In this document: in pieces, positions 1-64,000 of the stretch | How positions within the stretch are numbered: position 1 is the first letter of the stretch | Layout of the letters: each line of letters opens with the position of its first letter | Source: Flavobacterium aestivum | Lineage (GTDB): Bacteria; Bacteroidota; Bacteroidia; Flavobacteriales; Flavobacteriaceae | Assembly: GCF_026870175.2 (NCBI RefSeq) | Contig: NZ_CP113977.2 | Span: forward strand, 992,001 to 1,056,000 | Length of the DNA stretch: 64,000 nt | Reading direction: 5' to 3' | Translations under genes and position numbers: made by a program | Notes under the pieces: generated by a model | The model's database searches: none | What the model saw: only the letters and a program-made list of their open reading frames with translations | Told to the model about the DNA's origin: nothing

Positions 1-1091
1 GGAAAAATGTCGAATATAGCTTTAAAACCACCTACTTGTTTGTAAGCTTTGGTTTCTGGATTGAAAATCATTTTTAACTGTTTACCGTATCCAACCAATT
101 GATCTTTTCCTTTTTCAATTCCAAAAGGAATCGATTCAAAGAAACTGTACTTTTGATGTGTAATTTTATAGTACCCTAGTTTTTCTAAAGAATCAAGTCC
201 TAAAGCAGCAAGTTGAACACCAAGTTTGCCTTCTTTGTTTACTTTTAGGTCTAAAGTTATTTGTTTTTGATCTCTCAAAACCAATGCTGAAATTGTTTTG
301 TTCTTATTGTTTTCTAGAACTGCTTTGGCCTGATCTAGGTATTTTGTGGTTTGTCCGTTTAGTGATAAAAGAATATCTTTTGTTTTAAGATTTTGGTTTG
401 CCGACTCATCAGATACGTTACCGATAACAAATGGAATTCTAATGGTAGCCAATGGCGCTTTTTCGACTTTAGACAATTGGTCAACAAAATCATTTGGCAT
501 TTTAATCGTTTGTTCGGTGCCATTTCTATCAATAGTGACTTCTTTGGCCAAAATAAGTTTAGAGCTGATTTCCTTGTCAAAGCGAATAATTTTTGCTCCA
601 TCAACAGCAATAATTTTATCTCCAGATTTGAATCCGGCATTGATCATTGCTTGGTTTTCTATTAAAAGACCGTCTTTCATGTCGGCATTTGCAACATAGG
701 AATCTCCATAAGCATATGCCATACCAATATAAATAATGAAGGCCAAGATAAAGTTTACCGTAACACCACCCAACATGATAATCAAACGTTGCCAAGCTGG
801 TTTAGATCTAAATTCCCATGGTTGTGCAGGCAAAGCCATTTGTTCCTTGTCCATGCTCTCATCGATCATACCAGATATTTTTACATAACCACCAAGAGGT
901 AACCAACCGATACCGTATTCAGTTTCGCCAATTTTCTTTTTTAGAAGTGAATATTTAACATCAAAAAACAAATAAAATTTTTCGACTCTGGTTTTGAATA
1001 ATTTAGCGGGAATGAAATGTCCTAATTCGTGAAGTATAATAAGTAATGATAAGCTCAATAAAAATTGAGAAAGCTTGATAAATATTTCCAT
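1..1091 (-). CDS. rseP: RseP-like site-2 protease (M50), C-terminus outside window
   Basis: An intramembrane zinc metalloprotease of the inner membrane. In the RseP family it cleaves anti-sigma factors or other membrane substrates after a first-site cut. The zinc motif HELGH lies at residues 21-25 inside the first membrane segment. A second hydrophobic segment near residues 103-125 is followed by PDZ-like sequence (DGLLIENQAMINAGFKSGDK). About 363 residues are visible and the reading frame is open at base 1, so the C-terminal LDG-containing membrane helices are missing. The start at 1091 places HExxH at the usual distance from the N-terminus. The gene is divergent from the oxidoreductase at 1291. 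Family identification is secure; its substrate here is unknown. Confidence 0.93.
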   Translation of the reverse strand, partial: MEIFIKLSQFLLSLSLLIILHELGHFIPAKLFKTRVEKFYLFFDVKYSLLKKKIGETEYGIGWLPLGGYVKISGMIDESMDKEQMALPAQPWEFRSKPAWQRLIIMLGGVTVNFILAFIIYIGMAYAYGDSYVANADMKDGLLIENQAMINAGFKSGDKIIAVDGAKIIRFDKEISSKLILAKEVTIDRNGTEQTIKMPNDFVDQLSKVEKAPLATIRIPFVIGNVSDESANQNLKTKDILLSLNGQTTKYLDQAKAVLENNKNKTISALVLRDQKQITLDLKVNKEGKLGVQLAALGLDSLEKLGYYKITHQKYSFFESIPFGIEKGKDQLVGYGKQLKMIFNPETKAYKQVGGFKAIFDIF

Positions 1092-1290
1092 TTTTAAATT
1101 TTCGGTTCTATAATGACTGACAAAAATACTATTTTCTATTATATTATTTGTGGTATATTGTTGGGTATCGTTTTAAAAGTTTGTTAATTAATGCTTTTTT
1201 CGTTTTTTAATTTCAACTTAGTGCAATAACTTTACTACATATAAATCTCGTTTTAATGCTCTTAAAATTAAAACAATTAATATCCGTTAT

Positions 1291-2361
1291 ATGTCGTCTC
1301 AATTATTTTCACCTTTACAGATAAAAAGTATTACTCTTAAAAACAGAATAACGGTATCACCAATGTGTCAATATTCGGCTCAAGAAGGTTTTGCAAATGA
1401 TTGGCATTTGGTGCATCTTGGCAGTCGTGCTACAGGTGGTGCGGGTCTAATTATTCAAGAAGCTACAGCTGTTTCTCCAGAAGGTAGAATTTCTCCCAGC
1501 GATTTAGGGTTATGGGATGATGAACAGATACCAAAATTACAGTCTATCACTAAGTTTATTATTGATCAAAATTCAGTTCCGGGAATACAACTGGCTCACG
1601 CAGGAAGAAAAGCCAGTGTTTCATCACCTTGGTACGGAAATAAAAAAATAGCTCAAAATCAAGGAGGATGGGAAACAGTAGCGCCAAGTGCTGTTGCCTT
1701 TCATGATTATGAGCATGTACCTACACGATTGGATTTTGTAGGGATACAAAAAGTAATTTCAGATTTTAAATCGGCCGCCAGAAGAGCGGTTCAGGCAGGA
1801 TACCAAGTACTAGAAATTCATGCAGCACATGGATATTTGTTGCATCAATTTCTTTCGCCTTTATCTAATTTAAGGACAGATGAATACGGTAGTTCTTTTG
1901 AGAATAGAATACGGTTACTACTTGAAGTAGTCAAAGCAGTTCAATCCGAATGGTCTAAGGAATTTCCTTTATTGGTTAGAATCTCTGCCACAGATTGGGC
2001 AGAAGGAGGATGGAATGTTGAAGAAGCTTTGCGTCTTTCAGAAATATTAAAAGAAAATGGAGTCGATTTAATAGATGTTTCGTCTGGCGGATTAGTATCT
2101 CATCAACTAATTCCTTTGGGACCCAATTATCAGGTTCCTTTTGCAGAACAGATAAAAAAAGAAACTGGAATTTTGACCGGTGCGGTTGGTTTAATCACAA
2201 CGTCTCAACAGGCAGAAGATGTTATTGCTACTGGAAAAGCCGACTTAGTTTTGTTTGCCAGAGAGTCACTTAGAAATCCTAATTTAGGATTGGATTTTGC
2301 CAAAGAATTAGGTGTAGATATAGAATGGCCAAAACAATATGATAGGGCTAAAATAAAATAA
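1291..2361 (+). CDS. Old yellow enzyme, YqjM/NamA-type NADPH:flavin oxidoreductase
   Basis: An FMN-dependent TIM-barrel ene-reductase that reduces activated C=C bonds with NADPH; cytoplasmic. The N-terminus carries SPMCQYS with Cys26 and Tyr28, the flavin-contacting pair typical of the YqjM (thermophilic-like) subgroup. The substrate-anion binding pair is in IHAAHGYLLHQF, and HAGRKAS follows the subgroup pattern. Length 356 aa is slightly above the ~340 usual for the family. The stop codon is one base from the ATG of the next oxidoreductase, so the two are almost certainly co-transcribed. The physiological substrate cannot be inferred. Confidence 0.93.
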   Translation: MSSQLFSPLQIKSITLKNRITVSPMCQYSAQEGFANDWHLVHLGSRATGGAGLIIQEATAVSPEGRISPSDLGLWDDEQIPKLQSITKFIIDQNSVPGIQLAHAGRKASVSSPWYGNKKIAQNQGGWETVAPSAVAFHDYEHVPTRLDFVGIQKVISDFKSAARRAVQAGYQVLEIHAAHGYLLHQFLSPLSNLRTDEYGSSFENRIRLLLEVVKAVQSEWSKEFPLLVRISATDWAEGGWNVEEALRLSEILKENGVDLIDVSSGGLVSHQLIPLGPNYQVPFAEQIKKETGILTGAVGLITTSQQAEDVIATGKADLVLFARESLRNPNLGLDFAKELGVDIEWPKQYDRAKIK

Positions 2362-2362
2362 C

Positions 2363-3409
2363 ATGCAAAAAATAAAAACCGCATTACTATCCTACGGGAT
2401 GTCAGGAAAAGTTTTTCACGCCCCTTTTATAGAATTTCACGATGGGTTTGAATTAGTTGGCTCATGGGAGAGAAGTAAGAAACTCATTCAACAGGATTAT
2501 CCGAATGCAAAAAGCTATGAGACTCTTGAAGAATTACTCCAAGATGATATTGATTTGGTTATTGTAAACACACCTGTCGAAACCCATTTTGAATATGCCA
2601 AAAAAGTGTTGCTCGCAGGAAAACATGTTGTTGTAGAAAAAGCTTTTACAACTACAGCTGCTGAAGCTCAGGAATTAGATAATTTAGCCAAAGAAAAAGG
2701 ATTGAAACTTTCGGTTTTCCAGAACCGAAGATGGGATAGTGATTTTAAAACCGTGCAAAAAGTTATTTCCGATAAAGTGCTGGGGGAATTGGTGGAGGCG
2801 GAGTTTCATTTTGATCGCTACAACCCGCTATTGAGTGCAAAAGGACATAAAGAAACCGCTAATTCCGGCGCTGGAATTCTAAAGGATTTAGGACCGCATT
2901 TAATAGATCAGGCGTTGTATTTATTTGGGATGCCTATAGCAGTTTTTGCTGATATTCGGGTGACTCGTGAACATTCTTTAGTAGACGATTGGATTGATGT
3001 TTTGCTTTATTATCATGATTTTCGAGTGAGACTGAAAGCTGGATTTTTTGTTAGAGAAGCTAATCCTGCGTATGTTATTCACGGAAAAAAAGGCTCTTTT
3101 TTGAAATCTCGTGGAGATGTACAAGAAGATGAGTTGAAACTAGGAAAGAAACCAAATCTTACTACTTGGGGGAAAGAAGCTCCCGGTTATGAAGGATTGT
3201 TACATACGGTCATTGATGATAAAGAGATTAAAGAGAAAATCTCAACATTACAGGGTAATTATTATGATTTTTTCGAAGGAGTTTATCAATCAATTAGTAA
3301 AGATGTAAAAGAGCCAGTTACGGCTAATGAAGGATTACAGGTGATGCAAATCATTGAAGCTGCCATAGAAAGCAATATTGAAGGGAAAGTTATTGTAGTA
3401 TTATTGTAA
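2363..3409 (+). CDS. Gfo/Idh/MocA family NAD(P)-dependent oxidoreductase
   Basis: A two-domain dehydrogenase: an N-terminal Rossmann fold (YGMSGKVFHAPF, residues ~10-22) and a C-terminal alpha/beta substrate domain. GMSGKxFHAPF is common in the YdgJ/IolW-like subgroup, which act on sugars or cyclitols. The canonical EKP motif appears as EKAF (VVVEKAFTTT), so the usual proline is replaced by alanine. The full length of 348 aa is normal. It is translationally adjacent (1-bp gap) to the ene-reductase and followed by a hairpin terminator at 3460-3494. Substrate unknown. Confidence 0.9.
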   Translation: MQKIKTALLSYGMSGKVFHAPFIEFHDGFELVGSWERSKKLIQQDYPNAKSYETLEELLQDDIDLVIVNTPVETHFEYAKKVLLAGKHVVVEKAFTTTAAEAQELDNLAKEKGLKLSVFQNRRWDSDFKTVQKVISDKVLGELVEAEFHFDRYNPLLSAKGHKETANSGAGILKDLGPHLIDQALYLFGMPIAVFADIRVTREHSLVDDWIDVLLYYHDFRVRLKAGFFVREANPAYVIHGKKGSFLKSRGDVQEDELKLGKKPNLTTWGKEAPGYEGLLHTVIDDKEIKEKISTLQGNYYDFFEGVYQSISKDVKEPVTANEGLQVMQIIEAAIESNIEGKVIVVLL

Positions 3410-3459
3410 TAAAATGATGTTTCTAGCTCTCAATAGCTGGTTTTGCAGGTTGGGAAAGT

Positions 3460-3494
3460 GACCAATTAAGCGATAGCTAAGTTGGTCCCTTTTT
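3460..3494 (+). terminator. Intrinsic terminator after the oxidoreductase pair
   Basis: A 12-position stem from GACCAA (3460-3465) to TTGGTC (3482-3487), with a GATA loop, one G-U pair and one A-A mismatch, runs into CCTTTTTC. It ends the transcript begun at 1291. Confidence 0.75.
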
Positions 3495-3587
3495 CTAATG
3501 GTGGAATCTCAAAATAAATCTTATTCTGATGTTATTATCATATACTTTTTAACAATAACGTTGTAGTTCTTAGTTAATTTGTTGATT

Positions 3588-3619
3588 TTGCGTATGCTTT
3601 TTTTCTTTTTGTACTTTTG
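3588..3619 (+). promoter_or_regulatory. Bacteroidetes-type promoter for the MFS gene
   Basis: TTG at 3588-3590 and TACTTTTG at 3612-3619 are 21 bases apart. They match the flavobacterial consensus TTG-N17-23-TAnnTTTG. Initiation would fall near 3623-3626, upstream of the TTG start codon at 3647. Confidence 0.65.
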
Positions 3620-3646
3620 AAAAAATAACCCCCTAAAAGAATCGTT

Positions 3647-4858
3647 TTGATAGATTTAAATTTTATTGGAAGGTCACGTACAAAAGCAAAATACAAGAGA
3701 ACTTATAAAGTCATAAAAGCATCTTACTTATCCAGAATTCGTTGGGCAGTATCGATGTTTTATTTTGGGATGGGTTTGAGTTTTGCGACTTGGGCCAGTA
3801 GAATTCCGGATATTAAAACAGCTTTGCATTTGAGTGACGGGAGCTTGGGTACTGTATTGTTCGCTCTTCCGCTTGGACAACTTATAATCATGCCTTTTTC
3901 GGGCAAATTAGTTACCCGTTTTGGTAGTCACCGAGTTTTGATTTTCGCCTTGTTATTATATATTTTTAGTTTAACCAATTTAGGATTGGCTCAAGAAACC
4001 TGGCAATTATCTCTTGGGTTGTTCTTGTTCGGAATATTTGGAAACTTATCTAATATTGCCGTAAACACTCAAGGCGTTTATACCGAAGTTCTTTATAAAA
4101 AAACTATCATGTCATCTTTTCACGGAATGTGGAGTTTGGCGGGATTTACAGGCGCTTTGGTTGGTTTAGGAATGCTGGCTTTAAAATTGACGCCTTATGA
4201 ACATTTCTTAATAGTTGCAATAATCGTATTGTTGTTAATAGGTTTTAATTATAAATTTCTGATCAAAGCTAAAGAAACCTTAAAAACTGAAAAGAAAAAA
4301 TTATTCTCAAAACCTGATAGTGCTTTAATCTGGCTAGGAATAATTGGTTTTTGTTGCATGGCGAGTGAAGGTGTGATGTTTGATTGGAGTGGTGTTTATT
4401 TTAAAGATATTATTAAAGTTCCCGGAGCATTGGTCATTTTGGGGTATACTTCGTTTATGATTTCAATGGCAAGCGGGAGATTTTTTGGAGACCATTTAAT
4501 CCATAGACATGGAAAGAAATTGGTTCTGAAAATTGGTGGTCTTATGATTTCTATCGGGCTTTTTACAGCAGTCTTTTTTCCTTTTATAATTCCATCAACA
4601 CTAGCCTTTATGTTGGTTGGTTTTGGGGTGTCTACTATTGTTCCTACAGTTTATAGCGTTGCGGGTAAAAATAAAACAGTTCCTCCTGGAGAAGCTTTGA
4701 CAATTGTTTCAAGTGTGAGTTTTCTAGGTTTTTTGATGGGACCGCCAATAATAGGATACATTGCTGAGATTTCAAATTTGCGATTCTCTTTTGCTTTTAT
4801 CGGAATCTTTGGGTTTCTAATAGCCTTTATGGTTACCCGAATTAAGGCCATTGATTAA
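3647..4858 (+). CDS. MFS transporter, YbjJ-like
   Basis: A twelve-helix major facilitator superfamily permease of the inner membrane. FGMGLSFATWASRIPDIK and the Asn-rich segment GNLSNIAVNTQGVYTE followed by SSFHGMWSLAG resemble the YbjJ-like branch, whose substrates are poorly defined. No ATG precedes the first helix; the open frame begins with TTG at 3647 after an in-frame stop at 3626. An internal ATG at 3754 would cut into the first helix, so the TTG start is preferred but not proven. The gene stands alone behind its own promoter (3588-3619). Confidence 0.85.
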   Translation: MIDLNFIGRSRTKAKYKRTYKVIKASYLSRIRWAVSMFYFGMGLSFATWASRIPDIKTALHLSDGSLGTVLFALPLGQLIIMPFSGKLVTRFGSHRVLIFALLLYIFSLTNLGLAQETWQLSLGLFLFGIFGNLSNIAVNTQGVYTEVLYKKTIMSSFHGMWSLAGFTGALVGLGMLALKLTPYEHFLIVAIIVLLLIGFNYKFLIKAKETLKTEKKKLFSKPDSALIWLGIIGFCCMASEGVMFDWSGVYFKDIIKVPGALVILGYTSFMISMASGRFFGDHLIHRHGKKLVLKIGGLMISIGLFTAVFFPFIIPSTLAFMLVGFGVSTIVPTVYSVAGKNKTVPPGEALTIVSSVSFLGFLMGPPIIGYIAEISNLRFSFAFIGIFGFLIAFMVTRIKAID

Positions 4859-5130
4859 ACTCATAATTATAAACTATTTCTTTCTATTTTGTTATAAATA
4901 AGAAAAGGAGTACTTTTTATTTATTATTTAATAGTTTTTTTTCTAAGTTCGCGACAAGAATTTCTACTGGATATTATTTGATAGAAATTTAAAATTCCAC
5001 GTCTGATTTAGCGTCTTCGTGACACTTTTTCCCAAAACTTTTTTATCCTTTTTAGAACGTATCTAATTTTTGAATCTGTTGTATGCAGTGTTTTTGCATA
5101 AAACGGATCCAATAAGTTTAAGAATACTAT

Positions 5131-7968
5131 ATGGATAAATTTTTGTTAGGAATGCTCTCTTTATTGAATATGACTTTTGTATTAGCTCAGAAGCCAACAG
5201 GAATTAAGGGAAAAATTATTGATTCTAAAACCCAAAAACCTTTAGGGAATGTAGTAGTAACTATTGAAAATACACAGCTTATGCAACTTACAACTAGCGA
5301 TGGTATTTTTAGTTTTTATACAGTTATTCCAGGAAATCAATTGTTGCTTTTGCATAGTCAAGGATTCAAAGATGCATTGTTTCCTATTGTGATTATTAAA
5401 GAGCAAATGCTTGATTTGGGTGTGATTCCATTGGAGGATAATCAAACTTCAGAGGAACAAACAGGGATAATCACACTTCTTGAAAGTGATTTAAGTGATG
5501 ATAATAGTGGCTCCGAAAGTACCTCGGGACTTTTGCAATCTTCAAGAGACGCTTTTCAGCAAGCGGCAGCTTTTAACTGGGGACAAGCTCGGTTTAGGAT
5601 TCGGGGGTTAGATAGCCAATATGCAACTACGATGATCAATGGCGTAACGATGAACAAACTGTTTGACGGGAGACCACAATGGGGAGATTGGGGCGGATTG
5701 AATAATGCAATTCGGAATCAAGAATTTACAGTAGGTTCTTTTCCTTCTGATTATGCTTTTGGAGGTATTTTGGGTACACAAGAAATCAATACTCGTGCTT
5801 CTATTTATAGACCTGGAACGATTTTATCTTTTTCGGGTACTAATACCAATTATTCCTGGAGAATGATGGGAACGTATGCATCCGGAATGAGTAACAAAGG
5901 TTGGGCTTTTGTGGTTTCAGCAGGAACTCGTTGGGCTGAGGAAGGATATTTTGAAGGTACAAATTATAATGCCATCGCGGGTTTTATCAGTGTTGAAAAA
6001 AGAATAAACGATCGCAATTCCCTTAATTTTTCTGGATTTTATACACCAAATTCACGAGCCAAGAATTCGCCAAATACTGCTGAAGTCACTGAATTAACAA
6101 GTGAAAAATACAATTCGTATTGGGGTTGGCAAGACGGAAAAAAGCGAAATGCCAGAATAAAAACCATTGAGGAGCCGATCTTGATGCTGAATCATTTTTA
6201 TACAATTAATGAATCTACAACGCTGAATTCAAGTTTAACGTACCAATTTGGTAAAATCACTAACAGCAATATTGATTATCAAAATGGTAATAGCCCCGAT
6301 CCAACCTATTACAAAAAAATGCCAAGCTATTACACTTCAATGTATGCAGCAGATAATGGTGAGTTTTCGGGAGAATACACACCTGATTATGTGAATGCTG
6401 AGAAAAGTAAAGAGCTGTTTCTAACCAATAATCAAATCGATTGGAATGCTTTGTATTATGCCAATCAATCTCCAATTTTGGATGCTAACGGAAAAATAAC
6501 AGGATATACCCCTGCCAAAAGTAATTATGTTTTGTATGAGGATAGAACTGATGACCAAACGATAACGGCCAATTCAGTTTTTAACACCCAATTGAGTGAC
6601 AATCTTTTCTTGACAGCTGGAGGTTTTTATAGTCACTTAAAATCGCATAATTATCAACAATTAACGGATCTGTTAGGAGGTTTATATTTTGATGATATAG
6701 ATGTTTTTTACAATGGGAATCAAGCACAATCGGATTTGAATCATCCCGATAGGCAAGTTGTGGAGGGAGATACTTATGGCTACAACTTTAATTATATAGC
6801 GAATACTTTAAACCTTTTTACCGACTTTAAATTTACGTATGATAAAGTTGATTTTTATCTGGCACAAAATTTTATAAGCACAAATTATCAGAGAGAAGGT
6901 TTGTATCAAAACGGAATTTATCCAACCAATTCTTTTGGGAAAAGTGAGAAAGTGCAATTCGAAAATTTTGGTTTCAAAGGAGGAATTCTTTTCAAAATTT
7001 CGGGTAAACAACAATTGAATTTTAATGGTGCTTATCTTTCCAATGCGCCAACAATACGGAATACGTTTCCTAATTCTCGCTTGAATAACTCGGTTGTTGT
7101 GGGTTTAGAAAATGAAAATATAAGCAGCTTGGATGCGAGTTATTTTTTTAGAACTCCAAAATGGCAAACCCGTCTTACTCTTTTTTATGCCAAAATAAAA
7201 AACATAACACAAACGTCTTTCTTTTATGCCGAGGGAATTTTTGATGATGGAGCAGGATATGCCAATACCGATGCTTTTGTAAGTCAGACATTGACAAATT
7301 TGGATAAGGAAAATTTAGGAGCGGAATTTAGTTTTCAATACCAATTAAGCCCAACGCTAATGACTAATTTTTCAGCAGCTTATGGTCAGTTTACATTTGA
7401 TAGCAACCCAAATGTTACTATAACCAATGATGCTCAGGCTACTATAGAAAATCCCAACCCTGTATTTGATTTTGGAACTTCATCATTAAAAAATTATCAT
7501 CAAGCGGGAATGCCACAACAGGCATATGCTTTAGGAATTGAATATAGGGACCCTAAATATTGGTGGGTTGGAGGCAATATCAATTATCTGGCCAATAGTT
7601 TTATAGATGTTTCTCCTATTTCCAGAACTGCTACTTTCTATAAGAATCCAGCAAGCGGTTTTAATTTTCCGGAAGCTTCAGAGGAAAGAGCCAGAGAATT
7701 ATTAAAGCAGGAAGAATTTGATCCGACCTTTTTATTAAACATTTCTGGAGGAAAATCATGGAGAATAAAGGGGAAAAACATTGGACTTTTTGCAACTATA
7801 AATAATGTTTTGGACCTCACTTATAAAACAGGCGGATACGAACAAGCCAGAAACGCCAATTTTAGACAGCTCAATCAAGATGTCTCAAGCGGAACTCCAA
7901 ATTTTGGCAACAAATATTTTTATGGTTATGGGAGAACTTATTTTGTGAACCTGTACATCAATTTATAA
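5131..7968 (+). CDS. TonB-dependent outer-membrane receptor with carboxypeptidase-like N-terminal domain
   Basis: An outer-membrane beta-barrel importer energised by TonB. Residues 1-19 form a signal peptide ending in LAQ. Residues ~22-100 are a carboxypeptidase-regulatory-like beta-sandwich (GIKGKIIDSKTQKPLGNVVV). The plug follows (FRIRGLDSQYATTMINGV near 155-175), then a long barrel ending in an aromatic-rich strand (TYFVNLYINL). Length 945 aa is typical. It is followed 18 bp later by a DUF5689 lipoprotein, which suggests a receptor plus surface lipoprotein unit. No SusD partner or polysaccharide enzymes adjoin it, so a glycan substrate is not supported. An inverted repeat TATGCA/TGCATA (5082-5100) lies in the upstream region. 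Confidence 0.92.
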   Translation: MDKFLLGMLSLLNMTFVLAQKPTGIKGKIIDSKTQKPLGNVVVTIENTQLMQLTTSDGIFSFYTVIPGNQLLLLHSQGFKDALFPIVIIKEQMLDLGVIPLEDNQTSEEQTGIITLLESDLSDDNSGSESTSGLLQSSRDAFQQAAAFNWGQARFRIRGLDSQYATTMINGVTMNKLFDGRPQWGDWGGLNNAIRNQEFTVGSFPSDYAFGGILGTQEINTRASIYRPGTILSFSGTNTNYSWRMMGTYASGMSNKGWAFVVSAGTRWAEEGYFEGTNYNAIAGFISVEKRINDRNSLNFSGFYTPNSRAKNSPNTAEVTELTSEKYNSYWGWQDGKKRNARIKTIEEPILMLNHFYTINESTTLNSSLTYQFGKITNSNIDYQNGNSPDPTYYKKMPSYYTSMYAADNGEFSGEYTPDYVNAEKSKELFLTNNQIDWNALYYANQSPILDANGKITGYTPAKSNYVLYEDRTDDQTITANSVFNTQLSDNLFLTAGGFYSHLKSHNYQQLTDLLGGLYFDDIDVFYNGNQAQSDLNHPDRQVVEGDTYGYNFNYIANTLNLFTDFKFTYDKVDFYLAQNFISTNYQREGLYQNGIYPTNSFGKSEKVQFENFGFKGGILFKISGKQQLNFNGAYLSNAPTIRNTFPNSRLNNSVVVGLENENISSLDASYFFRTPKWQTRLTLFYAKIKNITQTSFFYAEGIFDDGAGYANTDAFVSQTLTNLDKENLGAEFSFQYQLSPTLMTNFSAAYGQFTFDSNPNVTITNDAQATIENPNPVFDFGTSSLKNYHQAGMPQQAYALGIEYRDPKYWWVGGNINYLANSFIDVSPISRTATFYKNPASGFNFPEASEERARELLKQEEFDPTFLLNISGGKSWRIKGKNIGLFATINNVLDLTYKTGGYEQARNANFRQLNQDVSSGTPNFGNKYFYGYGRTYFVNLYINL

Positions 7969-7986
7969 ATTTTAAACAAAAGAAAG

Positions 7987-9336
7987 ATGAACTTAAAATT
8001 CTATACAGTTTTTTTAGGAATTGCAGTAACTTTCGGTAGCTGTGCAAAGGAAGAATTCAATGTGCCAAAACTGACATGTACACAGCCGGATTTAAAAGTT
8101 AATCGTACTGTCGAAGAAGTACGTGCGAGCACAAGTTCTATAGTGACACAATATACATACGATGATATTATAGAGGCGTATGTGGTCTCTAGTGATGAAG
8201 CCGGAAATTTTTTCAAGACAATTTCATTTCAAACTTTGGCGACAGCCTCAGCTCCTGCAATGGGTTTTAGTGTTCCTGTAGATGCCTCTAATACGTACAT
8301 AGATTTTAGATTAGGTAATAAAGTGTATATTAAAATGAAAAATCAATATACAGATATTTATTTTGGAGGAATGCGTATCGGGAGTATTTATGTCAATATC
8401 TATAATGAAGGAGGTGTTGGTAGAATTTCTCCAAACGATTATAAAAATGTATTAAATGCTTCTTGTACAATGGTAAGTGAGGATCTCTTGGTTCGCACTA
8501 TTTCTATTCCAGATTTGTTGCAGGATGAAAACATTAATACATTAGTAGAATTGTCGGATGTGCAATTCATAAAAGAAGCCATTGGGCGGCATTATTATGA
8601 AGAATCTAACGATGTTGGAGGAGGAACCAATTGGAGTTTGATGGATAAATTAGGGAATCAAGTTTTGTTTAGAACAAGTAGTTTTGCTGACTTTGCTGAT
8701 AAAATTGTCCCTGATGGGAGCGGAAAAATACGAGGGGTTTTAACCAAATTTGGATCAGATTATCAATTATTGGCACGATCAGAAAAAGATGTTATGCTCA
8801 ATGGCGCTGCTGCAGTTCCTTTCTTTTCTGAAAGTTTTCAAAGTGTAGAAACGAATACCAAGCTTAATCTTCCAGGTTGGTCAAATCTAGTCGAAAAAGG
8901 TACGAAATTTTGGTTAGGTACGGTCTATGCAGGAAATGGCTATGCCGAGTTTAACACTACAGGAACAAAAGTAGCGTCGAATATAGCTTGGTTAATTTCG
9001 CCAAAAATAGATATGGATTTGCATACCAATGAGGTGCTCACTTTTAGAACAGCACAGCATCACTTAGATGTAGATTCTCCCTTAAACTCGTTAGAAGTGT
9101 ATGTTTCTAATAATTTTGATGGGTTGAATGTCACTAAAGCTACTTGGATTCCAGTCAAAGTTGTATTGCCTAAACAAGCCACACCTTGGTATCAGTTTGT
9201 AGGTTCTGGAGGAGTGGATTTATCATCTTATAAAGGGAAAATAAATATAGCTTTCAAGTACACAGGTTCGGGGAAAAATCTTGCTTTAGATGGCGCTTTC
9301 CAGATAGATGATGTGCAGATTTTTGGGGATAAATAA
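7987..9336 (+). CDS. DUF5689 / choice-of-anchor J lipoprotein
   Basis: A predicted surface or periplasmic lipoprotein. The N-terminal signal ends in a lipobox (FGSC, Cys18). Residues ~30-265 resemble DUF5689, an OB-fold-like Bacteroidetes domain (YVVSSDEAGNFFKTISFQ). Residues ~280-449 match the choice-of-anchor J beta-sandwich pattern (FFSESFQS...LPGWSNL...AWLISPKIDM). It lies immediately downstream of a TonB receptor and is likely in the same transcript. Function is inferred from context only: substrate capture or cell-surface binding for the receptor. Confidence 0.8.
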   Translation: MNLKFYTVFLGIAVTFGSCAKEEFNVPKLTCTQPDLKVNRTVEEVRASTSSIVTQYTYDDIIEAYVVSSDEAGNFFKTISFQTLATASAPAMGFSVPVDASNTYIDFRLGNKVYIKMKNQYTDIYFGGMRIGSIYVNIYNEGGVGRISPNDYKNVLNASCTMVSEDLLVRTISIPDLLQDENINTLVELSDVQFIKEAIGRHYYEESNDVGGGTNWSLMDKLGNQVLFRTSSFADFADKIVPDGSGKIRGVLTKFGSDYQLLARSEKDVMLNGAAAVPFFSESFQSVETNTKLNLPGWSNLVEKGTKFWLGTVYAGNGYAEFNTTGTKVASNIAWLISPKIDMDLHTNEVLTFRTAQHHLDVDSPLNSLEVYVSNNFDGLNVTKATWIPVKVVLPKQATPWYQFVGSGGVDLSSYKGKINIAFKYTGSGKNLALDGAFQIDDVQIFGDK

Positions 9337-9340
9337 AGAA

Positions 9341-9371
9341 CCGTCTTGAATCTATTTAAGAAACAAGACGG
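9341..9371. terminator. Hairpin between convergent genes
   Basis: CCGTCTTG (9341-9348) pairs perfectly with CAAGACGG (9364-9371). It sits between the lipoprotein and pyk stops. There is no strong U-tract, so it is probably a weak shared terminator. Confidence 0.55.
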
Positions 9372-9401
9372 CTTATAAGTGATGTGTATGAGTTTTTGAA
9401 A

Positions 9402-10832
9402 TTAATCTATTTCAGAAATTCTCAATGTATTTACCATACCTTTTTCAATAATAGGCATTGCAGCTAAGTTAATAAGGAAATCACCTTTTTTCACAAAACC
9501 TTTTTCTTTTACAATAGCATTTACATCTGTAACGGTATCATCAGTACTTACTCTTTTGTCATAATAAAAAGATTTTACTCCCCATAATAAATTAAGTTGG
9601 GTAAGGATTTTTTTATTTGAAGTAAAAACCAAAATATGGGCAGATGGTCTCCAAGCTGATATTTGAAAAGCCGTATATCCACTATTGGTCAACGTACAAA
9701 TTGCTTTTGCTTTGATCACATTAGCCATAAGAGCAGCATGATGACAAATTGTTTTAGTAATAAAACGGTTTGTTCTTACCTGTGGTGTGTTTTGAGGAAC
9801 TTGGATAAGCGGTGAATCTTCGACTGCTTCAATAATTTGAGTCATTTTCTTGATTACTTGTACTGGGTAATTTCCTGTAGCTGTTTCTCCAGAAAGCATT
9901 ACGGCATCAGCACCATCCATAACAGAGTTGGCAACATCATTTACTTCAGCACGAGTTGGCGTCAAGCTAGTGATCATTGTTTCCATCATCTGAGTAGCAA
10001 CAATTACAGGGATTCTAGCTGTTTTTGCTCTACGAATTAATTCTTTTTGAACCAATGGTACTTCATGTGCAGGAAGTTCAACACCTAAATCACCACGAGC
10101 CACCATCAAAGCATCGCAATAAGCAACAATTCTATCCATGTTTTCTAATGCTTCAGGCATTTCTATCTTAGCAATAATCGGAATTTTGTAGGTAGAATGT
10201 TTAGCAATTAAATCTTGAAGGTCTTGTAAATCGCGAGGTGTTTTTACGAAGGAAAGAGCAATCCAGTCTAAATTTTGTTCAATTGCAAAAAGGGCATCAG
10301 CAACATCTTTTTCAGTCATAGCTGGTAAAGAAATTTTAGTGTTTGGTAAATTTACCCCTTTCTTAGATTTTAATTCACCACCTTGAATTACACGAGCTTT
10401 AACTTCAGACTTCTTATCAGTTTCAACGATTTCGAAAATTAATTTTCCATCATCTAATAATATTCTTTCTCCAGGATTAACATCATTAGGAAAGTTTTGG
10501 TATTTCATGAACACTTTCTTGGCAGTTCCAACTATATCTTCTGCAGTTGTGAAAGTAATTAAGTCACCGTCATTTACAACGACACCATCTTTCATAACTC
10601 CAACGCGCAGTTTAGGTCCTTGTAAGTCTCCAAGAATTGCGGTAGTATATCCAAATTCTTCGTTTAAGCCTCGTATGATGCTTATTTTTTGTTTTACATC
10701 TTCGTAATCAGCATGCGAAAAATTTACTCTAAACACATTTACACCTGCATCGATCATGTCCTTTATGATTTCTCGTGTACTACATGCAGGTCCAAGTGTG
10801 GCTACAATTTTGGTTTTTTTGTTCGTAAGCAT
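9402..10832 (-). CDS. pyk: Pyruvate kinase
   Basis: The last step of glycolysis: phosphoenolpyruvate plus ADP gives pyruvate and ATP; cytoplasmic. TKIVATLGPACS begins the TIM barrel. The catalytic and metal-binding segments MVARGDLGVELP and VATQMMETM are present, with LTPTRAEVNDVANSVMDGAD and MLSGETA following. Full length at 476 aa. It is the last gene of the minus-strand acpP-fabF-rnc-IPExxxVDY-pyk cluster, 5 bp after the preceding stop, and is probably translated from the same message. Confidence 0.97.
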   Translation of the reverse strand: MLTNKKTKIVATLGPACSTREIIKDMIDAGVNVFRVNFSHADYEDVKQKISIIRGLNEEFGYTTAILGDLQGPKLRVGVMKDGVVVNDGDLITFTTAEDIVGTAKKVFMKYQNFPNDVNPGERILLDDGKLIFEIVETDKKSEVKARVIQGGELKSKKGVNLPNTKISLPAMTEKDVADALFAIEQNLDWIALSFVKTPRDLQDLQDLIAKHSTYKIPIIAKIEMPEALENMDRIVAYCDALMVARGDLGVELPAHEVPLVQKELIRRAKTARIPVIVATQMMETMITSLTPTRAEVNDVANSVMDGADAVMLSGETATGNYPVQVIKKMTQIIEAVEDSPLIQVPQNTPQVRTNRFITKTICHHAALMANVIKAKAICTLTNSGYTAFQISAWRPSAHILVFTSNKKILTQLNLLWGVKSFYYDKRVSTDDTVTDVNAIVKEKGFVKKGDFLINLAAMPIIEKGMVNTLRISEID

Positions 10833-10837
10833 TGGTA

Positions 10838-11323
10838 TTAAAAAATTAAATTGTTTTTAGATTTTATTTTGTCAGTATCAGCAATATACATCGTAGTTAT
10901 ATTGTCAATCGTATTTAGCGTATTTTGTATTTTTAAAACATTTAAGTCATCCCCGTTTTCTATTTTTAAAAAGTAATCTACTTTTTTGAATTCTGGAAGC
11001 ATATATATTTTTGATGAGACTTCCATGTCTATATCAGAAAATAAGTTGAGATTCTCTTTTTTTTGTTTATGAATGATTTCGTTTTTGTTCTGTATCAAAT
11101 CCCAAGAAATTTCTTTTTTCTTTTCATAATAATGAAATCTTGAAAAATGAGCTTCACCTTCTTTCCCAGTAATTTGAATTTCCTTTTTAGATTTACTTAG
11201 GCTTACATTAAATTTTTGATTGATAAAATAGGCCAATCGATAATCATCTAAAGGAGTATAAATAGCAATAAGGCTATAGTCTATTTCGTCAAATTCGCCA
11301 AGATCTAATTTATGGATAGCCAT
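10838..11323 (-). CDS. IPExxxVDY family protein
   Basis: A small protein of a Bacteroidetes-specific family named after a conserved motif; here the motif reads LPEFKKVDY (residues ~109-117). The rest is charged, with the N-terminal segment DYSLIAIYTPLDDYRLAYFIN. No enzyme motif or membrane segment is visible. The family is habitually found between rnc and pyk, as here, which supports the assignment. Its function is not established. Confidence 0.8.
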   Translation of the reverse strand: MAIHKLDLGEFDEIDYSLIAIYTPLDDYRLAYFINQKFNVSLSKSKKEIQITGKEGEAHFSRFHYYEKKKEISWDLIQNKNEIIHKQKKENLNLFSDIDMEVSSKIYMLPEFKKVDYFLKIENGDDLNVLKIQNTLNTIDNITTMYIADTDKIKSKNNLIF

Positions 11324-11431
11324 TATATCAAATTATAATGCGTAAATATACCATTTCTATTCAAGCAAATAGAAGGTAAATAGCTGTGACTTTAATATTT
11401 TATTAACGAAAACGATGTAGTATTACTAATG

Positions 11432-12178
11432 TTATAGTTGCTTTCTGTCAATTTTTTCTTGAAAAGCAAAATAAGCACGTTGGGATGCTTTTTCTTCAGC
11501 TTTCTTTTTTGAAGTGGCTCTGGCTCTGGCAATAACTTTGTCATCAATACTAAGTTTTACGCCAAATAATTTTTGACCATCTATAGCGTTATCTTCAAAG
11601 ATGTCATAATGAAAGACTTTTTTTTCTTTTTGACACCATTCGATAACCAAACTTTTATAACTGATTACTTTTCCTTCTAATCGAGCGATATCTACATAAG
11701 GTGTGATTACTCTTTTTTGAATAAATTTTTCGCAATGCTCATAGCCTTTATCCAAGTAAATTGCCCCAATCAGTGATTCGAAAATATTACCATGTATGTT
11801 TTCTCCAAAATGATGTACAGGAACTTTGCTCTCAATAAATTGAATAAGATTTAAATCTTTCCCCAATTCATTTAAATGCTCTCTACTAACAATTTTAGAG
11901 CGCATTTTGGTAAGGTAACCTTCATCTCCTAAAGGGGCTTCATTGAATAAATATGCTGCAATTACTGAACTTAGCATTGCATCACCAAGAAATTCAAGCC
12001 TTTCATAATTAATGGGATTTCCTTTTAAATCTAACCGGTTAGAGGAGCGGTGAGTGAATGCTTTTCTGTAAAATTCAAGAGTTATTGGGCTAAATCCTAG
12101 TATGGGTTGAATAGCATCAAAAAAAATCCCGTCTTCTAGAGAACGGGATTTTGAGAATATTTTTTTAATAAAACGCAT
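11432..12178 (-). CDS. rnc: Ribonuclease III
   Basis: A double-stranded-RNA endonuclease for rRNA and mRNA processing. The signature YERLEFLGDAML (residues ~59-70) carries the catalytic Glu/Asp, and the second acidic site lies in NIFESLIGAIYLDKG. A C-terminal dsRNA-binding domain (SYKSLVIEWCQKEKK) ends in KKAEEKASQRAYFAF. The ATG begins directly after the fabF stop codon with zero spacing, indicating translational coupling. Length 248 aa is normal. Confidence 0.95.
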   Translation of the reverse strand: MRFIKKIFSKSRSLEDGIFFDAIQPILGFSPITLEFYRKAFTHRSSNRLDLKGNPINYERLEFLGDAMLSSVIAAYLFNEAPLGDEGYLTKMRSKIVSREHLNELGKDLNLIQFIESKVPVHHFGENIHGNIFESLIGAIYLDKGYEHCEKFIQKRVITPYVDIARLEGKVISYKSLVIEWCQKEKKVFHYDIFEDNAIDGQKLFGVKLSIDDKVIARARATSKKKAEEKASQRAYFAFQEKIDRKQL

Positions 12179-13438
12179 TTATGCTTTGTAATCTAATTTT
12201 TTAACCAAAACACATGCATTGTGACCACCAAAACCAAATGTATTACTCATAATTACGTTCATTTCTCTTTTTTGAGCAACGTTAAAAGTAAAGTTTAATT
12301 TTGGATCAATATTTTCATCATCTGTAAAATGATTGATTGTTGGAGGTACAACTCCGTGTTTTAACGAAAGAATACATGATATTGCTTCAATTGCACCAGT
12401 AGCTCCAAGTAAATGGCCTGTCATTGATTTTGTTGAATTCAAATTCATGGTATATGCATGTTCACCAAAAACTTGTAAAATTGCTTTTGATTCTCCAATA
12501 TCACCAAGTGGAGTTGATGTTCCGTGCATATTTACACCATCAACGTCAGTTGGTTCTAGACCAGCATCTCTCAAGCAGTTTAGCATTACATTTTTCGCAC
12601 CTAATCCTTCAGGATGTGGGGCAGTAATGTGATAGGCATCAGCAGACATTCCGCCTCCACCAATCTCACAGTATATTTTTGCTCCACGAGCTACAGCATG
12701 TTCGTATTCTTCTAGAACTAATGCTCCAGCACCTTCACCTAGTACAAATCCATCTCTGTCTTTATCCATTGGTCTTGAAGCTGTTTTTGGATCGTCATTT
12801 CTTGTAGACAAGGCATGCATGGCATTAAAACCACCCATTCCTGCTATAGTTACAGCGGCTTCAGATCCACCAGTTACAATTGCATCAGCATGACCCAATC
12901 GGATATAATTGAATGCGTCAATAATTGCGTTTGTTGATGATGCACAGGCAGATACTGTTGTGAAATTAGGACCTCTTAATCCGTATTTCATTGAAATATG
13001 ACCTCCAGCTATATCAGCAATCATTTTTGGTATGAAGAAAGGATTGAATTTTGGAGTACCGTCACCTTCTGCAAAATTAAGAACTTCTATTTGAAAAGTT
13101 TCTAATCCTCCAATTCCTGAACCCCAAATTACACCTACTCTGTCTTTATCTAATGTGTCAAAATTAAAACCAGCATCATTTATAGCTTCGTCTGATGCAA
13201 CCACGGCATATTGTGCGTAACGGTCCATTTTTCTGGCCTCTTTTCGATCAATAAAATCTTCTACATTGAAGTTTTTTACTTCGCAGGCAAATTTTGTTCT
13301 AAATTTTGACGCATCAAAATATGTTATTGGAGCAGCTCCACTAACACCATTAATTAAACCATTCCAAAATTCCTCGATATTATTTCCAATGGGAGTAAGA
13401 GCACCAAGGCCTGTTACCACAACTCTTCTTAAAACCAT
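12179..13438 (-). CDS. fabF: 3-oxoacyl-[acyl-carrier-protein] synthase II
   Basis: Elongates acyl-ACP with malonyl-ACP in type II fatty acid synthesis. The active-site Cys is in VSACASSTNAI, and the two catalytic His are in HGTSTPLGD and MTGHLLGATGAIE. GFGGHNACVLVKK closes the protein. Full length at 419 aa. It lies downstream of acpP and a hairpin (13580-13611), so its expression can be partly uncoupled from ACP; rnc follows without a gap. Confidence 0.97.
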   Translation of the reverse strand: MVLRRVVVTGLGALTPIGNNIEEFWNGLINGVSGAAPITYFDASKFRTKFACEVKNFNVEDFIDRKEARKMDRYAQYAVVASDEAINDAGFNFDTLDKDRVGVIWGSGIGGLETFQIEVLNFAEGDGTPKFNPFFIPKMIADIAGGHISMKYGLRGPNFTTVSACASSTNAIIDAFNYIRLGHADAIVTGGSEAAVTIAGMGGFNAMHALSTRNDDPKTASRPMDKDRDGFVLGEGAGALVLEEYEHAVARGAKIYCEIGGGGMSADAYHITAPHPEGLGAKNVMLNCLRDAGLEPTDVDGVNMHGTSTPLGDIGESKAILQVFGEHAYTMNLNSTKSMTGHLLGATGAIEAISCILSLKHGVVPPTINHFTDDENIDPKLNFTFNVAQKREMNVIMSNTFGFGGHNACVLVKKLDYKA

Positions 13439-13579
13439 AACTTTTTTGTTTTGCTATTTTTTTAAACAAATAAAGCCCATGCTTTCTATACTGTATCAGT
13501 ATTGTAAAAGAGCAATGGGTATTACAATATAAATATATTTAGATTGAATTTCAATCAAAAAATTAATTTAAAAAATAAT

Positions 13580-13611
13580 AACACCCGAGTACAAGATTGT
13601 AAACGGGTGTT
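13580..13611 (-). terminator. Hairpin between acpP and fabF
   Basis: AACACCCG (13580-13587) and CGGGTGTT (13604-13611) form a perfect 8-bp stem. On the minus strand it is followed by a U-rich stretch (complement of 13561-13579). It is placed to reduce read-through from acpP into fabF, which would make ACP more abundant. Confidence 0.65.
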
Positions 13612-13617
13612 TAATTA

Positions 13618-13854
13618 TTATTTCTTAGCTTCCTCGATGTAAGAGATAGCTTGACCTACAGTAGCGATGTTTTCTGCTTGATCGTCTGGAATTTGGATAT
13701 CAAATTCTTTTTCGAACTCCATAATAAGCTCAACAGTGTCTAATGAGTCAGCTCCTAAATCATTAGTGAAGCTTGCTTCTGTTACAACTTCGTTTTCGTC
13801 AACACCTAATTTGTCTACGATAATCGCTTTTACTCTTGATGCAATGTCTGACAT
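13618..13854 (-). CDS. acpP: Acyl carrier protein
   Basis: Carries growing acyl chains on 4'-phosphopantetheine. The attachment serine is in [16 protein letters not shown] (helix II), and the protein is small and acidic (78 aa), as expected. The start at 13854 agrees with a promoter at 13888-13917. It is first gene of the fatty-acid/rnc/pyk cluster and is followed by a probable attenuating hairpin. Confidence 0.97.
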
Positions 13855-13887
13855 AATCTTTTAATTTTAGAATTTAATTTGTTGGCA

Positions 13888-13917
13888 AAAATAAAACAAC
13901 TTTATTTTAAAACAACT
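13888..13917 (-). promoter_or_regulatory. Promoter of acpP
   Basis: On the minus strand TTG (complement of 13915-13917) is followed after 19 bases by TATTTTTG (complement of 13888-13895), a full Bacteroidetes consensus match. It lies ~34 bases before the acpP ATG. Confidence 0.7.
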
Positions 13918-14031
13918 ATTTAGTGAATAAATATGAGTACTAATTTATAAAATTTATTTTGTAAAGATTTCTCAATCCTACTTTATTTTCAATTTTTATT
14001 CCTTTTTTTGCATAAAATAATGAATTAAATT

Positions 14032-14601
14032 ATGAAAAAAATTGTGGTTTTTGCTTCTGGATCGGGGACTAACGCCGAAAACGTTATCAAGTATTTTTCT
14101 ACTAAGAATACAGGAAATGTAGTTGCGGTTTTTACAAATAATGCTAATGCAAAAGTTATTGAAAGAGCAAAAAAACTGGATGTACCAACGGTAATTTTTC
14201 CTAAAGACGACTTAAATTCAGGAAAAGTACTACAAAATTTAAATGCAATTCAGCCAGATTTAATCGTTCTTGCTGGTTTTTTGTTGAAATTTCCAGAAAA
14301 CATAATAGAAGTTTATCCTAATCAAATTATAAATATACATCCAGCTCTGCTTCCTAAATATGGAGGAAAAGGAATGTACGGGATGCATATTCATAATGCT
14401 GTTGTTGCAAATAATGAAAAAGAAACTGGGATTACTATTCATTATGTAAATGAAAATTATGATGAAGGAAATGTTATTTTTCAGCAAAGTGTTGCTTTGT
14501 CAGAAACAGATACTCCTGATGATGTAGCTGCAAAAATTCATATATTAGAGCAAAAACATTTCCCGGAGGAAATAGAAAAATTACTTCTAAATAATCTTTA
14601 A
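14032..14601 (+). CDS. purN: Phosphoribosylglycinamide formyltransferase
   Basis: Third step of purine synthesis: transfers a formyl group from 10-formyl-THF to GAR. GSGTNAENVI binds the nucleotide phosphate. NIHPALLPKYGG holds the conserved His-Pro-x-Leu-Leu-Pro signature, and GITIHYVNENYDEGNVI the catalytic Asp region. Length 189 aa is normal. It is followed 10 bp later by rnhA on the same strand, and the amidophosphoribosyltransferase at 16234 belongs to the same pathway. Confidence 0.95.
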   Translation: MKKIVVFASGSGTNAENVIKYFSTKNTGNVVAVFTNNANAKVIERAKKLDVPTVIFPKDDLNSGKVLQNLNAIQPDLIVLAGFLLKFPENIIEVYPNQIINIHPALLPKYGGKGMYGMHIHNAVVANNEKETGITIHYVNENYDEGNVIFQQSVALSETDTPDDVAAKIHILEQKHFPEEIEKLLLNNL

Positions 14602-14611
14602 ATCTTAGCTG

Positions 14612-15091
14612 TTGAATTACGACGTACATATATATACAGATGGTGCTGCCAAAGGAAACCCCGGAAACGGAGGTTATGGAGTGGTTATGGAGTGGGTTGG
14701 GAAACCGTATAAAAAAGAGTTCTATGAGGGTTTTAGGCATACAACCAATAATAGAATGGAATTGTTGGCTGTTATTGTAGGCTTAGAAAAATTAAAGAAA
14801 GAGAATACGACAGTTTTAGTAATCTCGGACTCTAAGTATGTTGTAGATTCTGTACAAAAAAAATGGGTTTTTGGATGGGAAAAAAAAGGGTTTGTAGGAA
14901 AAAAAAACCCAGACCTTTGGAAACGCTTTCTAATTGTTTATAGAAAGCATCAAGTAGATTTTAAATGGATTAAAGGACATAATAACCATTCTCAAAACGA
15001 AAGATGTGATGAATTGGCCGTTATGGCGTCGATGCAAAAAGAACTTTCCATTGATGCTTTTTATGAAAAAGAAGAGGGTAAATTTTTATGA
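14612..15091 (+). CDS. rnhA: Ribonuclease HI
   Basis: Degrades the RNA strand of RNA-DNA hybrids. The catalytic acidic residues are visible in YTDGAAKGNPGNGGYG, NNRMELLAV, ISDSKYVVDS and the final ERCDELA segment. The start is TTG at 14612, since no ATG exists before the first beta strand. Length 159 aa is normal. It is close behind purN and probably in the same transcript. Confidence 0.93.
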   Translation: MNYDVHIYTDGAAKGNPGNGGYGVVMEWVGKPYKKEFYEGFRHTTNNRMELLAVIVGLEKLKKENTTVLVISDSKYVVDSVQKKWVFGWEKKGFVGKKNPDLWKRFLIVYRKHQVDFKWIKGHNNHSQNERCDELAVMASMQKELSIDAFYEKEEGKFL

Positions 15092-15111
15092 AAACTTTGA
15101 GAGCATGACCC

Positions 15112-15143
15112 TTTGCAATATTGCAACTTATGAAGTACCTTTG
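15112..15143 (+). promoter_or_regulatory. Promoter of the PfkB kinase gene with overlapping palindrome
   Basis: TTTG (15112-15115) and TACCTTTG (15136-15143) are 20 bases apart. The -33 box overlaps a perfect 14-bp palindrome, TTGCAATATTGCAA (15113-15126), well placed to act as an operator. Confidence 0.65.
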
Positions 15144-15166
15144 CACCTTAATTCGAAACTCATATA

Positions 15167-16090
15167 ATGAATAAATTATTGATTGTTGGAACAGTAGCTT
15201 TCGACGCAATTGAAACTCCTTTTGGAAAAACAGATAAAATTCTTGGTGGAGCAGCAACGTATATTGGAATCTCAGCTTCTTTTTTTAAGCTACAATCAGC
15301 TATAGTTTCTGTAGTTGGAGATGACTTTCCTCAAGAATACCTAGACTTATTAGTAGAAAGAAATATTGACATTTCTGGAATTGAAGTTGTCAAAGGAGGG
15401 AAAACATTCTTTTGGAGTGGATTATATCATAATGATTTGAATTCAAGAGATACGTTAGTAACGGAACTTAATGTTTTGGCTGATTTTCAACCAAAAGTTC
15501 CTCAAGATTATAAAAATGCCGAAATTGTGATGTTAGGAAATCTACATCCATTAGTACAAAGTAGTGTTTTGGATCAAATGGAGACCAAACCTAAGTTAGT
15601 AGTTTTAGATACTATGAACTTTTGGATGGACTGTGCTTTACCAGAATTACTGGATATAATTAAACGTGTAGATGTTATTACAATTAATGACGAAGAAGCC
15701 CGTCAACTTTCAGGGGAATATTCTTTGGTTAAGGCTGCAGCCAAAATCCATACAATGGGACCTAAATATATTGTAATTAAAAAAGGAGAACATGGAGCAT
15801 TATTGTTTCATGGAGAAAAAATATTCTTTGCACCAGCATTACCATTAGAAGAGGTTTTTGATCCAACTGGAGCAGGAGATACTTTCGCTGGAGGTTTTGC
15901 CGGGTTTATTGCTCAAAGCGAAAATGTTTCTTTTGAGAATATGAAAAATGCAGTAATTCAAGGTTCTAATTTAGCTTCCTTTAGTGTTGAGAAATTTGGA
16001 ACTGAAAGAATGATTGATTTAGACAAAAAAGAAGTGGTCTCAAGATTACAACAGTTTAAATCTTTGACACAGTTTGATATAGAATTATAA
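15167..16090 (+). CDS. PfkB/ribokinase-family carbohydrate kinase
   Basis: A cytoplasmic ATP-dependent kinase of the ribokinase fold. The N-terminal GGAATYIG and the C-terminal DPTGAGDTFAGGFAGF (residues ~230-245), which holds the anion hole and catalytic Asp, are both clear. Length 307 aa is normal. Substrate is not evident: fructose, nucleoside or another sugar phosphate are all possible. It has its own promoter, and a terminator follows at 16097-16122. Confidence 0.88.
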   Translation: MNKLLIVGTVAFDAIETPFGKTDKILGGAATYIGISASFFKLQSAIVSVVGDDFPQEYLDLLVERNIDISGIEVVKGGKTFFWSGLYHNDLNSRDTLVTELNVLADFQPKVPQDYKNAEIVMLGNLHPLVQSSVLDQMETKPKLVVLDTMNFWMDCALPELLDIIKRVDVITINDEEARQLSGEYSLVKAAAKIHTMGPKYIVIKKGEHGALLFHGEKIFFAPALPLEEVFDPTGAGDTFAGGFAGFIAQSENVSFENMKNAVIQGSNLASFSVEKFGTERMIDLDKKEVVSRLQQFKSLTQFDIEL

Positions 16091-16096
16091 TAATCT

Positions 16097-16122
16097 AAAG
16101 CCTCTCAAACGGGGCTTTTTTT
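16097..16122 (+). terminator. Intrinsic terminator after the PfkB kinase
   Basis: AAAGCC (16097-16102) pairs with GGCTTT (16113-16118), and the stem runs into a seven-T tract. Confidence 0.75.
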
Positions 16123-16233
16123 AATTAATACAGAAAATTTTTATGAGAAAAGTACGAGCTTGTTTCGTATTTTAATGATAAAAATAAAAATGTTTACCTT
16201 TTAAATACCAAATTAACTACAAACAAAAACACA

Positions 16234-18132
16234 ATGAGCGACGCTTTAAAACATGAATGTGGTATAGCTTTAGTTAGACTTCTTAAGCCTCTTGAATTCT
16301 ATAAGGAAAAATACGGAACTGCTTTCTATGGCATACAAAAAATGTATTTGCTTATGGAAAAACAGCACAACCGTGGTCAAGATGGTGCTGGTTTTGCAAG
16401 TATTAAATTGGATGTCGAACCTGGGGAAAGATACATAAGTCGTGTACGTTCCAATCATGCTCAACCCATCCAAGATGTTTTTAAACAAATTAATGAAAGA
16501 ATAAACGAAGAGATGGTGGCACATCCGGAATATGCGGATGATATGGCACAACTAAAATCAAATATTCCTTATGTAGGAGAATTGTTTTTAGGTCACGTTC
16601 GTTACGGAACTTTTGGTAAAAATAGTATTGAAAGTGTACACCCATTTTTACGTCAGAGTAACTGGATGCACCGTAACTTAATTTTGGCAGGTAATTTTAA
16701 CATGACCAATGTAAAAGAGCTTTTTCAAAATTTAGTTGAATTAGGACAACATCCTAAAGAGATGGCAGATACGGTTACAGTAATGGAAAAAATTGGTCAT
16801 TTTCTAGACAAAGAAGTGATGCAATTGTATCAAGATTGTAAAGCGGAAGGATTGTCTAAAAGAGAAGCTTCACCTGTAATTGCAGAACGATTAGATGTTG
16901 CTAAAATATTGGCGCGTTCTTCCAAAAATCTTGACGGAGGATATGCTATGGCCGGTCTTTTAGGTCATGGAGATGCTTTTGTTTTTAGAGATCCGGCAGG
17001 AATCCGCCCAGCTTATTTTTATCAAGATGATGAGATTGTGGTGGTGGCTTCAGAGCGACCAGTAATACAAACTGTTTTCAATGTTCCTTTTGATAAAGTG
17101 CAAGAGATTGATCCGGGAAGTGCCTTAATTATTAAGAAAAACGGAAAGGTTACCATGAATCAAATCTTGGAACCAACGGTTAAGAAAGCTTGTTCTTTTG
17201 AACGCATTTATTTTTCTAGAGGGAGTGATGCAGAAATCTATCAAGAAAGAAAAGACTTAGGGAAACTTATTTTGCCAGCAGTATTGGAGTCAATAGATAA
17301 CGATACAGACAATACGGTTTTCTCTTATATTCCTAATACAGCCGAAACTTCTTTTTACGGATTGGTTGAGGCTGCACAAGATTTCTTGAATCAAAGAAAG
17401 AAAAATTTCATTCTTGAAAATAAAGATCTTTTGAGTGATGATACTTTAGAGAAATTACTTTCCGTAAAAATTAGAACCGAAAAAGTAGCTATAAAAGATG
17501 CTAAATTAAGAACCTTTATTACTGAAGATAGCAGTAGAGATGATTTAGTGGCTCACGTTTATGATGTTACATATGGTGTAATTAAACCAACAGATAATCT
17601 TGTTATTATAGATGATAGTATTGTAAGGGGAACAACTCTTAAAATGAGTATTATCAAAATGATGGATCGTTTGAATCCAAAGAGAATTGTAATTGTTTCT
17701 TCTGCGCCTCAAATTCGTTTTCCGGATTGCTATGGAATTGATATGGCAAAATTGGAAGGATTGGTTGCCTTTAGAGCTGCATTGGAATTATTGAAAGAAA
17801 GAAACTTATATCACATCGTTGATGAAGTGTATGCTAAATGTAAAGCACAAGAAAATTTTAAAGATAGCGAAGTTGTAAATTATGTGACTGCTATATATGC
17901 TCCTTTTACAGCTCAAGAAATATCAGATAAAATTGCTGAAATGTTAAGCTCTTCAGATATCAATGCCGAAGTAAAAATTATTTTTCAAACTGTTGAAGAT
18001 TTACATATTGCATGTCCAAAGAATCTTGGAGATTGGTATTTTACAGGAGATTACCCAACACCAGGAGGTAATCGTGTAGTAAATCGAGCATTTATGAATT
18101 TCTACGAAGGTAAAGATGCTAGAGCATATTAA
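16234..18132 (+). CDS. purF: Amidophosphoribosyltransferase, long form
   Basis: First committed step of purine synthesis: PRPP plus glutamine gives phosphoribosylamine. The class II glutaminase nucleophile is Cys9 in HECGIALVRLL, implying removal of an eight-residue propeptide. FLGHVRYGTFG and LAGNFNMTN continue the glutaminase domain. The PRPP loop VIIDDSIVRGTTLKMS lies near residues 455-470. At 632 aa it is ~125 aa longer than E. coli PurF, with extra sequence between and after the domains. A second, standard PurF may exist elsewhere in the genome, so the precise role is inferred. A weak hairpin (18144-18172) follows. Confidence 0.85.
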   Translation: MSDALKHECGIALVRLLKPLEFYKEKYGTAFYGIQKMYLLMEKQHNRGQDGAGFASIKLDVEPGERYISRVRSNHAQPIQDVFKQINERINEEMVAHPEYADDMAQLKSNIPYVGELFLGHVRYGTFGKNSIESVHPFLRQSNWMHRNLILAGNFNMTNVKELFQNLVELGQHPKEMADTVTVMEKIGHFLDKEVMQLYQDCKAEGLSKREASPVIAERLDVAKILARSSKNLDGGYAMAGLLGHGDAFVFRDPAGIRPAYFYQDDEIVVVASERPVIQTVFNVPFDKVQEIDPGSALIIKKNGKVTMNQILEPTVKKACSFERIYFSRGSDAEIYQERKDLGKLILPAVLESIDNDTDNTVFSYIPNTAETSFYGLVEAAQDFLNQRKKNFILENKDLLSDDTLEKLLSVKIRTEKVAIKDAKLRTFITEDSSRDDLVAHVYDVTYGVIKPTDNLVIIDDSIVRGTTLKMSIIKMMDRLNPKRIVIVSSAPQIRFPDCYGIDMAKLEGLVAFRAALELLKERNLYHIVDEVYAKCKAQENFKDSEVVNYVTAIYAPFTAQEISDKIAEMLSSSDINAEVKIIFQTVEDLHIACPKNLGDWYFTGDYPTPGGNRVVNRAFMNFYEGKDARAY

Positions 18133-18143
18133 TAGTAAAACTT

Positions 18144-18180
18144 CGATAAACGGTTTTTCTGGTACTTTATCGGATTTATT
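18144..18180 (+). terminator. Probable terminator of the amidophosphoribosyltransferase gene
   Basis: CGATAAA (18144-18150) pairs with TTTATCG (18166-18172) across a 15-base loop; a T-rich tract follows. Confidence 0.45.
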
Positions 18181-18213
18181 TTTATAGTCTTGAATGACAA
18201 AGTATATTTGACC

Positions 18214-18286
18214 ACCATAATTTTAGTAGGTTAAGTTTATGGTAGATTTGGGGCAAAAAGGGTGGAAGTGAAATTCCACCTTTTTT
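18214..18286 (+). ncRNA. Putative small RNA, tandem copy 1
   Basis: A ~73-nt transcription unit with no ORF. A TATATTTG -7 box (18203-18210) ends three bases before a 5' hairpin: ACCATAA (18214-18220) pairs with TTATGGT (18237-18243) around a 16-base loop. Next comes an invariant linker, AGATTTGGGGCAAAAAG (18244-18260). An intrinsic terminator closes the unit: GGTGGAA (18261-18267), loop GTGAAA, TTCCACC (18274-18280), six T. Two more copies follow. A match to the Flavo-1 RNA family is possible but was not tested. Confidence 0.75.
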
Positions 18287-18386
18287 ATTGGGAAAAAGTT
18301 AAGTAATTTAATAAAGGATTTCTTTTCTTGTATAGGGAATTTATCTATATAATGCTGATAATTAAACGATTACCCATTAAACGAAA

Positions 18387-18413
18387 TTATAGGACATTCA
18401 TCGAGTATATTTT
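18387..18413 (+). repeat. Conserved upstream box of small-RNA copy 2
   Basis: A 27-base block containing CATTCATCGAGTATATTTT; it recurs at 18628-18654 with two A-to-G changes. It lies ~21 bases before the -7 box of copy 2 and is absent upstream of copy 1. It could bind an activator or replace a -33 box. Confidence 0.5.
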
Positions 18414-18444
18414 TAATAAATCTTTTATCGATGTACATTTGACT

Positions 18445-18515
18445 ACCATGATTTTAGTAGGTTAAGTTTATGGTAGATTTGGGGCAAAAAGGGTGGAAGA
18501 AATTCCACCTTTTTT
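18445..18515 (+). ncRNA. Putative small RNA, tandem copy 2
   Basis: Same architecture as copy 1, ~71 nt. The -7 box TACATTTG is at 18434-18441. The 5' hairpin is ACCATGA (18445-18451) with TTATGGT (18468-18474); the single base change gives a G-U pair, so pairing is kept. Loop and linker are identical to copy 1. The terminator stem (18492-18498 with 18503-18509) is identical, but its loop is shortened to GAAA; six T follow. Confidence 0.75.
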
Positions 18516-18627
18516 ATTGGGCTTAAATCAAATAATTAGAGCAAGATTTTTATAAAATATTTTAGTTTTCTTGAATATTTTTTCAAAAAATGATATTGAA
18601 AATCAATATTATAGTAAATCAACGACT

Positions 18628-18654
18628 TTATAGGGCATTCGTCGAGTATATTTT
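18628..18654 (+). repeat. Conserved upstream box of small-RNA copy 3
   Basis: The counterpart of 18387-18413, containing CATTCGTCGAGTATATTTT. Beyond it both copies carry a TATCGA(T/A)G stretch just before the -7 box. Confidence 0.5.
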
Positions 18655-18685
18655 AAAAATCTGCGCTATCGAAGTACATTTACAT

Positions 18686-18757
18686 ACCATAATTTTAGTA
18701 GGTTAAGTTTATGGTAGATTTGGGGCAAAAAGGGTGGAAGTAAATTCCACCTTTTTT
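18686..18757 (+). ncRNA. Putative small RNA, tandem copy 3
   Basis: Same architecture, ~72 nt. The -7 box is the slightly degenerate TACATTTA (18675-18682), again three bases before the 5' hairpin (ACCATAA 18686-18692, TTATGGT 18709-18715). Hairpin loop and linker are identical to the other copies. The terminator stem is conserved (18733-18739 with 18745-18751) with loop GTAAA, then six T. Confidence 0.72.
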
Positions 18758-18807
18758 ATTGGAATAAAGTCTCAAAATGTGAGAATAGAAAATAAATTAT
18801 AAAAAAA

Positions 18808-18841
18808 ATAGACGAACCAACTTTTTAGTCAATTCGTCTAT
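18808..18841 (-). terminator. Intrinsic terminator of sodA
   Basis: ATAGACGAA (18808-18816) and TTCGTCTAT (18833-18841) form a perfect 9-bp stem. Read on the minus strand it is followed by eight U (complement of the A-run at 18801-18808). Confidence 0.85.
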
Positions 18842-18863
18842 CATTTAAGAGTCTATTATTTTT

Positions 18864-19472
18864 CTATTTCTCTAAAGCAAAACGTCTAGCTACTTCAGTC
18901 CAGTTAATTACGTTGAAGAAAGCTTCAATATAATCTGGTCTTCTATTTTGATAATGCAAGTAGTAAGCATGCTCCCAAACATCCATTCCTAAAATTGGAG
19001 TTCCTCCACAACCTACTTCTGGCATCAATGGATTGTCTTGATTAGGAGTTCCGCAAACGTCAAGTTTACCGCCTTTTTGTACACATAACCAAGCCCATCC
19101 AGAACCAAATTGAGTAGCACCAGCTTTAGAAAATTTTGCCTTAAATTCGTCAAAAGAACCAAAGGAACTTTCAATAGCGGCTAGCAATTCACCAGTTGGT
19201 AATCCACCACCGTTTGGAGCCATAACAGTCCAAAATAAGTTGTGATTGTAAAAACCACCACCATTATTACGTACTGCAGCATTAGTTTTATCTAAATTGA
19301 TTAAGATATTTTCAATTGTTTTCCCTTCCAAATCAGTTCCAGCAATAGCTGCATTCAAATTTGTTGTGTAAGCATTGTGGTGCTTTGAATGGTGAATTTC
19401 CATTGTACGTGCATCAATATGAGGTTCTAATGCGTCATACGCATAAGGTAATTGTGGTAATTCAAAAGCCAT
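18864..19472 (-). CDS. sodA: Superoxide dismutase, Fe/Mn family
   Basis: Converts superoxide to oxygen and hydrogen peroxide. Metal ligands are visible: His in EIHHSKHH (residue 27), His in FYNHNLFW, and Asp/His in [12 protein letters not shown] Gly-rich NNGGGFYNH segment together with a Gln in TPNQDNPL favours the Mn-type second sphere, though metal preference cannot be fixed from sequence. Length 202 aa is normal. No signal peptide is seen, so it is cytoplasmic. A possible -7 box is the complement of 19508-19515 (TAATTTTG). Confidence 0.95.
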
Positions 19473-19608
19473 AATATAGTTGTTTAATGATTTATAAATA
19501 TTTTAATCAAAATTAAACATTTAACTTTGGAATTGAAAATTCTATTTCGTTATAATTTCATCAAATAAAATGATAGTACAATTCTGATTATATTGATCAA
19601 AATAGTTA

Positions 19609-19693
19609 GGAGCCATTTCCCGCTATCTGCTATATCTTTATGTTTTTAAAGAAAAAACATAAAGGATGCCGCTTCTATCGGGGCTATGGCATT
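19609..19693. repeat. Structured intergenic element with long nested hairpin
   Basis: A central 12-bp stem, CTTTATGTTTTT (19636-19647) with its complement ending at 19664, is enclosed by outer pairs GCCAT (19612-19616)/ATGGC (19686-19690) and CCCG/CGGG just inside. No ORF. The sequence resembles an intergenic element I associate with Flavobacterium genomes, but this is from memory and unverified. It lies between the divergent sodA and addA-like genes. Confidence 0.5.
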
Positions 19694-19753
19694 TGAGCTT
19701 TGAAGAAGTCTTAGTGTAAATCAGAAATCTAAAATCATAAATCAAAAATCTCG

Positions 19754-22700
19754 ATGGAAAGACCTTCTTTTGCTATATATGATGCCTCTGCAGGATCCGG
19801 AAAAACATATGCTCTTGTAAAAGAATATCTTAGAATTATTCTCACGGCAAACAAGAATGATGCTTACCGAAATATTCTGGCCATAACGTTTACCAACAAG
19901 GCGGTGCACGAAATGAAAAGCAGAATCGTAGGAAGTCTGTCTGAATTTGCTAAAGACGAACCCAATTCTAAAGCATCGGATTTAATGCAGGATCTGTCTA
20001 TAGATACGGGACTCTCTTTAATTGAGATTAAAACCAAATCGCAACAAATTATCAAGCATATTATTCATAATTATGCTGCTTTTGATATATCTACGATTGA
20101 TAAATTTACTCATAAAGTGATTCGTGCTTTCGCGCATGATTTGGGATTGCCCATGACTTTCGAGGTAACTTTGGATACCGAAAATCTGCTGATAGAAGCG
20201 GTTGATGCCATTATTGCACAAGCAGGTGAAGATGAAACGTTGACGAAATTACTGATCGATTTCACGATGGAAAAAACCGATGATGATAAATCTTGGGACA
20301 TTTCGCGGGAGATTTTAGAAACAGGAAAATTAGTGCTGAATGAAAATAATCGAAATGAAATTGTACATTTTCATGATAAATCAATACGTGATTTTATAGC
20401 GGTAAAAGAAAAATTAGTTCAACTCTGTAAGGATTTGGAAAATGAAAATGCTACTAGTGCTAGCGAATTATTATTGCTAATTGATAGAAACGGAATTGAT
20501 TTGAAATCATTCTCCAGAGGAACTTTTCCTAATCATCTTCAAAGTATAGCGGATGGGAAATTTAATCCAAAAAACAAGATGTTTAGGGAGTTTGATGATA
20601 TTGCAATCAATAAAACAGCAAAAGATCGAGCGTTAATAGAAAATATCATACCGGATTTATTGCAAAGTCTTGTAGAAATTTACAAGAATTTCGAAAAACG
20701 AAATTTCTATAAAGCCTTTTTGAAAAATATTACACCTCTTTCATTATTAAACACGGTTAGTAATGAATTGGAAAAAATTCAAAACGAACAAAACATACTT
20801 TCGATATCTGAGTTCAATGCCATAATTCACCGAGAAATCCAAAACCAGCCTGCTCCTTTTATATATGAACGGTTAGGAGAGCGTTATCGTCACTTTTTTA
20901 TTGACGAATTTCAGGATACTTCCGAAATGCAATGGCAAAACTTGATTCCGCTTATTGATAATGCGCTTTCTGGTCAAGATGATTTTGGGCAAAAAGGAAC
21001 CTTAATGATTGTGGGAGATCCCAAACAATCTATTTATCGTTGGCGTGGAGGAAAAGCTGAACAGTTTATAGAGTTGAGTAAAGATCAGAATCCTTTTAGT
21101 AATCCTGATAAAAAACTGGAACATTTAGATAAAAATTACAGAAGTTATTCTCAAGTGATTGAGTTTAATAATGATTTTTTTCAACTATTGTCCAATGAAT
21201 TTAGCAATACAGATTATAAAGATTTATACGAAAATCATAGCTATCAGAAGATAAATAATAAGGTGGGTGGTTATGTGAATATTTCTTTTTTGCCAGAAAT
21301 TGAATCTTCAGAAGAGGATGAAGATACATTAGATAAAACAGATTTGTATGTTTTGGCAACGCTAAATACTATTCAAAAAGTAATTAGCGAAGGATTTGAA
21401 TATAAAGATATTGTAATTCTAACTAGAAAGCGAAGTCAAGGAATTGCGATTGCGAATTATTTAACAGAACAAGGCATCCCGCTTTTGTCTTCCGAAACAT
21501 TGATGATTCAAAATGCAACCGAAGTTCAATTGATTATTCATACATTAAAATATTTGAAGAATAGTTCGGATTTGGAGTCAAAGGCTAACTTCTTGCAATA
21601 TTTAGCTCAAAATAAACAAGATGAATTGCCTGTTCATGATTTTATAGCCAAAGGAATGGACATAAAAGAAGAAGCTGCTTTCGAAAAATGGCTCGAAAAC
21701 TGCAGTATAGAACTTTCTTTTCAAAACATTAGAAAAAAATCATTGTATGAAGCAGTTGAGATTATTATTTCAAAGTTTTTAAAAACCAATGAGAATCTGG
21801 ATACACTTCCTTCGGGAACAGCTTATGTACAATATTTTTTAGATATTGTTCTCGAACGAGATGTACGCAATCAAGCTGGAATTTCTGATTTTCTAAATTA
21901 TTGGGATAAAAACTCAGAGAAGTTTAGCATTCCTTCTCCCGAAGGGACGAATGCGGTTCGAATAATGACTATTCATAAATCAAAAGGATTGGAATTTCCA
22001 GTTGTAATAATGCCTTTTGCCGAAGAAGATTATAATAGAAAACCGAAAGATAAGTTATGGCTGAATTCAGAAGAACAAGATTTTGATATGCCAAAAGTGT
22101 TAGTAGACAATAGCAGTGCTATAGAAGAATTTGGAGAAGAAGCTTCGGTTGTTTATAATTTAAAAAAGCAAGAAGAATTATTAGATAATATTAATGTGTT
22201 GTATGTGGCTTTAACTAGAGCTGAAGAACAATTGTATGTTATTTCTCAAAATGTAAAACCCAGAAAAGATGGAGAGTATCCAAACAATATGGCTTCATTT
22301 TTTATAAAATTTTTGATACAAAAAGGTTTTTATGATGAAAATCAATTAGAATATAAATTTGGGAAATCTGTAAAGTTGTCTGTAAAAGAGAAGCATATTG
22401 ATACTACCAAAAGTATTCCAGTAGTTTCTGAGGTACTGAATCCAAGAAATATAAAAATAGCCCAAAGAGAGGCATTAATGTGGGGAACACACCAGCTCGA
22501 AGCCATAGAATTTGGGAATGTAGTGCATGAAATACTTTCTTTTATAGAAACAAAGAGTGATATAGAATTGGCTATTGCTAAAGCAATTGAAAATGGACTA
22601 ATTACGACTCTGCAAAAAGAAGTTGTTTATAGTACTATTATTGAAATTCTGAATCATCAGGAATTGACGGAACATTTTGCTGAAGGGAACGAAGTTTTAA

Positions 22701-22927
22701 ATGAGAAAACCATCATTCAAAAAGAGGGAGGTGTGATTAAGCCAGATCGAATGGTGATTAATAAAGCAAAAGAAGTTTTTTTATTAGACTATAAAACGGG
22801 GCTTCCAAATGCAAAATATCATCGACAATTGGAAAATTATCAAAATGCAATTGAAAAAATGGGCTATAAAGTTGTAAAAAAAGCACTTGTATATATAGGA
22901 GTCAATATTGATGTAGTACATTTGTGA
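19754..22927 (+). CDS. addA: AddA/RecB-like UvrD-family helicase with C-terminal nuclease
   Basis: An ATP-dependent DNA helicase-exonuclease that processes double-strand breaks for recombination. Helicase motifs: Walker A ASAGSGKTYALV (~9-20), motif II FIDEFQDTSEMQW (~381), motif III GDPKQSIYRWRGG (~421), motif V TIHKSKGLEF (~738), motif VI YVALTRAEEQL (~816). A PD-(D/E)XK nuclease ends the protein (VHEILSF ~924, LLDYKTG ~1011). Length 1057 aa. An AddB-like nuclease is at 25822 on the same strand, with kbl and ompA between them. The pairing as AddAB is inferred from family and proximity. Confidence 0.88.
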   Translation: MERPSFAIYDASAGSGKTYALVKEYLRIILTANKNDAYRNILAITFTNKAVHEMKSRIVGSLSEFAKDEPNSKASDLMQDLSIDTGLSLIEIKTKSQQIIKHIIHNYAAFDISTIDKFTHKVIRAFAHDLGLPMTFEVTLDTENLLIEAVDAIIAQAGEDETLTKLLIDFTMEKTDDDKSWDISREILETGKLVLNENNRNEIVHFHDKSIRDFIAVKEKLVQLCKDLENENATSASELLLLIDRNGIDLKSFSRGTFPNHLQSIADGKFNPKNKMFREFDDIAINKTAKDRALIENIIPDLLQSLVEIYKNFEKRNFYKAFLKNITPLSLLNTVSNELEKIQNEQNILSISEFNAIIHREIQNQPAPFIYERLGERYRHFFIDEFQDTSEMQWQNLIPLIDNALSGQDDFGQKGTLMIVGDPKQSIYRWRGGKAEQFIELSKDQNPFSNPDKKLEHLDKNYRSYSQVIEFNNDFFQLLSNEFSNTDYKDLYENHSYQKINNKVGGYVNISFLPEIESSEEDEDTLDKTDLYVLATLNTIQKVISEGFEYKDIVILTRKRSQGIAIANYLTEQGIPLLSSETLMIQNATEVQLIIHTLKYLKNSSDLESKANFLQYLAQNKQDELPVHDFIAKGMDIKEEAAFEKWLENCSIELSFQNIRKKSLYEAVEIIISKFLKTNENLDTLPSGTAYVQYFLDIVLERDVRNQAGISDFLNYWDKNSEKFSIPSPEGTNAVRIMTIHKSKGLEFPVVIMPFAEEDYNRKPKDKLWLNSEEQDFDMPKVLVDNSSAIEEFGEEASVVYNLKKQEELLDNINVLYVALTRAEEQLYVISQNVKPRKDGEYPNNMASFFIKFLIQKGFYDENQLEYKFGKSVKLSVKEKHIDTTKSIPVVSEVLNPRNIKIAQREALMWGTHQLEAIEFGNVVHEILSFIETKSDIELAIAKAIENGLITTLQKEVVYSTIIEILNHQELTEHFAEGNEVLNEKTIIQKEGGVIKPDRMVINKAKEVFLLDYKTGLPNAKYHRQLENYQNAIEKMGYKVVKKALVYIGVNIDVVHL

Positions 22928-22993
22928 GCAATTAATAAAATATAATAGTAAAAGGTTTTTAAATCCATAAGTCTTAATTTTAATTAAATAAAA

Positions 22994-24187
22994 ATGTACG
23001 GAAAAATACAACAACACCTTCAGTCAGAGCTTCAAGCTATTGAAGAAAACGGAATTTTCAAAAAAGAAAGAATTATTACTTCTCCACAAGGGGCTGAAAT
23101 TACCATTTCAACAGGAGAAACAGTTTTAAATTTTTGTGCCAATAATTATTTAGGGCTGTCTTCACATCTAGAAGTGGTGCAAGCAGCTAAAGATGCTTTG
23201 GATACTCATGGTTTTGGAATGTCATCAGTTCGTTTTATTTGTGGGACACAAGATATTCATAAAACATTAGAAAAAAAGATAGCCGATTTTTATGGAACTG
23301 AAGATACTATATTATATGCAGCGGCTTTTGATGCAAACGGAGGGGTGTTTGAGCCGTTGTTTGGAGAAAACGATGCTATTATCTCAGATAGTTTGAATCA
23401 TGCGTCTATAATAGACGGGGTGCGTTTGTGTAAATCGGCCAGATACCGCTATGAAAATAGTAATATGGAAGATCTAGAGCAGCAATTGATAAAAGCTAAT
23501 GCTGCTGGAGCTCGCTTTAAAATAATAGTTACTGATGGTGTCTTCTCTATGGATGGAGTTGTGGCGCCATTAGATAAAATATGTGACCTAGCGGATAAGT
23601 ATGATGCCTTGGTTATGGTTGATGAATGTCATGCAGCAGGATTTATAGGAGCAACAGGAAAAGGAACCCTTGAAGCTAAAGGTGTAATGGGACGTGTAGA
23701 TATTATTACAGGAACTTTAGGGAAAGCATTGGGAGGAGCCATGGGCGGATATACAACCGCTAAGAAGGAAATAATAGAATTGTTGCGTCAACGTTCAAGA
23801 CCATATTTATTTTCAAATTCATTAGCTCCTGCTATTGTTGGTGCATCTATTAAGGTGTTTGAATTGTTAGAAAAAGATACTACACTTAGAGATAAGTTAG
23901 AATGGAATACTAATTATTTCAAAGCAGGAATGAAAAAAGCAGGTTTTGATATAATAGATGGAGATTCTGCTATTGTGCCAGTAATGCTTTATGATGCTAA
24001 ATTAGCACAGTCTATGGCAAATGAACTTCTAAAGGAAGGAATTTATGTAATTGGCTTCTTTTTTCCAGTGGTACCTAAAGACAAAGCTAGGATAAGAGTG
24101 CAATTATCTGCGGCACATTCTAAGGAACATTTGGATAAAGCCATTCAGGCATTTATAACTGTAGGACAGACTTTTAATGTAATATAA
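22994..24187 (+). CDS. kbl: Glycine C-acetyltransferase (2-amino-3-ketobutyrate CoA ligase)
   Basis: A PLP enzyme of the alpha-oxoamine synthase family; cleaves 2-amino-3-ketobutyrate with CoA to glycine and acetyl-CoA in threonine breakdown. The PLP-binding Lys is in [14 protein letters not shown] (~245), and [13 protein letters not shown] carries the cofactor Asp/His. Length 397 aa matches Kbl. 8-amino-7-oxononanoate synthase is the alternative, but [17 protein letters not shown] and the length fit Kbl better. Threonine dehydrogenase is not in the window. Confidence 0.9.
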
Positions 24188-24213
24188 GTGTTAATTTTTG
24201 CCTTGTTTGAATG

Positions 24214-24248
24214 TTTTATTTAACATTTTATTTTGATGTTAAATAAAA
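24214..24248 (+). repeat. 13-bp perfect inverted repeat at the ompA promoter
   Basis: TTTTATTTAACAT (24214-24226) and ATGTTAAATAAAA (24236-24248) are perfect complements. The 9-base loop contains the -33 TTG. It could be an operator or a weak kbl terminator; it has no following U-tract. Confidence 0.6.
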
Positions 24249-24262
24249 TCGTACTATTTTTG
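24233..24262 (+). promoter_or_regulatory. Promoter of ompA
   Basis: TTG (24233-24235), a 19-base spacer, and TATTTTTG (24255-24262): a full Bacteroidetes consensus. It predicts a ~30-nt leader before ATG 24301. Confidence 0.75.
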
Positions 24263-24300
24263 TTCCTAAATTAACTAAATTGTAATTAAAAAAACAAAGT

Positions 24301-25758
24301 ATGAAACATCTTAACAAACTTTTAGTTGCTGTAACTATGGCAGTGGGATTAAGTTCTCAAGCGCAAGACAGGGACAATAAATGGGCTATCGGTTTTGGAG
24401 TTAACGCGATTGACTACAGATCTAGTGCTGGTGATGACTTTATGAGTCATTTTGATCAACCTTTTATGGTAAGTGATAACTGGAACATTCTTCCTTCAGT
24501 TTCTTATATTAACGCTTCTAGATACGTAGGAAGTGGATTTATCGTTGGACTTACAGGGTCTATCAACCAAATTGATAGATTTGTAGTGCCAGTTGCAGGA
24601 AAAACTCTTAATGGACCTAATGATTATGCAGTTGTAAATCCTGGAGATTTAATGTATTATGGTATTGATGCTACAGTTACTTATAGCTTCATGGAATTAA
24701 TCAAGTCTAAAGTAATTGAGCCAACTTTAAGCGTTGGTGGTGGTTATACTTTCTTAGGAGATGAGAGCTACGGAACTGTAAATCCTGGAATAGGATTAAA
24801 CCTTTGGTTTACTGAAAACGTTGGTCTTTCTTTATTGGGAACTTACAAAAAATCTTTCGGAGACAGACAATATGCTGGAACTAATACTCCAGATGCTCCT
24901 TCTTACACTCAATATTCTGCAGGTATTACTTTCAAGTTTGGTGCTAAAGATACTGATGGAGATGGAATCTATGATAAAGATGATGCTTGTCCAGACGTTG
25001 CAGGTTTAAAACAATTCAATGGTTGTCCTGATACAGACGGTGATGGTATTACTGATGCTTCAGACAAATGTCCTACGATTGCTGGTCCAGCTGAATTCCA
25101 AGGATGTCCTGATACAGACGGAGACGGTATAGCTGATCCAGATGATGCTTGTCCAGAAGTTGCAGGTTTAAAACAACTTAAAGGATGTCCTGATACAGAC
25201 GGTGACGGTGTTACTGATGCTTCAGACAAATGTCCTACAGTTGCTGGTCCAGCTAGCAATGGTGGTTGTCCTGAATTAGATTCTGACAAAGATGGTGTTA
25301 TCGACAAAGAAGATGCTTGTCCTACAGTAGCTGGTCCTGCTAGCAACAAAGGATGTCCAGAAGTAACTGAGCAAGTATTACAAGAACTTAAAGTACAAGC
25401 TAGAGCGGTATACTTCGTAACTGGTAAAGCTGTATTGGCAACTGCTGATAAAGGAGCTACAGATGGTAGATTAGAAGCGATTAAAGAAATCCTTAAAAAC
25501 TACCCTAATGCTAAATTTGCTATCGAAGGTCACACAGATAACACTGGTAGCGCTAAAGTAAACCAAAAACTTTCTGAAGATAGAGCTAAAGTTGTTATGG
25601 ATAAGTTAATTGAAAAAGGTGTTAACCCTGCTAACTTAACTTCAGCTGGTTTTGGTTCAACTAAACCAGTAGCTACTAACAAAACTAAAGAAGGTAGAGC
25701 ACTTAACAGAAGAACAGAAATTAGACACATAGGTTCAGTTTACGAAGGTAAATTGTAA
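24301..25758 (+). CDS. OmpA-family outer-membrane protein with thrombospondin type 3 repeats
   Basis: An abundant-type outer-membrane and peptidoglycan anchor. Signal peptide 1-21 (ending SSQAQ); a beta-barrel domain ~22-215. Five Ca-binding TSP3-like repeats cover ~217-355, each built on DxDGDGxxDxxDxCP. The peptidoglycan-binding OmpA domain is ~370-480 ([22 protein letters not shown]). Codons are more regular than in neighbours, consistent with high expression (impression only). It has its own consensus promoter with an inverted repeat and a strong terminator at 25779-25810. Confidence 0.93.
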
Positions 25759-25778
25759 TCAATACTCTAAATAATTTT

Positions 25779-25810
25779 AAAAAGCCATTCTTAATTGAAT
25801 GGCTTTTTTT
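25779..25810 (+). terminator. Intrinsic terminator of ompA
   Basis: AAAAAGCCATTC (25779-25790) pairs with GAATGGCTTTTT across a six-base loop, ending in a seven-T run. Confidence 0.9.
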
Positions 25811-25821
25811 ATATTTATAAA

Positions 25822-28587
25822 ATGACAAATACCTCTTTTCTAGATAAAATTGCAACAGTAATAATAACAGAATACAATGATTTATTAGCTGATACAATTA
25901 TAGTATTGCCTAATAAAAGGGCTAAAATATTTCTTATTGAAGCATTAAAGAAACAAACTGAAGGGAATATATTTTCTCCAGAAATTATTAGTATTGAAGA
26001 TTTTGTTCAAAGTATTGCAGGGATAAGAGCTGTCGACCCAATTGAATTGCTTTTTGAGTTTTATGAAGTCTATTTGTCAATTACAGAAAAAAAGAATCAA
26101 CAGTCTTTTGAAATTTTTGCCAATTGGGCAAAAACTTTATTGCAAGATTTTAATGAAATAGATAGATATCTATTAGACTCCAATCATGTTTTATCGTATT
26201 TAAAAGATATAGAAGATATCAAAAAATGGGGAATTGAGGTTGAAAGTAAAACTCAGTTGCTCGAAAATTATATTGATTTTTGGAAATTACTTCCAAAATA
26301 TTATCAATCTCTATATGAACATTTGCTTAAAAATGGAATAGGTTATCAAGGTTTGATTTATCGGGAAGCGGTGAAAAATATTGGTAGTTTTTCAAAATCA
26401 ATATTAGGGAAGCAATTTATTTTTGCAGGTTTTAATGCTTTGAATGCTTCAGAGGAAAAAATAATTCAACATCTTATTGCTTCAGATCAGGCAAAAATAT
26501 ATTGGGATGCCGATCAAACATTTCTAAATGATCCTTATCATGATGCCGGTTTATTTGTACGCCGTTTTAAAGAAAGTTGGAAACACTATAAATCACATCC
26601 TTTTGAATGGATTGTAGATGATTTTTCGAATACAAAAAACATTCAAATTATTGGTACTCCAAAGACGATTGGTCAAGCTAAGATTGCGGGAAGTATTATA
26701 GAAAAAATCAATATTGAAAATCCAAGTGCTACATTAGATAAGGTGGCTATTGTTTTAGGTGAAGAGAATTTGTTGATTCCATTGTTGTATTCTCTGCCCA
26801 ATACTGTAGGAGCTTTGAATATTACCATGGGATATTCGAGTAAAAATAATCCAGCTCAAATTCTGATTGCTAAATTATTTAAGATGCACACTAATGCATT
26901 ATCTAGAAGCAATAGCAGCTATGTTTTTTATTATAAAGATGTATTGGATATATTAACTCACCCATTAATTGAACCTTATGCGAACACTAGCGCTTTAGTT
27001 GGAATTATCAATAAAAATAATTACACATTTATCAGTCATCATAAGTTATTGGAGTTAAGTGATAACTCTAGCGATTTATTCTTACTTGTATTTCAAAAAT
27101 GGGAGAAAGGTTCTATTGCAGTTTTAGAAACTATCTCTAGTTTGTTGTTGAAAGTGAAGAATAATTTGAATAATGAAAATGAAGAAGAAAAAATAGCCAA
27201 AACTTTTGTTTATGCCATTTTTAAAGTGATTAACAAACTAATTAATTACTATTCTAAACATAAAGAAATTGACACGATTGATACATTATATGCAATTTAC
27301 AAGCAAGTAATTGATTTAGCGGAAGTTTCTTTTGAAGGGGAACCTTTGAATGGTTTGCAAATTATGGGGGTTCTTGAAAGTAGGGTTTTGGATTTTGAAA
27401 CCGTAATTATTACTTCTATGAATGAAGGTAAATTTCCAGCTGGTAAATCACAAAACTCTTTCATTCCATATGATGTGAAGCGTGAATTGGGATTGCCTAC
27501 TTTCAAAGAGAAAGATGCTATTTATACTTATCATTTTTATCATTTATTACAACGTGCTAAAAATATTTATTTACTGTATAATACCGAAAGTGAGGGACTG
27601 GATGCTGGAGAAAAAAGTCGCTTCATTACCCAATTGGAGGTAGAGAAAAAAAGTAAGCACATTTTATCCCATGAAATTTATAATGCGGTTTTGCCTGAAA
27701 CTGCTTATTTGCCAATGAAAATCCCAAAATCGGAGAAGGTGATGACGCGTTTGAAGGAAATAGCTGAAAAAGGCTTTTCACCTTCGGCACTGACGAGTTA
27801 TATGCGAAATCCGATTGAGTTTTATTTTCAGAAGGTTTTGAGAATAAGTGAAGTCGAAGAGGTTGAGGAAAACATTGCCTTGAATACTTTGGGGACAATT
27901 ATACATGAGACTTTGCGGGTTTTATTTGAGCCTTTGGTTGGTAAGTTTATTTCAGAAACTGATATTCAAAATTGTATCAAACGAATTGACTCTGAAGTTT
28001 TGACTCAATTTAAATTGGTTTATAAAGAAGGAGAAATAAAGAAAGGAAGGAATTTATTGGCTTTTGAAGTAGCAAAGCGTAATGTTTTTAACTTCTTGAA
28101 AGTAGAGCTCGAAAGTATCAAAAATGGGGATGTTATAAAGATTCTGGAACTTGAAAAAACTTTCGAAAGAATGCTGCAACACCCAGGTTTGCCTTTTCCT
28201 GTTTTGATTAGAGGAAATGTAGATAGGATTGAAGAACGCAACGGAATAATCAGAATTATTGATTACAAAACGGGTAAAGTAGAGAAATCTAGTGTCATGC
28301 TTAAGTCGTGGAAAGGTTTGACGGAAGATATAAAAAATGATAAAATAATTCAGGTTCTTGCATATGCCTATATGTATGAGGAAAACGCAAATGGGAAACC
28401 CATAGAAGCGGGAATTATTTCTTTTAAAAATTTAAAAGCAGGTTTTTTGCCCTTTAATTTTAAAGAAGAAAAAGAGAGTATTGCTATTATAAATGATGAA
28501 ATACAATCTAATTATTTGGAACAAATTATTTTGTTATTAACTGAAATATTGGATGTAACAATTCCTTTTGAAGAAAAAATTATATAA
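25822..28587 (+). CDS. addB: AddB-like PD-(D/E)XK nuclease / inactivated helicase
   Basis: The probable partner of the AddA-like protein at 19754. The N-terminal half resembles a degenerate UvrD fold without a Walker A (IVLPNKRAKIFLIEAL ~30-45). The C-terminal nuclease has HETLRVLF (~694) and VDRIEERNG...IIDYKTGK (~800-815). No four-Cys iron-sulfur pattern is seen, unlike Bacillus AddB. ATG 25822 is preferred over an in-frame TTG at 25795, because that TTG lies inside the ompA terminator hairpin. Length 921 aa. Confidence 0.78.
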   Translation: MTNTSFLDKIATVIITEYNDLLADTIIVLPNKRAKIFLIEALKKQTEGNIFSPEIISIEDFVQSIAGIRAVDPIELLFEFYEVYLSITEKKNQQSFEIFANWAKTLLQDFNEIDRYLLDSNHVLSYLKDIEDIKKWGIEVESKTQLLENYIDFWKLLPKYYQSLYEHLLKNGIGYQGLIYREAVKNIGSFSKSILGKQFIFAGFNALNASEEKIIQHLIASDQAKIYWDADQTFLNDPYHDAGLFVRRFKESWKHYKSHPFEWIVDDFSNTKNIQIIGTPKTIGQAKIAGSIIEKINIENPSATLDKVAIVLGEENLLIPLLYSLPNTVGALNITMGYSSKNNPAQILIAKLFKMHTNALSRSNSSYVFYYKDVLDILTHPLIEPYANTSALVGIINKNNYTFISHHKLLELSDNSSDLFLLVFQKWEKGSIAVLETISSLLLKVKNNLNNENEEEKIAKTFVYAIFKVINKLINYYSKHKEIDTIDTLYAIYKQVIDLAEVSFEGEPLNGLQIMGVLESRVLDFETVIITSMNEGKFPAGKSQNSFIPYDVKRELGLPTFKEKDAIYTYHFYHLLQRAKNIYLLYNTESEGLDAGEKSRFITQLEVEKKSKHILSHEIYNAVLPETAYLPMKIPKSEKVMTRLKEIAEKGFSPSALTSYMRNPIEFYFQKVLRISEVEEVEENIALNTLGTIIHETLRVLFEPLVGKFISETDIQNCIKRIDSEVLTQFKLVYKEGEIKKGRNLLAFEVAKRNVFNFLKVELESIKNGDVIKILELEKTFERMLQHPGLPFPVLIRGNVDRIEERNGIIRIIDYKTGKVEKSSVMLKSWKGLTEDIKNDKIIQVLAYAYMYEENANGKPIEAGIISFKNLKAGFLPFNFKEEKESIAIINDEIQSNYLEQIILLLTEILDVTIPFEEKII

Positions 28588-28591
28588 CTGA

Positions 28592-28888
28592 ATGAGTAAA
28601 AAATGGAGTAATTTATTTGAGTTTTTTAAAAGTACTCTTGCGATTAATTTAGCTGCTAGCTTTTTAGTTTTTCTTTTAGGAGGATTAATGGCTTTTAATT
28701 ATTCTGTTCTCAGTTTTGGTTTTGGTTTAAGTTTTCTTTTCAAAGAAGTTAATGCTAAAAATGAGTATGTGTTTTATTTCAATAATAAAATTTCCAAAAT
28801 GCAGCTTTGGGTATATTCATGGTGCTTTACTTTTGTTTTTTTAGTGATTTGTGTTTTTGTTTTTAATTTGATAAGGAAGTTATTTTGA
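28592..28888 (+). CDS. Small membrane protein coupled to an ABC ATPase
   Basis: 98 aa with two clear hydrophobic segments, ~15-48 and ~73-95, separated by a charged loop. No recognised domain. It begins 4 bp after the addB-like stop and overlaps the following ABC ATPase start by four bases (TTGA), so translation is coupled. It could be the membrane partner of that ATPase, though far smaller than a normal permease. Confidence 0.65.
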   Translation: MSKKWSNLFEFFKSTLAINLAASFLVFLLGGLMAFNYSVLSFGFGLSFLFKEVNAKNEYVFYFNNKISKMQLWVYSWCFTFVFLVICVFVFNLIRKLF

Positions 28889-29577
28889 AAAATCATTTAT
28901 TGGAGATTGATAGCATTCAAAAAACTTTTGACAACAAAAACATATTGTCCGATGTTTATTTAAAATGTGAAACTAGCGATATTATTGGACTTCTTGGTAG
29001 AAATGGTTCGGGAAAATCAACTTTGTTAAAGATTATTTTTGGGATAACCCGTGCCGATTTTAAGTTCATTAGAATTGACGGTTGTGTGAAAGCCAAAACC
29101 AAAGATTTATTTGCAGAAATTAGCTATTTGCCACAAGATAATTGTATTCCTAAGGTATTCTCAATTAAAAAAGCGATACAACTTTCAGTCTCAGAAGAGA
29201 AGATTCTAGAGTTTTGTGGAGATGAAATGATTAGGACAATGTTAGATAAGAAAGTTTCTAATTTGTCTGGAGGAGAATTACGTTATTTAGAAATTAAAAT
29301 TGTTCTCAATAATTCTTCTAAATTTGTTTTGCTAGATGAGCCTTATAATGGCTTGTCTCCTTTGATGGTTGAGAAGGTAAATGAATTAATTGTTGAGAAT
29401 TCAAAAACTAAGGGAATTATTATTTCTGATCATAATTATGAAAATGTAATTAAAGTGTCAAACAAATTGGTTTTACTCAAAGAAGGTAAGGCGCATCATT
29501 TGCTTTGCAAAGAAGAGCTAATAGAGAAAGGATATTTGATAGAGGGGAAGTTAGCTAATTTTGATAAAAGAAGTTAA
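28885..29577 (+). CDS. ABC transporter ATP-binding protein
   Basis: A single nucleotide-binding domain. Walker A GLLGRNGSGKSTLLK (~34-48), signature LSGGE (~127-131), Walker B FVLLDEP (~150-156), and the H-loop His in IISDHNYEN (~190). The start is TTG at 28885, overlapping the upstream stop. Length 230 aa matches an LptB- or YadG-type ATPase, but LptB identity is not supported by context. No canonical permease is adjacent. Its last 27 bases overlap the end of the convergent hydrolase gene. Confidence 0.88.
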   Translation: MKNHLLEIDSIQKTFDNKNILSDVYLKCETSDIIGLLGRNGSGKSTLLKIIFGITRADFKFIRIDGCVKAKTKDLFAEISYLPQDNCIPKVFSIKKAIQLSVSEEKILEFCGDEMIRTMLDKKVSNLSGGELRYLEIKIVLNNSSKFVLLDEPYNGLSPLMVEKVNELIVENSKTKGIIISDHNYENVIKVSNKLVLLKEGKAHHLLCKEELIEKGYLIEGKLANFDKRS

Positions 29578-30333
29578 AACATCAAGCAATTCAGTTTGGT
29601 TTTCAATAGAACTCACATGTCCATCTGGAAAAGTAACTAATTCAACAGCTGTATCTTCTATTTGTTTTTTATTTTCTTCGTAATTCAGAACTGGGTCTTT
29701 TTCTCCCAGAATTAATAATTTTGGGTAGTTAGTCGTATGTAATAGGACTTCTCGATCTTTTCTTATTTTCATGCCTTCAAGGGAGGCAATAATACTTTGT
29801 AAAGGTGTTTTTAGGGCTTGTGTTTTTACTTCTTCTATTTCGACAATATGTTTTTCTCTGCTTTCTTCACTAAACAAATTGGCAATAGAAAGTCTAATGA
29901 AGGTTTCATAATCTTTTTTAACGGCTTTGATGGCTCGGTCTCTGTTTTTCTTCCTTTCGGGGCTGTCTTCTTTGGAGGTAGAGTTGAGTAATACCAGTCC
30001 TTTCATTTTTTCTGGATACAATTCGGCGAAAGCCAGAGCAACATATCCTCCCATAGAATGTCCTACTAGAATGGCTTTCCTAATTCGTAATTTGGATAAA
30101 ACTTCGTGAACCACATCGGCATTTTCTTCCATGGTTTGAATATAACCCAAACTTTCGGTTTCTCCGTGTCCTAATAAATCGATGGTTATGATTCTATTTT
30201 TTCTACTTAATTCAGAAACATAAACATCCCACATGGTTTTGTTTTCTAGAAAACCGTGTAGCAATACTACAGCAGTTCCTTTTCCAGTATCTGAGTATGA
30301 AATTTGTGTGTTTTTGTAGAGAAGTGTTTCCAA
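29551..30333 (-). CDS. Alpha/beta hydrolase
   Basis: A cytoplasmic serine hydrolase. The oxyanion and nucleophile regions are LLHGFLENKTMW and GHSMGGYVALAFAE (Ser ~94), with later Asp in LGEKDPVL and His in PDGHVSSIEN. Length 260 aa fits esterase/lipase-like members. Substrate unknown. The 3' end overlaps the ABC ATPase gene by 27 bp on the opposite strand. Confidence 0.88.
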   Translation of the reverse strand: METLLYKNTQISYSDTGKGTAVVLLHGFLENKTMWDVYVSELSRKNRIITIDLLGHGETESLGYIQTMEENADVVHEVLSKLRIRKAILVGHSMGGYVALAFAELYPEKMKGLVLLNSTSKEDSPERKKNRDRAIKAVKKDYETFIRLSIANLFSEESREKHIVEIEEVKTQALKTPLQSIIASLEGMKIRKDREVLLHTTNYPKLLILGEKDPVLNYEENKKQIEDTAVELVTFPDGHVSSIENQTELLDVLTSFIKIS

Positions 30334-30427
30334 AGGGGCAGAGATTATATTGATAGTTTAAAAATGCAAAAATAATTTTTTATAATCCAAAATGCTATAC
30401 TTGGGAAAAGCATTTTTGTAAAAATAA

Positions 30428-30456
30428 AAAACGGCTCTCATTTCTGAAAGCCGTTT
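30428..30456 (-). terminator. Intrinsic terminator of the AIM24-like gene
   Basis: AACGGCT and AGCCGTT (ends at 30428 and 30456) form the stem. The A-rich flank on the + strand gives a U-tract on the minus-strand transcript. Confidence 0.8.
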
Positions 30457-30477
30457 GTAATTGTAGTTTATAAAAGA

Positions 30478-31284
30478 TTAAAAACGATTATCACCATCCA
30501 AAAGATTTCCTAGTCCGCCAAGTAAACTTCCTTCTTCACGGCTATTACCACCTGATCTTGGTGCCGATGCGATGATTCTATCCGCTAATCTGCTGAAAGG
30601 TAATGATTGTATGTAAACAGTTCCTGGACCACGAAGGGTTGCGTAAAATAAACCTTCTCCTCCAAAAAGAGAGTTCTTGATACCGCCTATAAATTCGATG
30701 TCATAATCTACGTCTTTTGTAAAACCAATAATACAACCCGTATCTACTTTTAGGACTTCGCCAGGAGCTAATTCTTTTTTTGCCATTGTTCCTCCAGAAT
30801 GTACAAATGCCATTCCGTCTCCTTCTATTTTTTGCATGATGAAACCTTCACCTCCAAATAGACCGCGACCTAGTTTTTGGGAGAATTCTATTCCAACCGA
30901 AACGCCTTTGGCCGCACATAAGAATGAACTTTTTTGGCAGATAAATTTACCTTGAAATTGTGTTAAATCAATCGGAAGAATTTTTCCAGGATATGGTGAG
31001 GCAAAAGAAACTTTGCTTTTGCTATTTCCTTGGTTTAAAAATGCTGTCATGAACAAGCTTTCGCCTGTTAAAACTCTTTTCCCAGCATTCAGAAGTTTAC
31101 CAAACAAGCCTGAACCTGATTGTTGCGCGGAACCATCTCCAAATATCGTTTCCATCTGGATATTGTTTTCCATCATCATAAAACTGCCTGCTTCGGCAAT
31201 TACTATTTCTTGTGGATCAAGCTCTATTTCTACATATTGCATTTCTTCTCCAAAAATCTGATAATCTATTTCGTGTGCTTGCAT
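30478..31284 (-). CDS. AIM24 / TIGR00266 family protein
   Basis: A beta-helix-like protein of the AIM24 family (named after a yeast mitochondrial protein), function unsettled in bacteria. Gly-rich repeated segments GGEGFIMQKIEGDG, HSGGTMAKKELAPGE and GGEGLFYATLRGPG are characteristic. It ends in a Gly-rich tail (SGGNSREEGSLLGGLG). Length 268 aa is normal. No signal peptide. It stands between two near-identical terminators (30428-30456, 31366-31396). Confidence 0.82.
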   Translation of the reverse strand: MQAHEIDYQIFGEEMQYVEIELDPQEIVIAEAGSFMMMENNIQMETIFGDGSAQQSGSGLFGKLLNAGKRVLTGESLFMTAFLNQGNSKSKVSFASPYPGKILPIDLTQFQGKFICQKSSFLCAAKGVSVGIEFSQKLGRGLFGGEGFIMQKIEGDGMAFVHSGGTMAKKELAPGEVLKVDTGCIIGFTKDVDYDIEFIGGIKNSLFGGEGLFYATLRGPGTVYIQSLPFSRLADRIIASAPRSGGNSREEGSLLGGLGNLLDGDNRF

Positions 31285-31365
31285 GATTGATATGATTTTG
31301 TTTTACCGAATAAGTCGAATGTGGATTTAGAATGTTACAAAGCAAGCGAGAATTTTTTGCCAACA

Positions 31366-31396
31366 AAAAACGGCTCCCATTGCTGAAAACCGTTTC
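31366..31396 (-). terminator. Terminator after the frameshifted hydrolase
   Basis: AAAACGG pairs with CCGTTT. The sequence is nearly a copy of the terminator at 30428-30456, with one stem mismatch. Confidence 0.55.
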
Positions 31397-31419
31397 TGTA
31401 ATTTATAAAATCAATTATT

Positions 31420-32321
31420 TTAACTCTTTAAAAAAGATTCAATTGTATTGAAATACTTTTCTTTTGCATCAAGCCAACCGTAATGTTTGCAATTTTCAAG
31501 CAGAATCATTTTTGAATTTGGGAATGCTTTTAAACTAATTTCTCCAATTGCCGGACTAATGATGTCTTCTTCGCCTTGAATGATTAAAACAGGATTTTTG
31601 AAATTTGAAACCTTGTTTTTACAGTCAAAATTTGTTTTTTGCATGTCACCCCATAATAACGAGTTTATGGTTGAATTGCCTTGTGTTAATCTTTGAGCAA
31701 TGATTGGGATAAATTTTTTATCGAAAACATAAGCGGGTGCCATGGCTCTTCCTCTGCCAATTCTTGCAGTATAAGTCGTGTCACCTTTTTCGATTTTATC
31801 GTTCCAATAGTTCAAAGAATCTTTCTCCGTTTTGCTTAGACCAGCTTCGATAAGGTTTTCTCCTTTTAATAGGCTTAAATCTACTCCGCCAGAAGATGAC
31901 AAAATTAATTTGTCAATGTGTTTGGGTAAATTGTGGCATAGTAAGAAGCTAACATTCCACCAAAAGAATGACCAAGTATTGTCCACTTTTTGATTTTCAA
32001 ATGTTTTCTTAATGACTCGATATCATCGGCCATTAATTTCATAGAAATTGTTTTGTCGTTTAACTCTTTTAAGGTTGATTTCCCTGTTCCTCTTTGGTCA
32101 TAGATAATGGTTTGATGTTTCTCAGCCAAAATTTTTGCCATAGGTTCAAATCCATTACTATTCATTCCAGGACCTCCATTTATTATTAAAATTGGTGTAC
32201 CCTTGCCAAAGATTTTATAATAGGTTTGACTTGAATCTTCGTTTTTGGAATAACCATCTTTTTGGGCAAATGAATGCCCAAAAAGAGATAGAAAGACAAA
32301 TAAGAATATTTTTTTTATCAT
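31420..32321 (-). pseudogene. Frameshifted alpha/beta hydrolase (prolyl-aminopeptidase-like)
   Basis: Two overlapping frames together give one secreted hydrolase. The first (32321 to 31905) has a signal peptide ending FGHSFAQ, then INGGPGMNSNG, YDQRGTGKS and the nucleophile GHSFGGMLA, then shifts out of frame at YPNTLTN. The second frame (ending 31420) resumes with PKHIDKLILSSSGG and holds the Asp (IQGEEDIIS) and His (CKHYG). Adding one base in the CCCAAA run (+ strand 31921-31926, TTTGGG) restores the protein. It lies 6 bp after pepP. A sequencing error in a homopolymer is a real alternative. Confidence 0.8.
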
Positions 32322-32327
32322 CTTATA

Positions 32328-33620
32328 TTAAGAGTTCATCAAACTTTCGATTTCTTCCACTTCAATCGGGATGTTTTTCATTAAGTTGATAGGTTCTCCT
32401 TTTTCTTGTATTACTATATTATCTTCTAAACGAATTCCGAAACCTTCGGCAGGGATGTAAATTCCTGGCTCAACGGTGAAAACCATGTTGGCTTTCATTG
32501 GCTCGTGTAATAATCCATAGTCATGTGTGTTTAATCCCAAGTGGTGTGATGTTCCGTGCATGAAATATTTTTTGTATGCTGGCCATTCTGGGTTTTCATT
32601 CTGTACATCGGCTTTATCAATTAATCCTAAGCCAAGTAATTCAGAAGTCATAATTTTACCAACTTCTACATGATATTGTTTCCAAAGAGTTCCTGGAGTA
32701 AGCATTTTGGTAGCTTCGTTCTTAACGCGTAAAACAGCATTGTAAACGTCTTTTTGTCTGTCAGTGAATCTTCCTGAAGCTGGGATCACACGAGTCATAT
32801 CACTAGAATAGTTGGCATATTCTGCAGCAACGTCCAGTAATACTAAATCACCTGCTTTACATTGTTGATTGTTTTCAATATAATGTAAAACATTGGCATT
32901 ATTTCCAGAAGCAATAATTGGTGTGTAAGCAAAACCTTTTGAGCGATTACGTATAAATTCATGAATCAATTCGGCTTCGATTTCGTATTCTGCTACATTT
33001 GGTTTTACAAATGACAGTAATCTTCTGAAACCTTTTTCGGTTATATTACAAGCATTTTGGATTAAATCTATTTCTTCGGTTTCTTTAACAGAACGAATGC
33101 GTTGTAATATCGGATTACTTTTGGCAACTTGATGTGCAGGATATTTGGCTTTCCACCATTTTATAAAACGAGCTTCACGTGTTTCGGTTTCTATTGTTGC
33201 ACGATAATGTTCGTTGGTATTGATGTACATGATGTCTGAGTAAGTCATCATTTCATTTAAAACCTTTTCGAAATCTTGTAACCAATACACGGTTTTAATT
33301 CCAGAAACTTCAAAAGCACGTTCTTTGGTTAGTTTTTCGCCTTCCCAAATGGCAATAAGTTCACTAGTTTCTTTTAGGAATAACATTTCTCTTTGATTCT
33401 CGTAAGGGGCATCTGGAAAAAGTAATAAGATACTTTCTTCTTGATCTACTCCCGATAAATAAAAGATATCGCGATGTTGTTCAAATGGCAATGTACTATC
33501 TGCAGAAATAGGATAAATATCATTTGAATTAAAAACTGCTACACTGTTTGGCTTCATTTGAGCCATGAATTTTGCTCGATTTTTTATAAAAAGAGCACGG
33601 TCTATTTGATGATATTTCAT
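32328..33620 (-). CDS. pepP: Xaa-Pro aminopeptidase (M24 family)
   Basis: A dinuclear metallopeptidase removing an N-terminal residue before proline. An N-terminal creatinase-like domain (~1-170) precedes the pita-bread catalytic domain. Metal ligands: LLDVAAEYANYSSDMTR, HGTSHHLGLNTHD, and Glu residues in VEPGIY and RLEDNIVI. Length 430 aa fits PepP. It is just upstream of the frameshifted hydrolase, itself of prolyl-aminopeptidase type, so both may have served proline-peptide breakdown. Confidence 0.93.
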   Translation of the reverse strand: MKYHQIDRALFIKNRAKFMAQMKPNSVAVFNSNDIYPISADSTLPFEQHRDIFYLSGVDQEESILLLFPDAPYENQREMLFLKETSELIAIWEGEKLTKERAFEVSGIKTVYWLQDFEKVLNEMMTYSDIMYINTNEHYRATIETETREARFIKWWKAKYPAHQVAKSNPILQRIRSVKETEEIDLIQNACNITEKGFRRLLSFVKPNVAEYEIEAELIHEFIRNRSKGFAYTPIIASGNNANVLHYIENNQQCKAGDLVLLDVAAEYANYSSDMTRVIPASGRFTDRQKDVYNAVLRVKNEATKMLTPGTLWKQYHVEVGKIMTSELLGLGLIDKADVQNENPEWPAYKKYFMHGTSHHLGLNTHDYGLLHEPMKANMVFTVEPGIYIPAEGFGIRLEDNIVIQEKGEPINLMKNIPIEVEEIESLMNS

Positions 33621-33753
33621 TTTAGAATGATTTTAGATGTTGAATCATCAAAAATACTAAGTTTAAAAATGAAATTAGTGTTTATGTTGTTTTTTTTGAG
33701 TTTTTAATGAGGGGTTTAAACTAATGATAATTTTTTGTGCTAAAGTCCTTGTT

Positions 33754-33859
33754 TTGGCCGTGTGAGGGATAGGAATTAGCTACCGAACTAGTGTGGATAG
33801 CTCGACCGCATGCTAAAAAGGGGCGACTAAGCGGTATGTAAAGTAAGCCCCTTTTTTAG
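33754..33859. repeat. Structured intergenic element with bidirectional terminator
   Basis: In a 330-bp gene-free stretch, a comparatively GC-rich segment contains AGCTA...TAGCT pairing, and then CTAAAAAGGGGC (33813-33824) pairing with GCCCCTTTTTTAG (33847-33859). A/T tracts on both sides make it a terminator in either direction. I associate it with repeated intergenic elements of Flavobacterium genomes (memory only). Confidence 0.55.
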
Positions 33860-33892
33860 TATGGGGACACACCCAAATTTTTTGATTTAATC

Positions 33893-33934
33893 GATAAAAA
33901 AAGCATGAAGAAATGAGGGTTTCTCCATGCTTTT
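33893..33934 (-). terminator. Intrinsic terminator of aceA
   Basis: AAAAGCATG and CATGCTTTT, plus AGAAA/TTTCT inside, form the stem; the A-run at 33896-33902 gives a U-tract on the minus strand. Confidence 0.8.
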
Positions 33935-33950
33935 AGAAAGGTATTTGAAA

Positions 33951-35231
33951 TTAAAACTGTGCTACTTCGGTAGAATCTTTCATGGCTGTTGTTGAAGTTT
34001 TTCCTGTTGTAACGGTATTTTGTACAGCATCAAAATAAGATGTTCCAACAAAACCTTGATGTTTTACGGCTTTGAAACCATGCTGCTGTAATGCGAATTC
34101 TCTTTCCTGTAATTCAGAATAACCTGCCATTCCTCTTTCTTTGTAGGCTTTTGATAATTCAAACATACTAGTGTTCAAGGCATGGAATCCAGCCAAAGTG
34201 ATGAATTGGAATTTGTACCCCATTGCTGCTAAGTCTTCTCTGAAGGTTTCCATTTCGGCAACAGATAATTTGGCAGCCCAGTTGAATGAAGGTGAGCAAT
34301 TGTAAGCTAACATTTTTCCAGGAAACTGTTTGTGAATAGCTTCGGCAAATTGTTTGGCATAAGCTAAATCAGGATTGCTGGTTTCCATCCAAATCAAATC
34401 GGCATAAGGTGCATAGCTCAATCCACGATCAATTCCTTGTTCGATGCCGCAGTTTACATAGAAGAAACCTTCGGATGTTTTTTCTCCAGTAATGAATTTA
34501 GCATCTCTTGGATCGATATCACTAGTTAATAAATTAGCGGCATCGGCATCAGTTCTTGCCACGATAAGTGTTGGCGTTCCCATTACATCAGTAGCTAATC
34601 TTGCGGCAATTAGTTTGTTGATTGCTTCTTGTGTTGGTACTAAAACTTTTCCTCCAAGATGTCCACATTTTTTGGCAGAGCTCAATTGGTCTTCAAAGTG
34701 AACTCCTGATGCTCCTGATTCAATCATTGATTTCATTAATTCGAATGCATTCAGATTGCCTCCAAAGCCAGCTTCTGCATCGGCAACTATTGGAACCAAA
34801 TAGTCTTTTTTGTCGATCGTTCCGTTTACTACTTGAATTTGATCGGCTCTCAAAAGTGCGTTGTTGATTCTTTTTACTACCAAAGGAACGCTGTTGGCAG
34901 GGTACAAAGATTGATCAGGATACATTTCGCCTGCTACATTGGCATCTGCTGCTACTTGCCAGCCGCTTAGGTAGATGGCTTCAAGTCCAGCTTCTACTTC
35001 TTGAATGGCTTGGTTCCCAGTAAGTGCGCCCAATCCTGCAACGAAATCTTGAGAATTGAGTTTGCTCCATAATTTGGTTGCTCCCATTTTTGCAATACTA
35101 TGCTCGATTTGGTAAGATCCTTGAAGTTTTACCACTTCTTCGGCAGTATAAGGGCGTTCTATTCCTTTCCATCTTGGGTTTGTAATCCAGTCGGTAACTA
35201 ATTCTTGAATTCTTGTTTCGGTTGTTTTCAT
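33951..35231 (-). CDS. aceA: Isocitrate lyase
   Basis: Glyoxylate bypass: isocitrate to succinate and glyoxylate; cytoplasmic. The catalytic loop KKCGHLGGK (~183-191) is intact. [13 protein letters not shown] and [17 protein letters not shown] (metal-binding Asp) are family features. Length 426 aa is normal. It follows aceB by 64 bp on the minus strand and is probably co-transcribed. Likely controlled by the RamB/ScfR-like regulator at 37019. Confidence 0.97.
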
Positions 35232-35295
35232 GGTCTTTGTTTAATACGATTGTTGGTTATTTATTTTGGTTGGTTTTATTTCTTGATTGATACTG

Positions 35296-36897
35296 TTATA
35301 GATATTTGTATCCGACTAGGGTTAGAAATTCTATAAAATTGTTATTTACAACTAGCTTGTCTAATAGTTCTTCGGCCAAATGATAATTTTGTTCCTCGTG
35401 GTTTTCATCACCAACTAGTTTTTTAATTTTTTCAAATTCTTCCATGGCCAAACGATGATAATAATCTTCGGTTAGTGTTTTATTATTATCCAAAACCACT
35501 TCGTTTTGTAGCCATTGCCATAATTGGGATCTTGAGATTTCTGCAGTAGCAGCGTCTTCCATTAGGTGATGTAAAGCTGCTGCACCTTGACCATTAAGCC
35601 ATGAAGCGATATAGAGAACAGAAATACTGATGTTTTTACGAACTCCTTCTTCAGTAATAGTGCCTTCTGGAACGGCTAATAAGTCTTTTTCGGTTACGTT
35701 TACATCTTCTCTTTTTACATGAATCTGATTTAGAGTTGGCATGTATCTATCAAAAACAGATTGAGCTAAGGGAACTAAATCGGGATGAGCTACCCATGTA
35801 CCATCATGTCCGTTTTGTACTTCTCTTTGTTTATCGGTTGTTACTTTGTTAAAAGCGATAGTGTTTGCTTCTTCATTATTCTTGATTGGAATCTGAGCTG
35901 CCATTCCGCCAATTGCGTGTATGTTTCGCTTGTGACATCTCTGAATAACCAATTGTGAATAAGCACTCATAAAAGGCGAAGTCATAGTAACCTGATCACG
36001 GTTTGGAACAATGAAAGTTTTGTTTTTTCTTAATTTTTTGATGTATGAAAAGATATAATCCCATCGGCCACAATTCAATCCTACAATATGGTCTCTTAAT
36101 TCGAAGATGATTTCGTCCAGTTGAAAACTTGCAGTAATCGTTTCTATCAATACAGTAGCTTTGAAAGTTCCGTTTTGTTCCCCTAGATATTCTTGTGCAA
36201 ATTCAAAAACTTCATTCCACCATCTTGCTTCTAGGTAATGTTCCAGCTTAGGTAAATAGAAATAAGGAGCAGTTCCATTTTTGGATAATTGTTCGTGATT
36301 GTGAAAAGCATATAGTCCAAAATCAACTAATGAACCCGAAGTTTCTTGTCCATCGATAAGAATGTTTTTTTCATTCAAATGCAATCCGCGAGGTCTTACA
36401 ATTAAAACGGCTGTTTTTTCTTTTAGAGCGTATTTTTTATTTTTTATAGGATCTTCAAGAGTTATGGTTTTGTTTACGGCATCTATTAGGTTTTGTTGTC
36501 CTTCCATTAGATTGCTCCAAGTTGGAGACGTGCTATCTTCAAAATCGGCCATGAATGTTTTGGCTCCAGAATTAAGAGCATTGATGACCATTTTTCGATC
36601 TACCGGACCAGTGATTTCTACTCTTCGATCTAATAAATCTCTTGGGGTAGTTGCAGCTCTCCAATTACTTTCTCTAATCATTCTTGTTTCGGGCGGAAAA
36701 CAAGGTAATGCTCCGGCATCAAATAAGACTTGTTGTTTTTTGCGGTCTTCTAATAGTGAAAGTCTTCTGTTGTTAAATTTTTGATGGAGTTCAGTTAGGA
36801 ATTCTATTGCTTCCTCTGTTAGTATTTTAGGGTACTGCTGGTTTATTCCATTGGTTATTTGGAATTTTTTTTCGGTGGTTTCGGTTTGGTTTATCAT
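35296..36897 (-). CDS. aceB: Malate synthase A
   Basis: Second glyoxylate-bypass enzyme: glyoxylate plus acetyl-CoA gives malate. The active-site Arg lies in RPRGLHLNEK (~166-175), with FMADFEDSTSPTW and GRWDYIFSYIKK also typical. The frame extends upstream to a TTG at 36930, but the ATG at 36897 (MINQTETTEKKF) gives the usual N-terminus and a 533-aa protein. First gene of aceB-aceA; divergent from the regulator with 121 bp between. Confidence 0.96.
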   Translation of the reverse strand: MINQTETTEKKFQITNGINQQYPKILTEEAIEFLTELHQKFNNRRLSLLEDRKKQQVLFDAGALPCFPPETRMIRESNWRAATTPRDLLDRRVEITGPVDRKMVINALNSGAKTFMADFEDSTSPTWSNLMEGQQNLIDAVNKTITLEDPIKNKKYALKEKTAVLIVRPRGLHLNEKNILIDGQETSGSLVDFGLYAFHNHEQLSKNGTAPYFYLPKLEHYLEARWWNEVFEFAQEYLGEQNGTFKATVLIETITASFQLDEIIFELRDHIVGLNCGRWDYIFSYIKKLRKNKTFIVPNRDQVTMTSPFMSAYSQLVIQRCHKRNIHAIGGMAAQIPIKNNEEANTIAFNKVTTDKQREVQNGHDGTWVAHPDLVPLAQSVFDRYMPTLNQIHVKREDVNVTEKDLLAVPEGTITEEGVRKNISISVLYIASWLNGQGAAALHHLMEDAATAEISRSQLWQWLQNEVVLDNNKTLTEDYYHRLAMEEFEKIKKLVGDENHEEQNYHLAEELLDKLVVNNNFIEFLTLVGYKYL

Positions 36898-36925
36898 GGT
36901 TAGTTCTTTTTTTCTTTTACAATAG

Positions 36926-36962
36926 TACAAAAAGTTTTTTACAAAACAAGCGAACGTACGCT
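36926..36962. promoter_or_regulatory. Candidate operators between aceB and the regulator
   Basis: Two imperfect inverted repeats sit in the divergent intergenic space: GTACAAAAAGTTTTTTAC (36926-36943) and AGCGAACGTACGCT (36949-36962). Position suggests regulator binding; not tested. Confidence 0.4.
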
Positions 36963-36982
36963 AAAAATGAAAATAATATTTT

Positions 36983-37013
36983 TTGTGGTTTTTGTTTTTT
37001 TAGTTTATCTTTG
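36983..37013 (+). promoter_or_regulatory. Promoter of the RamB/ScfR-like regulator
   Basis: TTG (36983-36985), a 20-base spacer, and TATCTTTG (37006-37013). It ends five bases before ATG 37019, so the transcript may be leaderless. Confidence 0.7.
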
Positions 37014-37018
37014 ATTTT

Positions 37019-38500
37019 ATGAACATGGAAAAGGAATATATCAAGTTAATTTTTGGGCTTAAACTCAAGCAGGCTCGTACTAATAAGGATTTGTCATTAT
37101 TTGGTTTGGCCAAAATAACGGAGCTGTCTAAATCGTATTTAAACGAAATAGAAAAAGGAAAAAAATATCCCAAAACGGATAAAATCATTCTTTTGGCAGA
37201 GAAATTAGATGTTTCCTATGACCATATGGTGTCTTTGAAGCTCGATAATAATCTCGCGCCAATTGGTGAGATTTTAAAATCAGGAGTTTTGAAGGAGATT
37301 CCGTTGGATCTCTTTGGAATTCAAGAAGCTGATTTAATTGATATTATCGCTAATGCTCCAGCCAAAGTGAATGCCTTTATCAGTACCATTATTGAAATTG
37401 CACAGCATTATAACCTGACAAGGGAAAGTTTTTTCTTGGCGGCATTACGCTCTTATCAAGAAGCACATAATAATTACTTTGAAGATCTTGAGGAAAAAGT
37501 GTTATTGTTTTGCAAAGCATTTCATATTGATGAAGAAGCTACTATTTCTATAGATGAATTGTCTGCAATATTGATTGAGGAATATGGTTATAGTATAAAA
37601 GAAATAGCTTTTTCTGAACAAGAAGAATTAGGTGATTTGAGGTCTATTTTTGTGCCAAAAAGTAAAACATTATTGCTTTCGGTTGGGATAGATGATTCTC
37701 AAAAAGCATTTATTCTGGCTAAAGAAATTGCGTATAATTTTCTTGAAATCAAAGAAAGGTTGTTTACGTTTAGTTGGATTAAGTTTGATAATTTTGATCA
37801 GGTTCTTAATAATTTTTATGCTTCTTATTTTGCAGGAGCATTGCTTATCCCAAGAGGACGATTGATAAATGAATTGAATTTATTTTTGTCAAATGAAGAT
37901 CCAAAACCACAAGAGATGATTCAGCTGATGAATAAATTTACGGTTTCTCCAGAATCATTTTATCAACGATTGACTAATATTTTGCCGAAAGATTTTCAGA
38001 TAAAGAACCTCTTTTTTCTTCGTTTGTCTCATGAAATCGGTACGGACACTTATCAAATAAAAAAAGAATTACACATTACGAATCAGCAAGAACCTCATGC
38101 GAACGAAATGAATGAGCATTACTGCAGAAGATGGGTTTCGATAAAAACAATAGTGGAGTCTTTGAAACAAAAGAAAGAGCATTTTTTTGATGCACAGATT
38201 TCGCGTTATGAAAACAGTAATAATGAATATCTCGTTTTTTCATCGGCCACACCTGATCCTTTTAAGAAAAATTGTTTGAGAAGTATATCGGTTGGAATTT
38301 TGATTACGCCTACCATTAAGAAAAAGTTTAAGTTTATTGAAGGAGGCTCGGTAAAAAAACAACTAGTTGGAGTTACTTGTGAGACTTGCTCAGTACAGAA
38401 TTGTTTGGAGAGAGCATCGCCTCCTATTCATTTAGAGCAAAAACTTAGAAATGAAAAGACTGATGCGACTGTTCAAGAATATATAGCTAAATTTAGCTAA
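37019..38500 (+). CDS. XRE regulator of the RamB/ScfR (short-chain acyl) family
   Basis: A DNA-binding regulator. An N-terminal helix-turn-helix of XRE type (~10-65: LKQARTNKDLSLFGLAKITELSKSY in two parts) precedes an IrrE/DUF955-like middle region (~200-330) lacking an obvious HExxH. A C-terminal domain ends with CETCSVQNC and ERASPP. This architecture is that of RamB/ScfR regulators, which control acetate, propionate and glyoxylate-cycle genes in actinobacteria. Divergence from aceB-aceA strongly suggests the same role. Start 37019 or the second ATG at 37025 are both possible. Confidence 0.85.
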   Translation: MNMEKEYIKLIFGLKLKQARTNKDLSLFGLAKITELSKSYLNEIEKGKKYPKTDKIILLAEKLDVSYDHMVSLKLDNNLAPIGEILKSGVLKEIPLDLFGIQEADLIDIIANAPAKVNAFISTIIEIAQHYNLTRESFFLAALRSYQEAHNNYFEDLEEKVLLFCKAFHIDEEATISIDELSAILIEEYGYSIKEIAFSEQEELGDLRSIFVPKSKTLLLSVGIDDSQKAFILAKEIAYNFLEIKERLFTFSWIKFDNFDQVLNNFYASYFAGALLIPRGRLINELNLFLSNEDPKPQEMIQLMNKFTVSPESFYQRLTNILPKDFQIKNLFFLRLSHEIGTDTYQIKKELHITNQQEPHANEMNEHYCRRWVSIKTIVESLKQKKEHFFDAQISRYENSNNEYLVFSSATPDPFKKNCLRSISVGILITPTIKKKFKFIEGGSVKKQLVGVTCETCSVQNCLERASPPIHLEQKLRNEKTDATVQEYIAKFS

Positions 38501-38503
38501 AGC

Positions 38504-38547
38504 AAAAGAGCCACAAATGAATTTATATCTTTCGTGGCTCTTTTTTT
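38504..38547. terminator. Bidirectional terminator between the regulator and mvaS
   Basis: AAAAGAGCCAC (38504-38514) pairs perfectly with GTGGCTCTTTT (38534-38544), followed by more T. The genes converge here. Confidence 0.85.
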
Positions 38548-38565
38548 GTTTGTTATCTATGATAA

Positions 38566-39927
38566 TTAATCAACCCATTTGTAGTAACGAGCTCCAATTA
38601 AGTTTGGGATTTCTGTTTCAATTCTATCTAAAATCCATTCGCTTTTAGGTTTTTGTATGTTTTGTTTTTGTTCTTTTTTGTGTAATTTTTCATAAGTTTC
38701 AAAATCAATTTCAAAACTTTTCTCTAGCGTTTCAAAAAGCACAACACTGGCTATGGCTGATTTCCATTCGGGCTGAATGGTTCCTTCAAAAACTTTAGAT
38801 TTAGATCCGCTTCCGTAGGCTAGAAAACCAAATTTCTCAGATGTAATTTCCTTTTTAGTGTCGTAAAAATGAGCTAGAGTAGAAAGTAATCCCATGAAAA
38901 TGGAGCCAGTATATAAGTTTCCGATTAAAGAAGAAGCTAATTCTGCAGGCTGTAATTTTTCGGAAACAAATGTTTTATAATCATCAGATTTGCTGATTTC
39001 TTTTAGTTTGTTTTGATATTCTGAAGTGTTTTCTTCATCTGAAATAATTGGAGTTTTAGAATCTAAAGCATAAATCTCAGGTAGCATTCTACGTCCTTGG
39101 AAAGCATAAGGCAAATGCATTACAATGCTTTTCCAGGAATGATAAACAGTGTCTTGTGTGTTTTTTAATTTCTTGAATGAAAAATATGCTACTTTAGTTC
39201 TATCCATATAACATTGGTTCGAATATTGTCCGTCAAAAACAGGTTGGTCTTTGTGGATTTCAATTTCGCTTTCCAGATTATCAAACCAAGATTCGTTGTT
39301 TGTGTTTCCTGTAATTTCTTGTTTTGAAATCGTTCTGTAAGGCTTGAAGAAATCAAAAACCCCTTTTGTGTTTACGCCCCAATGGTTCTCAAAAGAAATT
39401 ATTTTAGGATTTGCGGTAATCAACATTGCCACGGCACCGGCTCCTTGAGTGTATTCTCCAGTCGAATTTAAGTCATATTTGGCAAAATCAGTTGTAACAA
39501 CAATTGCTTTTTTGGTCGGATTGAGTTGGACAAAGTCTAGGCAGTTTTGTAAAGCATCAACGCCACCAATACAGGCAAAAGTAAAATCTACAACGTCGCA
39601 TTCTGATAAAGTATTTTCTCCAAATTTTTGTTCCATTAAGGAAATCAAGAAAGAGCTTATGGGTTTTGCGCTATCAATTGCACTTTCGGTTCCAACATAT
39701 ATTCGGGCAATTTCGTCTAACTTGATATTGTTGTCCAGTATTAATTTTGTTAAGGCGTTGGCTCCAAATACCACCGTATCTTGGTGGATATCGGGTAAAG
39801 TCATTTTTATTAAGCCTAATCCTTTTTCTAGTTTTTCGGGTTCAATATTTCTGGCTAAAGCCAATGTTTTTATGGGTAAATGTATTTTGGCAACATCAAA
39901 AGTTATAGCGTCAATTCCGATTTTCAT
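38566..39927 (-). CDS. mvaS: Hydroxymethylglutaryl-CoA synthase
   Basis: Condenses acetyl-CoA with acetoacetyl-CoA in the mevalonate route to isoprenoids, used by flavobacteria. A thiolase fold; the Glu general base is in YVGTESAIDS (~80) and the catalytic Cys in FTFACIGGVDALQ (~118). SFKKLKNTQDTVYHSW and NLYTGSIFMGL fit the family. The frame runs upstream to 39975, but ATG 39927 (MKIGIDAITF) is the conserved start. At 453 aa it is longer than Gram-positive MvaS (~390) and closer to eukaryotic length. Confidence 0.88.
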   Translation of the reverse strand: MKIGIDAITFDVAKIHLPIKTLALARNIEPEKLEKGLGLIKMTLPDIHQDTVVFGANALTKLILDNNIKLDEIARIYVGTESAIDSAKPISSFLISLMEQKFGENTLSECDVVDFTFACIGGVDALQNCLDFVQLNPTKKAIVVTTDFAKYDLNSTGEYTQGAGAVAMLITANPKIISFENHWGVNTKGVFDFFKPYRTISKQEITGNTNNESWFDNLESEIEIHKDQPVFDGQYSNQCYMDRTKVAYFSFKKLKNTQDTVYHSWKSIVMHLPYAFQGRRMLPEIYALDSKTPIISDEENTSEYQNKLKEISKSDDYKTFVSEKLQPAELASSLIGNLYTGSIFMGLLSTLAHFYDTKKEITSEKFGFLAYGSGSKSKVFEGTIQPEWKSAIASVVLFETLEKSFEIDFETYEKLHKKEQKQNIQKPKSEWILDRIETEIPNLIGARYYKWVD

Positions 39928-40311
39928 TTTCAATTTTTTAATTGGTAAAATTAAAACTACAAGATTGAATGACAATTTTTTTAGGGATACAAAATTCTTG
40001 TTTTTTGTGTTTTTACTTATTTGTAAAATAATTATTTATAAAATTGAATAATGAATAATTATTTCCTCTTTTATTTTGATATTTCTATAAGATTCATAAA
40101 ATGCTTTTTTGGGTTTATTTGAATTTTATTGATTCAACTGTATGGTTATTAGTGCAATAGTGATTTGTTTTTAAATATTTGTTGGTTTCTCATATAAACA
40201 CTTTAAAATGATTATAAATAGCGCGGTAAAAATGAGTAAATGGTTGTAATTCTTTCCTAATTAACCTAATTTTGTTCGACTTTTTAAAAAAAACAAAACA
40301 TTTATACTATT
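39928..40311. other. Intergenic region between mvaS and sdhC
   Basis: 384 bases, AT-rich, no supportable ORF. The right end carries the sdh promoter (40244-40274). No clear -7 box for mvaS was found on the minus strand. Confidence 0.6.
40244..40274 (+). promoter_or_regulatory. Promoter of sdhCAB
   Basis: TTG (40244-40246), a 20-base spacer, and TAATTTTG (40267-40274); predicted leader ~31 nt before ATG 40312. Confidence 0.72.
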
Positions 40312-40977
40312 ATGGCAAAATCTGCAATATTGAAGTCGTCTATAGCTAAAAAAGTAGCTATGGCGCTTTCAGGACTTTTTTTGATTATGTTTCTATCGCT
40401 GCATTTCTTTATTAATTTTGTTTCGGTTTTCAGTGCCGATTCATTCAATGCGATGTCACATTTTATGGGTTATAATCCGTTAATCCAGTTTGTAATGCAA
40501 CCAGTCTTGGTTGTGGGTGTTGTTTTTCACTTCGTTATGGGATTTGTATTGGAGTTGAAAAATAGAAACGCTAGACCTGTTGCTTATGTAAAGTACGATG
40601 GTGCGGCAAATGCATCATGGGCATCTAGAAATATGATTATTTCTGGGTTAGTAGTATTGGCGTTTTTAGGCTTGCATTTTTATGATTTCTGGGTTCACGA
40701 AATGGTTTACAAATATGTAGATGTTAATGCAATTGATGAAACAAGATATTATCATGAATTGGTTGCTAAATTTGAAAGTCCAGTTCGTACAGGATTGTAC
40801 AGTGTTGCTTTTATATTATTAGCGTTACACCTTTGGCATGGTTTTACTTCTTCTTTGCAATCTATAGGATTTGATAGCAAAATAGGAAAGTCATTGCATA
40901 AAATATGTTATGCATTTGCAATTATAGTTCCTTTTGGATTTATTTTCATTGCATTATTTCATCATTTTAATAATTAA
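40312..40977 (+). CDS. sdhC: Succinate dehydrogenase cytochrome b558 subunit
   Basis: The membrane anchor and diheme quinone-reducing subunit of a type B succinate:quinone oxidoreductase. Five hydrophobic segments with His residues placed for heme ligation (LHFFINF, FHFVMGF, GLHFYDF, LHLWHGF, LFHHF). Length 221 aa matches the single-anchor type. First gene of sdhC-sdhA-sdhB. Confidence 0.93.
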
Positions 40978-40985
40978 TATCAGTC

Positions 40986-41080
40986 TATGAAATGAGCATA
41001 TTTGGTTCAATACAACCAATAATGATATGCGAATTACATATGACCGATAAAAAAAATACATATCAACATATGAAACTAGA
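40986..41080 (+). promoter_or_regulatory. Leader element in front of sdhA (copy A)
   Basis: A ~95-base segment between sdhC and sdhA, related to 63154-63253. Shared blocks: ATGAAATGAGCAT, GATATGCGAATTACATAT and ACATATGAAAC. Hairpin TTGGTT/AACCAA sits in the middle. ATATG/CATAT (41024-41028 with 41036-41040) can pair, competing with GCATAT/ATATGC. It also encodes [17 protein letters not shown] in frame with sdhA. Whether RNA or peptide is selected is unresolved. Confidence 0.55.
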
Positions 41081-43079
41081 TTCTAAAATACCAGAAGGTC
41101 ACATTTCACAGAAATGGACTGATTATAAAGATCACTTAAAGTTAGTTGCACCAAACAACCGACCAAAAATAGATATTATCGTAGTAGGAACAGGATTAGC
41201 TGGAGCTTCTGCAGCAGCATCTTTTGCCGAAATGGGTTATAATGTAAAAGCATTTTGTTACCAAGATTCTCCGCGTCGTGCGCACTCAATCGCAGCACAA
41301 GGAGGTATCAATGCAGCAAAAAATTATCAAAATGACGGTGACAGTACTTTCCGTTTATTTTATGATACAATCAAAGGTGGGGATTACAGAGCTCGTGAGG
41401 CAAACGTTCACCGTTTAGCTGAAGTTTCTGGAAACATCATTGACCAATGTGTGGCTCAAGGAGTTCCTTTTGCACGTGATTACGGAGGATTGTTGGACAA
41501 CCGTTCTTTTGGTGGTACACAAGTACAACGTACTTTTTACGCTGCAGGACAAACAGGTCAACAATTATTATTAGGAGCTTATTCTTCTTTATCAAGACAA
41601 ATCGGTTTGGGTCGTGTAGATATGTACAACCGTCACGAAATGTTAGAATTGGTAAAAGTTGATGGTAAAGCTCGTGGAATCATCGCTCGTAACTTGATTA
41701 CTGGTGAGATCGAAAGACATTCTGCACATGCTGTAATCATTGCTTCTGGAGGATACGGAAACGTTTATTTCCTTTCTACAAATGCAATGGGATCGAATGT
41801 AACTGCAGGTTGGAAAATTCACAAGCAAGGAGCTTTATTCGCAAACCCTTGTTATGTACAAATTCACCCAACTTGTATTCCGGTTCACGGAACGAATCAA
41901 TCTAAATTGACGTTGATGTCAGAGTCGTTAAGAAACTCTGGACGTATTTGGGTTCCAAAGAAAAAAGAAGATGCAGAAGCTATTCGTGCTGGTAAGTTGA
42001 AACCAACACAAATTGCTGAAGAAGATAGAGATTATTACTTAGAAAGAAGATATCCTGCGTTTGGAAACTTGGTTCCTCGTGATGTGGCTTCAAGAGCTGC
42101 AAAAGAGCGTTGCGATGCTGGTTTCGGAATTGAGGCCAACGATACAAACGAAGGAGTTTATTTGGATTTCTCAACAGAGATTCAAAACAAAGGTAAGCAG
42201 ACAGCTTACGCAAAAGGAAATCACAACCCTTCTCAAGAAGAAATCACAACTTTAGGGAAGGCATGGTTGGAGGAAAAATACGGTAACTTGTTTACAATGT
42301 ACCAAAAAATTACGGATGAAAATCCTTATGAAACTCCAATGAAAATCTATCCTGCAGTTCACTATACTATGGGTGGAGTTTGGGTAGATTATAACTTACA
42401 GTCTACAATTCCAGGTTGTTTTGTAGCAGGAGAGGCTAACTTCTCTGATCACGGAGCGAACCGTTTGGGAGCTTCTGCTTTAATGCAAGGTTTGGCTGAC
42501 GGATATTTTGTATTGCCTTACACCGTTTCTAATTATTTGGCAGATGATATCCGTACTGGAAAAATCTCTACAGATTTACCGGAATTCGTTGAAGCTGAGA
42601 AGAGCGTAAAAGATAGCATCAATAAATTTTTATCTAATAATGGAACTAAATCGGTGGATCATTTCCACAAACGTTTAGGAAACATTATGTGGAATAAAGT
42701 TGGAATGGGACGTAATGAGCAAGGTCTAAAAGAAGCTATTGAAGAAATTGCTGCTTTGAAAGAAGAATTCTTCAAAGATGTTTATGTACCTGGAAATGCT
42801 GATGAATTGAATCCTGAGTTGGAAAAAGCACTACGTGTTGCCGATTTCATTGAATTAGGACAATTAATGGCTATTGACGGATTACAACGTAAAGAATCTT
42901 GTGGAGGTCACTTCCGTGAAGAATATCAAGATGCTGAAGGGGAAACTCTACGTGATGACGAAAACTTCAAATTTGTAGGAGCTTGGGAATACAAAGGCTA
43001 CGACATCAAAAATGAAGAGCTTCACAAAGAAGAATTGAAATACGAGTTTATTAAAATAGCCGCAAGAAATTACAAATAA
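41070..43079 (+). CDS. sdhA: Succinate dehydrogenase/fumarate reductase flavoprotein subunit
   Basis: Oxidises succinate to fumarate with covalent FAD. FAD-binding [19 protein letters not shown], the flavinylation His in [13 protein letters not shown], and catalytic segments [12 protein letters not shown] and [11 protein letters not shown] are present. The frame is open from ATG 40992, but ATG 41070 ([10 protein letters not shown]) matches the usual N-terminus, giving 669 aa. The upstream 26 codons coincide with the leader element, so an N-terminal extension cannot be excluded. sdhB follows after 6 bp. Confidence 0.95.
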
Positions 43080-43085
43080 GAGATC

Positions 43086-43847
43086 ATGAGCGCAGCAAAA
43101 AATATCAATATAAGCCTTCAAATTTGGCGTCAAAAGAACTCCAAAGAAAAAGGGAAAATGGAAACATATAAATTAAATGATGTTTCTACAGCAAGTTCAT
43201 TTTTGGAAATGTTGGACCAATTGAACGAACAATTAGTAAACGAAAGAAAAGAACCAGTTGCTTTTGACCACGATTGTCGTGAAGGAATTTGCGGAATGTG
43301 TTCTTTGTATATCAATGGTCGTGCACACGGGCCAGATACAGGAATCACTACTTGTCAATTGCACATGAGAATGTTCAATGATGGAGATACAATCGTTATC
43401 GAGCCATGGCGTTCTGCGGCTTTTCCAGTAATCAAAGATTTAATTGTTGACAGAACATCTTTCGATAGAATTCAACAAGCAGGAGGTTTCGTTTCTGTAA
43501 ATACTTCAGGAAATACTATCGATGCGAATGCAACTCCAATTCCTAAGGAAGATGCAGACAAAGCTTTTGAAGCAGCAGCTTGTATCGGTTGTGGTGCATG
43601 TGTAGCTACTTGTAAAAATGGTTCAGCAATGTTATTTGTTGGAGCAAAAGTATCTCAATATGCATTGTTACCACAAGGTAGAGTAGAAGCTACAGCACGT
43701 GTATTGAACATGGTGCGTCAAATGGACGAAGAAGGTTTTGGTAACTGTACTAATACTGGTGCTTGCGAAATCGAATGTCCAAAAGGAATTTCTTTGGAAA
43801 ACATTGCACGTATGAACAGAGAGTTTTTATCAGCAAGTTTGAAATAG
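43086..43847 (+). CDS. sdhB: Succinate dehydrogenase iron-sulfur subunit
   Basis: Transfers electrons from FAD to the quinone site through three Fe-S clusters. Plant-type ferredoxin cysteines are in CREGICGMC and the later TTC; bacterial-type clusters in [11 protein letters not shown] and [14 protein letters not shown]. Length 253 aa is normal. Last gene of the operon; terminator 43868-43897. Confidence 0.96.
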
Positions 43848-43867
43848 TATTTCAAATAGATTATATC

Positions 43868-43897
43868 AAAAACGTCCCGGTAATCGGGACGTTTTTT
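43868..43897 (+). terminator. Intrinsic terminator of sdhCAB
   Basis: AAACGTCCCG (43870-43879) pairs with CGGGACGTTT, and the stem ends in six T. Confidence 0.9.
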
Positions 43898-43966
43898 GTT
43901 TATATAAAACCTTCGTGCATCTCTTTTTATCTTTATGTATCTTTGTGGAATAGCAAATTATTCAAA

Positions 43967-44731
43967 ATGAAAATAGCACTTATTCAATCCTCATTGGCCT
44001 GGGAAAGCCCAGAAAAGAACAGAAAAAAACTCGGTGAAAAAATCAATGCTATTTCCGAGAGCGTTGATTTAATCGTACTGCCCGAAATGTTTACTTCAGG
44101 ATTTACTATGGAACCCAATACGGTTGCAGAAACCATGCAGGGGGAAACGATTACTTTGCTAAAACAGTTGTCGGAAGATAAAAATGCTGCTATCGTGGGA
44201 AGTTTGGTTATCACAGAGGAAGGTAATTTTTATAACCGATTGGTTTTTGTTTTTCCATCTGGTGAAATTCAATTTTATGACAAAAAGCATTTGTTTACTT
44301 TGGCTGGGGAGGATGAAATCTATACTGCCGGTAACCAAAAATTAATTGTAGAATATAAAGGCTGGAAAATTTGTCCCTTGATTTGTTATGATTTACGCTT
44401 TCCAGTTTTTGCAAGAAATGTTGAGGAATATGATGTGTTGCTGTATGTTGCCAATTGGCCAAAAATAAGAATAAATGCATGGGACGCTCTGCTAAAGGCA
44501 CGTGCCATAGAGAATATGAGTTATGCTATTGGGGTAAATAGAATAGGGGAAGATAATAACGGACATCAGTACGATGGACACACCCAAGTGGTAAATTTCT
44601 TGGGCGAGTACATTTTAGAACCTATTGAGAATAAAGGAGTTTTTATAGTCGAACTAAATAAAGCCGAATTGCTTCTAGCTAGAAAGAAGTTCAATTTTTT
44701 GAATGATCAAGATGCTTTTATATTAAAATGA
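43967..44731 (+). CDS. Carbon-nitrogen hydrolase (nitrilase superfamily amidohydrolase)
   Basis: A cytoplasmic omega-amidase/YafV-like enzyme. Catalytic Glu in VLPEMFTSGF, Lys in FYDKKHLF, Cys in CPLICYDLRFP. The open frame extends upstream into sdhB (43763), but ATG 43967 (MKIALIQSSL) is the family start, giving 254 aa. A TATCTTTG box lies at 43938-43945, after the sdh terminator. It overlaps the end of the convergent lipoprotein gene by 9 bp. Confidence 0.92.
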   Translation: MKIALIQSSLAWESPEKNRKKLGEKINAISESVDLIVLPEMFTSGFTMEPNTVAETMQGETITLLKQLSEDKNAAIVGSLVITEEGNFYNRLVFVFPSGEIQFYDKKHLFTLAGEDEIYTAGNQKLIVEYKGWKICPLICYDLRFPVFARNVEEYDVLLYVANWPKIRINAWDALLKARAIENMSYAIGVNRIGEDNNGHQYDGHTQVVNFLGEYILEPIENKGVFIVELNKAELLLARKKFNFLNDQDAFILK

Positions 44732-46402
44732 ACCTTTTGATTTAGGTTTTCCTTTCTCTTTTTCTTTTTTCTTTTTGGGTTCAGGAGAGTAGGGAATGCT
44801 TAAATCAAATGCTTGATTGACATCCCAGTTAGTTCGAACATCGACTCCTTTAGAAAAATAAATTATTTCCTCAGCTTGTAGTTTTTTAAGATAATCTCCA
44901 GTATCCCATTCTTTGTTTTTATTATCGTCATAAATGGCCCTAAGCGTATATATACTTGGTTCGAGAAGATTAAACTCAATTTCCGTTTTGCTGTCTGTAT
45001 ATTCGCTAGCCGAAATTATATCGCCTTTCTCATTGGTTAATTCTACAATTACAGGAAAGCGATTTACATTTTTTAGACTTACGGTTAAATTTCCATAATC
45101 AGCAAAGTTTTTTGTACCGATGGTATAAGTCAAGGTATCATTCTTTTTCTCAAAAAAATCAGTAAGAGCTCCGGGTAGAAATTTTAAATTATATTTCTGG
45201 GCTTCTTCTTTTTTAAAATCAATAAATAACTCTTGGGTATAATCATCATAAGCTGTAGTGAAAGGAACAGCAACCAAATCCTTATCGGTTAATTTTATTT
45301 TCGAGTTGTCAAATTGAGTCAAAGGAGTACTAGATTCTAAAGTAAATCGTTCTCTAAAATTCAATATTCCATTTTGAATAGCCTTAAGATTCAAGGTATC
45401 ACTTTTTTGGTTTTTAATTCTAAAAGTAAAGTCTTTTTTGTACTTGTCTTTCTCAATATTTAGCGAAAGAGAATCTGCTTTCAATGGTTTAAACCAAAGC
45501 TGTAAAGAATCTTTTTTAGCCAGTTTTGTGACAACAATAGGTAAGATTTCGTTTTTGTTCTTTAAAGTGATTTTTGGCTTTTCATTTTTGCTAATTTTTC
45601 CTTCATAACCAAGTAACGCTCTGTTTCCTGAGGCTTGGGTTGGCTTGAATGCTTTAAAAGGGAGTATTTCTTTAAATAATTCTAATTCAAAAACAGTATC
45701 ATTTGGGACTTTTACGATTTGTTTGCAAAAACCAATTCGGTCAGTTTTAGGGTTAAATTTATTATTCCCATTATTATCTTTCAGAGCAATTAAATGGTAG
45801 TTTCCGGCTTTTAGATTTTCTAATCGGAACGTTTTCAAACTATCCAGTGTATTGGTAATGTATCGAGGAGTTTCTTTGTAAATGGTAGAATCGTTAAACT
45901 TTTCATTTGCCTCATAAAGCATAATCGAAACAAAAGAAGCAACTTCTTTGTCGTACGCATCTTTTACCCTTCCGCCTAAAGCCAATGAGTCAATATAATC
46001 TCCGGTAGAAAATACATATTTAAACTGATTGAAGGGATTTCCTTCGTTATTATCGGCAATACTTTGGCCAAAATTTAGGCTATAAGTGGTATTAGGTGGT
46101 AAAGTATCTTTTAGAGTTATTGTTAATACTTTTGTTGGAGTTGTCGGAACGATTAGTGGTTCGTTCTTCATTGGAGGTGAAATAATCAATTGCTTGTTTA
46201 GATTTTTAAGCTTGATATTTTCGTCAAAAACAAGTTTGATTTTATTGCCTTGAAATTTAACAGAGTAATTTTCTGGGAAACTTGATTTTAATGTAGGAGC
46301 AATGGTGTCTTTCAAGCCACCAGTAATAGTGCCTCTTTTGGCACAACTCACACAAAGAATCAGTAATATAAGAGGAATATATTTAAAATTGTTTTTCAAC
46401 AT
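44723..46402 (-). CDS. Lipoprotein with N-terminal bacterial Ig-like (Big_5) domain
   Basis: A predicted envelope lipoprotein: signal peptide ending LILCVSC with lipobox Cys20. A Big_5-like domain at ~30-130 (APTLKSSFPENYSVKFQGNK, VFSTGD). The remaining ~430 residues are beta-rich, and the protein ends in a very Lys-rich tail (PEPKKKKEKEKGKPKSKGSF). Flavobacterial homologues exist without assigned function. Length 559 aa. Stop codons overlap with the nitrilase gene. Confidence 0.8.
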   Translation of the reverse strand: MLKNNFKYIPLILLILCVSCAKRGTITGGLKDTIAPTLKSSFPENYSVKFQGNKIKLVFDENIKLKNLNKQLIISPPMKNEPLIVPTTPTKVLTITLKDTLPPNTTYSLNFGQSIADNNEGNPFNQFKYVFSTGDYIDSLALGGRVKDAYDKEVASFVSIMLYEANEKFNDSTIYKETPRYITNTLDSLKTFRLENLKAGNYHLIALKDNNGNNKFNPKTDRIGFCKQIVKVPNDTVFELELFKEILPFKAFKPTQASGNRALLGYEGKISKNEKPKITLKNKNEILPIVVTKLAKKDSLQLWFKPLKADSLSLNIEKDKYKKDFTFRIKNQKSDTLNLKAIQNGILNFRERFTLESSTPLTQFDNSKIKLTDKDLVAVPFTTAYDDYTQELFIDFKKEEAQKYNLKFLPGALTDFFEKKNDTLTYTIGTKNFADYGNLTVSLKNVNRFPVIVELTNEKGDIISASEYTDSKTEIEFNLLEPSIYTLRAIYDDNKNKEWDTGDYLKKLQAEEIIYFSKGVDVRTNWDVNQAFDLSIPYSPEPKKKKEKEKGKPKSKGSF

Positions 46403-46762
46403 AATGTGCTAAAATTTGATTCTACAAAATAACAATTATATTTACTGTAATCGAAATATTTCGCAAATTATTAGGAGCTATTTTACTTCGTTGAATTTTA
46501 GATTTCCTTTTGGGCAAGGGCTTCATGGATGCAAAAACATATTTATGATCTTTAAAATTAGATATATAAAAGGAATGCATGCATATATAAGTGAACTTAA
46601 ATAGGATTAAAAAATACATTCAGTTTTTTTACGAGTTCAATTTGGTTTAGATTGTAAACAATTAAAAATCTTTGTGTGATAACCTTGTAAAAACGTTTGC
46701 CTTACATTTACTGAGCATTTCTCGAGCGAATTCATTAAATTTGCACCCAAAAGAGATCTTCG
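46403..46762. other. Intergenic region upstream of the lipoprotein and queD-like genes
   Basis: 360 bases with only overlapping low-quality ORFs on both strands, not supported as genes. A TAAATTTG box at 46736-46743 may serve the downstream gene (ATG 46763), though no -33 TTG is well placed. Confidence 0.5.
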
Positions 46763-47215
46763 ATGAGCAATATTAGAATTACCAAACAATTTAATTTCGA
46801 AACCGGTCACGCCCTATACGGATATGATGGCAAATGTAAAAATGTACATGGTCATAGTTATAAATTATCGGTTACCGTTATAGGAAAACCTATTACGGAT
46901 CGAGACAATGTGAAATTTGGTATGGTTATCGATTTTTCGGACCTAAAAAAGATTGTAAAAGAAGAGATTGTCGATCAGTTTGATCATGCTACCGTTTTTA
47001 ATGAAACAACTCCACATATTGAGTTAGCAAAAGAGTTGAAAAACCGTGGGCATCATGTAATTTTAGTAGATTATCAGCCAACTAGTGAAAATATGGTGGT
47101 AGATTTTTCTAAAAGAATCATCAGTAGATTACCTAAAAACATTGAACTTTTTTCTTTAAAGTTACAAGAAACGGAGTCTTCCTTTGCAGAATGGTTTGCA
47201 AGCGACAATCAATAA
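46763..47215 (+). CDS. queD: 6-pyruvoyltetrahydropterin/6-carboxytetrahydropterin synthase family (QueD-like)
   Basis: Zinc-dependent pterin enzyme; in bacteria usually the queuosine/7-deazaguanine pathway. The catalytic Cys and zinc His are in GKCKNVHGHSYKL (~27-40), with an earlier His in FETGHALYG. The closing Glu is in LQETESSFAEW. Length 150 aa. A role in folate or biopterin metabolism is possible; the Cys-x3-HGH pattern favours QueD. Confidence 0.85.
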   Translation: MSNIRITKQFNFETGHALYGYDGKCKNVHGHSYKLSVTVIGKPITDRDNVKFGMVIDFSDLKKIVKEEIVDQFDHATVFNETTPHIELAKELKNRGHHVILVDYQPTSENMVVDFSKRIISRLPKNIELFSLKLQETESSFAEWFASDNQ

Positions 47216-47229
47216 TCTATTCATAGTTC

Positions 47230-47985
47230 ATGCAATTACCAAATAATAAAAAAATCTATTTCGCCTCCGATCAGCATTTTGGTGCACCAACTCCAGAACT
47301 TAGTCTTCCAAGAGAGCAAAAGTTTGTGGCTTGGCTTGATGAAGTAAAAGGAGATGCGGAAGCTATATTTCTTTTAGGTGATTTATTTGATTTTTGGTTC
47401 GAATATAAAACCGTAATTCCTAAAGGATTTGTTCGTGTTTTGGGCAAATTGGCCGAAATTCGTGACAGCGGTATTCCTATTTATTTTTTTGTGGGTAACC
47501 ATGATTTATGGATGTCCGATTATTTTGAAACCGAGCTTAATATTCCTGTTTATCACGATAACAAAGAATTTACCTTTTGCAATAAGACCTTTTTAATAGG
47601 TCACGGAGATGGTAAAGGCCCGGGAGATTTGGGATATAAGCGCATGAAGAAAGTATTCACGAATCCTTTTTCTAAATGGCTTTTTAGATGGCTCCATCCA
47701 GATGTAGGAGTGAGTTTGGCACAATATCTATCGGTTAAAAATAAATTGATTTCGGGAGCCGAGGATGTGAAGTTTTTGGGTGACGAAAACGAATGGCTCA
47801 TACTTTATGCCAAGCGTAAACTAGAAACCAAACATTATAATTATTTTGTTTTTGGTCACCGTCATTTACCGATGATTAAATCGGTAGGGGAAAATTCAGA
47901 ATATGTGAATTTAGGAGATTGGATTACTTATTTTACCTACGGGGTCTTTGATGGAGAAACATTCGAGGTCAAAAAGTTTGAATAA
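47230..47985 (+). CDS. lpxH: UDP-2,3-diacylglucosamine diphosphatase family (LpxH-like)
   Basis: A calcineurin-like metallophosphoesterase that in lipid A synthesis cleaves UDP-2,3-diacylglucosamine to lipid X. Metal motifs: SDQHFG (D-x-H), GDLFDFWFEY, GNHDLW, GHGDG and FGHRHLP. Length 251 aa fits the Bacteroidetes LpxH group. It follows the queD-like gene by 14 bp, probably one transcript. Confidence 0.88.
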   Translation: MQLPNNKKIYFASDQHFGAPTPELSLPREQKFVAWLDEVKGDAEAIFLLGDLFDFWFEYKTVIPKGFVRVLGKLAEIRDSGIPIYFFVGNHDLWMSDYFETELNIPVYHDNKEFTFCNKTFLIGHGDGKGPGDLGYKRMKKVFTNPFSKWLFRWLHPDVGVSLAQYLSVKNKLISGAEDVKFLGDENEWLILYAKRKLETKHYNYFVFGHRHLPMIKSVGENSEYVNLGDWITYFTYGVFDGETFEVKKFE

Positions 47986-48038
47986 ACGCCACTAGTCTAA
48001 CTAGAACATGCTTATCGGTATCTTATAATGAAAATAAA

Positions 48039-48722
48039 ATGACAATAGGTGAAAATAAATTAGATAATCCCGTTTGGTATTCAATATCCGAAACTCATAA
48101 AGATTTTGGAATTGATTGCGGTACCATAAAATTTTATCACCCTGATTATTGTCCTTTTGGAGGCTTTATCGCTCTTGATGATATAGAAAACTCCATCTCT
48201 GAATATGCTAAATTAACAGACAGTTTTTTTATTATTGGGCAAAAACCAAATGTTCCCGATAATCTAAAATTGAATAATGAACTGGTTTGTTTGCAAATGA
48301 TCATTCGTGCCAAAATAGATGGAACTATCGAAGATAAGATTGTCAAATTGGAAGAGGAACATTTAGCAGATTTATTAGGATTGGTTAAAATTGTATATCC
48401 CGATTATTTTAAAAAGAAAACTTCCTCATTGGGGAATTATTATGGGATTTACAAAAACAATCAACTCGTTGCCGTAGCTGGAGAGCGAATGCAAATGGAT
48501 GAATATACCGAAGTAAGTGCCGTAATTACACACCCGGAGCATACAGGTAAAGGATATGCAAAGCAATTAGTCACTCATGTTGTTAATGCTATTTTCGAGC
48601 AAAATAAAACCCCATTCTTACATGTTGCTGAGTCTAATATTGGAGCAATTAAGTTGTATGAAAAATTAGGTTTTCAAACCAGGAAAAAAATAAGTGTTTG
48701 GAATATTGTTCCCAATTTTTAG
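48039..48722 (+). CDS. GNAT family N-acetyltransferase
   Basis: The C-terminal GNAT domain has the acetyl-CoA loop HPEHTGKGYAKQLV (~168-181) and the closing IGAIKLYEKLGFQTRKKI. The N-terminal ~100 residues are a less conserved domain (HPDYCPFGGFIALDD). Length 227 aa. Substrate unknown. Confidence 0.85.
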   Translation: MTIGENKLDNPVWYSISETHKDFGIDCGTIKFYHPDYCPFGGFIALDDIENSISEYAKLTDSFFIIGQKPNVPDNLKLNNELVCLQMIIRAKIDGTIEDKIVKLEEEHLADLLGLVKIVYPDYFKKKTSSLGNYYGIYKNNQLVAVAGERMQMDEYTEVSAVITHPEHTGKGYAKQLVTHVVNAIFEQNKTPFLHVAESNIGAIKLYEKLGFQTRKKISVWNIVPNF

Positions 48723-48936
48723 GGAGATAAATAACTCCATTAGCATGTTTTGGATAAAAACAGAACGTAAAGTGTTTAATTACAAATGCTTTAGGTTGTA
48801 AATAAATATGCGTATTTTTGATAGGAGTTATTATGCTTAATAATACACTTTAAATTTATCTAGATTATAACCCAATAACAGTTTCATAAAAAAAAATTAT
48901 ATATAAGTACTATAGTTCATCAGTAGACAAAAACTA

Positions 48937-49659
48937 ATGAAAGAGAATTTATTATATTATCATGTTTCAGATCATTTAAAGTCTTTAGAGAAGCATCTTT
49001 ATGCCTATTCGAAAGATAGAAAACCAAAACATCTTCATCTTTTGAGATTAGATATAAAGGTCACAAAAGCTTTATTCTCCTTTGCAGAAGACTTGTATAA
49101 TGAGCCCTACAGCGCTATTGAATTGAAATCTGTATTTCAAAAAACGGGAGAAATAAGGGAAATCCAAATAATTAGTTCTTCTAAACATCTTCCGGGAAAA
49201 CTTATTCGTGAATTAAAAAAGAAAGAAAGTTTCTTAAGGAAACAGTTTCGAAAAGATATTCCTAAGTATATAAAATTTATAGAAAGTTTCCGTAAAGAAG
49301 TCAATTTACCATCGGCTCTGCCCGATAAACAAATAATTAAAGATTATTTCGAGAGTGGGTTGAAGAAAGCAAATCAAGATTTTCAGAATCAAGATAGGGA
49401 AGGGTTGCATCAATTTAGAAAGAGCATAAAGAAACTAATGTTTGTATATAACGTTTTGCCTAAAAAAATAAAAAAAGAAGTCAATTTAGATGAGCAACAT
49501 ATTAATAAATTGCAAGAGAAAGTAGGTAATTGGCATGATACTTATTCTTCTATTGAGTTTCTCTCGTATCAATCTTTTAAGAAAAAATCGGCTGAGTATA
49601 TTTCAAAGCTGAAACAAAAAGAAATGAGGCAATTTAATGCATTATTTGCAAATAGATAA
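48937..49659 (+). CDS. CHAD domain protein
   Basis: An all-helical protein of the CHAD group, which binds polyphosphate through conserved His and basic residues. Matching segments are KHLHLLRLDIKVTK (~30-43), LHQFRKSIKKL (~158-168) and VGNWHDTYSS (~190-199). It is very rich in Lys/Arg. No CYTH partner domain is fused or adjacent. Length 240 aa. Confidence 0.8.
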   Translation: MKENLLYYHVSDHLKSLEKHLYAYSKDRKPKHLHLLRLDIKVTKALFSFAEDLYNEPYSAIELKSVFQKTGEIREIQIISSSKHLPGKLIRELKKKESFLRKQFRKDIPKYIKFIESFRKEVNLPSALPDKQIIKDYFESGLKKANQDFQNQDREGLHQFRKSIKKLMFVYNVLPKKIKKEVNLDEQHINKLQEKVGNWHDTYSSIEFLSYQSFKKKSAEYISKLKQKEMRQFNALFANR

Positions 49660-49668
49660 GACATTAAT

Positions 49669-49710
49669 AACAATCCCCTTAACATTCAAATAAATGCTAA
49701 GGGGATTGTT
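49669..49710. terminator. Bidirectional terminator between CHAD and MFS genes
   Basis: AACAATCCCCTTA (49669-49681) and TAAGGGGATTGTT (49698-49710) form a perfect 13-bp stem between convergent genes. Confidence 0.88.
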
Positions 49711-49747
49711 TGTTTTCTATTTAAAATAAATAATTTATAACTTTATG

Positions 49748-51016
49748 TTATTCATGTTTTTCATGCTCTTCTAAATCTTTCTGTAAATCTAATTTTCTAA
49801 ATTCAGGAGATATAAAACCAGTGAAAAGTACAATAAGAAGCGTCATGCTACCACCAAAGACTACAGCAGGAACAGTTCCCATTAGTTTTGCAGTCAATCC
49901 ACTTTCAAAAGCTCCCAGCTCATTTGAAGAACCTACAAATATAGAATTTACAGAGGCTACACGACCTCGCATGTGATCGGGAGTTTTGAGTTGTAAAATG
50001 GTTTGTCGAATAACCATAGAAATCCCATCAACAACCCCACTGAAAAATAGAGCCAAAAGCGAAATCCAAAAACTTGTAGAAAGACCAAATATGATGATGC
50101 ATACTCCAAATAGGAAGATGGCGGTCAATAATTTCATCCCGGCATTTTTATTCAAAGGAACATAGGCTGCAAAAAACATGGTCAAAATGGCGCCAACTGC
50201 CGGTGCAGCTCTTAAAAATCCAAATCCTTGAGGGCCTACTTTCAAGATGTCTAAAGCAAAAATAGGTAATAATGCGACTGCTCCTCCAAACAAAACTGCA
50301 GCCATATCAAGGGTTAAAGCATTTAAAATAGACTTGTTGTTATAAACAAATTTGACTCCCTCTTTTAAACTGTCCATAACAGGTTCACCAATCTTTGGAT
50401 TCAAAATGGGCTTCTTTTTAATTTGAGTAAGTATTATTAAAGCAAAAATAGAGCATGCAAGAACTAAACTCATAGACCAGTGAACTCCGATCAAGTGAAT
50501 AGAAAAACCTGCGACTGCAGGTCCCACCACAGCTCCTACTTGCCAAACTGAACTACTCCAAGTAGCTGCGTTTGAATAGGCTTTTTTAGGAACAATTAAT
50601 GCTAAAAGAGAGAAAACAGTAGGGCCTAAAAATGAACGAACAATTCCGCCAAAGAACACTAAGAAATAAATCGTATATAGAATAGTAGTTGTAGGTAAAC
50701 CAGAGTTTATTTCTGGCCAAGTGATTAAAAACAATCCTAGACTAATTACTGAAAATCCCAGAATACATTTGGATAAAAGACCTTTTTTTTCATTTTGATC
50801 AACAACATGTCCGGCAAATAATGATACTGCTATGGCTGGAATAATTTCCATTAAGCCAATGATCCCTAGGGATAAAGCGTTTTTTGTAATTCTATAGACT
50901 TCCCATTCAATAATAATGAACTGCATGGACCAAGCAAAAACCATGGCAAAACGAATAAGCAAGAAGGTGTTAAATTCCTTAAATCGGAGGGCTGCATAGG
51001 GGTCATTTTTCTTCAT
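49748..51016 (-). CDS. MFS transporter, DHA3/EntS-like exporter
   Basis: A twelve-helix inner-membrane permease. FAGHVVDQNEKKGLLSKC (loop 2-3) and RQTILQLKTPDHMRGRVASV (loop 10-11) match the DHA3 drug/siderophore exporter group. Length 422 aa. It lies 11 bp after recJ and may be co-transcribed. Substrate unknown. Confidence 0.85.
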   Translation of the reverse strand: MKKNDPYAALRFKEFNTFLLIRFAMVFAWSMQFIIIEWEVYRITKNALSLGIIGLMEIIPAIAVSLFAGHVVDQNEKKGLLSKCILGFSVISLGLFLITWPEINSGLPTTTILYTIYFLVFFGGIVRSFLGPTVFSLLALIVPKKAYSNAATWSSSVWQVGAVVGPAVAGFSIHLIGVHWSMSLVLACSIFALIILTQIKKKPILNPKIGEPVMDSLKEGVKFVYNNKSILNALTLDMAAVLFGGAVALLPIFALDILKVGPQGFGFLRAAPAVGAILTMFFAAYVPLNKNAGMKLLTAIFLFGVCIIIFGLSTSFWISLLALFFSGVVDGISMVIRQTILQLKTPDHMRGRVASVNSIFVGSSNELGAFESGLTAKLMGTVPAVVFGGSMTLLIVLFTGFISPEFRKLDLQKDLEEHEKHE

Positions 51017-51027
51017 AATAAATTCTA

Positions 51028-52716
51028 TTATTTAATGTCTTTTAATCGTAATTGAATGCTCACTTTGTCATTCCATTCATTTTCATCGATGCAATATACG
51101 GCATCAAATTCTTTTTGATTACTAGCTAAATCTTTTTTATTACCTAGTCCAAAACCAATGGCATTAATACCTTCGGAGTTATTTTGTTTTACAAATAGTT
51201 TTAAATGCTCATCCTCAGAACCTAGTGTTTTGGCATAACCAGTGTCTTTTATTTTTTTGGTTAAAAAAACGGGGGTCATATTTAATGGACCAAAAGGTTC
51301 GAATTGTTTTAGAATTCGGATTAATTTAGGAGAAATATCGTCAAAATTAATTTCGGCATCGATTGTGATTTCTGGAATTAATTGATCAGGTTGTATAGTT
51401 TGTTTGACAATTTTTTCAAAAGCATTTTTAAAGTTTTGATAGTTTTCTTCTTTTAAAGTCATTCCAGCAGCGTACATGTGTCCTCCAAATTGTTCTAGAT
51501 GTTCGGAACATGCTTCTAATGCATTGTATACGTCAAACCCTTTTACGGAACGTGCTGAAGCAGCATATTTATCGCCACTTTTAGTAAAAACCAATGTGGG
51601 ACGATAATAAGTTTCAATAAGTCTGGAAGCCACAATACCAATTACACCTTTGTGCCAATCTTCTTGAAAAACTACCGAAGTGAAATTTTTCTCTTCTTGA
51701 TTTTGGGTTATTTGTAAAAGCGCTTCTTTGGTTATTTGTTTGTCTAAGCCTTTTCGATCTGAGTTGTATTGTTCTATTTCAGAAGCAAATTGTTGGACTT
51801 GTTCAAAATCAAATTCAGTTAGTAGTTCTACAGCGTGATTGCCGTGCTTGATGCGACCTGCTGCATTAATTCGAGGGGCAATTATAAATACAACATCAGT
51901 AATGTCCAGTATTTTCTTTTTTACTTGATGTACTAATGCTTTGATTCCTGGTCTTGGTTCAGTATTAATAACCTGTAACCCAAAATAGGCCAATACTCGG
52001 TTTTCACCAGTCATGGGAACGATATCTGCTGCGATTGCTGTAGCGACCAAATCAAGGTACAATACAAGATCGTCTATAGTTTGGTTTCTATTGGCTCCTA
52101 GTGCCTGAATGAGTTTAAACCCTACGCCACAGCCGCATAATTCATCATAAGGATATTGGCAATCTTCTCGTTTTGGATCCAGAACTGCAATAGCCTCTGG
52201 TAAAACTGCTCCGGGTCTGTGGTGATCGCAAATGATGAAATCAATATTTCGTTCTTTTGCGTAAGCGACATGATCTATAGATTTAATCCCGCAATCTAGA
52301 GCTATGATAAGTGAAAATCCGTTGTCATCAGCAAAATCAATTCCTTTGTAAGAGACACCATAACCTTCGGTATACCGATCAGGAATATAGGTGGCAATAT
52401 TAGGGTAATAGGTTTTTAAATAAGAAGAAACAAGAGAAACAGCCGTGGTTCCATCAACGTCATAATCTCCAAATATGAGAATGTTTTCTTGATTTGCAAT
52501 GGCTTTCTCGATGCGTTCGACAGCTTTATCCATATCTTTCATTAGATAAGGATCATGTAAATCATTTAAACTTGGTCTGAAAAAAAGTTTAGCTTCTTCA
52601 AAAGTCTCGATTCCTCTTTGTATTAATAGAGTTGCGATGAATTCTTCTACATTCAAAACTTGAGCTAAGTGCTTTATTTTTTCTTCAGCGGGTTTTGGCT
52701 TAATGGTCCAACGCAT
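51028..52716 (-). CDS. recJ: Single-stranded-DNA-specific exonuclease RecJ
   Basis: A 5'-3' ssDNA exonuclease in recombination and repair. DHH-family motifs: GDYDVDGTT (~87), ALDCGIKS, ICDHHRPG (~159) and GCGVGFK; later INAAGRIKHGNHA and the DHHA1 glycine region GGHMYAAGM. Length 562 aa is normal. Two other recombination proteins (AddA/AddB-like) are encoded elsewhere in the window. Confidence 0.95.
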   Translation of the reverse strand: MRWTIKPKPAEEKIKHLAQVLNVEEFIATLLIQRGIETFEEAKLFFRPSLNDLHDPYLMKDMDKAVERIEKAIANQENILIFGDYDVDGTTAVSLVSSYLKTYYPNIATYIPDRYTEGYGVSYKGIDFADDNGFSLIIALDCGIKSIDHVAYAKERNIDFIICDHHRPGAVLPEAIAVLDPKREDCQYPYDELCGCGVGFKLIQALGANRNQTIDDLVLYLDLVATAIAADIVPMTGENRVLAYFGLQVINTEPRPGIKALVHQVKKKILDITDVVFIIAPRINAAGRIKHGNHAVELLTEFDFEQVQQFASEIEQYNSDRKGLDKQITKEALLQITQNQEEKNFTSVVFQEDWHKGVIGIVASRLIETYYRPTLVFTKSGDKYAASARSVKGFDVYNALEACSEHLEQFGGHMYAAGMTLKEENYQNFKNAFEKIVKQTIQPDQLIPEITIDAEINFDDISPKLIRILKQFEPFGPLNMTPVFLTKKIKDTGYAKTLGSEDEHLKLFVKQNNSEGINAIGFGLGNKKDLASNQKEFDAVYCIDENEWNDKVSIQLRLKDIK

Positions 52717-52757
52717 TTGATTGTTGATTTTTGAATTAAGATTGATGATTATTGATT

Positions 52758-53102
52758 TTAATTCAAAAGCAGAGCTTCTCCTTCAAACTGAATTCCATCC
52801 CAACCTGTTTTCATGAAGTTGCGAATGTTTTGATGATTGGTTCCATTAGGATCTCCCAAAACTTCTTCAAAATAATAAGCTCCAAAACAGGCTAATGTTT
52901 CATCAACGGATAATTTTTGCAATAGCGCAAAAGTAAATAGTTTACAAGATCCTGAGTTTTCTCCGGCTGCATTATGTTGTTCTCCGTTTTGGAACGGGGT
53001 TGGCGTAAACGTGTAGTTTTCTTCTATTGTTGCAATTGTTTCTGCAAATGTTATAGCGGTTGGAGTTTGTTTTAGTTTGTCTAAAAAGGTATTGATGGTC
53101 AT
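52758..53102 (-). CDS. HopJ family protein
   Basis: 114 aa matching the HopJ family, named after a Pseudomonas effector but widespread in bacteria with no type III secretion. Visible features: YTFTPTPFQNGEQHNAAG, SCKLFTFALLQKL, and FGAYYFEEVLGDPNGTNHQN. No signal peptide. No secretion genes nearby, so an effector role is not supported. It sits between rsmI and recJ. Confidence 0.82.
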   Translation of the reverse strand: MTINTFLDKLKQTPTAITFAETIATIEENYTFTPTPFQNGEQHNAAGENSGSCKLFTFALLQKLSVDETLACFGAYYFEEVLGDPNGTNHQNIRNFMKTGWDGIQFEGEALLLN

Positions 53103-53112
53103 ATTGATATAT

Positions 53113-53826
53113 TTATTCTTCTTTTTGAAATTTGTTTTTCTTGGCTTCTTTTACAATTGTTTTTCCAGCCACAACTACGACTATTTCACCACGCGGAGCT
53201 GTTTTTTCAAAATGGGTTAACACTTCGCGTGCTGTTCCCCGTACATTTTCTTCGTGTAGTTTTGATAATTCTCTACAAACACAAATGGAGCGGTCTTCGC
53301 CAAAGTAGGTAATAAATTCGGCTAAAGTTTTAACCAACTTATGTGGGGAAACATACAAAATCATGGTTCGGGTTTCCTCAGCTAGTTCCAAATAACGGGT
53401 TTGTCTTCCTTTTTTTTCGGGTAAGAAACCTTCAAAAACAAATTTGTCATTGGGTAATCCGCTATTGACTAATGCCGGTACAAAAGCCGTTGCACCGGGC
53501 AAACATTCTACGGCTATTCCGTTTTCGATACAGGCTCGGGTTAGCAAAAAACCAGGATCTGAAATAGCTGGTGTTCCTGCATCAGATATTAAAGCTATTG
53601 TTTCTCCAGCTTTCAATCTTGAAATTAAATTCTCGATTGTTTTGTGCTCGTTATGCATGTGATGACTGTGCATATGTGTGCCAATCTCGAAATGTTTGAG
53701 CAATTTCCCACTTGTTCTAGTGTCTTCCGCTAGAATTAAATCTACTTCTTTTAGGATTCTGATGGCACGAAAAGTCATGTCTTCGAGGTTACCAATAGGA
53801 GTAGGGACTATATATAATTTTGACAT
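53113..53826 (-). CDS. rsmI: 16S rRNA (cytidine(1402)-2'-O)-methyltransferase
   Basis: Methylates C1402 of 16S rRNA using SAM. Tetrapyrrole-methylase fold: PTPIGNLEDMTFRAI (~8-22), ILAEDTRTSGKLL, ALISDAGTPAISDPG and YVSPHKL. Length 237 aa fits family members lacking a C-terminal extension. It lies 10 bp before the HopJ-like gene. Confidence 0.95.
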   Translation of the reverse strand: MSKLYIVPTPIGNLEDMTFRAIRILKEVDLILAEDTRTSGKLLKHFEIGTHMHSHHMHNEHKTIENLISRLKAGETIALISDAGTPAISDPGFLLTRACIENGIAVECLPGATAFVPALVNSGLPNDKFVFEGFLPEKKGRQTRYLELAEETRTMILYVSPHKLVKTLAEFITYFGEDRSICVCRELSKLHEENVRGTAREVLTHFEKTAPRGEIVVVVAGKTIVKEAKKNKFQKEE

Positions 53827-53889
53827 TTTTACTGCTTAAAGAGAGTGTTTAATGGAATATAAAATTGGAATACAAAAGAATATCAGTAC

Positions 53890-54927
53890 TTAAAATGACA
53901 AGAATTTCTTTTCTATAATTTCCATAAAACGATTTTCAAAATCCTCTTTTCCTGCCCAATTGTTGTAATCAGGCTTTACCATTTCATCGATAAAAGCCTT
54001 GGTTTCCTGAAAAGTATCAAAAGTGATTAACTGGCTTAGTACACGATTGTAATCTTCAGTGTTGCCACCAAAAAGATGTTTTACAAAAGCAATTCTGTCG
54101 TTTAATCCAATTGAAATTCCTTTTGCTAATTTATCATTTAATGTAATGGATTTTGGCTCTTCTCTTTCCAAAACCTGTTGATTGGAGCTCGATATAGGTT
54201 CTGATTGAAAACCAAAAGACATTGGGGTTTTATCAATTGTCTTGTTTTCTAAAGTTTGCTCAAGGGTTGACCTTTTTACAAATTGTGGCTCGGTATAATT
54301 CCCTCCCAAAAGATCTTCAAACGAAATTTGTACAGCTTCTGTTTTCTTTGAGAGTTCTTCGGATTTTACTTCTTCAGTTTTTTCTTCAATAACAGATTTT
54401 GTCTCTTCAATCGGTTCTTCATCGTTTGTAACAGAATCTTCTGTTTCATCTAATTCAGAGATAGGCTGATCTTCTGTAGAATCAGTTTCTATTGCTTGAT
54501 CTTCAGTTAATGCGCTATCTTCTTCCGATTTGATTTCCTCAATTTCTTTAGACTCAGCGTTAATCTCCTCAACAATTATAGGCTGCTCTTCGGTGATTAC
54601 CTCTTCTAAAGGCTCATTTGTAGTAATTTTGGTTTCAATGATTTCTTCTGTAGCAATTTCTTTTGTAACTATTTCGTCACTTTCAAAATTTCTTTGGAAT
54701 TCTGGTACTGCATCATTTTCGAAAACTTCTTCAATTTTCTCAATTATTTCAGCTTGGCCAATAGTAGGTTTTGGCTCTGCAAAATGATCTTCAACAAATC
54801 GTAAAACAGCTAGTTTTTCATATAACTTCTGTGTTTCTATATACAATTGGTTGATGTCTGATTTATTTTTTAGCTGTAATATTCTATGTGCAATGCTGAT
54901 TAAATCTGCTTCCAATTTTTTTTTCAT
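53890..54927 (-). CDS. Conserved flavobacterial protein with long acidic middle
   Basis: Not recognised as a named family. Residues ~1-70 are helical (ADLISIAHRILQLKNKSDIN). Residues ~75-205 are dominated by Glu with Thr, Ser and Ile, low-complexity and likely disordered. The C-terminus (~255-345) is ordered: GISIGLNDRIAFVKHLFGG, then NRVLSQLITFDTF and NWAGKEDFENRFMEI. No membrane segment or signal. It is divergent from tdk. Confidence 0.7.
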   Translation of the reverse strand: MKKKLEADLISIAHRILQLKNKSDINQLYIETQKLYEKLAVLRFVEDHFAEPKPTIGQAEIIEKIEEVFENDAVPEFQRNFESDEIVTKEIATEEIIETKITTNEPLEEVITEEQPIIVEEINAESKEIEEIKSEEDSALTEDQAIETDSTEDQPISELDETEDSVTNDEEPIEETKSVIEEKTEEVKSEELSKKTEAVQISFEDLLGGNYTEPQFVKRSTLEQTLENKTIDKTPMSFGFQSEPISSSNQQVLEREEPKSITLNDKLAKGISIGLNDRIAFVKHLFGGNTEDYNRVLSQLITFDTFQETKAFIDEMVKPDYNNWAGKEDFENRFMEIIEKKFLSF

Positions 54928-55044
54928 GACTTTCGAAATTATAAGGTGTACTGTCTTTGTAAAACTTGTTTATTGGTGATTTGTTAATGGGGGATTGTCC
55001 TTTTGTTGTTGGATTTTATTTTTGAAATAAGTCCTCCTAAATCT

Positions 55045-55072
55045 TTGATTTGATAAAAATTTTCTACTTTTG
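55045..55072 (+). promoter_or_regulatory. Promoter of tdk
   Basis: TTG (55045-55047), a 17-base spacer, and TACTTTTG (55065-55072). It predicts an ~85-nt leader holding two hairpins: GGTAAA/TTTACC (55079-55098) and TTTATTAC/GTAATAAA (55106-55130). Confidence 0.65.
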
Positions 55073-55163
55073 AGACAAGGTAAAAACAGATCTTTACCCA
55101 GTCGATTTATTACCGTTACAAAGTAATAAAAACTATTCATTTTTTAAGGCAGAAAAATACAAA

Positions 55164-55790
55164 ATGTTTCTCGAAAATACAGTAAATCAAAAAGAACAAT
55201 TTGGGTGGATTGAGGTTATTTGTGGATCAATGTTTTCGGGTAAAACCGAAGAGCTTATCCGTAGATTAAAACGAGCTCAATTTGCCAAGCAAAGGGTAGA
55301 AATATTTAAGCCTGCCATAGATACCCGCTATCATGACGAAATGGTTGTTTCACATGACAGTAATGAAATTCGATCTACACCAGTTCCAGCTGCAGCCAAT
55401 ATTTCTATTTTGGCACAAGGTTGTGATGTGATAGGGATTGATGAAGCCCAGTTTTTTGATGATGAAATCGTTACTGTTTGTAATGACCTCGCTAATCAGG
55501 GAATTAGGGTGATTGTAGCCGGTTTAGACATGGATTTTAAAGGAAATCCTTTTGGTCCTATGCCAGCACTTATGGCAACTGCAGAGTATGTTACTAAAGT
55601 ACATGCAATATGTACCAGAACAGGGAATCTTGCCCATTTTAGTTTTAGAAAAGCTGATAATGACAAGCTGGTAATGCTTGGGGAAACTGAGGAATACGAG
55701 CCCTTGAGCCGAGCGGCCTATTATCATGCGATGAAGAAAAATCTTGAAAAAGGGGAGAATAACGCCCCTGATAACAAAAACAAAGAGTAA
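55164..55790 (+). CDS. tdk: Thymidine kinase
   Basis: Salvages thymidine to dTMP with ATP. P-loop [12 protein letters not shown] (~20-31), Walker B region [11 protein letters not shown], lid segment [14 protein letters not shown] with a C-terminal substrate loop. Type II TK without an evident four-Cys zinc ribbon (only one Cys in the lid region). Length 208 aa. The next gene starts 4 bp later. Confidence 0.93.
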
Positions 55791-55793
55791 AAG

Positions 55794-58241
55794 GTGAATT
55801 TGCCCTTATATAAAATCACTTCCGTCTTAAATGCCAAATATTTTGGTAGTACAAGTGATACCATAATCGAAAATATTTCTATCGACAGTCGTTCTTTGCA
55901 AAATGGTTCACAAACCCTTTTTTTTGCATTAGTCGGACGCAATCATGATGCACATTTATATATAAAAGATTTAATTGTAAAAGGCGTTCATAATTTTGTA
56001 GTTACTCATATTCCGGAAGGACTTGAGTCTAAAGCTAATTTTCTAATTGTAGAAAATACCCTTAATGGTTTACAACAAATAGCAGCTTATCATCGTAAAC
56101 TTTTTACTTTTCCTATAATAGGTTTAACGGGTAGTAACGGTAAAACAATAGTAAAGGAATGGCTCAATTTTCTTTTGAGTCCAGATTATACTATAATCCG
56201 AAGCCCCAAAAGTTATAACTCTCAGGTTGGAGTTCCTTTGTCAGTGCTTGGGATTAATGAACATCATAATCTTGGTATTTTTGAAGCTGGTATTTCTACC
56301 ATTTTAGAAATGGAGAAACTAGAAAAAATCATCCAGCCTACAATTGGGATTTTGACCAATATAGGTTCTGCACATGATGAAGGCTTTGAGAATCTAGAAG
56401 AAAAAATTAAAGAGAAAGTATTGCTTTTCAAAGATTCAGAGGTAATGATTTATCAAAAGAATGATAAAGTTGAGCAATTCATACCTTCCCATGCAAAAAC
56501 ATTTTCGTGGTCTTTCGTAGATTCTACAGCTACTGTTTTTGTTTCCCAAAAAGAAAGTACAAATGAAAGCACTACCATTGAGTACAATTATAATGGAGCT
56601 GCTTCTAAACTGACAATTCCATTTCTGGATGATGCATCAGTAGAAAATGCAATTTCTTGTCTAATGGTATTGTTGTATTTAAAACTGGATGCCGTAACTA
56701 TTCAGAATCGAATAGAATTATTGTATCCTGTAGAAATGCGATTAAAAGTTAAAAACGGAATCAATAATTGCAGTATTATTGATGATAGTTATAGCTCAGA
56801 TTTTCAATCACTAAAAATTGCTTTAGATTTTCTTGAAAGCCAAAAGCAACACCAGAATAAAACGGTTATACTTTCTGATATTTTTCAAAGTGGCTTAACA
56901 AATGAAGTTCTGTATTCTAAAGTGGCAGAATTAATTGTTTCTAATAAAATAAACCGTGTTATAGGAATAGGAGAAACAATTTCGGCATTAAAAAATAAAC
57001 TTTCGAATTGCATAATTTTCAAAGACACCAACGAGTTTTTACTAAACGTAGACCGATTAAATTTTGAAAATGAAACCATTCTAATCAAAGGAGCAAGATC
57101 TTTTGAATTCGAAGAAATAGTATTCTCATTAGAAGAGAAGACACACGAAACGGTTCTTGAAATTAATCTGAATGCGATTAGTCATAACTTTAATTTCTTT
57201 AAATCAAAACTTAAGCCAACTACCAAAATGATGGTTATGGTAAAGGCATTTGGTTACGGAAATGGAGGTTTTGAAATTGCCAAACTACTAGAACATCACA
57301 AAGTAGATTATTTAGGAGTGGCTTTCGCCGATGAAGGGATTTCGTTGAAAACGGCAGGGATTAAATTGCCTATTATGGTTTTGAATCCGGAAAGCACTAG
57401 TTTTTCGGCAATAATTCAGCATGAACTTGAACCTGAAATTTATAGTATGAAGGGACTTGTTGCCTTCCTGAAAATTGCAGAACAAAAACAGTTAAAAGAT
57501 TTTCCGATACATATAAAGCTGGATACAGGAATGCACCGTTTGGGTTTTGAGACCAATACGATTGAAGATCTGATCGCAACCTTAAAAGGAAACCAAAGGG
57601 TAAAAGTAAAGAGTGTTTTATCACATTTGGCCACTAGTGATGATTTGCAACATGAAGATTTTGTGCGTTATCAAATAGATTTATTCGAAAAACTATCTTC
57701 TAAATTAATAGAAGAATTGCAAATAAACCCAATCCGACATATTTTGAACACCTCGGGAATAAGTAATTTTCCAGAAGCCCAGTATGATATGGTGCGCCTA
57801 GGGATTGGTCTTTACGGAGTTTCAAACGACGCAGAAGAGCAAAAACAATTAGAAAATGTTGGGACTTTAAAATCGATCATATCCCAAATTAGAACAATAC
57901 AGCCTAGTGAGAGTGTGGGTTACGGCAGACGATTTGTTGCTAACCAGCCCATGAAAATTGCTACAATTCCTATAGGTTATGCCGATGGTATTGCAAGAAG
58001 TTGGGGAAATGGAGTTGGATTTATAACAGTAAAGAATAAGAAAGCTTCAATTCTAGGAAGTGTTTGCATGGATATGCTAATGGTTGATGTGACGGAGATA
58101 ACATGTAAAGAAGGTGATGCAGTAGTTATTTTTGGAGAAAGTCCAACAGTCAATTACATAGCGGAGAAGTTGCATACTATACCTTATGAAATCTTGACTA
58201 GTATTTCACAAAGGGTAAAAAGAGTTTTTTATAGAGAGTAA
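55794..58241 (+). CDS. murF-alr: MurF-alanine racemase fusion
   Basis: A bifunctional cell-wall enzyme. Residues ~1-450 are MurF (adds D-Ala-D-Ala to UDP-MurNAc-tripeptide): ATP loop TGSNGKT (~112), SYNSQVGVPLSVLG and SYSSDFQSLK. Residues ~455-815 are a PLP alanine racemase: Lys in MVKAFGYGNGG, HIKLDTGMHRLGF, VGYGRRF and CMDMLMVDV. The start is GTG at 55794. The fusion is known in Bacteroidetes and couples D-Ala supply to its use. Confidence 0.93.
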   Translation: MNLPLYKITSVLNAKYFGSTSDTIIENISIDSRSLQNGSQTLFFALVGRNHDAHLYIKDLIVKGVHNFVVTHIPEGLESKANFLIVENTLNGLQQIAAYHRKLFTFPIIGLTGSNGKTIVKEWLNFLLSPDYTIIRSPKSYNSQVGVPLSVLGINEHHNLGIFEAGISTILEMEKLEKIIQPTIGILTNIGSAHDEGFENLEEKIKEKVLLFKDSEVMIYQKNDKVEQFIPSHAKTFSWSFVDSTATVFVSQKESTNESTTIEYNYNGAASKLTIPFLDDASVENAISCLMVLLYLKLDAVTIQNRIELLYPVEMRLKVKNGINNCSIIDDSYSSDFQSLKIALDFLESQKQHQNKTVILSDIFQSGLTNEVLYSKVAELIVSNKINRVIGIGETISALKNKLSNCIIFKDTNEFLLNVDRLNFENETILIKGARSFEFEEIVFSLEEKTHETVLEINLNAISHNFNFFKSKLKPTTKMMVMVKAFGYGNGGFEIAKLLEHHKVDYLGVAFADEGISLKTAGIKLPIMVLNPESTSFSAIIQHELEPEIYSMKGLVAFLKIAEQKQLKDFPIHIKLDTGMHRLGFETNTIEDLIATLKGNQRVKVKSVLSHLATSDDLQHEDFVRYQIDLFEKLSSKLIEELQINPIRHILNTSGISNFPEAQYDMVRLGIGLYGVSNDAEEQKQLENVGTLKSIISQIRTIQPSESVGYGRRFVANQPMKIATIPIGYADGIARSWGNGVGFITVKNKKASILGSVCMDMLMVDVTEITCKEGDAVVIFGESPTVNYIAEKLHTIPYEILTSISQRVKRVFYRE

Positions 58242-58307
58242 TTTTAAAATTTTTATAAAATTTAAGTATATTCGTCATTCGTATTAACCAAATTAAAATT
58301 ACATATT

Positions 58308-58721
58308 ATGGGATTTTTTAGCGATTTTAAAGCTTCTTTACTAAAAGGAGATGTGTTAAGTTTAGCAACAGCTGTGGTTATAGGTGGCGCATTTGGTAAA
58401 ATTGTGGCTTCTGCAGTAGAAGATGTTATTATGCCAATTGTTGGATTGATTACAGGAGGTATAGATTTTACTCAAAAATTCATCACTTTAGATGGAAACA
58501 CTTATGCAAATTTAGCTGCGGCAAAAACAGCTGGAGCATCTGTAATTACTTATGGAAATTTTGTTCAAGCTGTAATTAATTTTGTGATTATTTCATTTTT
58601 CATCTTTGTGGTTTTAAGAGCAGCTGAAAAAGCGAAAAAGAAAGAAGAAGTGGTAGTTGCACCCGCAGGACCTACACAAGAAGAATTGCTTACACAAATT
58701 AGAGATTTATTAAAGAAATAA
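58308..58721 (+). CDS. mscL: Large-conductance mechanosensitive channel
   Basis: A homopentameric inner-membrane valve opened by membrane tension during osmotic downshock. The N-terminal amphipathic helix is followed by TM1 [21 protein letters not shown], a periplasmic loop, and TM2 ([19 protein letters not shown]). The C-terminal bundle is charged ([13 protein letters not shown]). Length 137 aa is normal. Terminator at 58727-58762. Confidence 0.95.
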
Positions 58722-58726
58722 AGTTT

Positions 58727-58762
58727 AAAAAAAATGCCTCAAGAATTGAGGCATTTTTTTTT
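58727..58762. terminator. Terminator between mscL and the DoxX-like gene
   Basis: ATGCCTCAA and TTGAGGCAT form a 9-bp stem with a 3-base loop, flanked by A-run and T-run, so it works in both directions. Confidence 0.88.
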
Positions 58763-59180
58763 AATTTATATTCAATGGTTTTTTTGCTGGATTATATTGG
58801 AACATTAATAATACCAAAGGTAAACACCAATTGGCAGCTCGTTCTACAAATTCTAGAAAAGGTTCTCCTGAAAAAGGGCGGCTCAGTGCTGCTAAAAAAG
58901 CCCAAATGCTTGCCCAGATTAGTATTTGGCGTACTGGATACAAGAGGGTAATTATTGCAACCAGAACGTCTATTATTCCAATAATAGGCATTATAAATAT
59001 GGACTGCTGAGTTGTAAAACCTACTGATGTAAGGAGCGGAATCCACTTAGGATTTACACCAATTGCAAGAATGCCGTGACCTAAAAAAGTGCCAAAAACA
59101 CCTATTCGGGCTATAATTTCCAAAGAGGGGGTGAGTATATTTAATTTTAAAGCAGCTTGCTTTTGATTAATTTCTTTCAT
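58761..59180 (-). CDS. DoxX-like membrane protein
   Basis: 139 aa with four predicted membrane helices (~23-42, ~62-83, ~88-103, ~117-128). The pattern is loosely that of DoxX/DoxD small membrane proteins; the match is by overall topology and a few residues (ERAANWCLP). Function unknown. Convergent with mscL. Confidence 0.6.
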   Translation of the reverse strand: MKEINQKQAALKLNILTPSLEIIARIGVFGTFLGHGILAIGVNPKWIPLLTSVGFTTQQSIFIMPIIGIIDVLVAIITLLYPVRQILIWASIWAFLAALSRPFSGEPFLEFVERAANWCLPLVLLMFQYNPAKKPLNIN

Positions 59181-59191
59181 TATGTATAGTT

Positions 59192-59226
59192 AAAAAAAAC
59201 CACTAATAGACAAGTATTAGTGGTTT
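59192..59226 (-). terminator. Intrinsic terminator of the phosphoesterase gene
   Basis: AAACCACTAATA (59197-59208) pairs with TATTAGTGGTTT (59215-59226); the A-run at 59192-59199 gives a U-tract on the minus strand. Confidence 0.88.
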
Positions 59227-59243
59227 GATATTTAATTGAAGAA

Positions 59244-61208
59244 TTATTTTAGATTAAGCAACGAAGAATCTTTTTGATTTCCCACAGTTATTTGAAGGAT
59301 ATAGATTCCTTTAGAAAATTTAGACATATCTTCTTCGAATTTGAAATCAACGGCATCTTTTTTGGCTTTTTTGTTGATAACCACATTTCCGCTCATGTCT
59401 GAAATTACGATAGTAGCTTCACCAATTTCAGGGGAATTGTATTCTAATGTAAAATGGTCTGTAACCGGATTTGGTATAATTTTGATCGCGTTGAAATTTT
59501 GAACACTAGATTTGGCGGCAATAGCTGTGCTTTTGGTGAGACAAAAAGAATCAATAGTATTCCCGTTATTGTCATATGTTGTATTGCAAATGGAATCAGA
59601 AGTCACATCAAATTTGCAAAAATTGTATGTGCTTTTGTATTTTTCTACAAACCAAGTTGCATTTCCTGTGTATAATGGAGCACCAGCACCACCACAAACT
59701 ATTTGGCAACGTCCTTGTGTTGGTTGACTTCCATATTGTGCTACAGGAGCTGTAGTGCTGACATTACGATTCATTGGTTTTGTACGCTCGTACATGTGGT
59801 CATGACCATTAACGACTAAATCTACACCATAATCATCAAATGCTTTCCACCAAGTGTTATAATATGAATTCATCTCTCCGGCATGGTTTCCGATAGTGAA
59901 AAATGGTTTGTGGAAAAAGATGATTTTCCATTTTTTGCCGGCATTAGCTTGCAATGTACTCACTAGCCAGTTGTATTGAGTCGTATTTGAAGGATCTTCA
60001 GAATTAAGAGAAATAAATACGGCATCACCATAGGTAAATGAGTAATAAAGATTGGTACCATTAGTAGGAGTAGATTTTGGTAACTCAAAAACATTTTGAT
60101 AAGTAGGTACACTCGCTGCGTCATGATTTCCCATAGAATGATACACCAAATTATTTTCTATAAAAGTATTTCCGTTGGTAAACCAACTGTCCCAATCAGC
60201 GGTAGATCCTCCATTGTTAACAATATCTCCATTAAAAATTGTAAAATCAGGTGTTTTTGTATTTGCCAATGCGGCAACCTGATTCCAAATACTCATTCCG
60301 GAACGGCTATCTCCAATAGCTAAAAAGGAGAATGCTGTTGTGTTTAATGGTGGTGCAGTTTGATATGTTTTTTCTGCTGTCCATACACCAGCCGTAGCGT
60401 CAAAAAGTCTGTAGTATATTGTGGCATCCGGAGTTACAGTAGGGAAAGTATATTTGAAAAACTTATCAGCATAACCATTTCTTACTATTGCGGAAAAGGT
60501 ACCTTGCTCATAAGTATTGGTATATCCCCATTTTATTTTGTCTGCAGTCCCAACATTTCTCCATGTAACCGTCAATCCTTCCAAAGGATTACTAGTACTT
60601 CCCCATCGTATTTGCTTTATAGCCGATGCAACAGTGTTTGTATTACCAGTAAGCGAAAAGTCAAAACTAATATCAGAACTGTTAAGAGCATTTTGATGAA
60701 TTTCAACAGCAATAGTATTATTACCTGCTATAAATCCTGTTTGTGCTGGGGTTAATGTAGTAGACAAAAAAGTACTTCCATCATCACTACATGCAGCCGA
60801 GGCCAAAGTGTTGTAGGCGATTGTTCCTGTCGGCATGTTGTTTCTGTATACTTCGACTCCATTAATGTAAATAACAACTCCATCATCTCTTTTTACATTT
60901 AAAGTGTAATTAGAGAAAATTGAAGGGTCTGCTAAATTGAATGTTTTTCTAAAATAAGTGGTAATGTATTTTTTGCTAGAATTCGTTCCGTAACTAAGAA
61001 CAGTGGCTTCATCTCCGTCTCCGTAGCCTAATTGAGCTGGGCCTGATGGCCAGGTTGTGTCGCTAAATGTGGTGCTTTTCCAAGCTGTTCCTTGGTTAGA
61101 ACCATCAGTTATATACTTCCAAGAGGATCCTTGGGCTACTAATGTAGTTTGAGCGTTAATGGTTATTACTATAAAAAATAGTAGTAACAAAAAGGTAGTT
61201 TTTTTCAT
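59244..61208 (-). CDS. Secreted purple-acid-phosphatase-like metallophosphoesterase with T9SS sorting domain
   Basis: Signal peptide 1-19 (ITINA). Residues ~20-190 form a beta-rich domain with repeated Trp/Gly motifs. A fibronectin-like PAP N-terminal domain (~195-285, LTVTWRNVGTADKIKWGY) precedes the phosphoesterase core. Metal motifs: GDSRSG, FNGDIV, MGNHD (~359), GHDHMYERT (~465). A type IX secretion C-terminal domain (~590-654) ends in KGIYILQIT. Its role is likely extracellular phosphate release; substrate unknown. Confidence 0.9.
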   Translation of the reverse strand: MKKTTFLLLLFFIVITINAQTTLVAQGSSWKYITDGSNQGTAWKSTTFSDTTWPSGPAQLGYGDGDEATVLSYGTNSSKKYITTYFRKTFNLADPSIFSNYTLNVKRDDGVVIYINGVEVYRNNMPTGTIAYNTLASAACSDDGSTFLSTTLTPAQTGFIAGNNTIAVEIHQNALNSSDISFDFSLTGNTNTVASAIKQIRWGSTSNPLEGLTVTWRNVGTADKIKWGYTNTYEQGTFSAIVRNGYADKFFKYTFPTVTPDATIYYRLFDATAGVWTAEKTYQTAPPLNTTAFSFLAIGDSRSGMSIWNQVAALANTKTPDFTIFNGDIVNNGGSTADWDSWFTNGNTFIENNLVYHSMGNHDAASVPTYQNVFELPKSTPTNGTNLYYSFTYGDAVFISLNSEDPSNTTQYNWLVSTLQANAGKKWKIIFFHKPFFTIGNHAGEMNSYYNTWWKAFDDYGVDLVVNGHDHMYERTKPMNRNVSTTAPVAQYGSQPTQGRCQIVCGGAGAPLYTGNATWFVEKYKSTYNFCKFDVTSDSICNTTYDNNGNTIDSFCLTKSTAIAAKSSVQNFNAIKIIPNPVTDHFTLEYNSPEIGEATIVISDMSGNVVINKKAKKDAVDFKFEEDMSKFSKGIYILQITVGNQKDSSLLNLK

Positions 61209-61563
61209 AAGTTTAGTTAGTTTGATAGCTAAATTAGTTATTTGAGCATCACTGTTTGTAAATTTAATATTAATAAAATATTATTAAAATTAATGTAAAA
61301 TTTTTGATTTTCAGTGGTTTATGTGTTTTTCGCACAGGTTTGTTTATTATTTATAGTTAGGTCGCTTTTGATTGGCCCTTTAAAAGTGAAGTAAAGCTCA
61401 TTGTTATTTACTTCTAAAATCAAATTGTTTAAATTGTAACATTTTGTTATTTTTTGTGAAGCCGCTTGTTATGTTTTGAATATTACATACTTTTGCATTT
61501 CAAAAATTAATATTCACCAGAGCCTGAAAGGCGAACGGACTAAGTAATTATAAAATATATACG
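61209..61563. other. Intergenic region between the phosphoesterase gene and asd
   Basis: 355 bases, no gene. It holds an 8-bp inverted repeat GAAGTAAA/TTTACTTC (61388-61414), the asd promoter (61466-61495), and in the asd leader a short hairpin GCCT-GAA-AGGC (61522-61532). Confidence 0.6.
61466..61495 (+). promoter_or_regulatory. Promoter of asd
   Basis: TTG (61466-61468), a 19-base spacer, and TACTTTTG (61488-61495). Predicted leader ~60 nt to ATG 61564. Confidence 0.72.
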
Positions 61564-62553
61564 ATGAGAATAGCAGTTGTAGGTGCTACCGGAATGGTTG
61601 GCGAAATAATGTTAAAAGTATTAGCAGAAAGAAATTTTCCTGTAACCGAATTAATTCCTGTTGCTTCTGAAAAATCAGTAGGAAAAGAGATTGAGTTTCA
61701 AGGAAAAAAATACAAAGTTGTTGGATTGCAAACTGCAGTTGATATGAAAGCGGATATTGCTTTGTTCTCTGCAGGAGGAGAAACATCATTAGAGTGGGCT
61801 CCAAAATTTGCAGCAGCTGGAACTACTGTTATTGATAATTCTTCGGCTTGGAGAATGGATTCAACTAAAAAATTAATTGTTCCGGAAATCAATGCTGGAG
61901 AATTGACTAAAGAAGACAAAATAATTGCTAATCCAAACTGCTCTACTATTCAAATGGTATTGACTTTGGCACCATTGCATAAAAAATACAACATTAAACG
62001 TATTATTGTTTCGACTTACCAATCTATTACCGGTACCGGTGTAAAAGCGGTTCAACAGTTCGAAAATGAGTGTGTAGGTGTTGAAGGAGATATGGTTTAC
62101 AAATACAAAATCAACAGAAACTGTATTCCACAATGTGATAGTTTTGAAGATAACGGATATACCAAAGAAGAAATGAAATTGGTTCGTGAAACTCAAAAAA
62201 TATTAAGTGATAAAACGATTGCTGTAACGGCAACTGCAGTTCGTGTACCAGTTGTAGGTGGACATAGTGAAGCTGTAAACGTAGAATTTACTAATGATTT
62301 TGATGTAAGCGAGGTTAGAAACATTTTGCACCATACAGACGGAGTAGTGGTACAAGACAACTTAGATACTTTTACATACCCTATGCCTAGATATGCTGAA
62401 GGAAAGAATGATGTTTTTGTAGGTAGAATTCGTCGTGACGAAAGCCAAGCAAACACTTTGAATATGTGGATTGTTGCAGATAATTTAAGAAAAGGAGCAG
62501 CAACGAACACAATTCAAATAGCTGAATACTTAATTGCTGCAAAACTGGTTTAA
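61564..62553 (+). CDS. asd: Aspartate-semialdehyde dehydrogenase
   Basis: Reduces aspartyl phosphate to the semialdehyde for lysine, threonine, methionine and diaminopimelate. NADP-binding VGATGMVGEIML (5-16), catalytic Cys in ANPNCSTIQMV (~128), catalytic His in VVGGHSEAVNVEF (~236). Length 329 aa is normal. Single-gene transcript between its promoter and the terminator at 62578-62609. Confidence 0.96.
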   Translation: MRIAVVGATGMVGEIMLKVLAERNFPVTELIPVASEKSVGKEIEFQGKKYKVVGLQTAVDMKADIALFSAGGETSLEWAPKFAAAGTTVIDNSSAWRMDSTKKLIVPEINAGELTKEDKIIANPNCSTIQMVLTLAPLHKKYNIKRIIVSTYQSITGTGVKAVQQFENECVGVEGDMVYKYKINRNCIPQCDSFEDNGYTKEEMKLVRETQKILSDKTIAVTATAVRVPVVGGHSEAVNVEFTNDFDVSEVRNILHHTDGVVVQDNLDTFTYPMPRYAEGKNDVFVGRIRRDESQANTLNMWIVADNLRKGAATNTIQIAEYLIAAKLV

Positions 62554-62577
62554 TCCATTTTTAAATAATTAAACAGA

Positions 62578-62609
62578 AACTACAACTTTAAACGGTTGTA
62601 GTTTTTTGT
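62578..62609 (+). terminator. Intrinsic terminator of asd
   Basis: AACTACAAC (62578-62586) pairs with GTTGTAGTT (62595-62603), followed by a T-rich run. Confidence 0.88.
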
Positions 62610-62654
62610 TTTTTAATGACCTTCCTTTTTTCTTGTTTCGTTACCTTTGCAAAG

Positions 62655-62999
62655 ATGAAAAGAAAACAGCTCATACTTAATCTTTCTTTGGTTGTTGCAG
62701 TATTGTTCTCAATAGTGTTTCAATCTTTTGATAGTATAAGCCATTTGCAAGAGAAGTTTTCTCAAAAAGAATGTCATCATACCTACAATTCCAAATCTGA
62801 ATTTACCCATCAGCATCACAATTTTGATCATTGTTATGTTTGTCAATTTGGGTTCAGTAGTTTTACAACTCCAACCAGTTTTTCCTATGCTTTTTATGCA
62901 GGGAAATGGAAAATACCTTATTTTTTTACAAACACAGAATCTGTTTTTTCATTTTCAGGTAGTTTGTATTCCCATCGCGGTCCCCCAACTTGTATTTAA
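62655..62999 (+). CDS. Small His/Cys-containing exported protein ending in RGPP
   Basis: 114 aa: a hydrophobic N-terminus (residues ~6-22), then a soluble part with a cluster of potential metal ligands (KECHHTYN, THQHHNFDHCYVCQ) and a C-terminal HRGPPT. DUF2946-like small proteins near metal-related TonB receptors share such a tail; the link is by resemblance. An in-frame ATG at 62616 overlaps the promoter box TACCTTTG (62642-62649), so 62655 is preferred; its transcript may be leaderless. It lies ~245 bp before a TonB receptor and may work with it. Confidence 0.65.
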   Translation: MKRKQLILNLSLVVAVLFSIVFQSFDSISHLQEKFSQKECHHTYNSKSEFTHQHHNFDHCYVCQFGFSSFTTPTSFSYAFYAGKWKIPYFFTNTESVFSFSGSLYSHRGPPTCI

Positions 63000-63153
63000 A
63001 TAACTCGTTTTTCGGGTTGTTTCGTTTTTAAAATCATTTGCTGATAGCTTCTTTTTTTGAGAGATGTTATTGGTAACTCAATCATTTATAAAACATTCTC
63101 AATCATTTGCTTTCGTATAAAGTACTTTGATTAGGGAAAACAATACAGTTATT

Positions 63154-63253
63154 CTAATGAAATGAGCATGATCTTAAATTGGTGGCAAAAACCAATGAAG
63201 ATATGCGAATTCCATATTCAAAAAAAACAAATATTATCTACATATGAAACCAT
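63154..63253 (+). promoter_or_regulatory. Leader element in front of the TonB receptor (copy B)
   Basis: Related to 40986-41080. Shared blocks: TCTAATGAAATGAGCAT, GATATGCGAATT, CATAT, an A-run, and ACATATGAAAC at the gene start. A 6-bp hairpin ATTGGT/ACCAAT replaces TTGGTT/AACCAA of copy A, so pairing is kept while sequence differs. ATATG/CATAT again compete with GCAT/ATGC. Confidence 0.55.
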
Positions 63254-63335
63254 ATATATTGGCTCTATTGCTAGGGCTCACCACTTTTTTACAAGCACAA
63301 AATTCGATTTCCGGAAGAGTTATCGATTCCCATAA
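63162..63335 (+). CDS. Possible 57-aa leader peptide overlapping the TonB receptor start
   Basis: ATG 63162 opens a frame that reads MSMILNWWQKPMKICEFHI and ends at TAA 63333-63335, overlapping the receptor start in another frame. The segment KICEFHI parallels MICELHM encoded before sdhA. It could be a translated leader acting on receptor expression, or a by-product of a conserved RNA. Only the first ~20 codons show similarity. Confidence 0.35.
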   Translation: MSMILNWWQKPMKICEFHIQKKQILSTYETIYIGSIARAHHFFTSTKFDFRKSYRFP

Positions 63336-64000
63336 TAATCCATTAAAAGGAGTTTCAGTCGAAGCTATAGAATTGCATGAAAACACTACCACTGATGAAA
63401 ATGGAAATTACACATTGAAGCAACTGCCGAACGGAAATGTAACCCTAACTTTTTCTTATGAGGGATTTACAACTCAAAATAAAACAATTGATAAAGTCCA
63501 AAATACCCAAACACTAGATATTGTTCTGGAAGAAACAGCTTTCCAAATGGATGAGGTTATTGTGTCTACACCTTTCTCTAAATTGCAATCCCAAAACGTG
63601 ATGAAAGTAGATCGTGAAAGTGTCAAATCTATGCAGGAAAAAGGAAGCGCCACTTTGATCGAAGGTTTGGCAACAATTCCTGGAGTTTCACAAGTTTCGA
63701 CAGGAACTTCAATAGGAAAACCGGTAATTCGAGGTTTAAGCGGAAACCGGGTTTTGGTATATACACAAGGAATACGATTAGAGAACCAGCAATTTGGAGA
63801 TGAACACGGACTGGGATTGAACGATTCCGGAGTAGAAAATGTTGAGGTGATAAAAGGACCGGCCTCTTTGCTTTATGGTTCTGATGCGTTGGGAGGAGTC
63901 TTGTTTTTTAATCCTGAAAAATTTGCAACGGCCAATACCTTTGAAGGGGATTTTGAGCAAAGATTATTTTCGAATACACTTGGCAGTAATGCTATTTTGG
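63244..64000 (+). CDS. TonB-dependent receptor, N-terminal part (runs off the window)
   Basis: Starts MKPYILALLLGLTTFLQAQ with a signal peptide, then a carboxypeptidase-like domain (SISGRVIDSHNNPLKGVSVE, ~20-100). The plug follows with IVLEETAFQMDEVIVSTPF, GKPVIRGLSGNRVLVYTQGI and GPASLLYGSDALGGV. 252 codons are visible and the frame is open at the end. The neighbour at 62655 with His/Cys residues hints at a metal or metallophore substrate (inference). Confidence 0.92.
   Translation, partial: MKPYILALLLGLTTFLQAQNSISGRVIDSHNNPLKGVSVEAIELHENTTTDENGNYTLKQLPNGNVTLTFSYEGFTTQNKTIDKVQNTQTLDIVLEETAFQMDEVIVSTPFSKLQSQNVMKVDRESVKSMQEKGSATLIEGLATIPGVSQVSTGTSIGKPVIRGLSGNRVLVYTQGIRLENQQFGDEHGLGLNDSGVENVEVIKGPASLLYGSDALGGVLFFNPEKFATANTFEGDFEQRLFSNTLGSNAIL

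Follow-up and report, generated by a model that had tools for sequence, protein, structure and literature searches.

The Qrr and the GacA-driven Rsm systems each comprise several near-identical small RNAs (sRNAs), every one transcribed from its own response-regulator-dependent promoter. The Qrr RNAs use sigma-54 and Hfq, and the Rsm RNAs sponge CsrA by means of many GGA motifs. Among Bacteroidota, the FopS sRNAs of Bacteroides are short, occur in multiple copies, share a fixed seed and are partners of the RRM-1 protein RbpB, which binds them, as described in the accessible text of PMC11697453.

Post-transcriptional control in flavobacteria has been little explored. According to the accessible part of a study of F. 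psychrophilum (PMC9723704), Shine-Dalgarno sequences are reported absent in these bacteria, Rfp11, 13, 15 and 18 are named as conserved in other species, and Rfp18 influences the mRNAs of two metalloproteases, which depend on it for their normal levels. Candidate sRNAs of F. columnare without Rfam matches are listed in the supplement of another study, as its accessible text indicates (PMC5395568). In the literature on Flavobacterium and Flavobacteriaceae sRNAs, we found no description of a family-wide, tandem and operator-controlled sRNA, and a literature text search with four core strings returned no paper.

The locus described here lies in the window, by which we mean the whole stretch of 64,000 nucleotides that was analyzed. 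Its sRNAs are like the FopS RNAs in being short, multicopy RNAs of Bacteroidota with a fixed seed, which is putative here, and they differ from them in their arrangement: the 14 FopS members in B. thetaiotaomicron are not one tandem array, and the group is described in Bacteroidaceae (accessible text of PMC11697453).

Three predicted sRNA genes between purF and sodA

Three sRNA genes of 71–73 nt lie between purF and sodA at positions 18203–18757 of the window. From the sequence and the computed folds, the predicted RNAs extend on the forward strand over 18214..18286 (copy 1, 73 nt), 18445..18515 (copy 2, 71 nt) and 18686..18757 (copy 3, 72 nt), which bears out, in place and in size, the tandem triplet of ~72-nt sRNA genes claimed in the original prediction. 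The upstream neighbor, at 16234..18132 on the forward strand, is an open reading frame with Pfam matches to glutamine amidotransferase domains only, which we take to be purF by recognition. The convergent downstream neighbor, at 18864..19472 on the reverse strand, is an open reading frame for a sodA-type Fe/Mn superoxide dismutase (Pfam Sod_Fe_N and Sod_Fe_C).

Each copy is made up of a TAnnTTT(G/A) box, 3 bases, a hairpin, a 17-base single-stranded linker and an intrinsic terminator. The −7 boxes, all on the forward strand, read TATATTTG (18203..18210), TACATTTG (18434..18441) and TACATTTA (18675..18682), the last one ending in A and not in G; as claimed before, every box ends 3 bases before the hairpin, here before ACCAT. 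In F. psychrophilum, TAnnTTTG is the sigma-A box, as given in the accessible part of PMC9723704. For copy 1 the 5′ hairpin covers 18214–18243 and the linker 18244–18260, and the terminator extends up to a T-tract at 18281–18286. The 5′ hairpin is laid out as ACCAT(A/G)A...TTTATGGT with a 16-base loop, TTTTAGTAGGTTAAGT; this loop and the linker, AGATTTGGGGCAAAAAG, are identical across the three copies, as had been stated. The terminator reads GGGTGGAA...TTCCACC followed by the T-tract, and the earlier description of variable loops on fixed stems fits it, the loops of copies 1–3 being GTGAAA, GAAA and GTAAA and the stems invariant. No base thus differs among the copies from the loop through to the terminator stem; what varies is the terminator loop, one stem base and the spacers. 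With a promoter box and a terminator of its own for each copy and several paralogs, these elements would qualify, judged from sequence, as the multicopy stand-alone sRNA genes that they had been taken for.

All three copies are predicted to fold strongly, with none of 200 shuffles as stable as the respective copy (z −4.63, −4.57 and −5.63), and both the linker and the loop are unpaired in the predicted fold ensemble. A 41-base core has 3 exact occurrences in the 4.58 Mb genome and no others at up to 3 mismatches, and the reversed 41-base control has 0 occurrences in the same genome. Considering the core, the fold and the control results, chance is therefore far from explaining the three copies. 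The exchange of A-U for G-U in the 5′ stem of copy 2, previously read as a sign of selection on RNA structure, is present, but it is one-sided and falls in a stem that hardly varies, and by itself it argues little for RNA structure.

Against Rfam, the three copies stay below the gathering score of every family. A permissive scan of 18130–18865 turned up 18 matches, all of them weak (E from 0.00024 to 3.7), of varied kinds and well below gathering scores, which were treated as chance. Membership in FopS (RF04319) was rejected at 19.8 bits and E 1.9, reached by copy 3 only, versus a gathering score of 56. Flavo-1 (RF01705), named in the original prediction, is likewise a flavobacterial sRNA and has one copy in this window, but its model is unmatched by the three copies, both at the 42-bit gathering score and in the E-value scan of 18130–18865, and the copies are not Flavo-1. 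The only Rfam match in the window is that Flavo-1 RNA, at 19612–19689 on the minus strand (74.2 bits); it is transcribed towards sodA, whose start codon follows about 140 bases downstream, and could be part of a sodA leader.

The sRNA might also be Rfp18 of F. psychrophilum under another guise, in which case only the spread, the multiplicity and the operator would be new. Both are structured Flavobacterium sRNAs conserved genus-wide, and Rfp18 is described as strongly folded and as expressed also in F. columnare (accessible part of PMC9723704). Rfp18 is said there to pair by a ‘third stem-loop’, though, as opposed to the two main hairpins in the computed folds of each copy here; purF and sodA are absent from the main text of that report, in which ‘tandem’ appears twice, for other things, and its accessible part gives neither a copy number nor a location for Rfp18. 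We consider this identity unlikely. The sRNA may be among those seen in the experiments of PMC9723704 or PMC5395568, so far as the accessible text of the two reports goes.

Conservation across Flavobacteriaceae

The purF–sodA interval, for which a comparison among relatives had been proposed, keeps its organization in them. The set compared consists, among the matches listed, of 144 loci with 284 copies (28 derived from BLAST, 115 from an exact pattern, and the window), mostly from Flavobacterium, with at least 5 pairs of the 144 loci being the same genome from two sources. At the loci listed, purF precedes the copies in the same orientation in 137 of 144, sodA is found downstream in 123 of 144 and both as flanking genes in 121 of 144; some of the others end at the edge of the stretch. 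For other genera, both neighbors are present at 37 of the 43 loci listed, purF only at 2 and neither at 4 (L167, L173, L202 and L205), and a comparison of the neighbors of these 4 loci revealed none in common. The number of copies varies, with 1 copy in 48 of the 144 loci listed, 2 in 64, 3 in 21, 4 in 10 and 5 in 1, and the spacing between copies falls within 175–244 bases in 110 of 140 cases at the loci listed. At L018, L199 and L200, some adjacent copies and their spacers are nearly identical and others in the same array have diverged; the near-identical neighbors suggest recent tandem duplication.

The copies could be regarded as ordinary purF terminators that have been neutrally duplicated. 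The purF stop and the first −7 box are only 70 bases apart, and purF mRNA could end at the first terminator as well. The promoter box is kept in the copies, however, as the operator mostly is (see below), conservation of letters is highest in the linker rather than in the terminator, and copies exist at the four places without purF. This explanation is very improbable.

A covariance model of the sRNA, built from 36 copies, finds the family in 243 of the 299 genomes searched within the same taxonomic family. These genomes represent 196 of 236 genera and have between 1 and 7 matches each; the E-values of the model are rough, and 3 of the 243 matches are weaker than E 1e-4 (G348, G431 and G436). 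In a draw from the phylum, 26 of 296 genomes match the model, every one of them from the same family, as do 17 of 148 genomes in a draw from the order. The draws overlap, and outside the family they gave 0 matches in 266 and 0 in 127 genomes, respectively, where the call of in or out of the family relies on listings ordered from near to far kin, with 4 same-family misses in each draw; from these listings it follows that there are zero matches outside the family. The identification of the family as Flavobacteriaceae rests on named relatives, mostly Flavobacterium.

Within the genus, BLAST matched the core in 169 of 199 genomes at E 0.01. The model was then applied to genomes with a weak or absent match, namely 20 of the 30 without a BLAST match and 6 with a weak one, and 8 of these 26 matched. 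The 6 genomes with E above 1e-4 among the 169 failed this retest, 3 having no model match and 3 a bare terminator. Four of the 8 matches (G087, G055, G024 and G033) turned out to be diverged members next to purF, and the other 4 are bare terminators. A credible copy is accordingly present in about 167 of 199 genus genomes, including the 4 diverged ones found among the 20 no-match genomes that were retested.

The four diverged genomes form an outlying Flavobacterium group with the sRNA at the same place, a changed hairpin and the linker TTTTTGGGGGCAAAAA. In this clade most loop and stem letters have changed, the 5′ stem being written with other letters, and the hairpin still folds. Another group of genera has a linker longer by 1 base, with the C missing in many copies (TAAGATTTGGGGAAAAA). 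UUUGGG in the linker is thus the most durable string seen across the sRNA family. It should be mentioned that an exact 36-base pattern is behind most genus loci, which inflates counts of letter invariance, and that the covariance model searches are fairer in this respect. At L199, L200, L201 and L208, the copy nearest sodA reads TTTGGGACG in the linker instead of TTTGGGG(C), as if one paralog had specialised.

The 5′ stem contains an ATG, and a short peptide could conceivably be translated from it: in copies 1 and 3 the ATG opens ten codons before a stop (MVDLGQKGWK). Among genus copies the frame from this ATG ranges from 8 to at least 32 codons, one extra base follows the ATG in L199, L200, L201, L208 and L215, and ACG replaces ATG in the diverged clade. 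With the frame variable in length, shifted in one group and without its ATG in one clade, conserved coding was rejected, and we hold it to be extremely unlikely.

The claim of selection on RNA structure was examined in two model-fitted alignments of 42 and 55 distinct rows. Both alignments contain, for all 7 of the 7 model pairs of the terminator, some sequences in which the two sides have changed. For the whole structure, cells with both-side changes number 72 and 59 against shuffled means of 22.3 and 12.3, in alignments whose fitting to the structure favors structure. In the 5′ stem there are no both-side changes in the 42- and 55-row alignments, and one each at two pairs in a separate, initial alignment; two of its nine model pairs are often open, in 28 and 41 rows of the 42-row alignment and in 25 and 49 rows of the 55-row one. 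Because it hardly varies, the outer 5′ stem is beyond a covariation test. In relatives, structure conservation is therefore carried mainly by the terminator, and the earlier claim stands for that part; for the 5′ stem the alignments lend it hardly any support. Single predicted folds of 297 distinct copies show at least 7 terminator pairs in all 297, at least 6 of 7 linker positions unpaired in 288 and, in 286, pairing of the ATGG arm of the 5′ stem. Of 38 selected copies, alignment A2 left out 2, one from L065 and one, with an N, from L081.

We are almost certain that these copies represent an sRNA family. It looks like a large and widespread family of regulatory RNA that would, from the genomes compared, occupy the same place in most flavobacterial genomes sampled. 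About four fifths of the genera sampled have this structured RNA at one conserved locus, where its copy number varies and an operator is shared. The family deserves an Rfam entry.

A putative operator and candidate regulators

Upstream of each promoter box lies a direct repeat, putatively an operator. On the forward strand the three repeats are at 18146..18179 (half-sites 20 bp apart, at 18146 and 18166), 18377..18410 (half-sites at 18377 and 18397) and 18618..18651 (half-sites at 18618 and 18638). Relatives have the same element, and a strict pattern scan of the genome itself finds the pattern only at the three sRNA promoters. When the boxes of the genus are aligned, TT at −57/−56 and at −37/−36 stands out, followed by ATC and a variable base, and similar upstream positions relative to the −7 box stand out in other genera. 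Both half-sites with a period of 20 are found in most distinct upstream regions, 214 of 263 in the genus and 114 of 145 in other genera, against maxima of 17 and 11, respectively, in 100 shuffles; the regions and copies are related by descent and the shuffles keep base composition only, and these counts are not to be read as probabilities. The second half-site abuts the −33 TTTG, and its distance to the −7 box downstream is 36–38 bp in 248 of 263 genus regions and 130 of 145 regions from other genera. We consider it highly probable, on these sequence grounds, that the repeat is an operator bound by a regulator. Two findings are new here relative to the original prediction: the direct repeat ahead of the promoters and the spread of the sRNA across the family.

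The repeat looks like a response-regulator site. LytTR sites have a period of 21, and the period here is one base shorter, 20; a direct repeat two helical turns apart would suit a LytTR regulator. The AlgR core consensus is CCGTTCGTC, as given in the accessible part of PMC4064291. At the second half-site in the genus, this core fits with a mean of 5.25 of 9 positions, whereas other offsets average 2.02 and reach 3.46 at most, and the fit is at least 7 of 9 in 82 of 263 regions. In other genera the fit is weaker at the second half-site (mean 3.8 of 9), and at the first half-site it is not above controls, 3.13 compared to 3.51 at the best control offset.

A search of 199 family genomes with the family operator pattern found 19 places in 18 genomes, 9 of them before the sRNA core and 10 not. 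At 4 of these 10 sRNA-less places (L297, L301, L303 and L306), the second half-site is followed by TAnnTT at a distance of exactly 37 bp, compared to an expectation of about 0.1 such places given a TAnnTT density of 0.0105. No clear gene follows in the operator direction at L297 and L301. At L303, the same 20-bp direct repeat lies 37 bp before a TACATTTG box that precedes an OmpA-family gene (608–1447), and this gene is possibly in the same regulon. At L306, the repeat lies 37 bp before a TAACTTTC box ahead of a gene (745–1383) for a response regulator with REC and LuxR-type HTH domains, which adjoins NAD synthase, with gldB not far away; the regulator scores 129.7 bits against the UvrY/SirA/GacA model, below the cut-off of 280. 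If it is autoregulated, this NarL/GacA-type regulator is a second candidate for the activator. With this regulator taken into account, we regard a LytTR-type activator as a tentative candidate, and a NarL/GacA-type activator as a candidate to which we give a somewhat smaller chance still.

Targets, partners and a possible mode of action

Complements of the linker were searched as a 14-mer with up to 1 mismatch in 61 genomes. There are 253 places, sRNA genes included, versus 85 for the reversed control. Among the places listed, 20 stretches were inspected, 4 from the genome itself, 14 for one recurrent variant and 2 for another. Five of the 20 lie inside one coding sequence, which we recognize as that of enolase, and 3 lie shortly before the start codons of different genes, overlapping a TAnnTTTG box (L262, L266 and L277); no recurrent target before a start codon was found in the 20 chosen stretches at this 14-mer threshold. 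The exact 12-base loop complement has 92 places in 61 genus genomes, most of them sRNA genes, versus 141 for the reversed control. About a dozen of the 92 are outside sRNA genes, and the control string differs in stop-codon content, so the rarity need not reflect avoidance. As the linker complements gave no recurrent target in the chosen stretches and few exact loop complements lie outside sRNA genes, any pairing is short. Pairing of the sRNA with the 5′ regions of Flavo-1, sodA, purF and recB is not clearly above shuffles, with 22 of 300, 193 of 200, 64 of 200 and 146 of 200 shuffles, respectively, pairing at least as well.

For a protein partner, Pfam gives no Hfq match in this genome. It does find one RRM_1 protein (85.4 bits; L292, G000:C1:438912-439121, minus strand), which is a candidate sRNA partner.

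Based on these findings, we propose that a single trans-acting sRNA, stand-alone and non-coding, is encoded here by three paralogous genes. An activator, most likely a two-component response regulator, would bind the repeat and turn on all copies together, and the tandem copies would provide a higher dosage. The single-stranded linker GAUUUGGGGCAAAA, held between the hairpin and the terminator, would pair with short C-rich stretches of several mRNAs and thereby change their translation or stability, and it would do so without Hfq, perhaps with the RRM protein of the genome. We give this reading as a whole, a co-regulated, regulator-activated, multicopy trans-acting sRNA that works through its linker, a probability of about 0.5. 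Short base pairing through the linker, taken alone, is favored slightly over its negation.

The RNA could instead be a decoy, in which the hairpin and the G-rich linker titrate an RNA-binding protein such as the RRM_1 protein, the copy number sets the amount and no mRNA is paired. Stem, loop and linker are all near-invariant, beyond what a pairing seed needs (an invariance partly inflated by the exact-pattern scan), and such fixed letters also fit a protein-binding RNA; the lack of long mRNA complements of linker or loop among the matches, and a genome with an RRM_1 protein in which Hfq was not found, point the same way. There is, however, a single linker motif per RNA, while CsrB-type sponges carry many motifs, and the changed loop and stem letters of the diverged clade also speak against a decoy. 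With one GGGG linker apparent in each RNA, a sponge of the CsrB/RsmZ type was rejected. A decoy in the more general sense is a minority possibility that we take seriously.

A wider proposal, which we put forward with less than even confidence, is this: an old, tandemly amplified sRNA may constitute a core regulatory hub of Flavobacteriaceae, with a dedicated two-component response regulator of LytTR or NarL/GacA type, no Hfq, an RRM partner and a single-stranded UUUGGG module. The conserved RNA itself raises the questions of which signal and regulator control it and how targets are found where Hfq was not found and Shine-Dalgarno sequences are reported absent. Like the Qrr and the GacA-driven Rsm RNAs, the sRNAs of the window are several near-identical copies, each with its own promoter, whose dependence on a response regulator is putative here. 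They differ from both in their sigma-A type promoter, in the Hfq not found and in having one linker motif. If the proposal is true, flavobacteria would have in this hub a counterpart to the Qrr, Rsm or FopS systems that arose independently of them.
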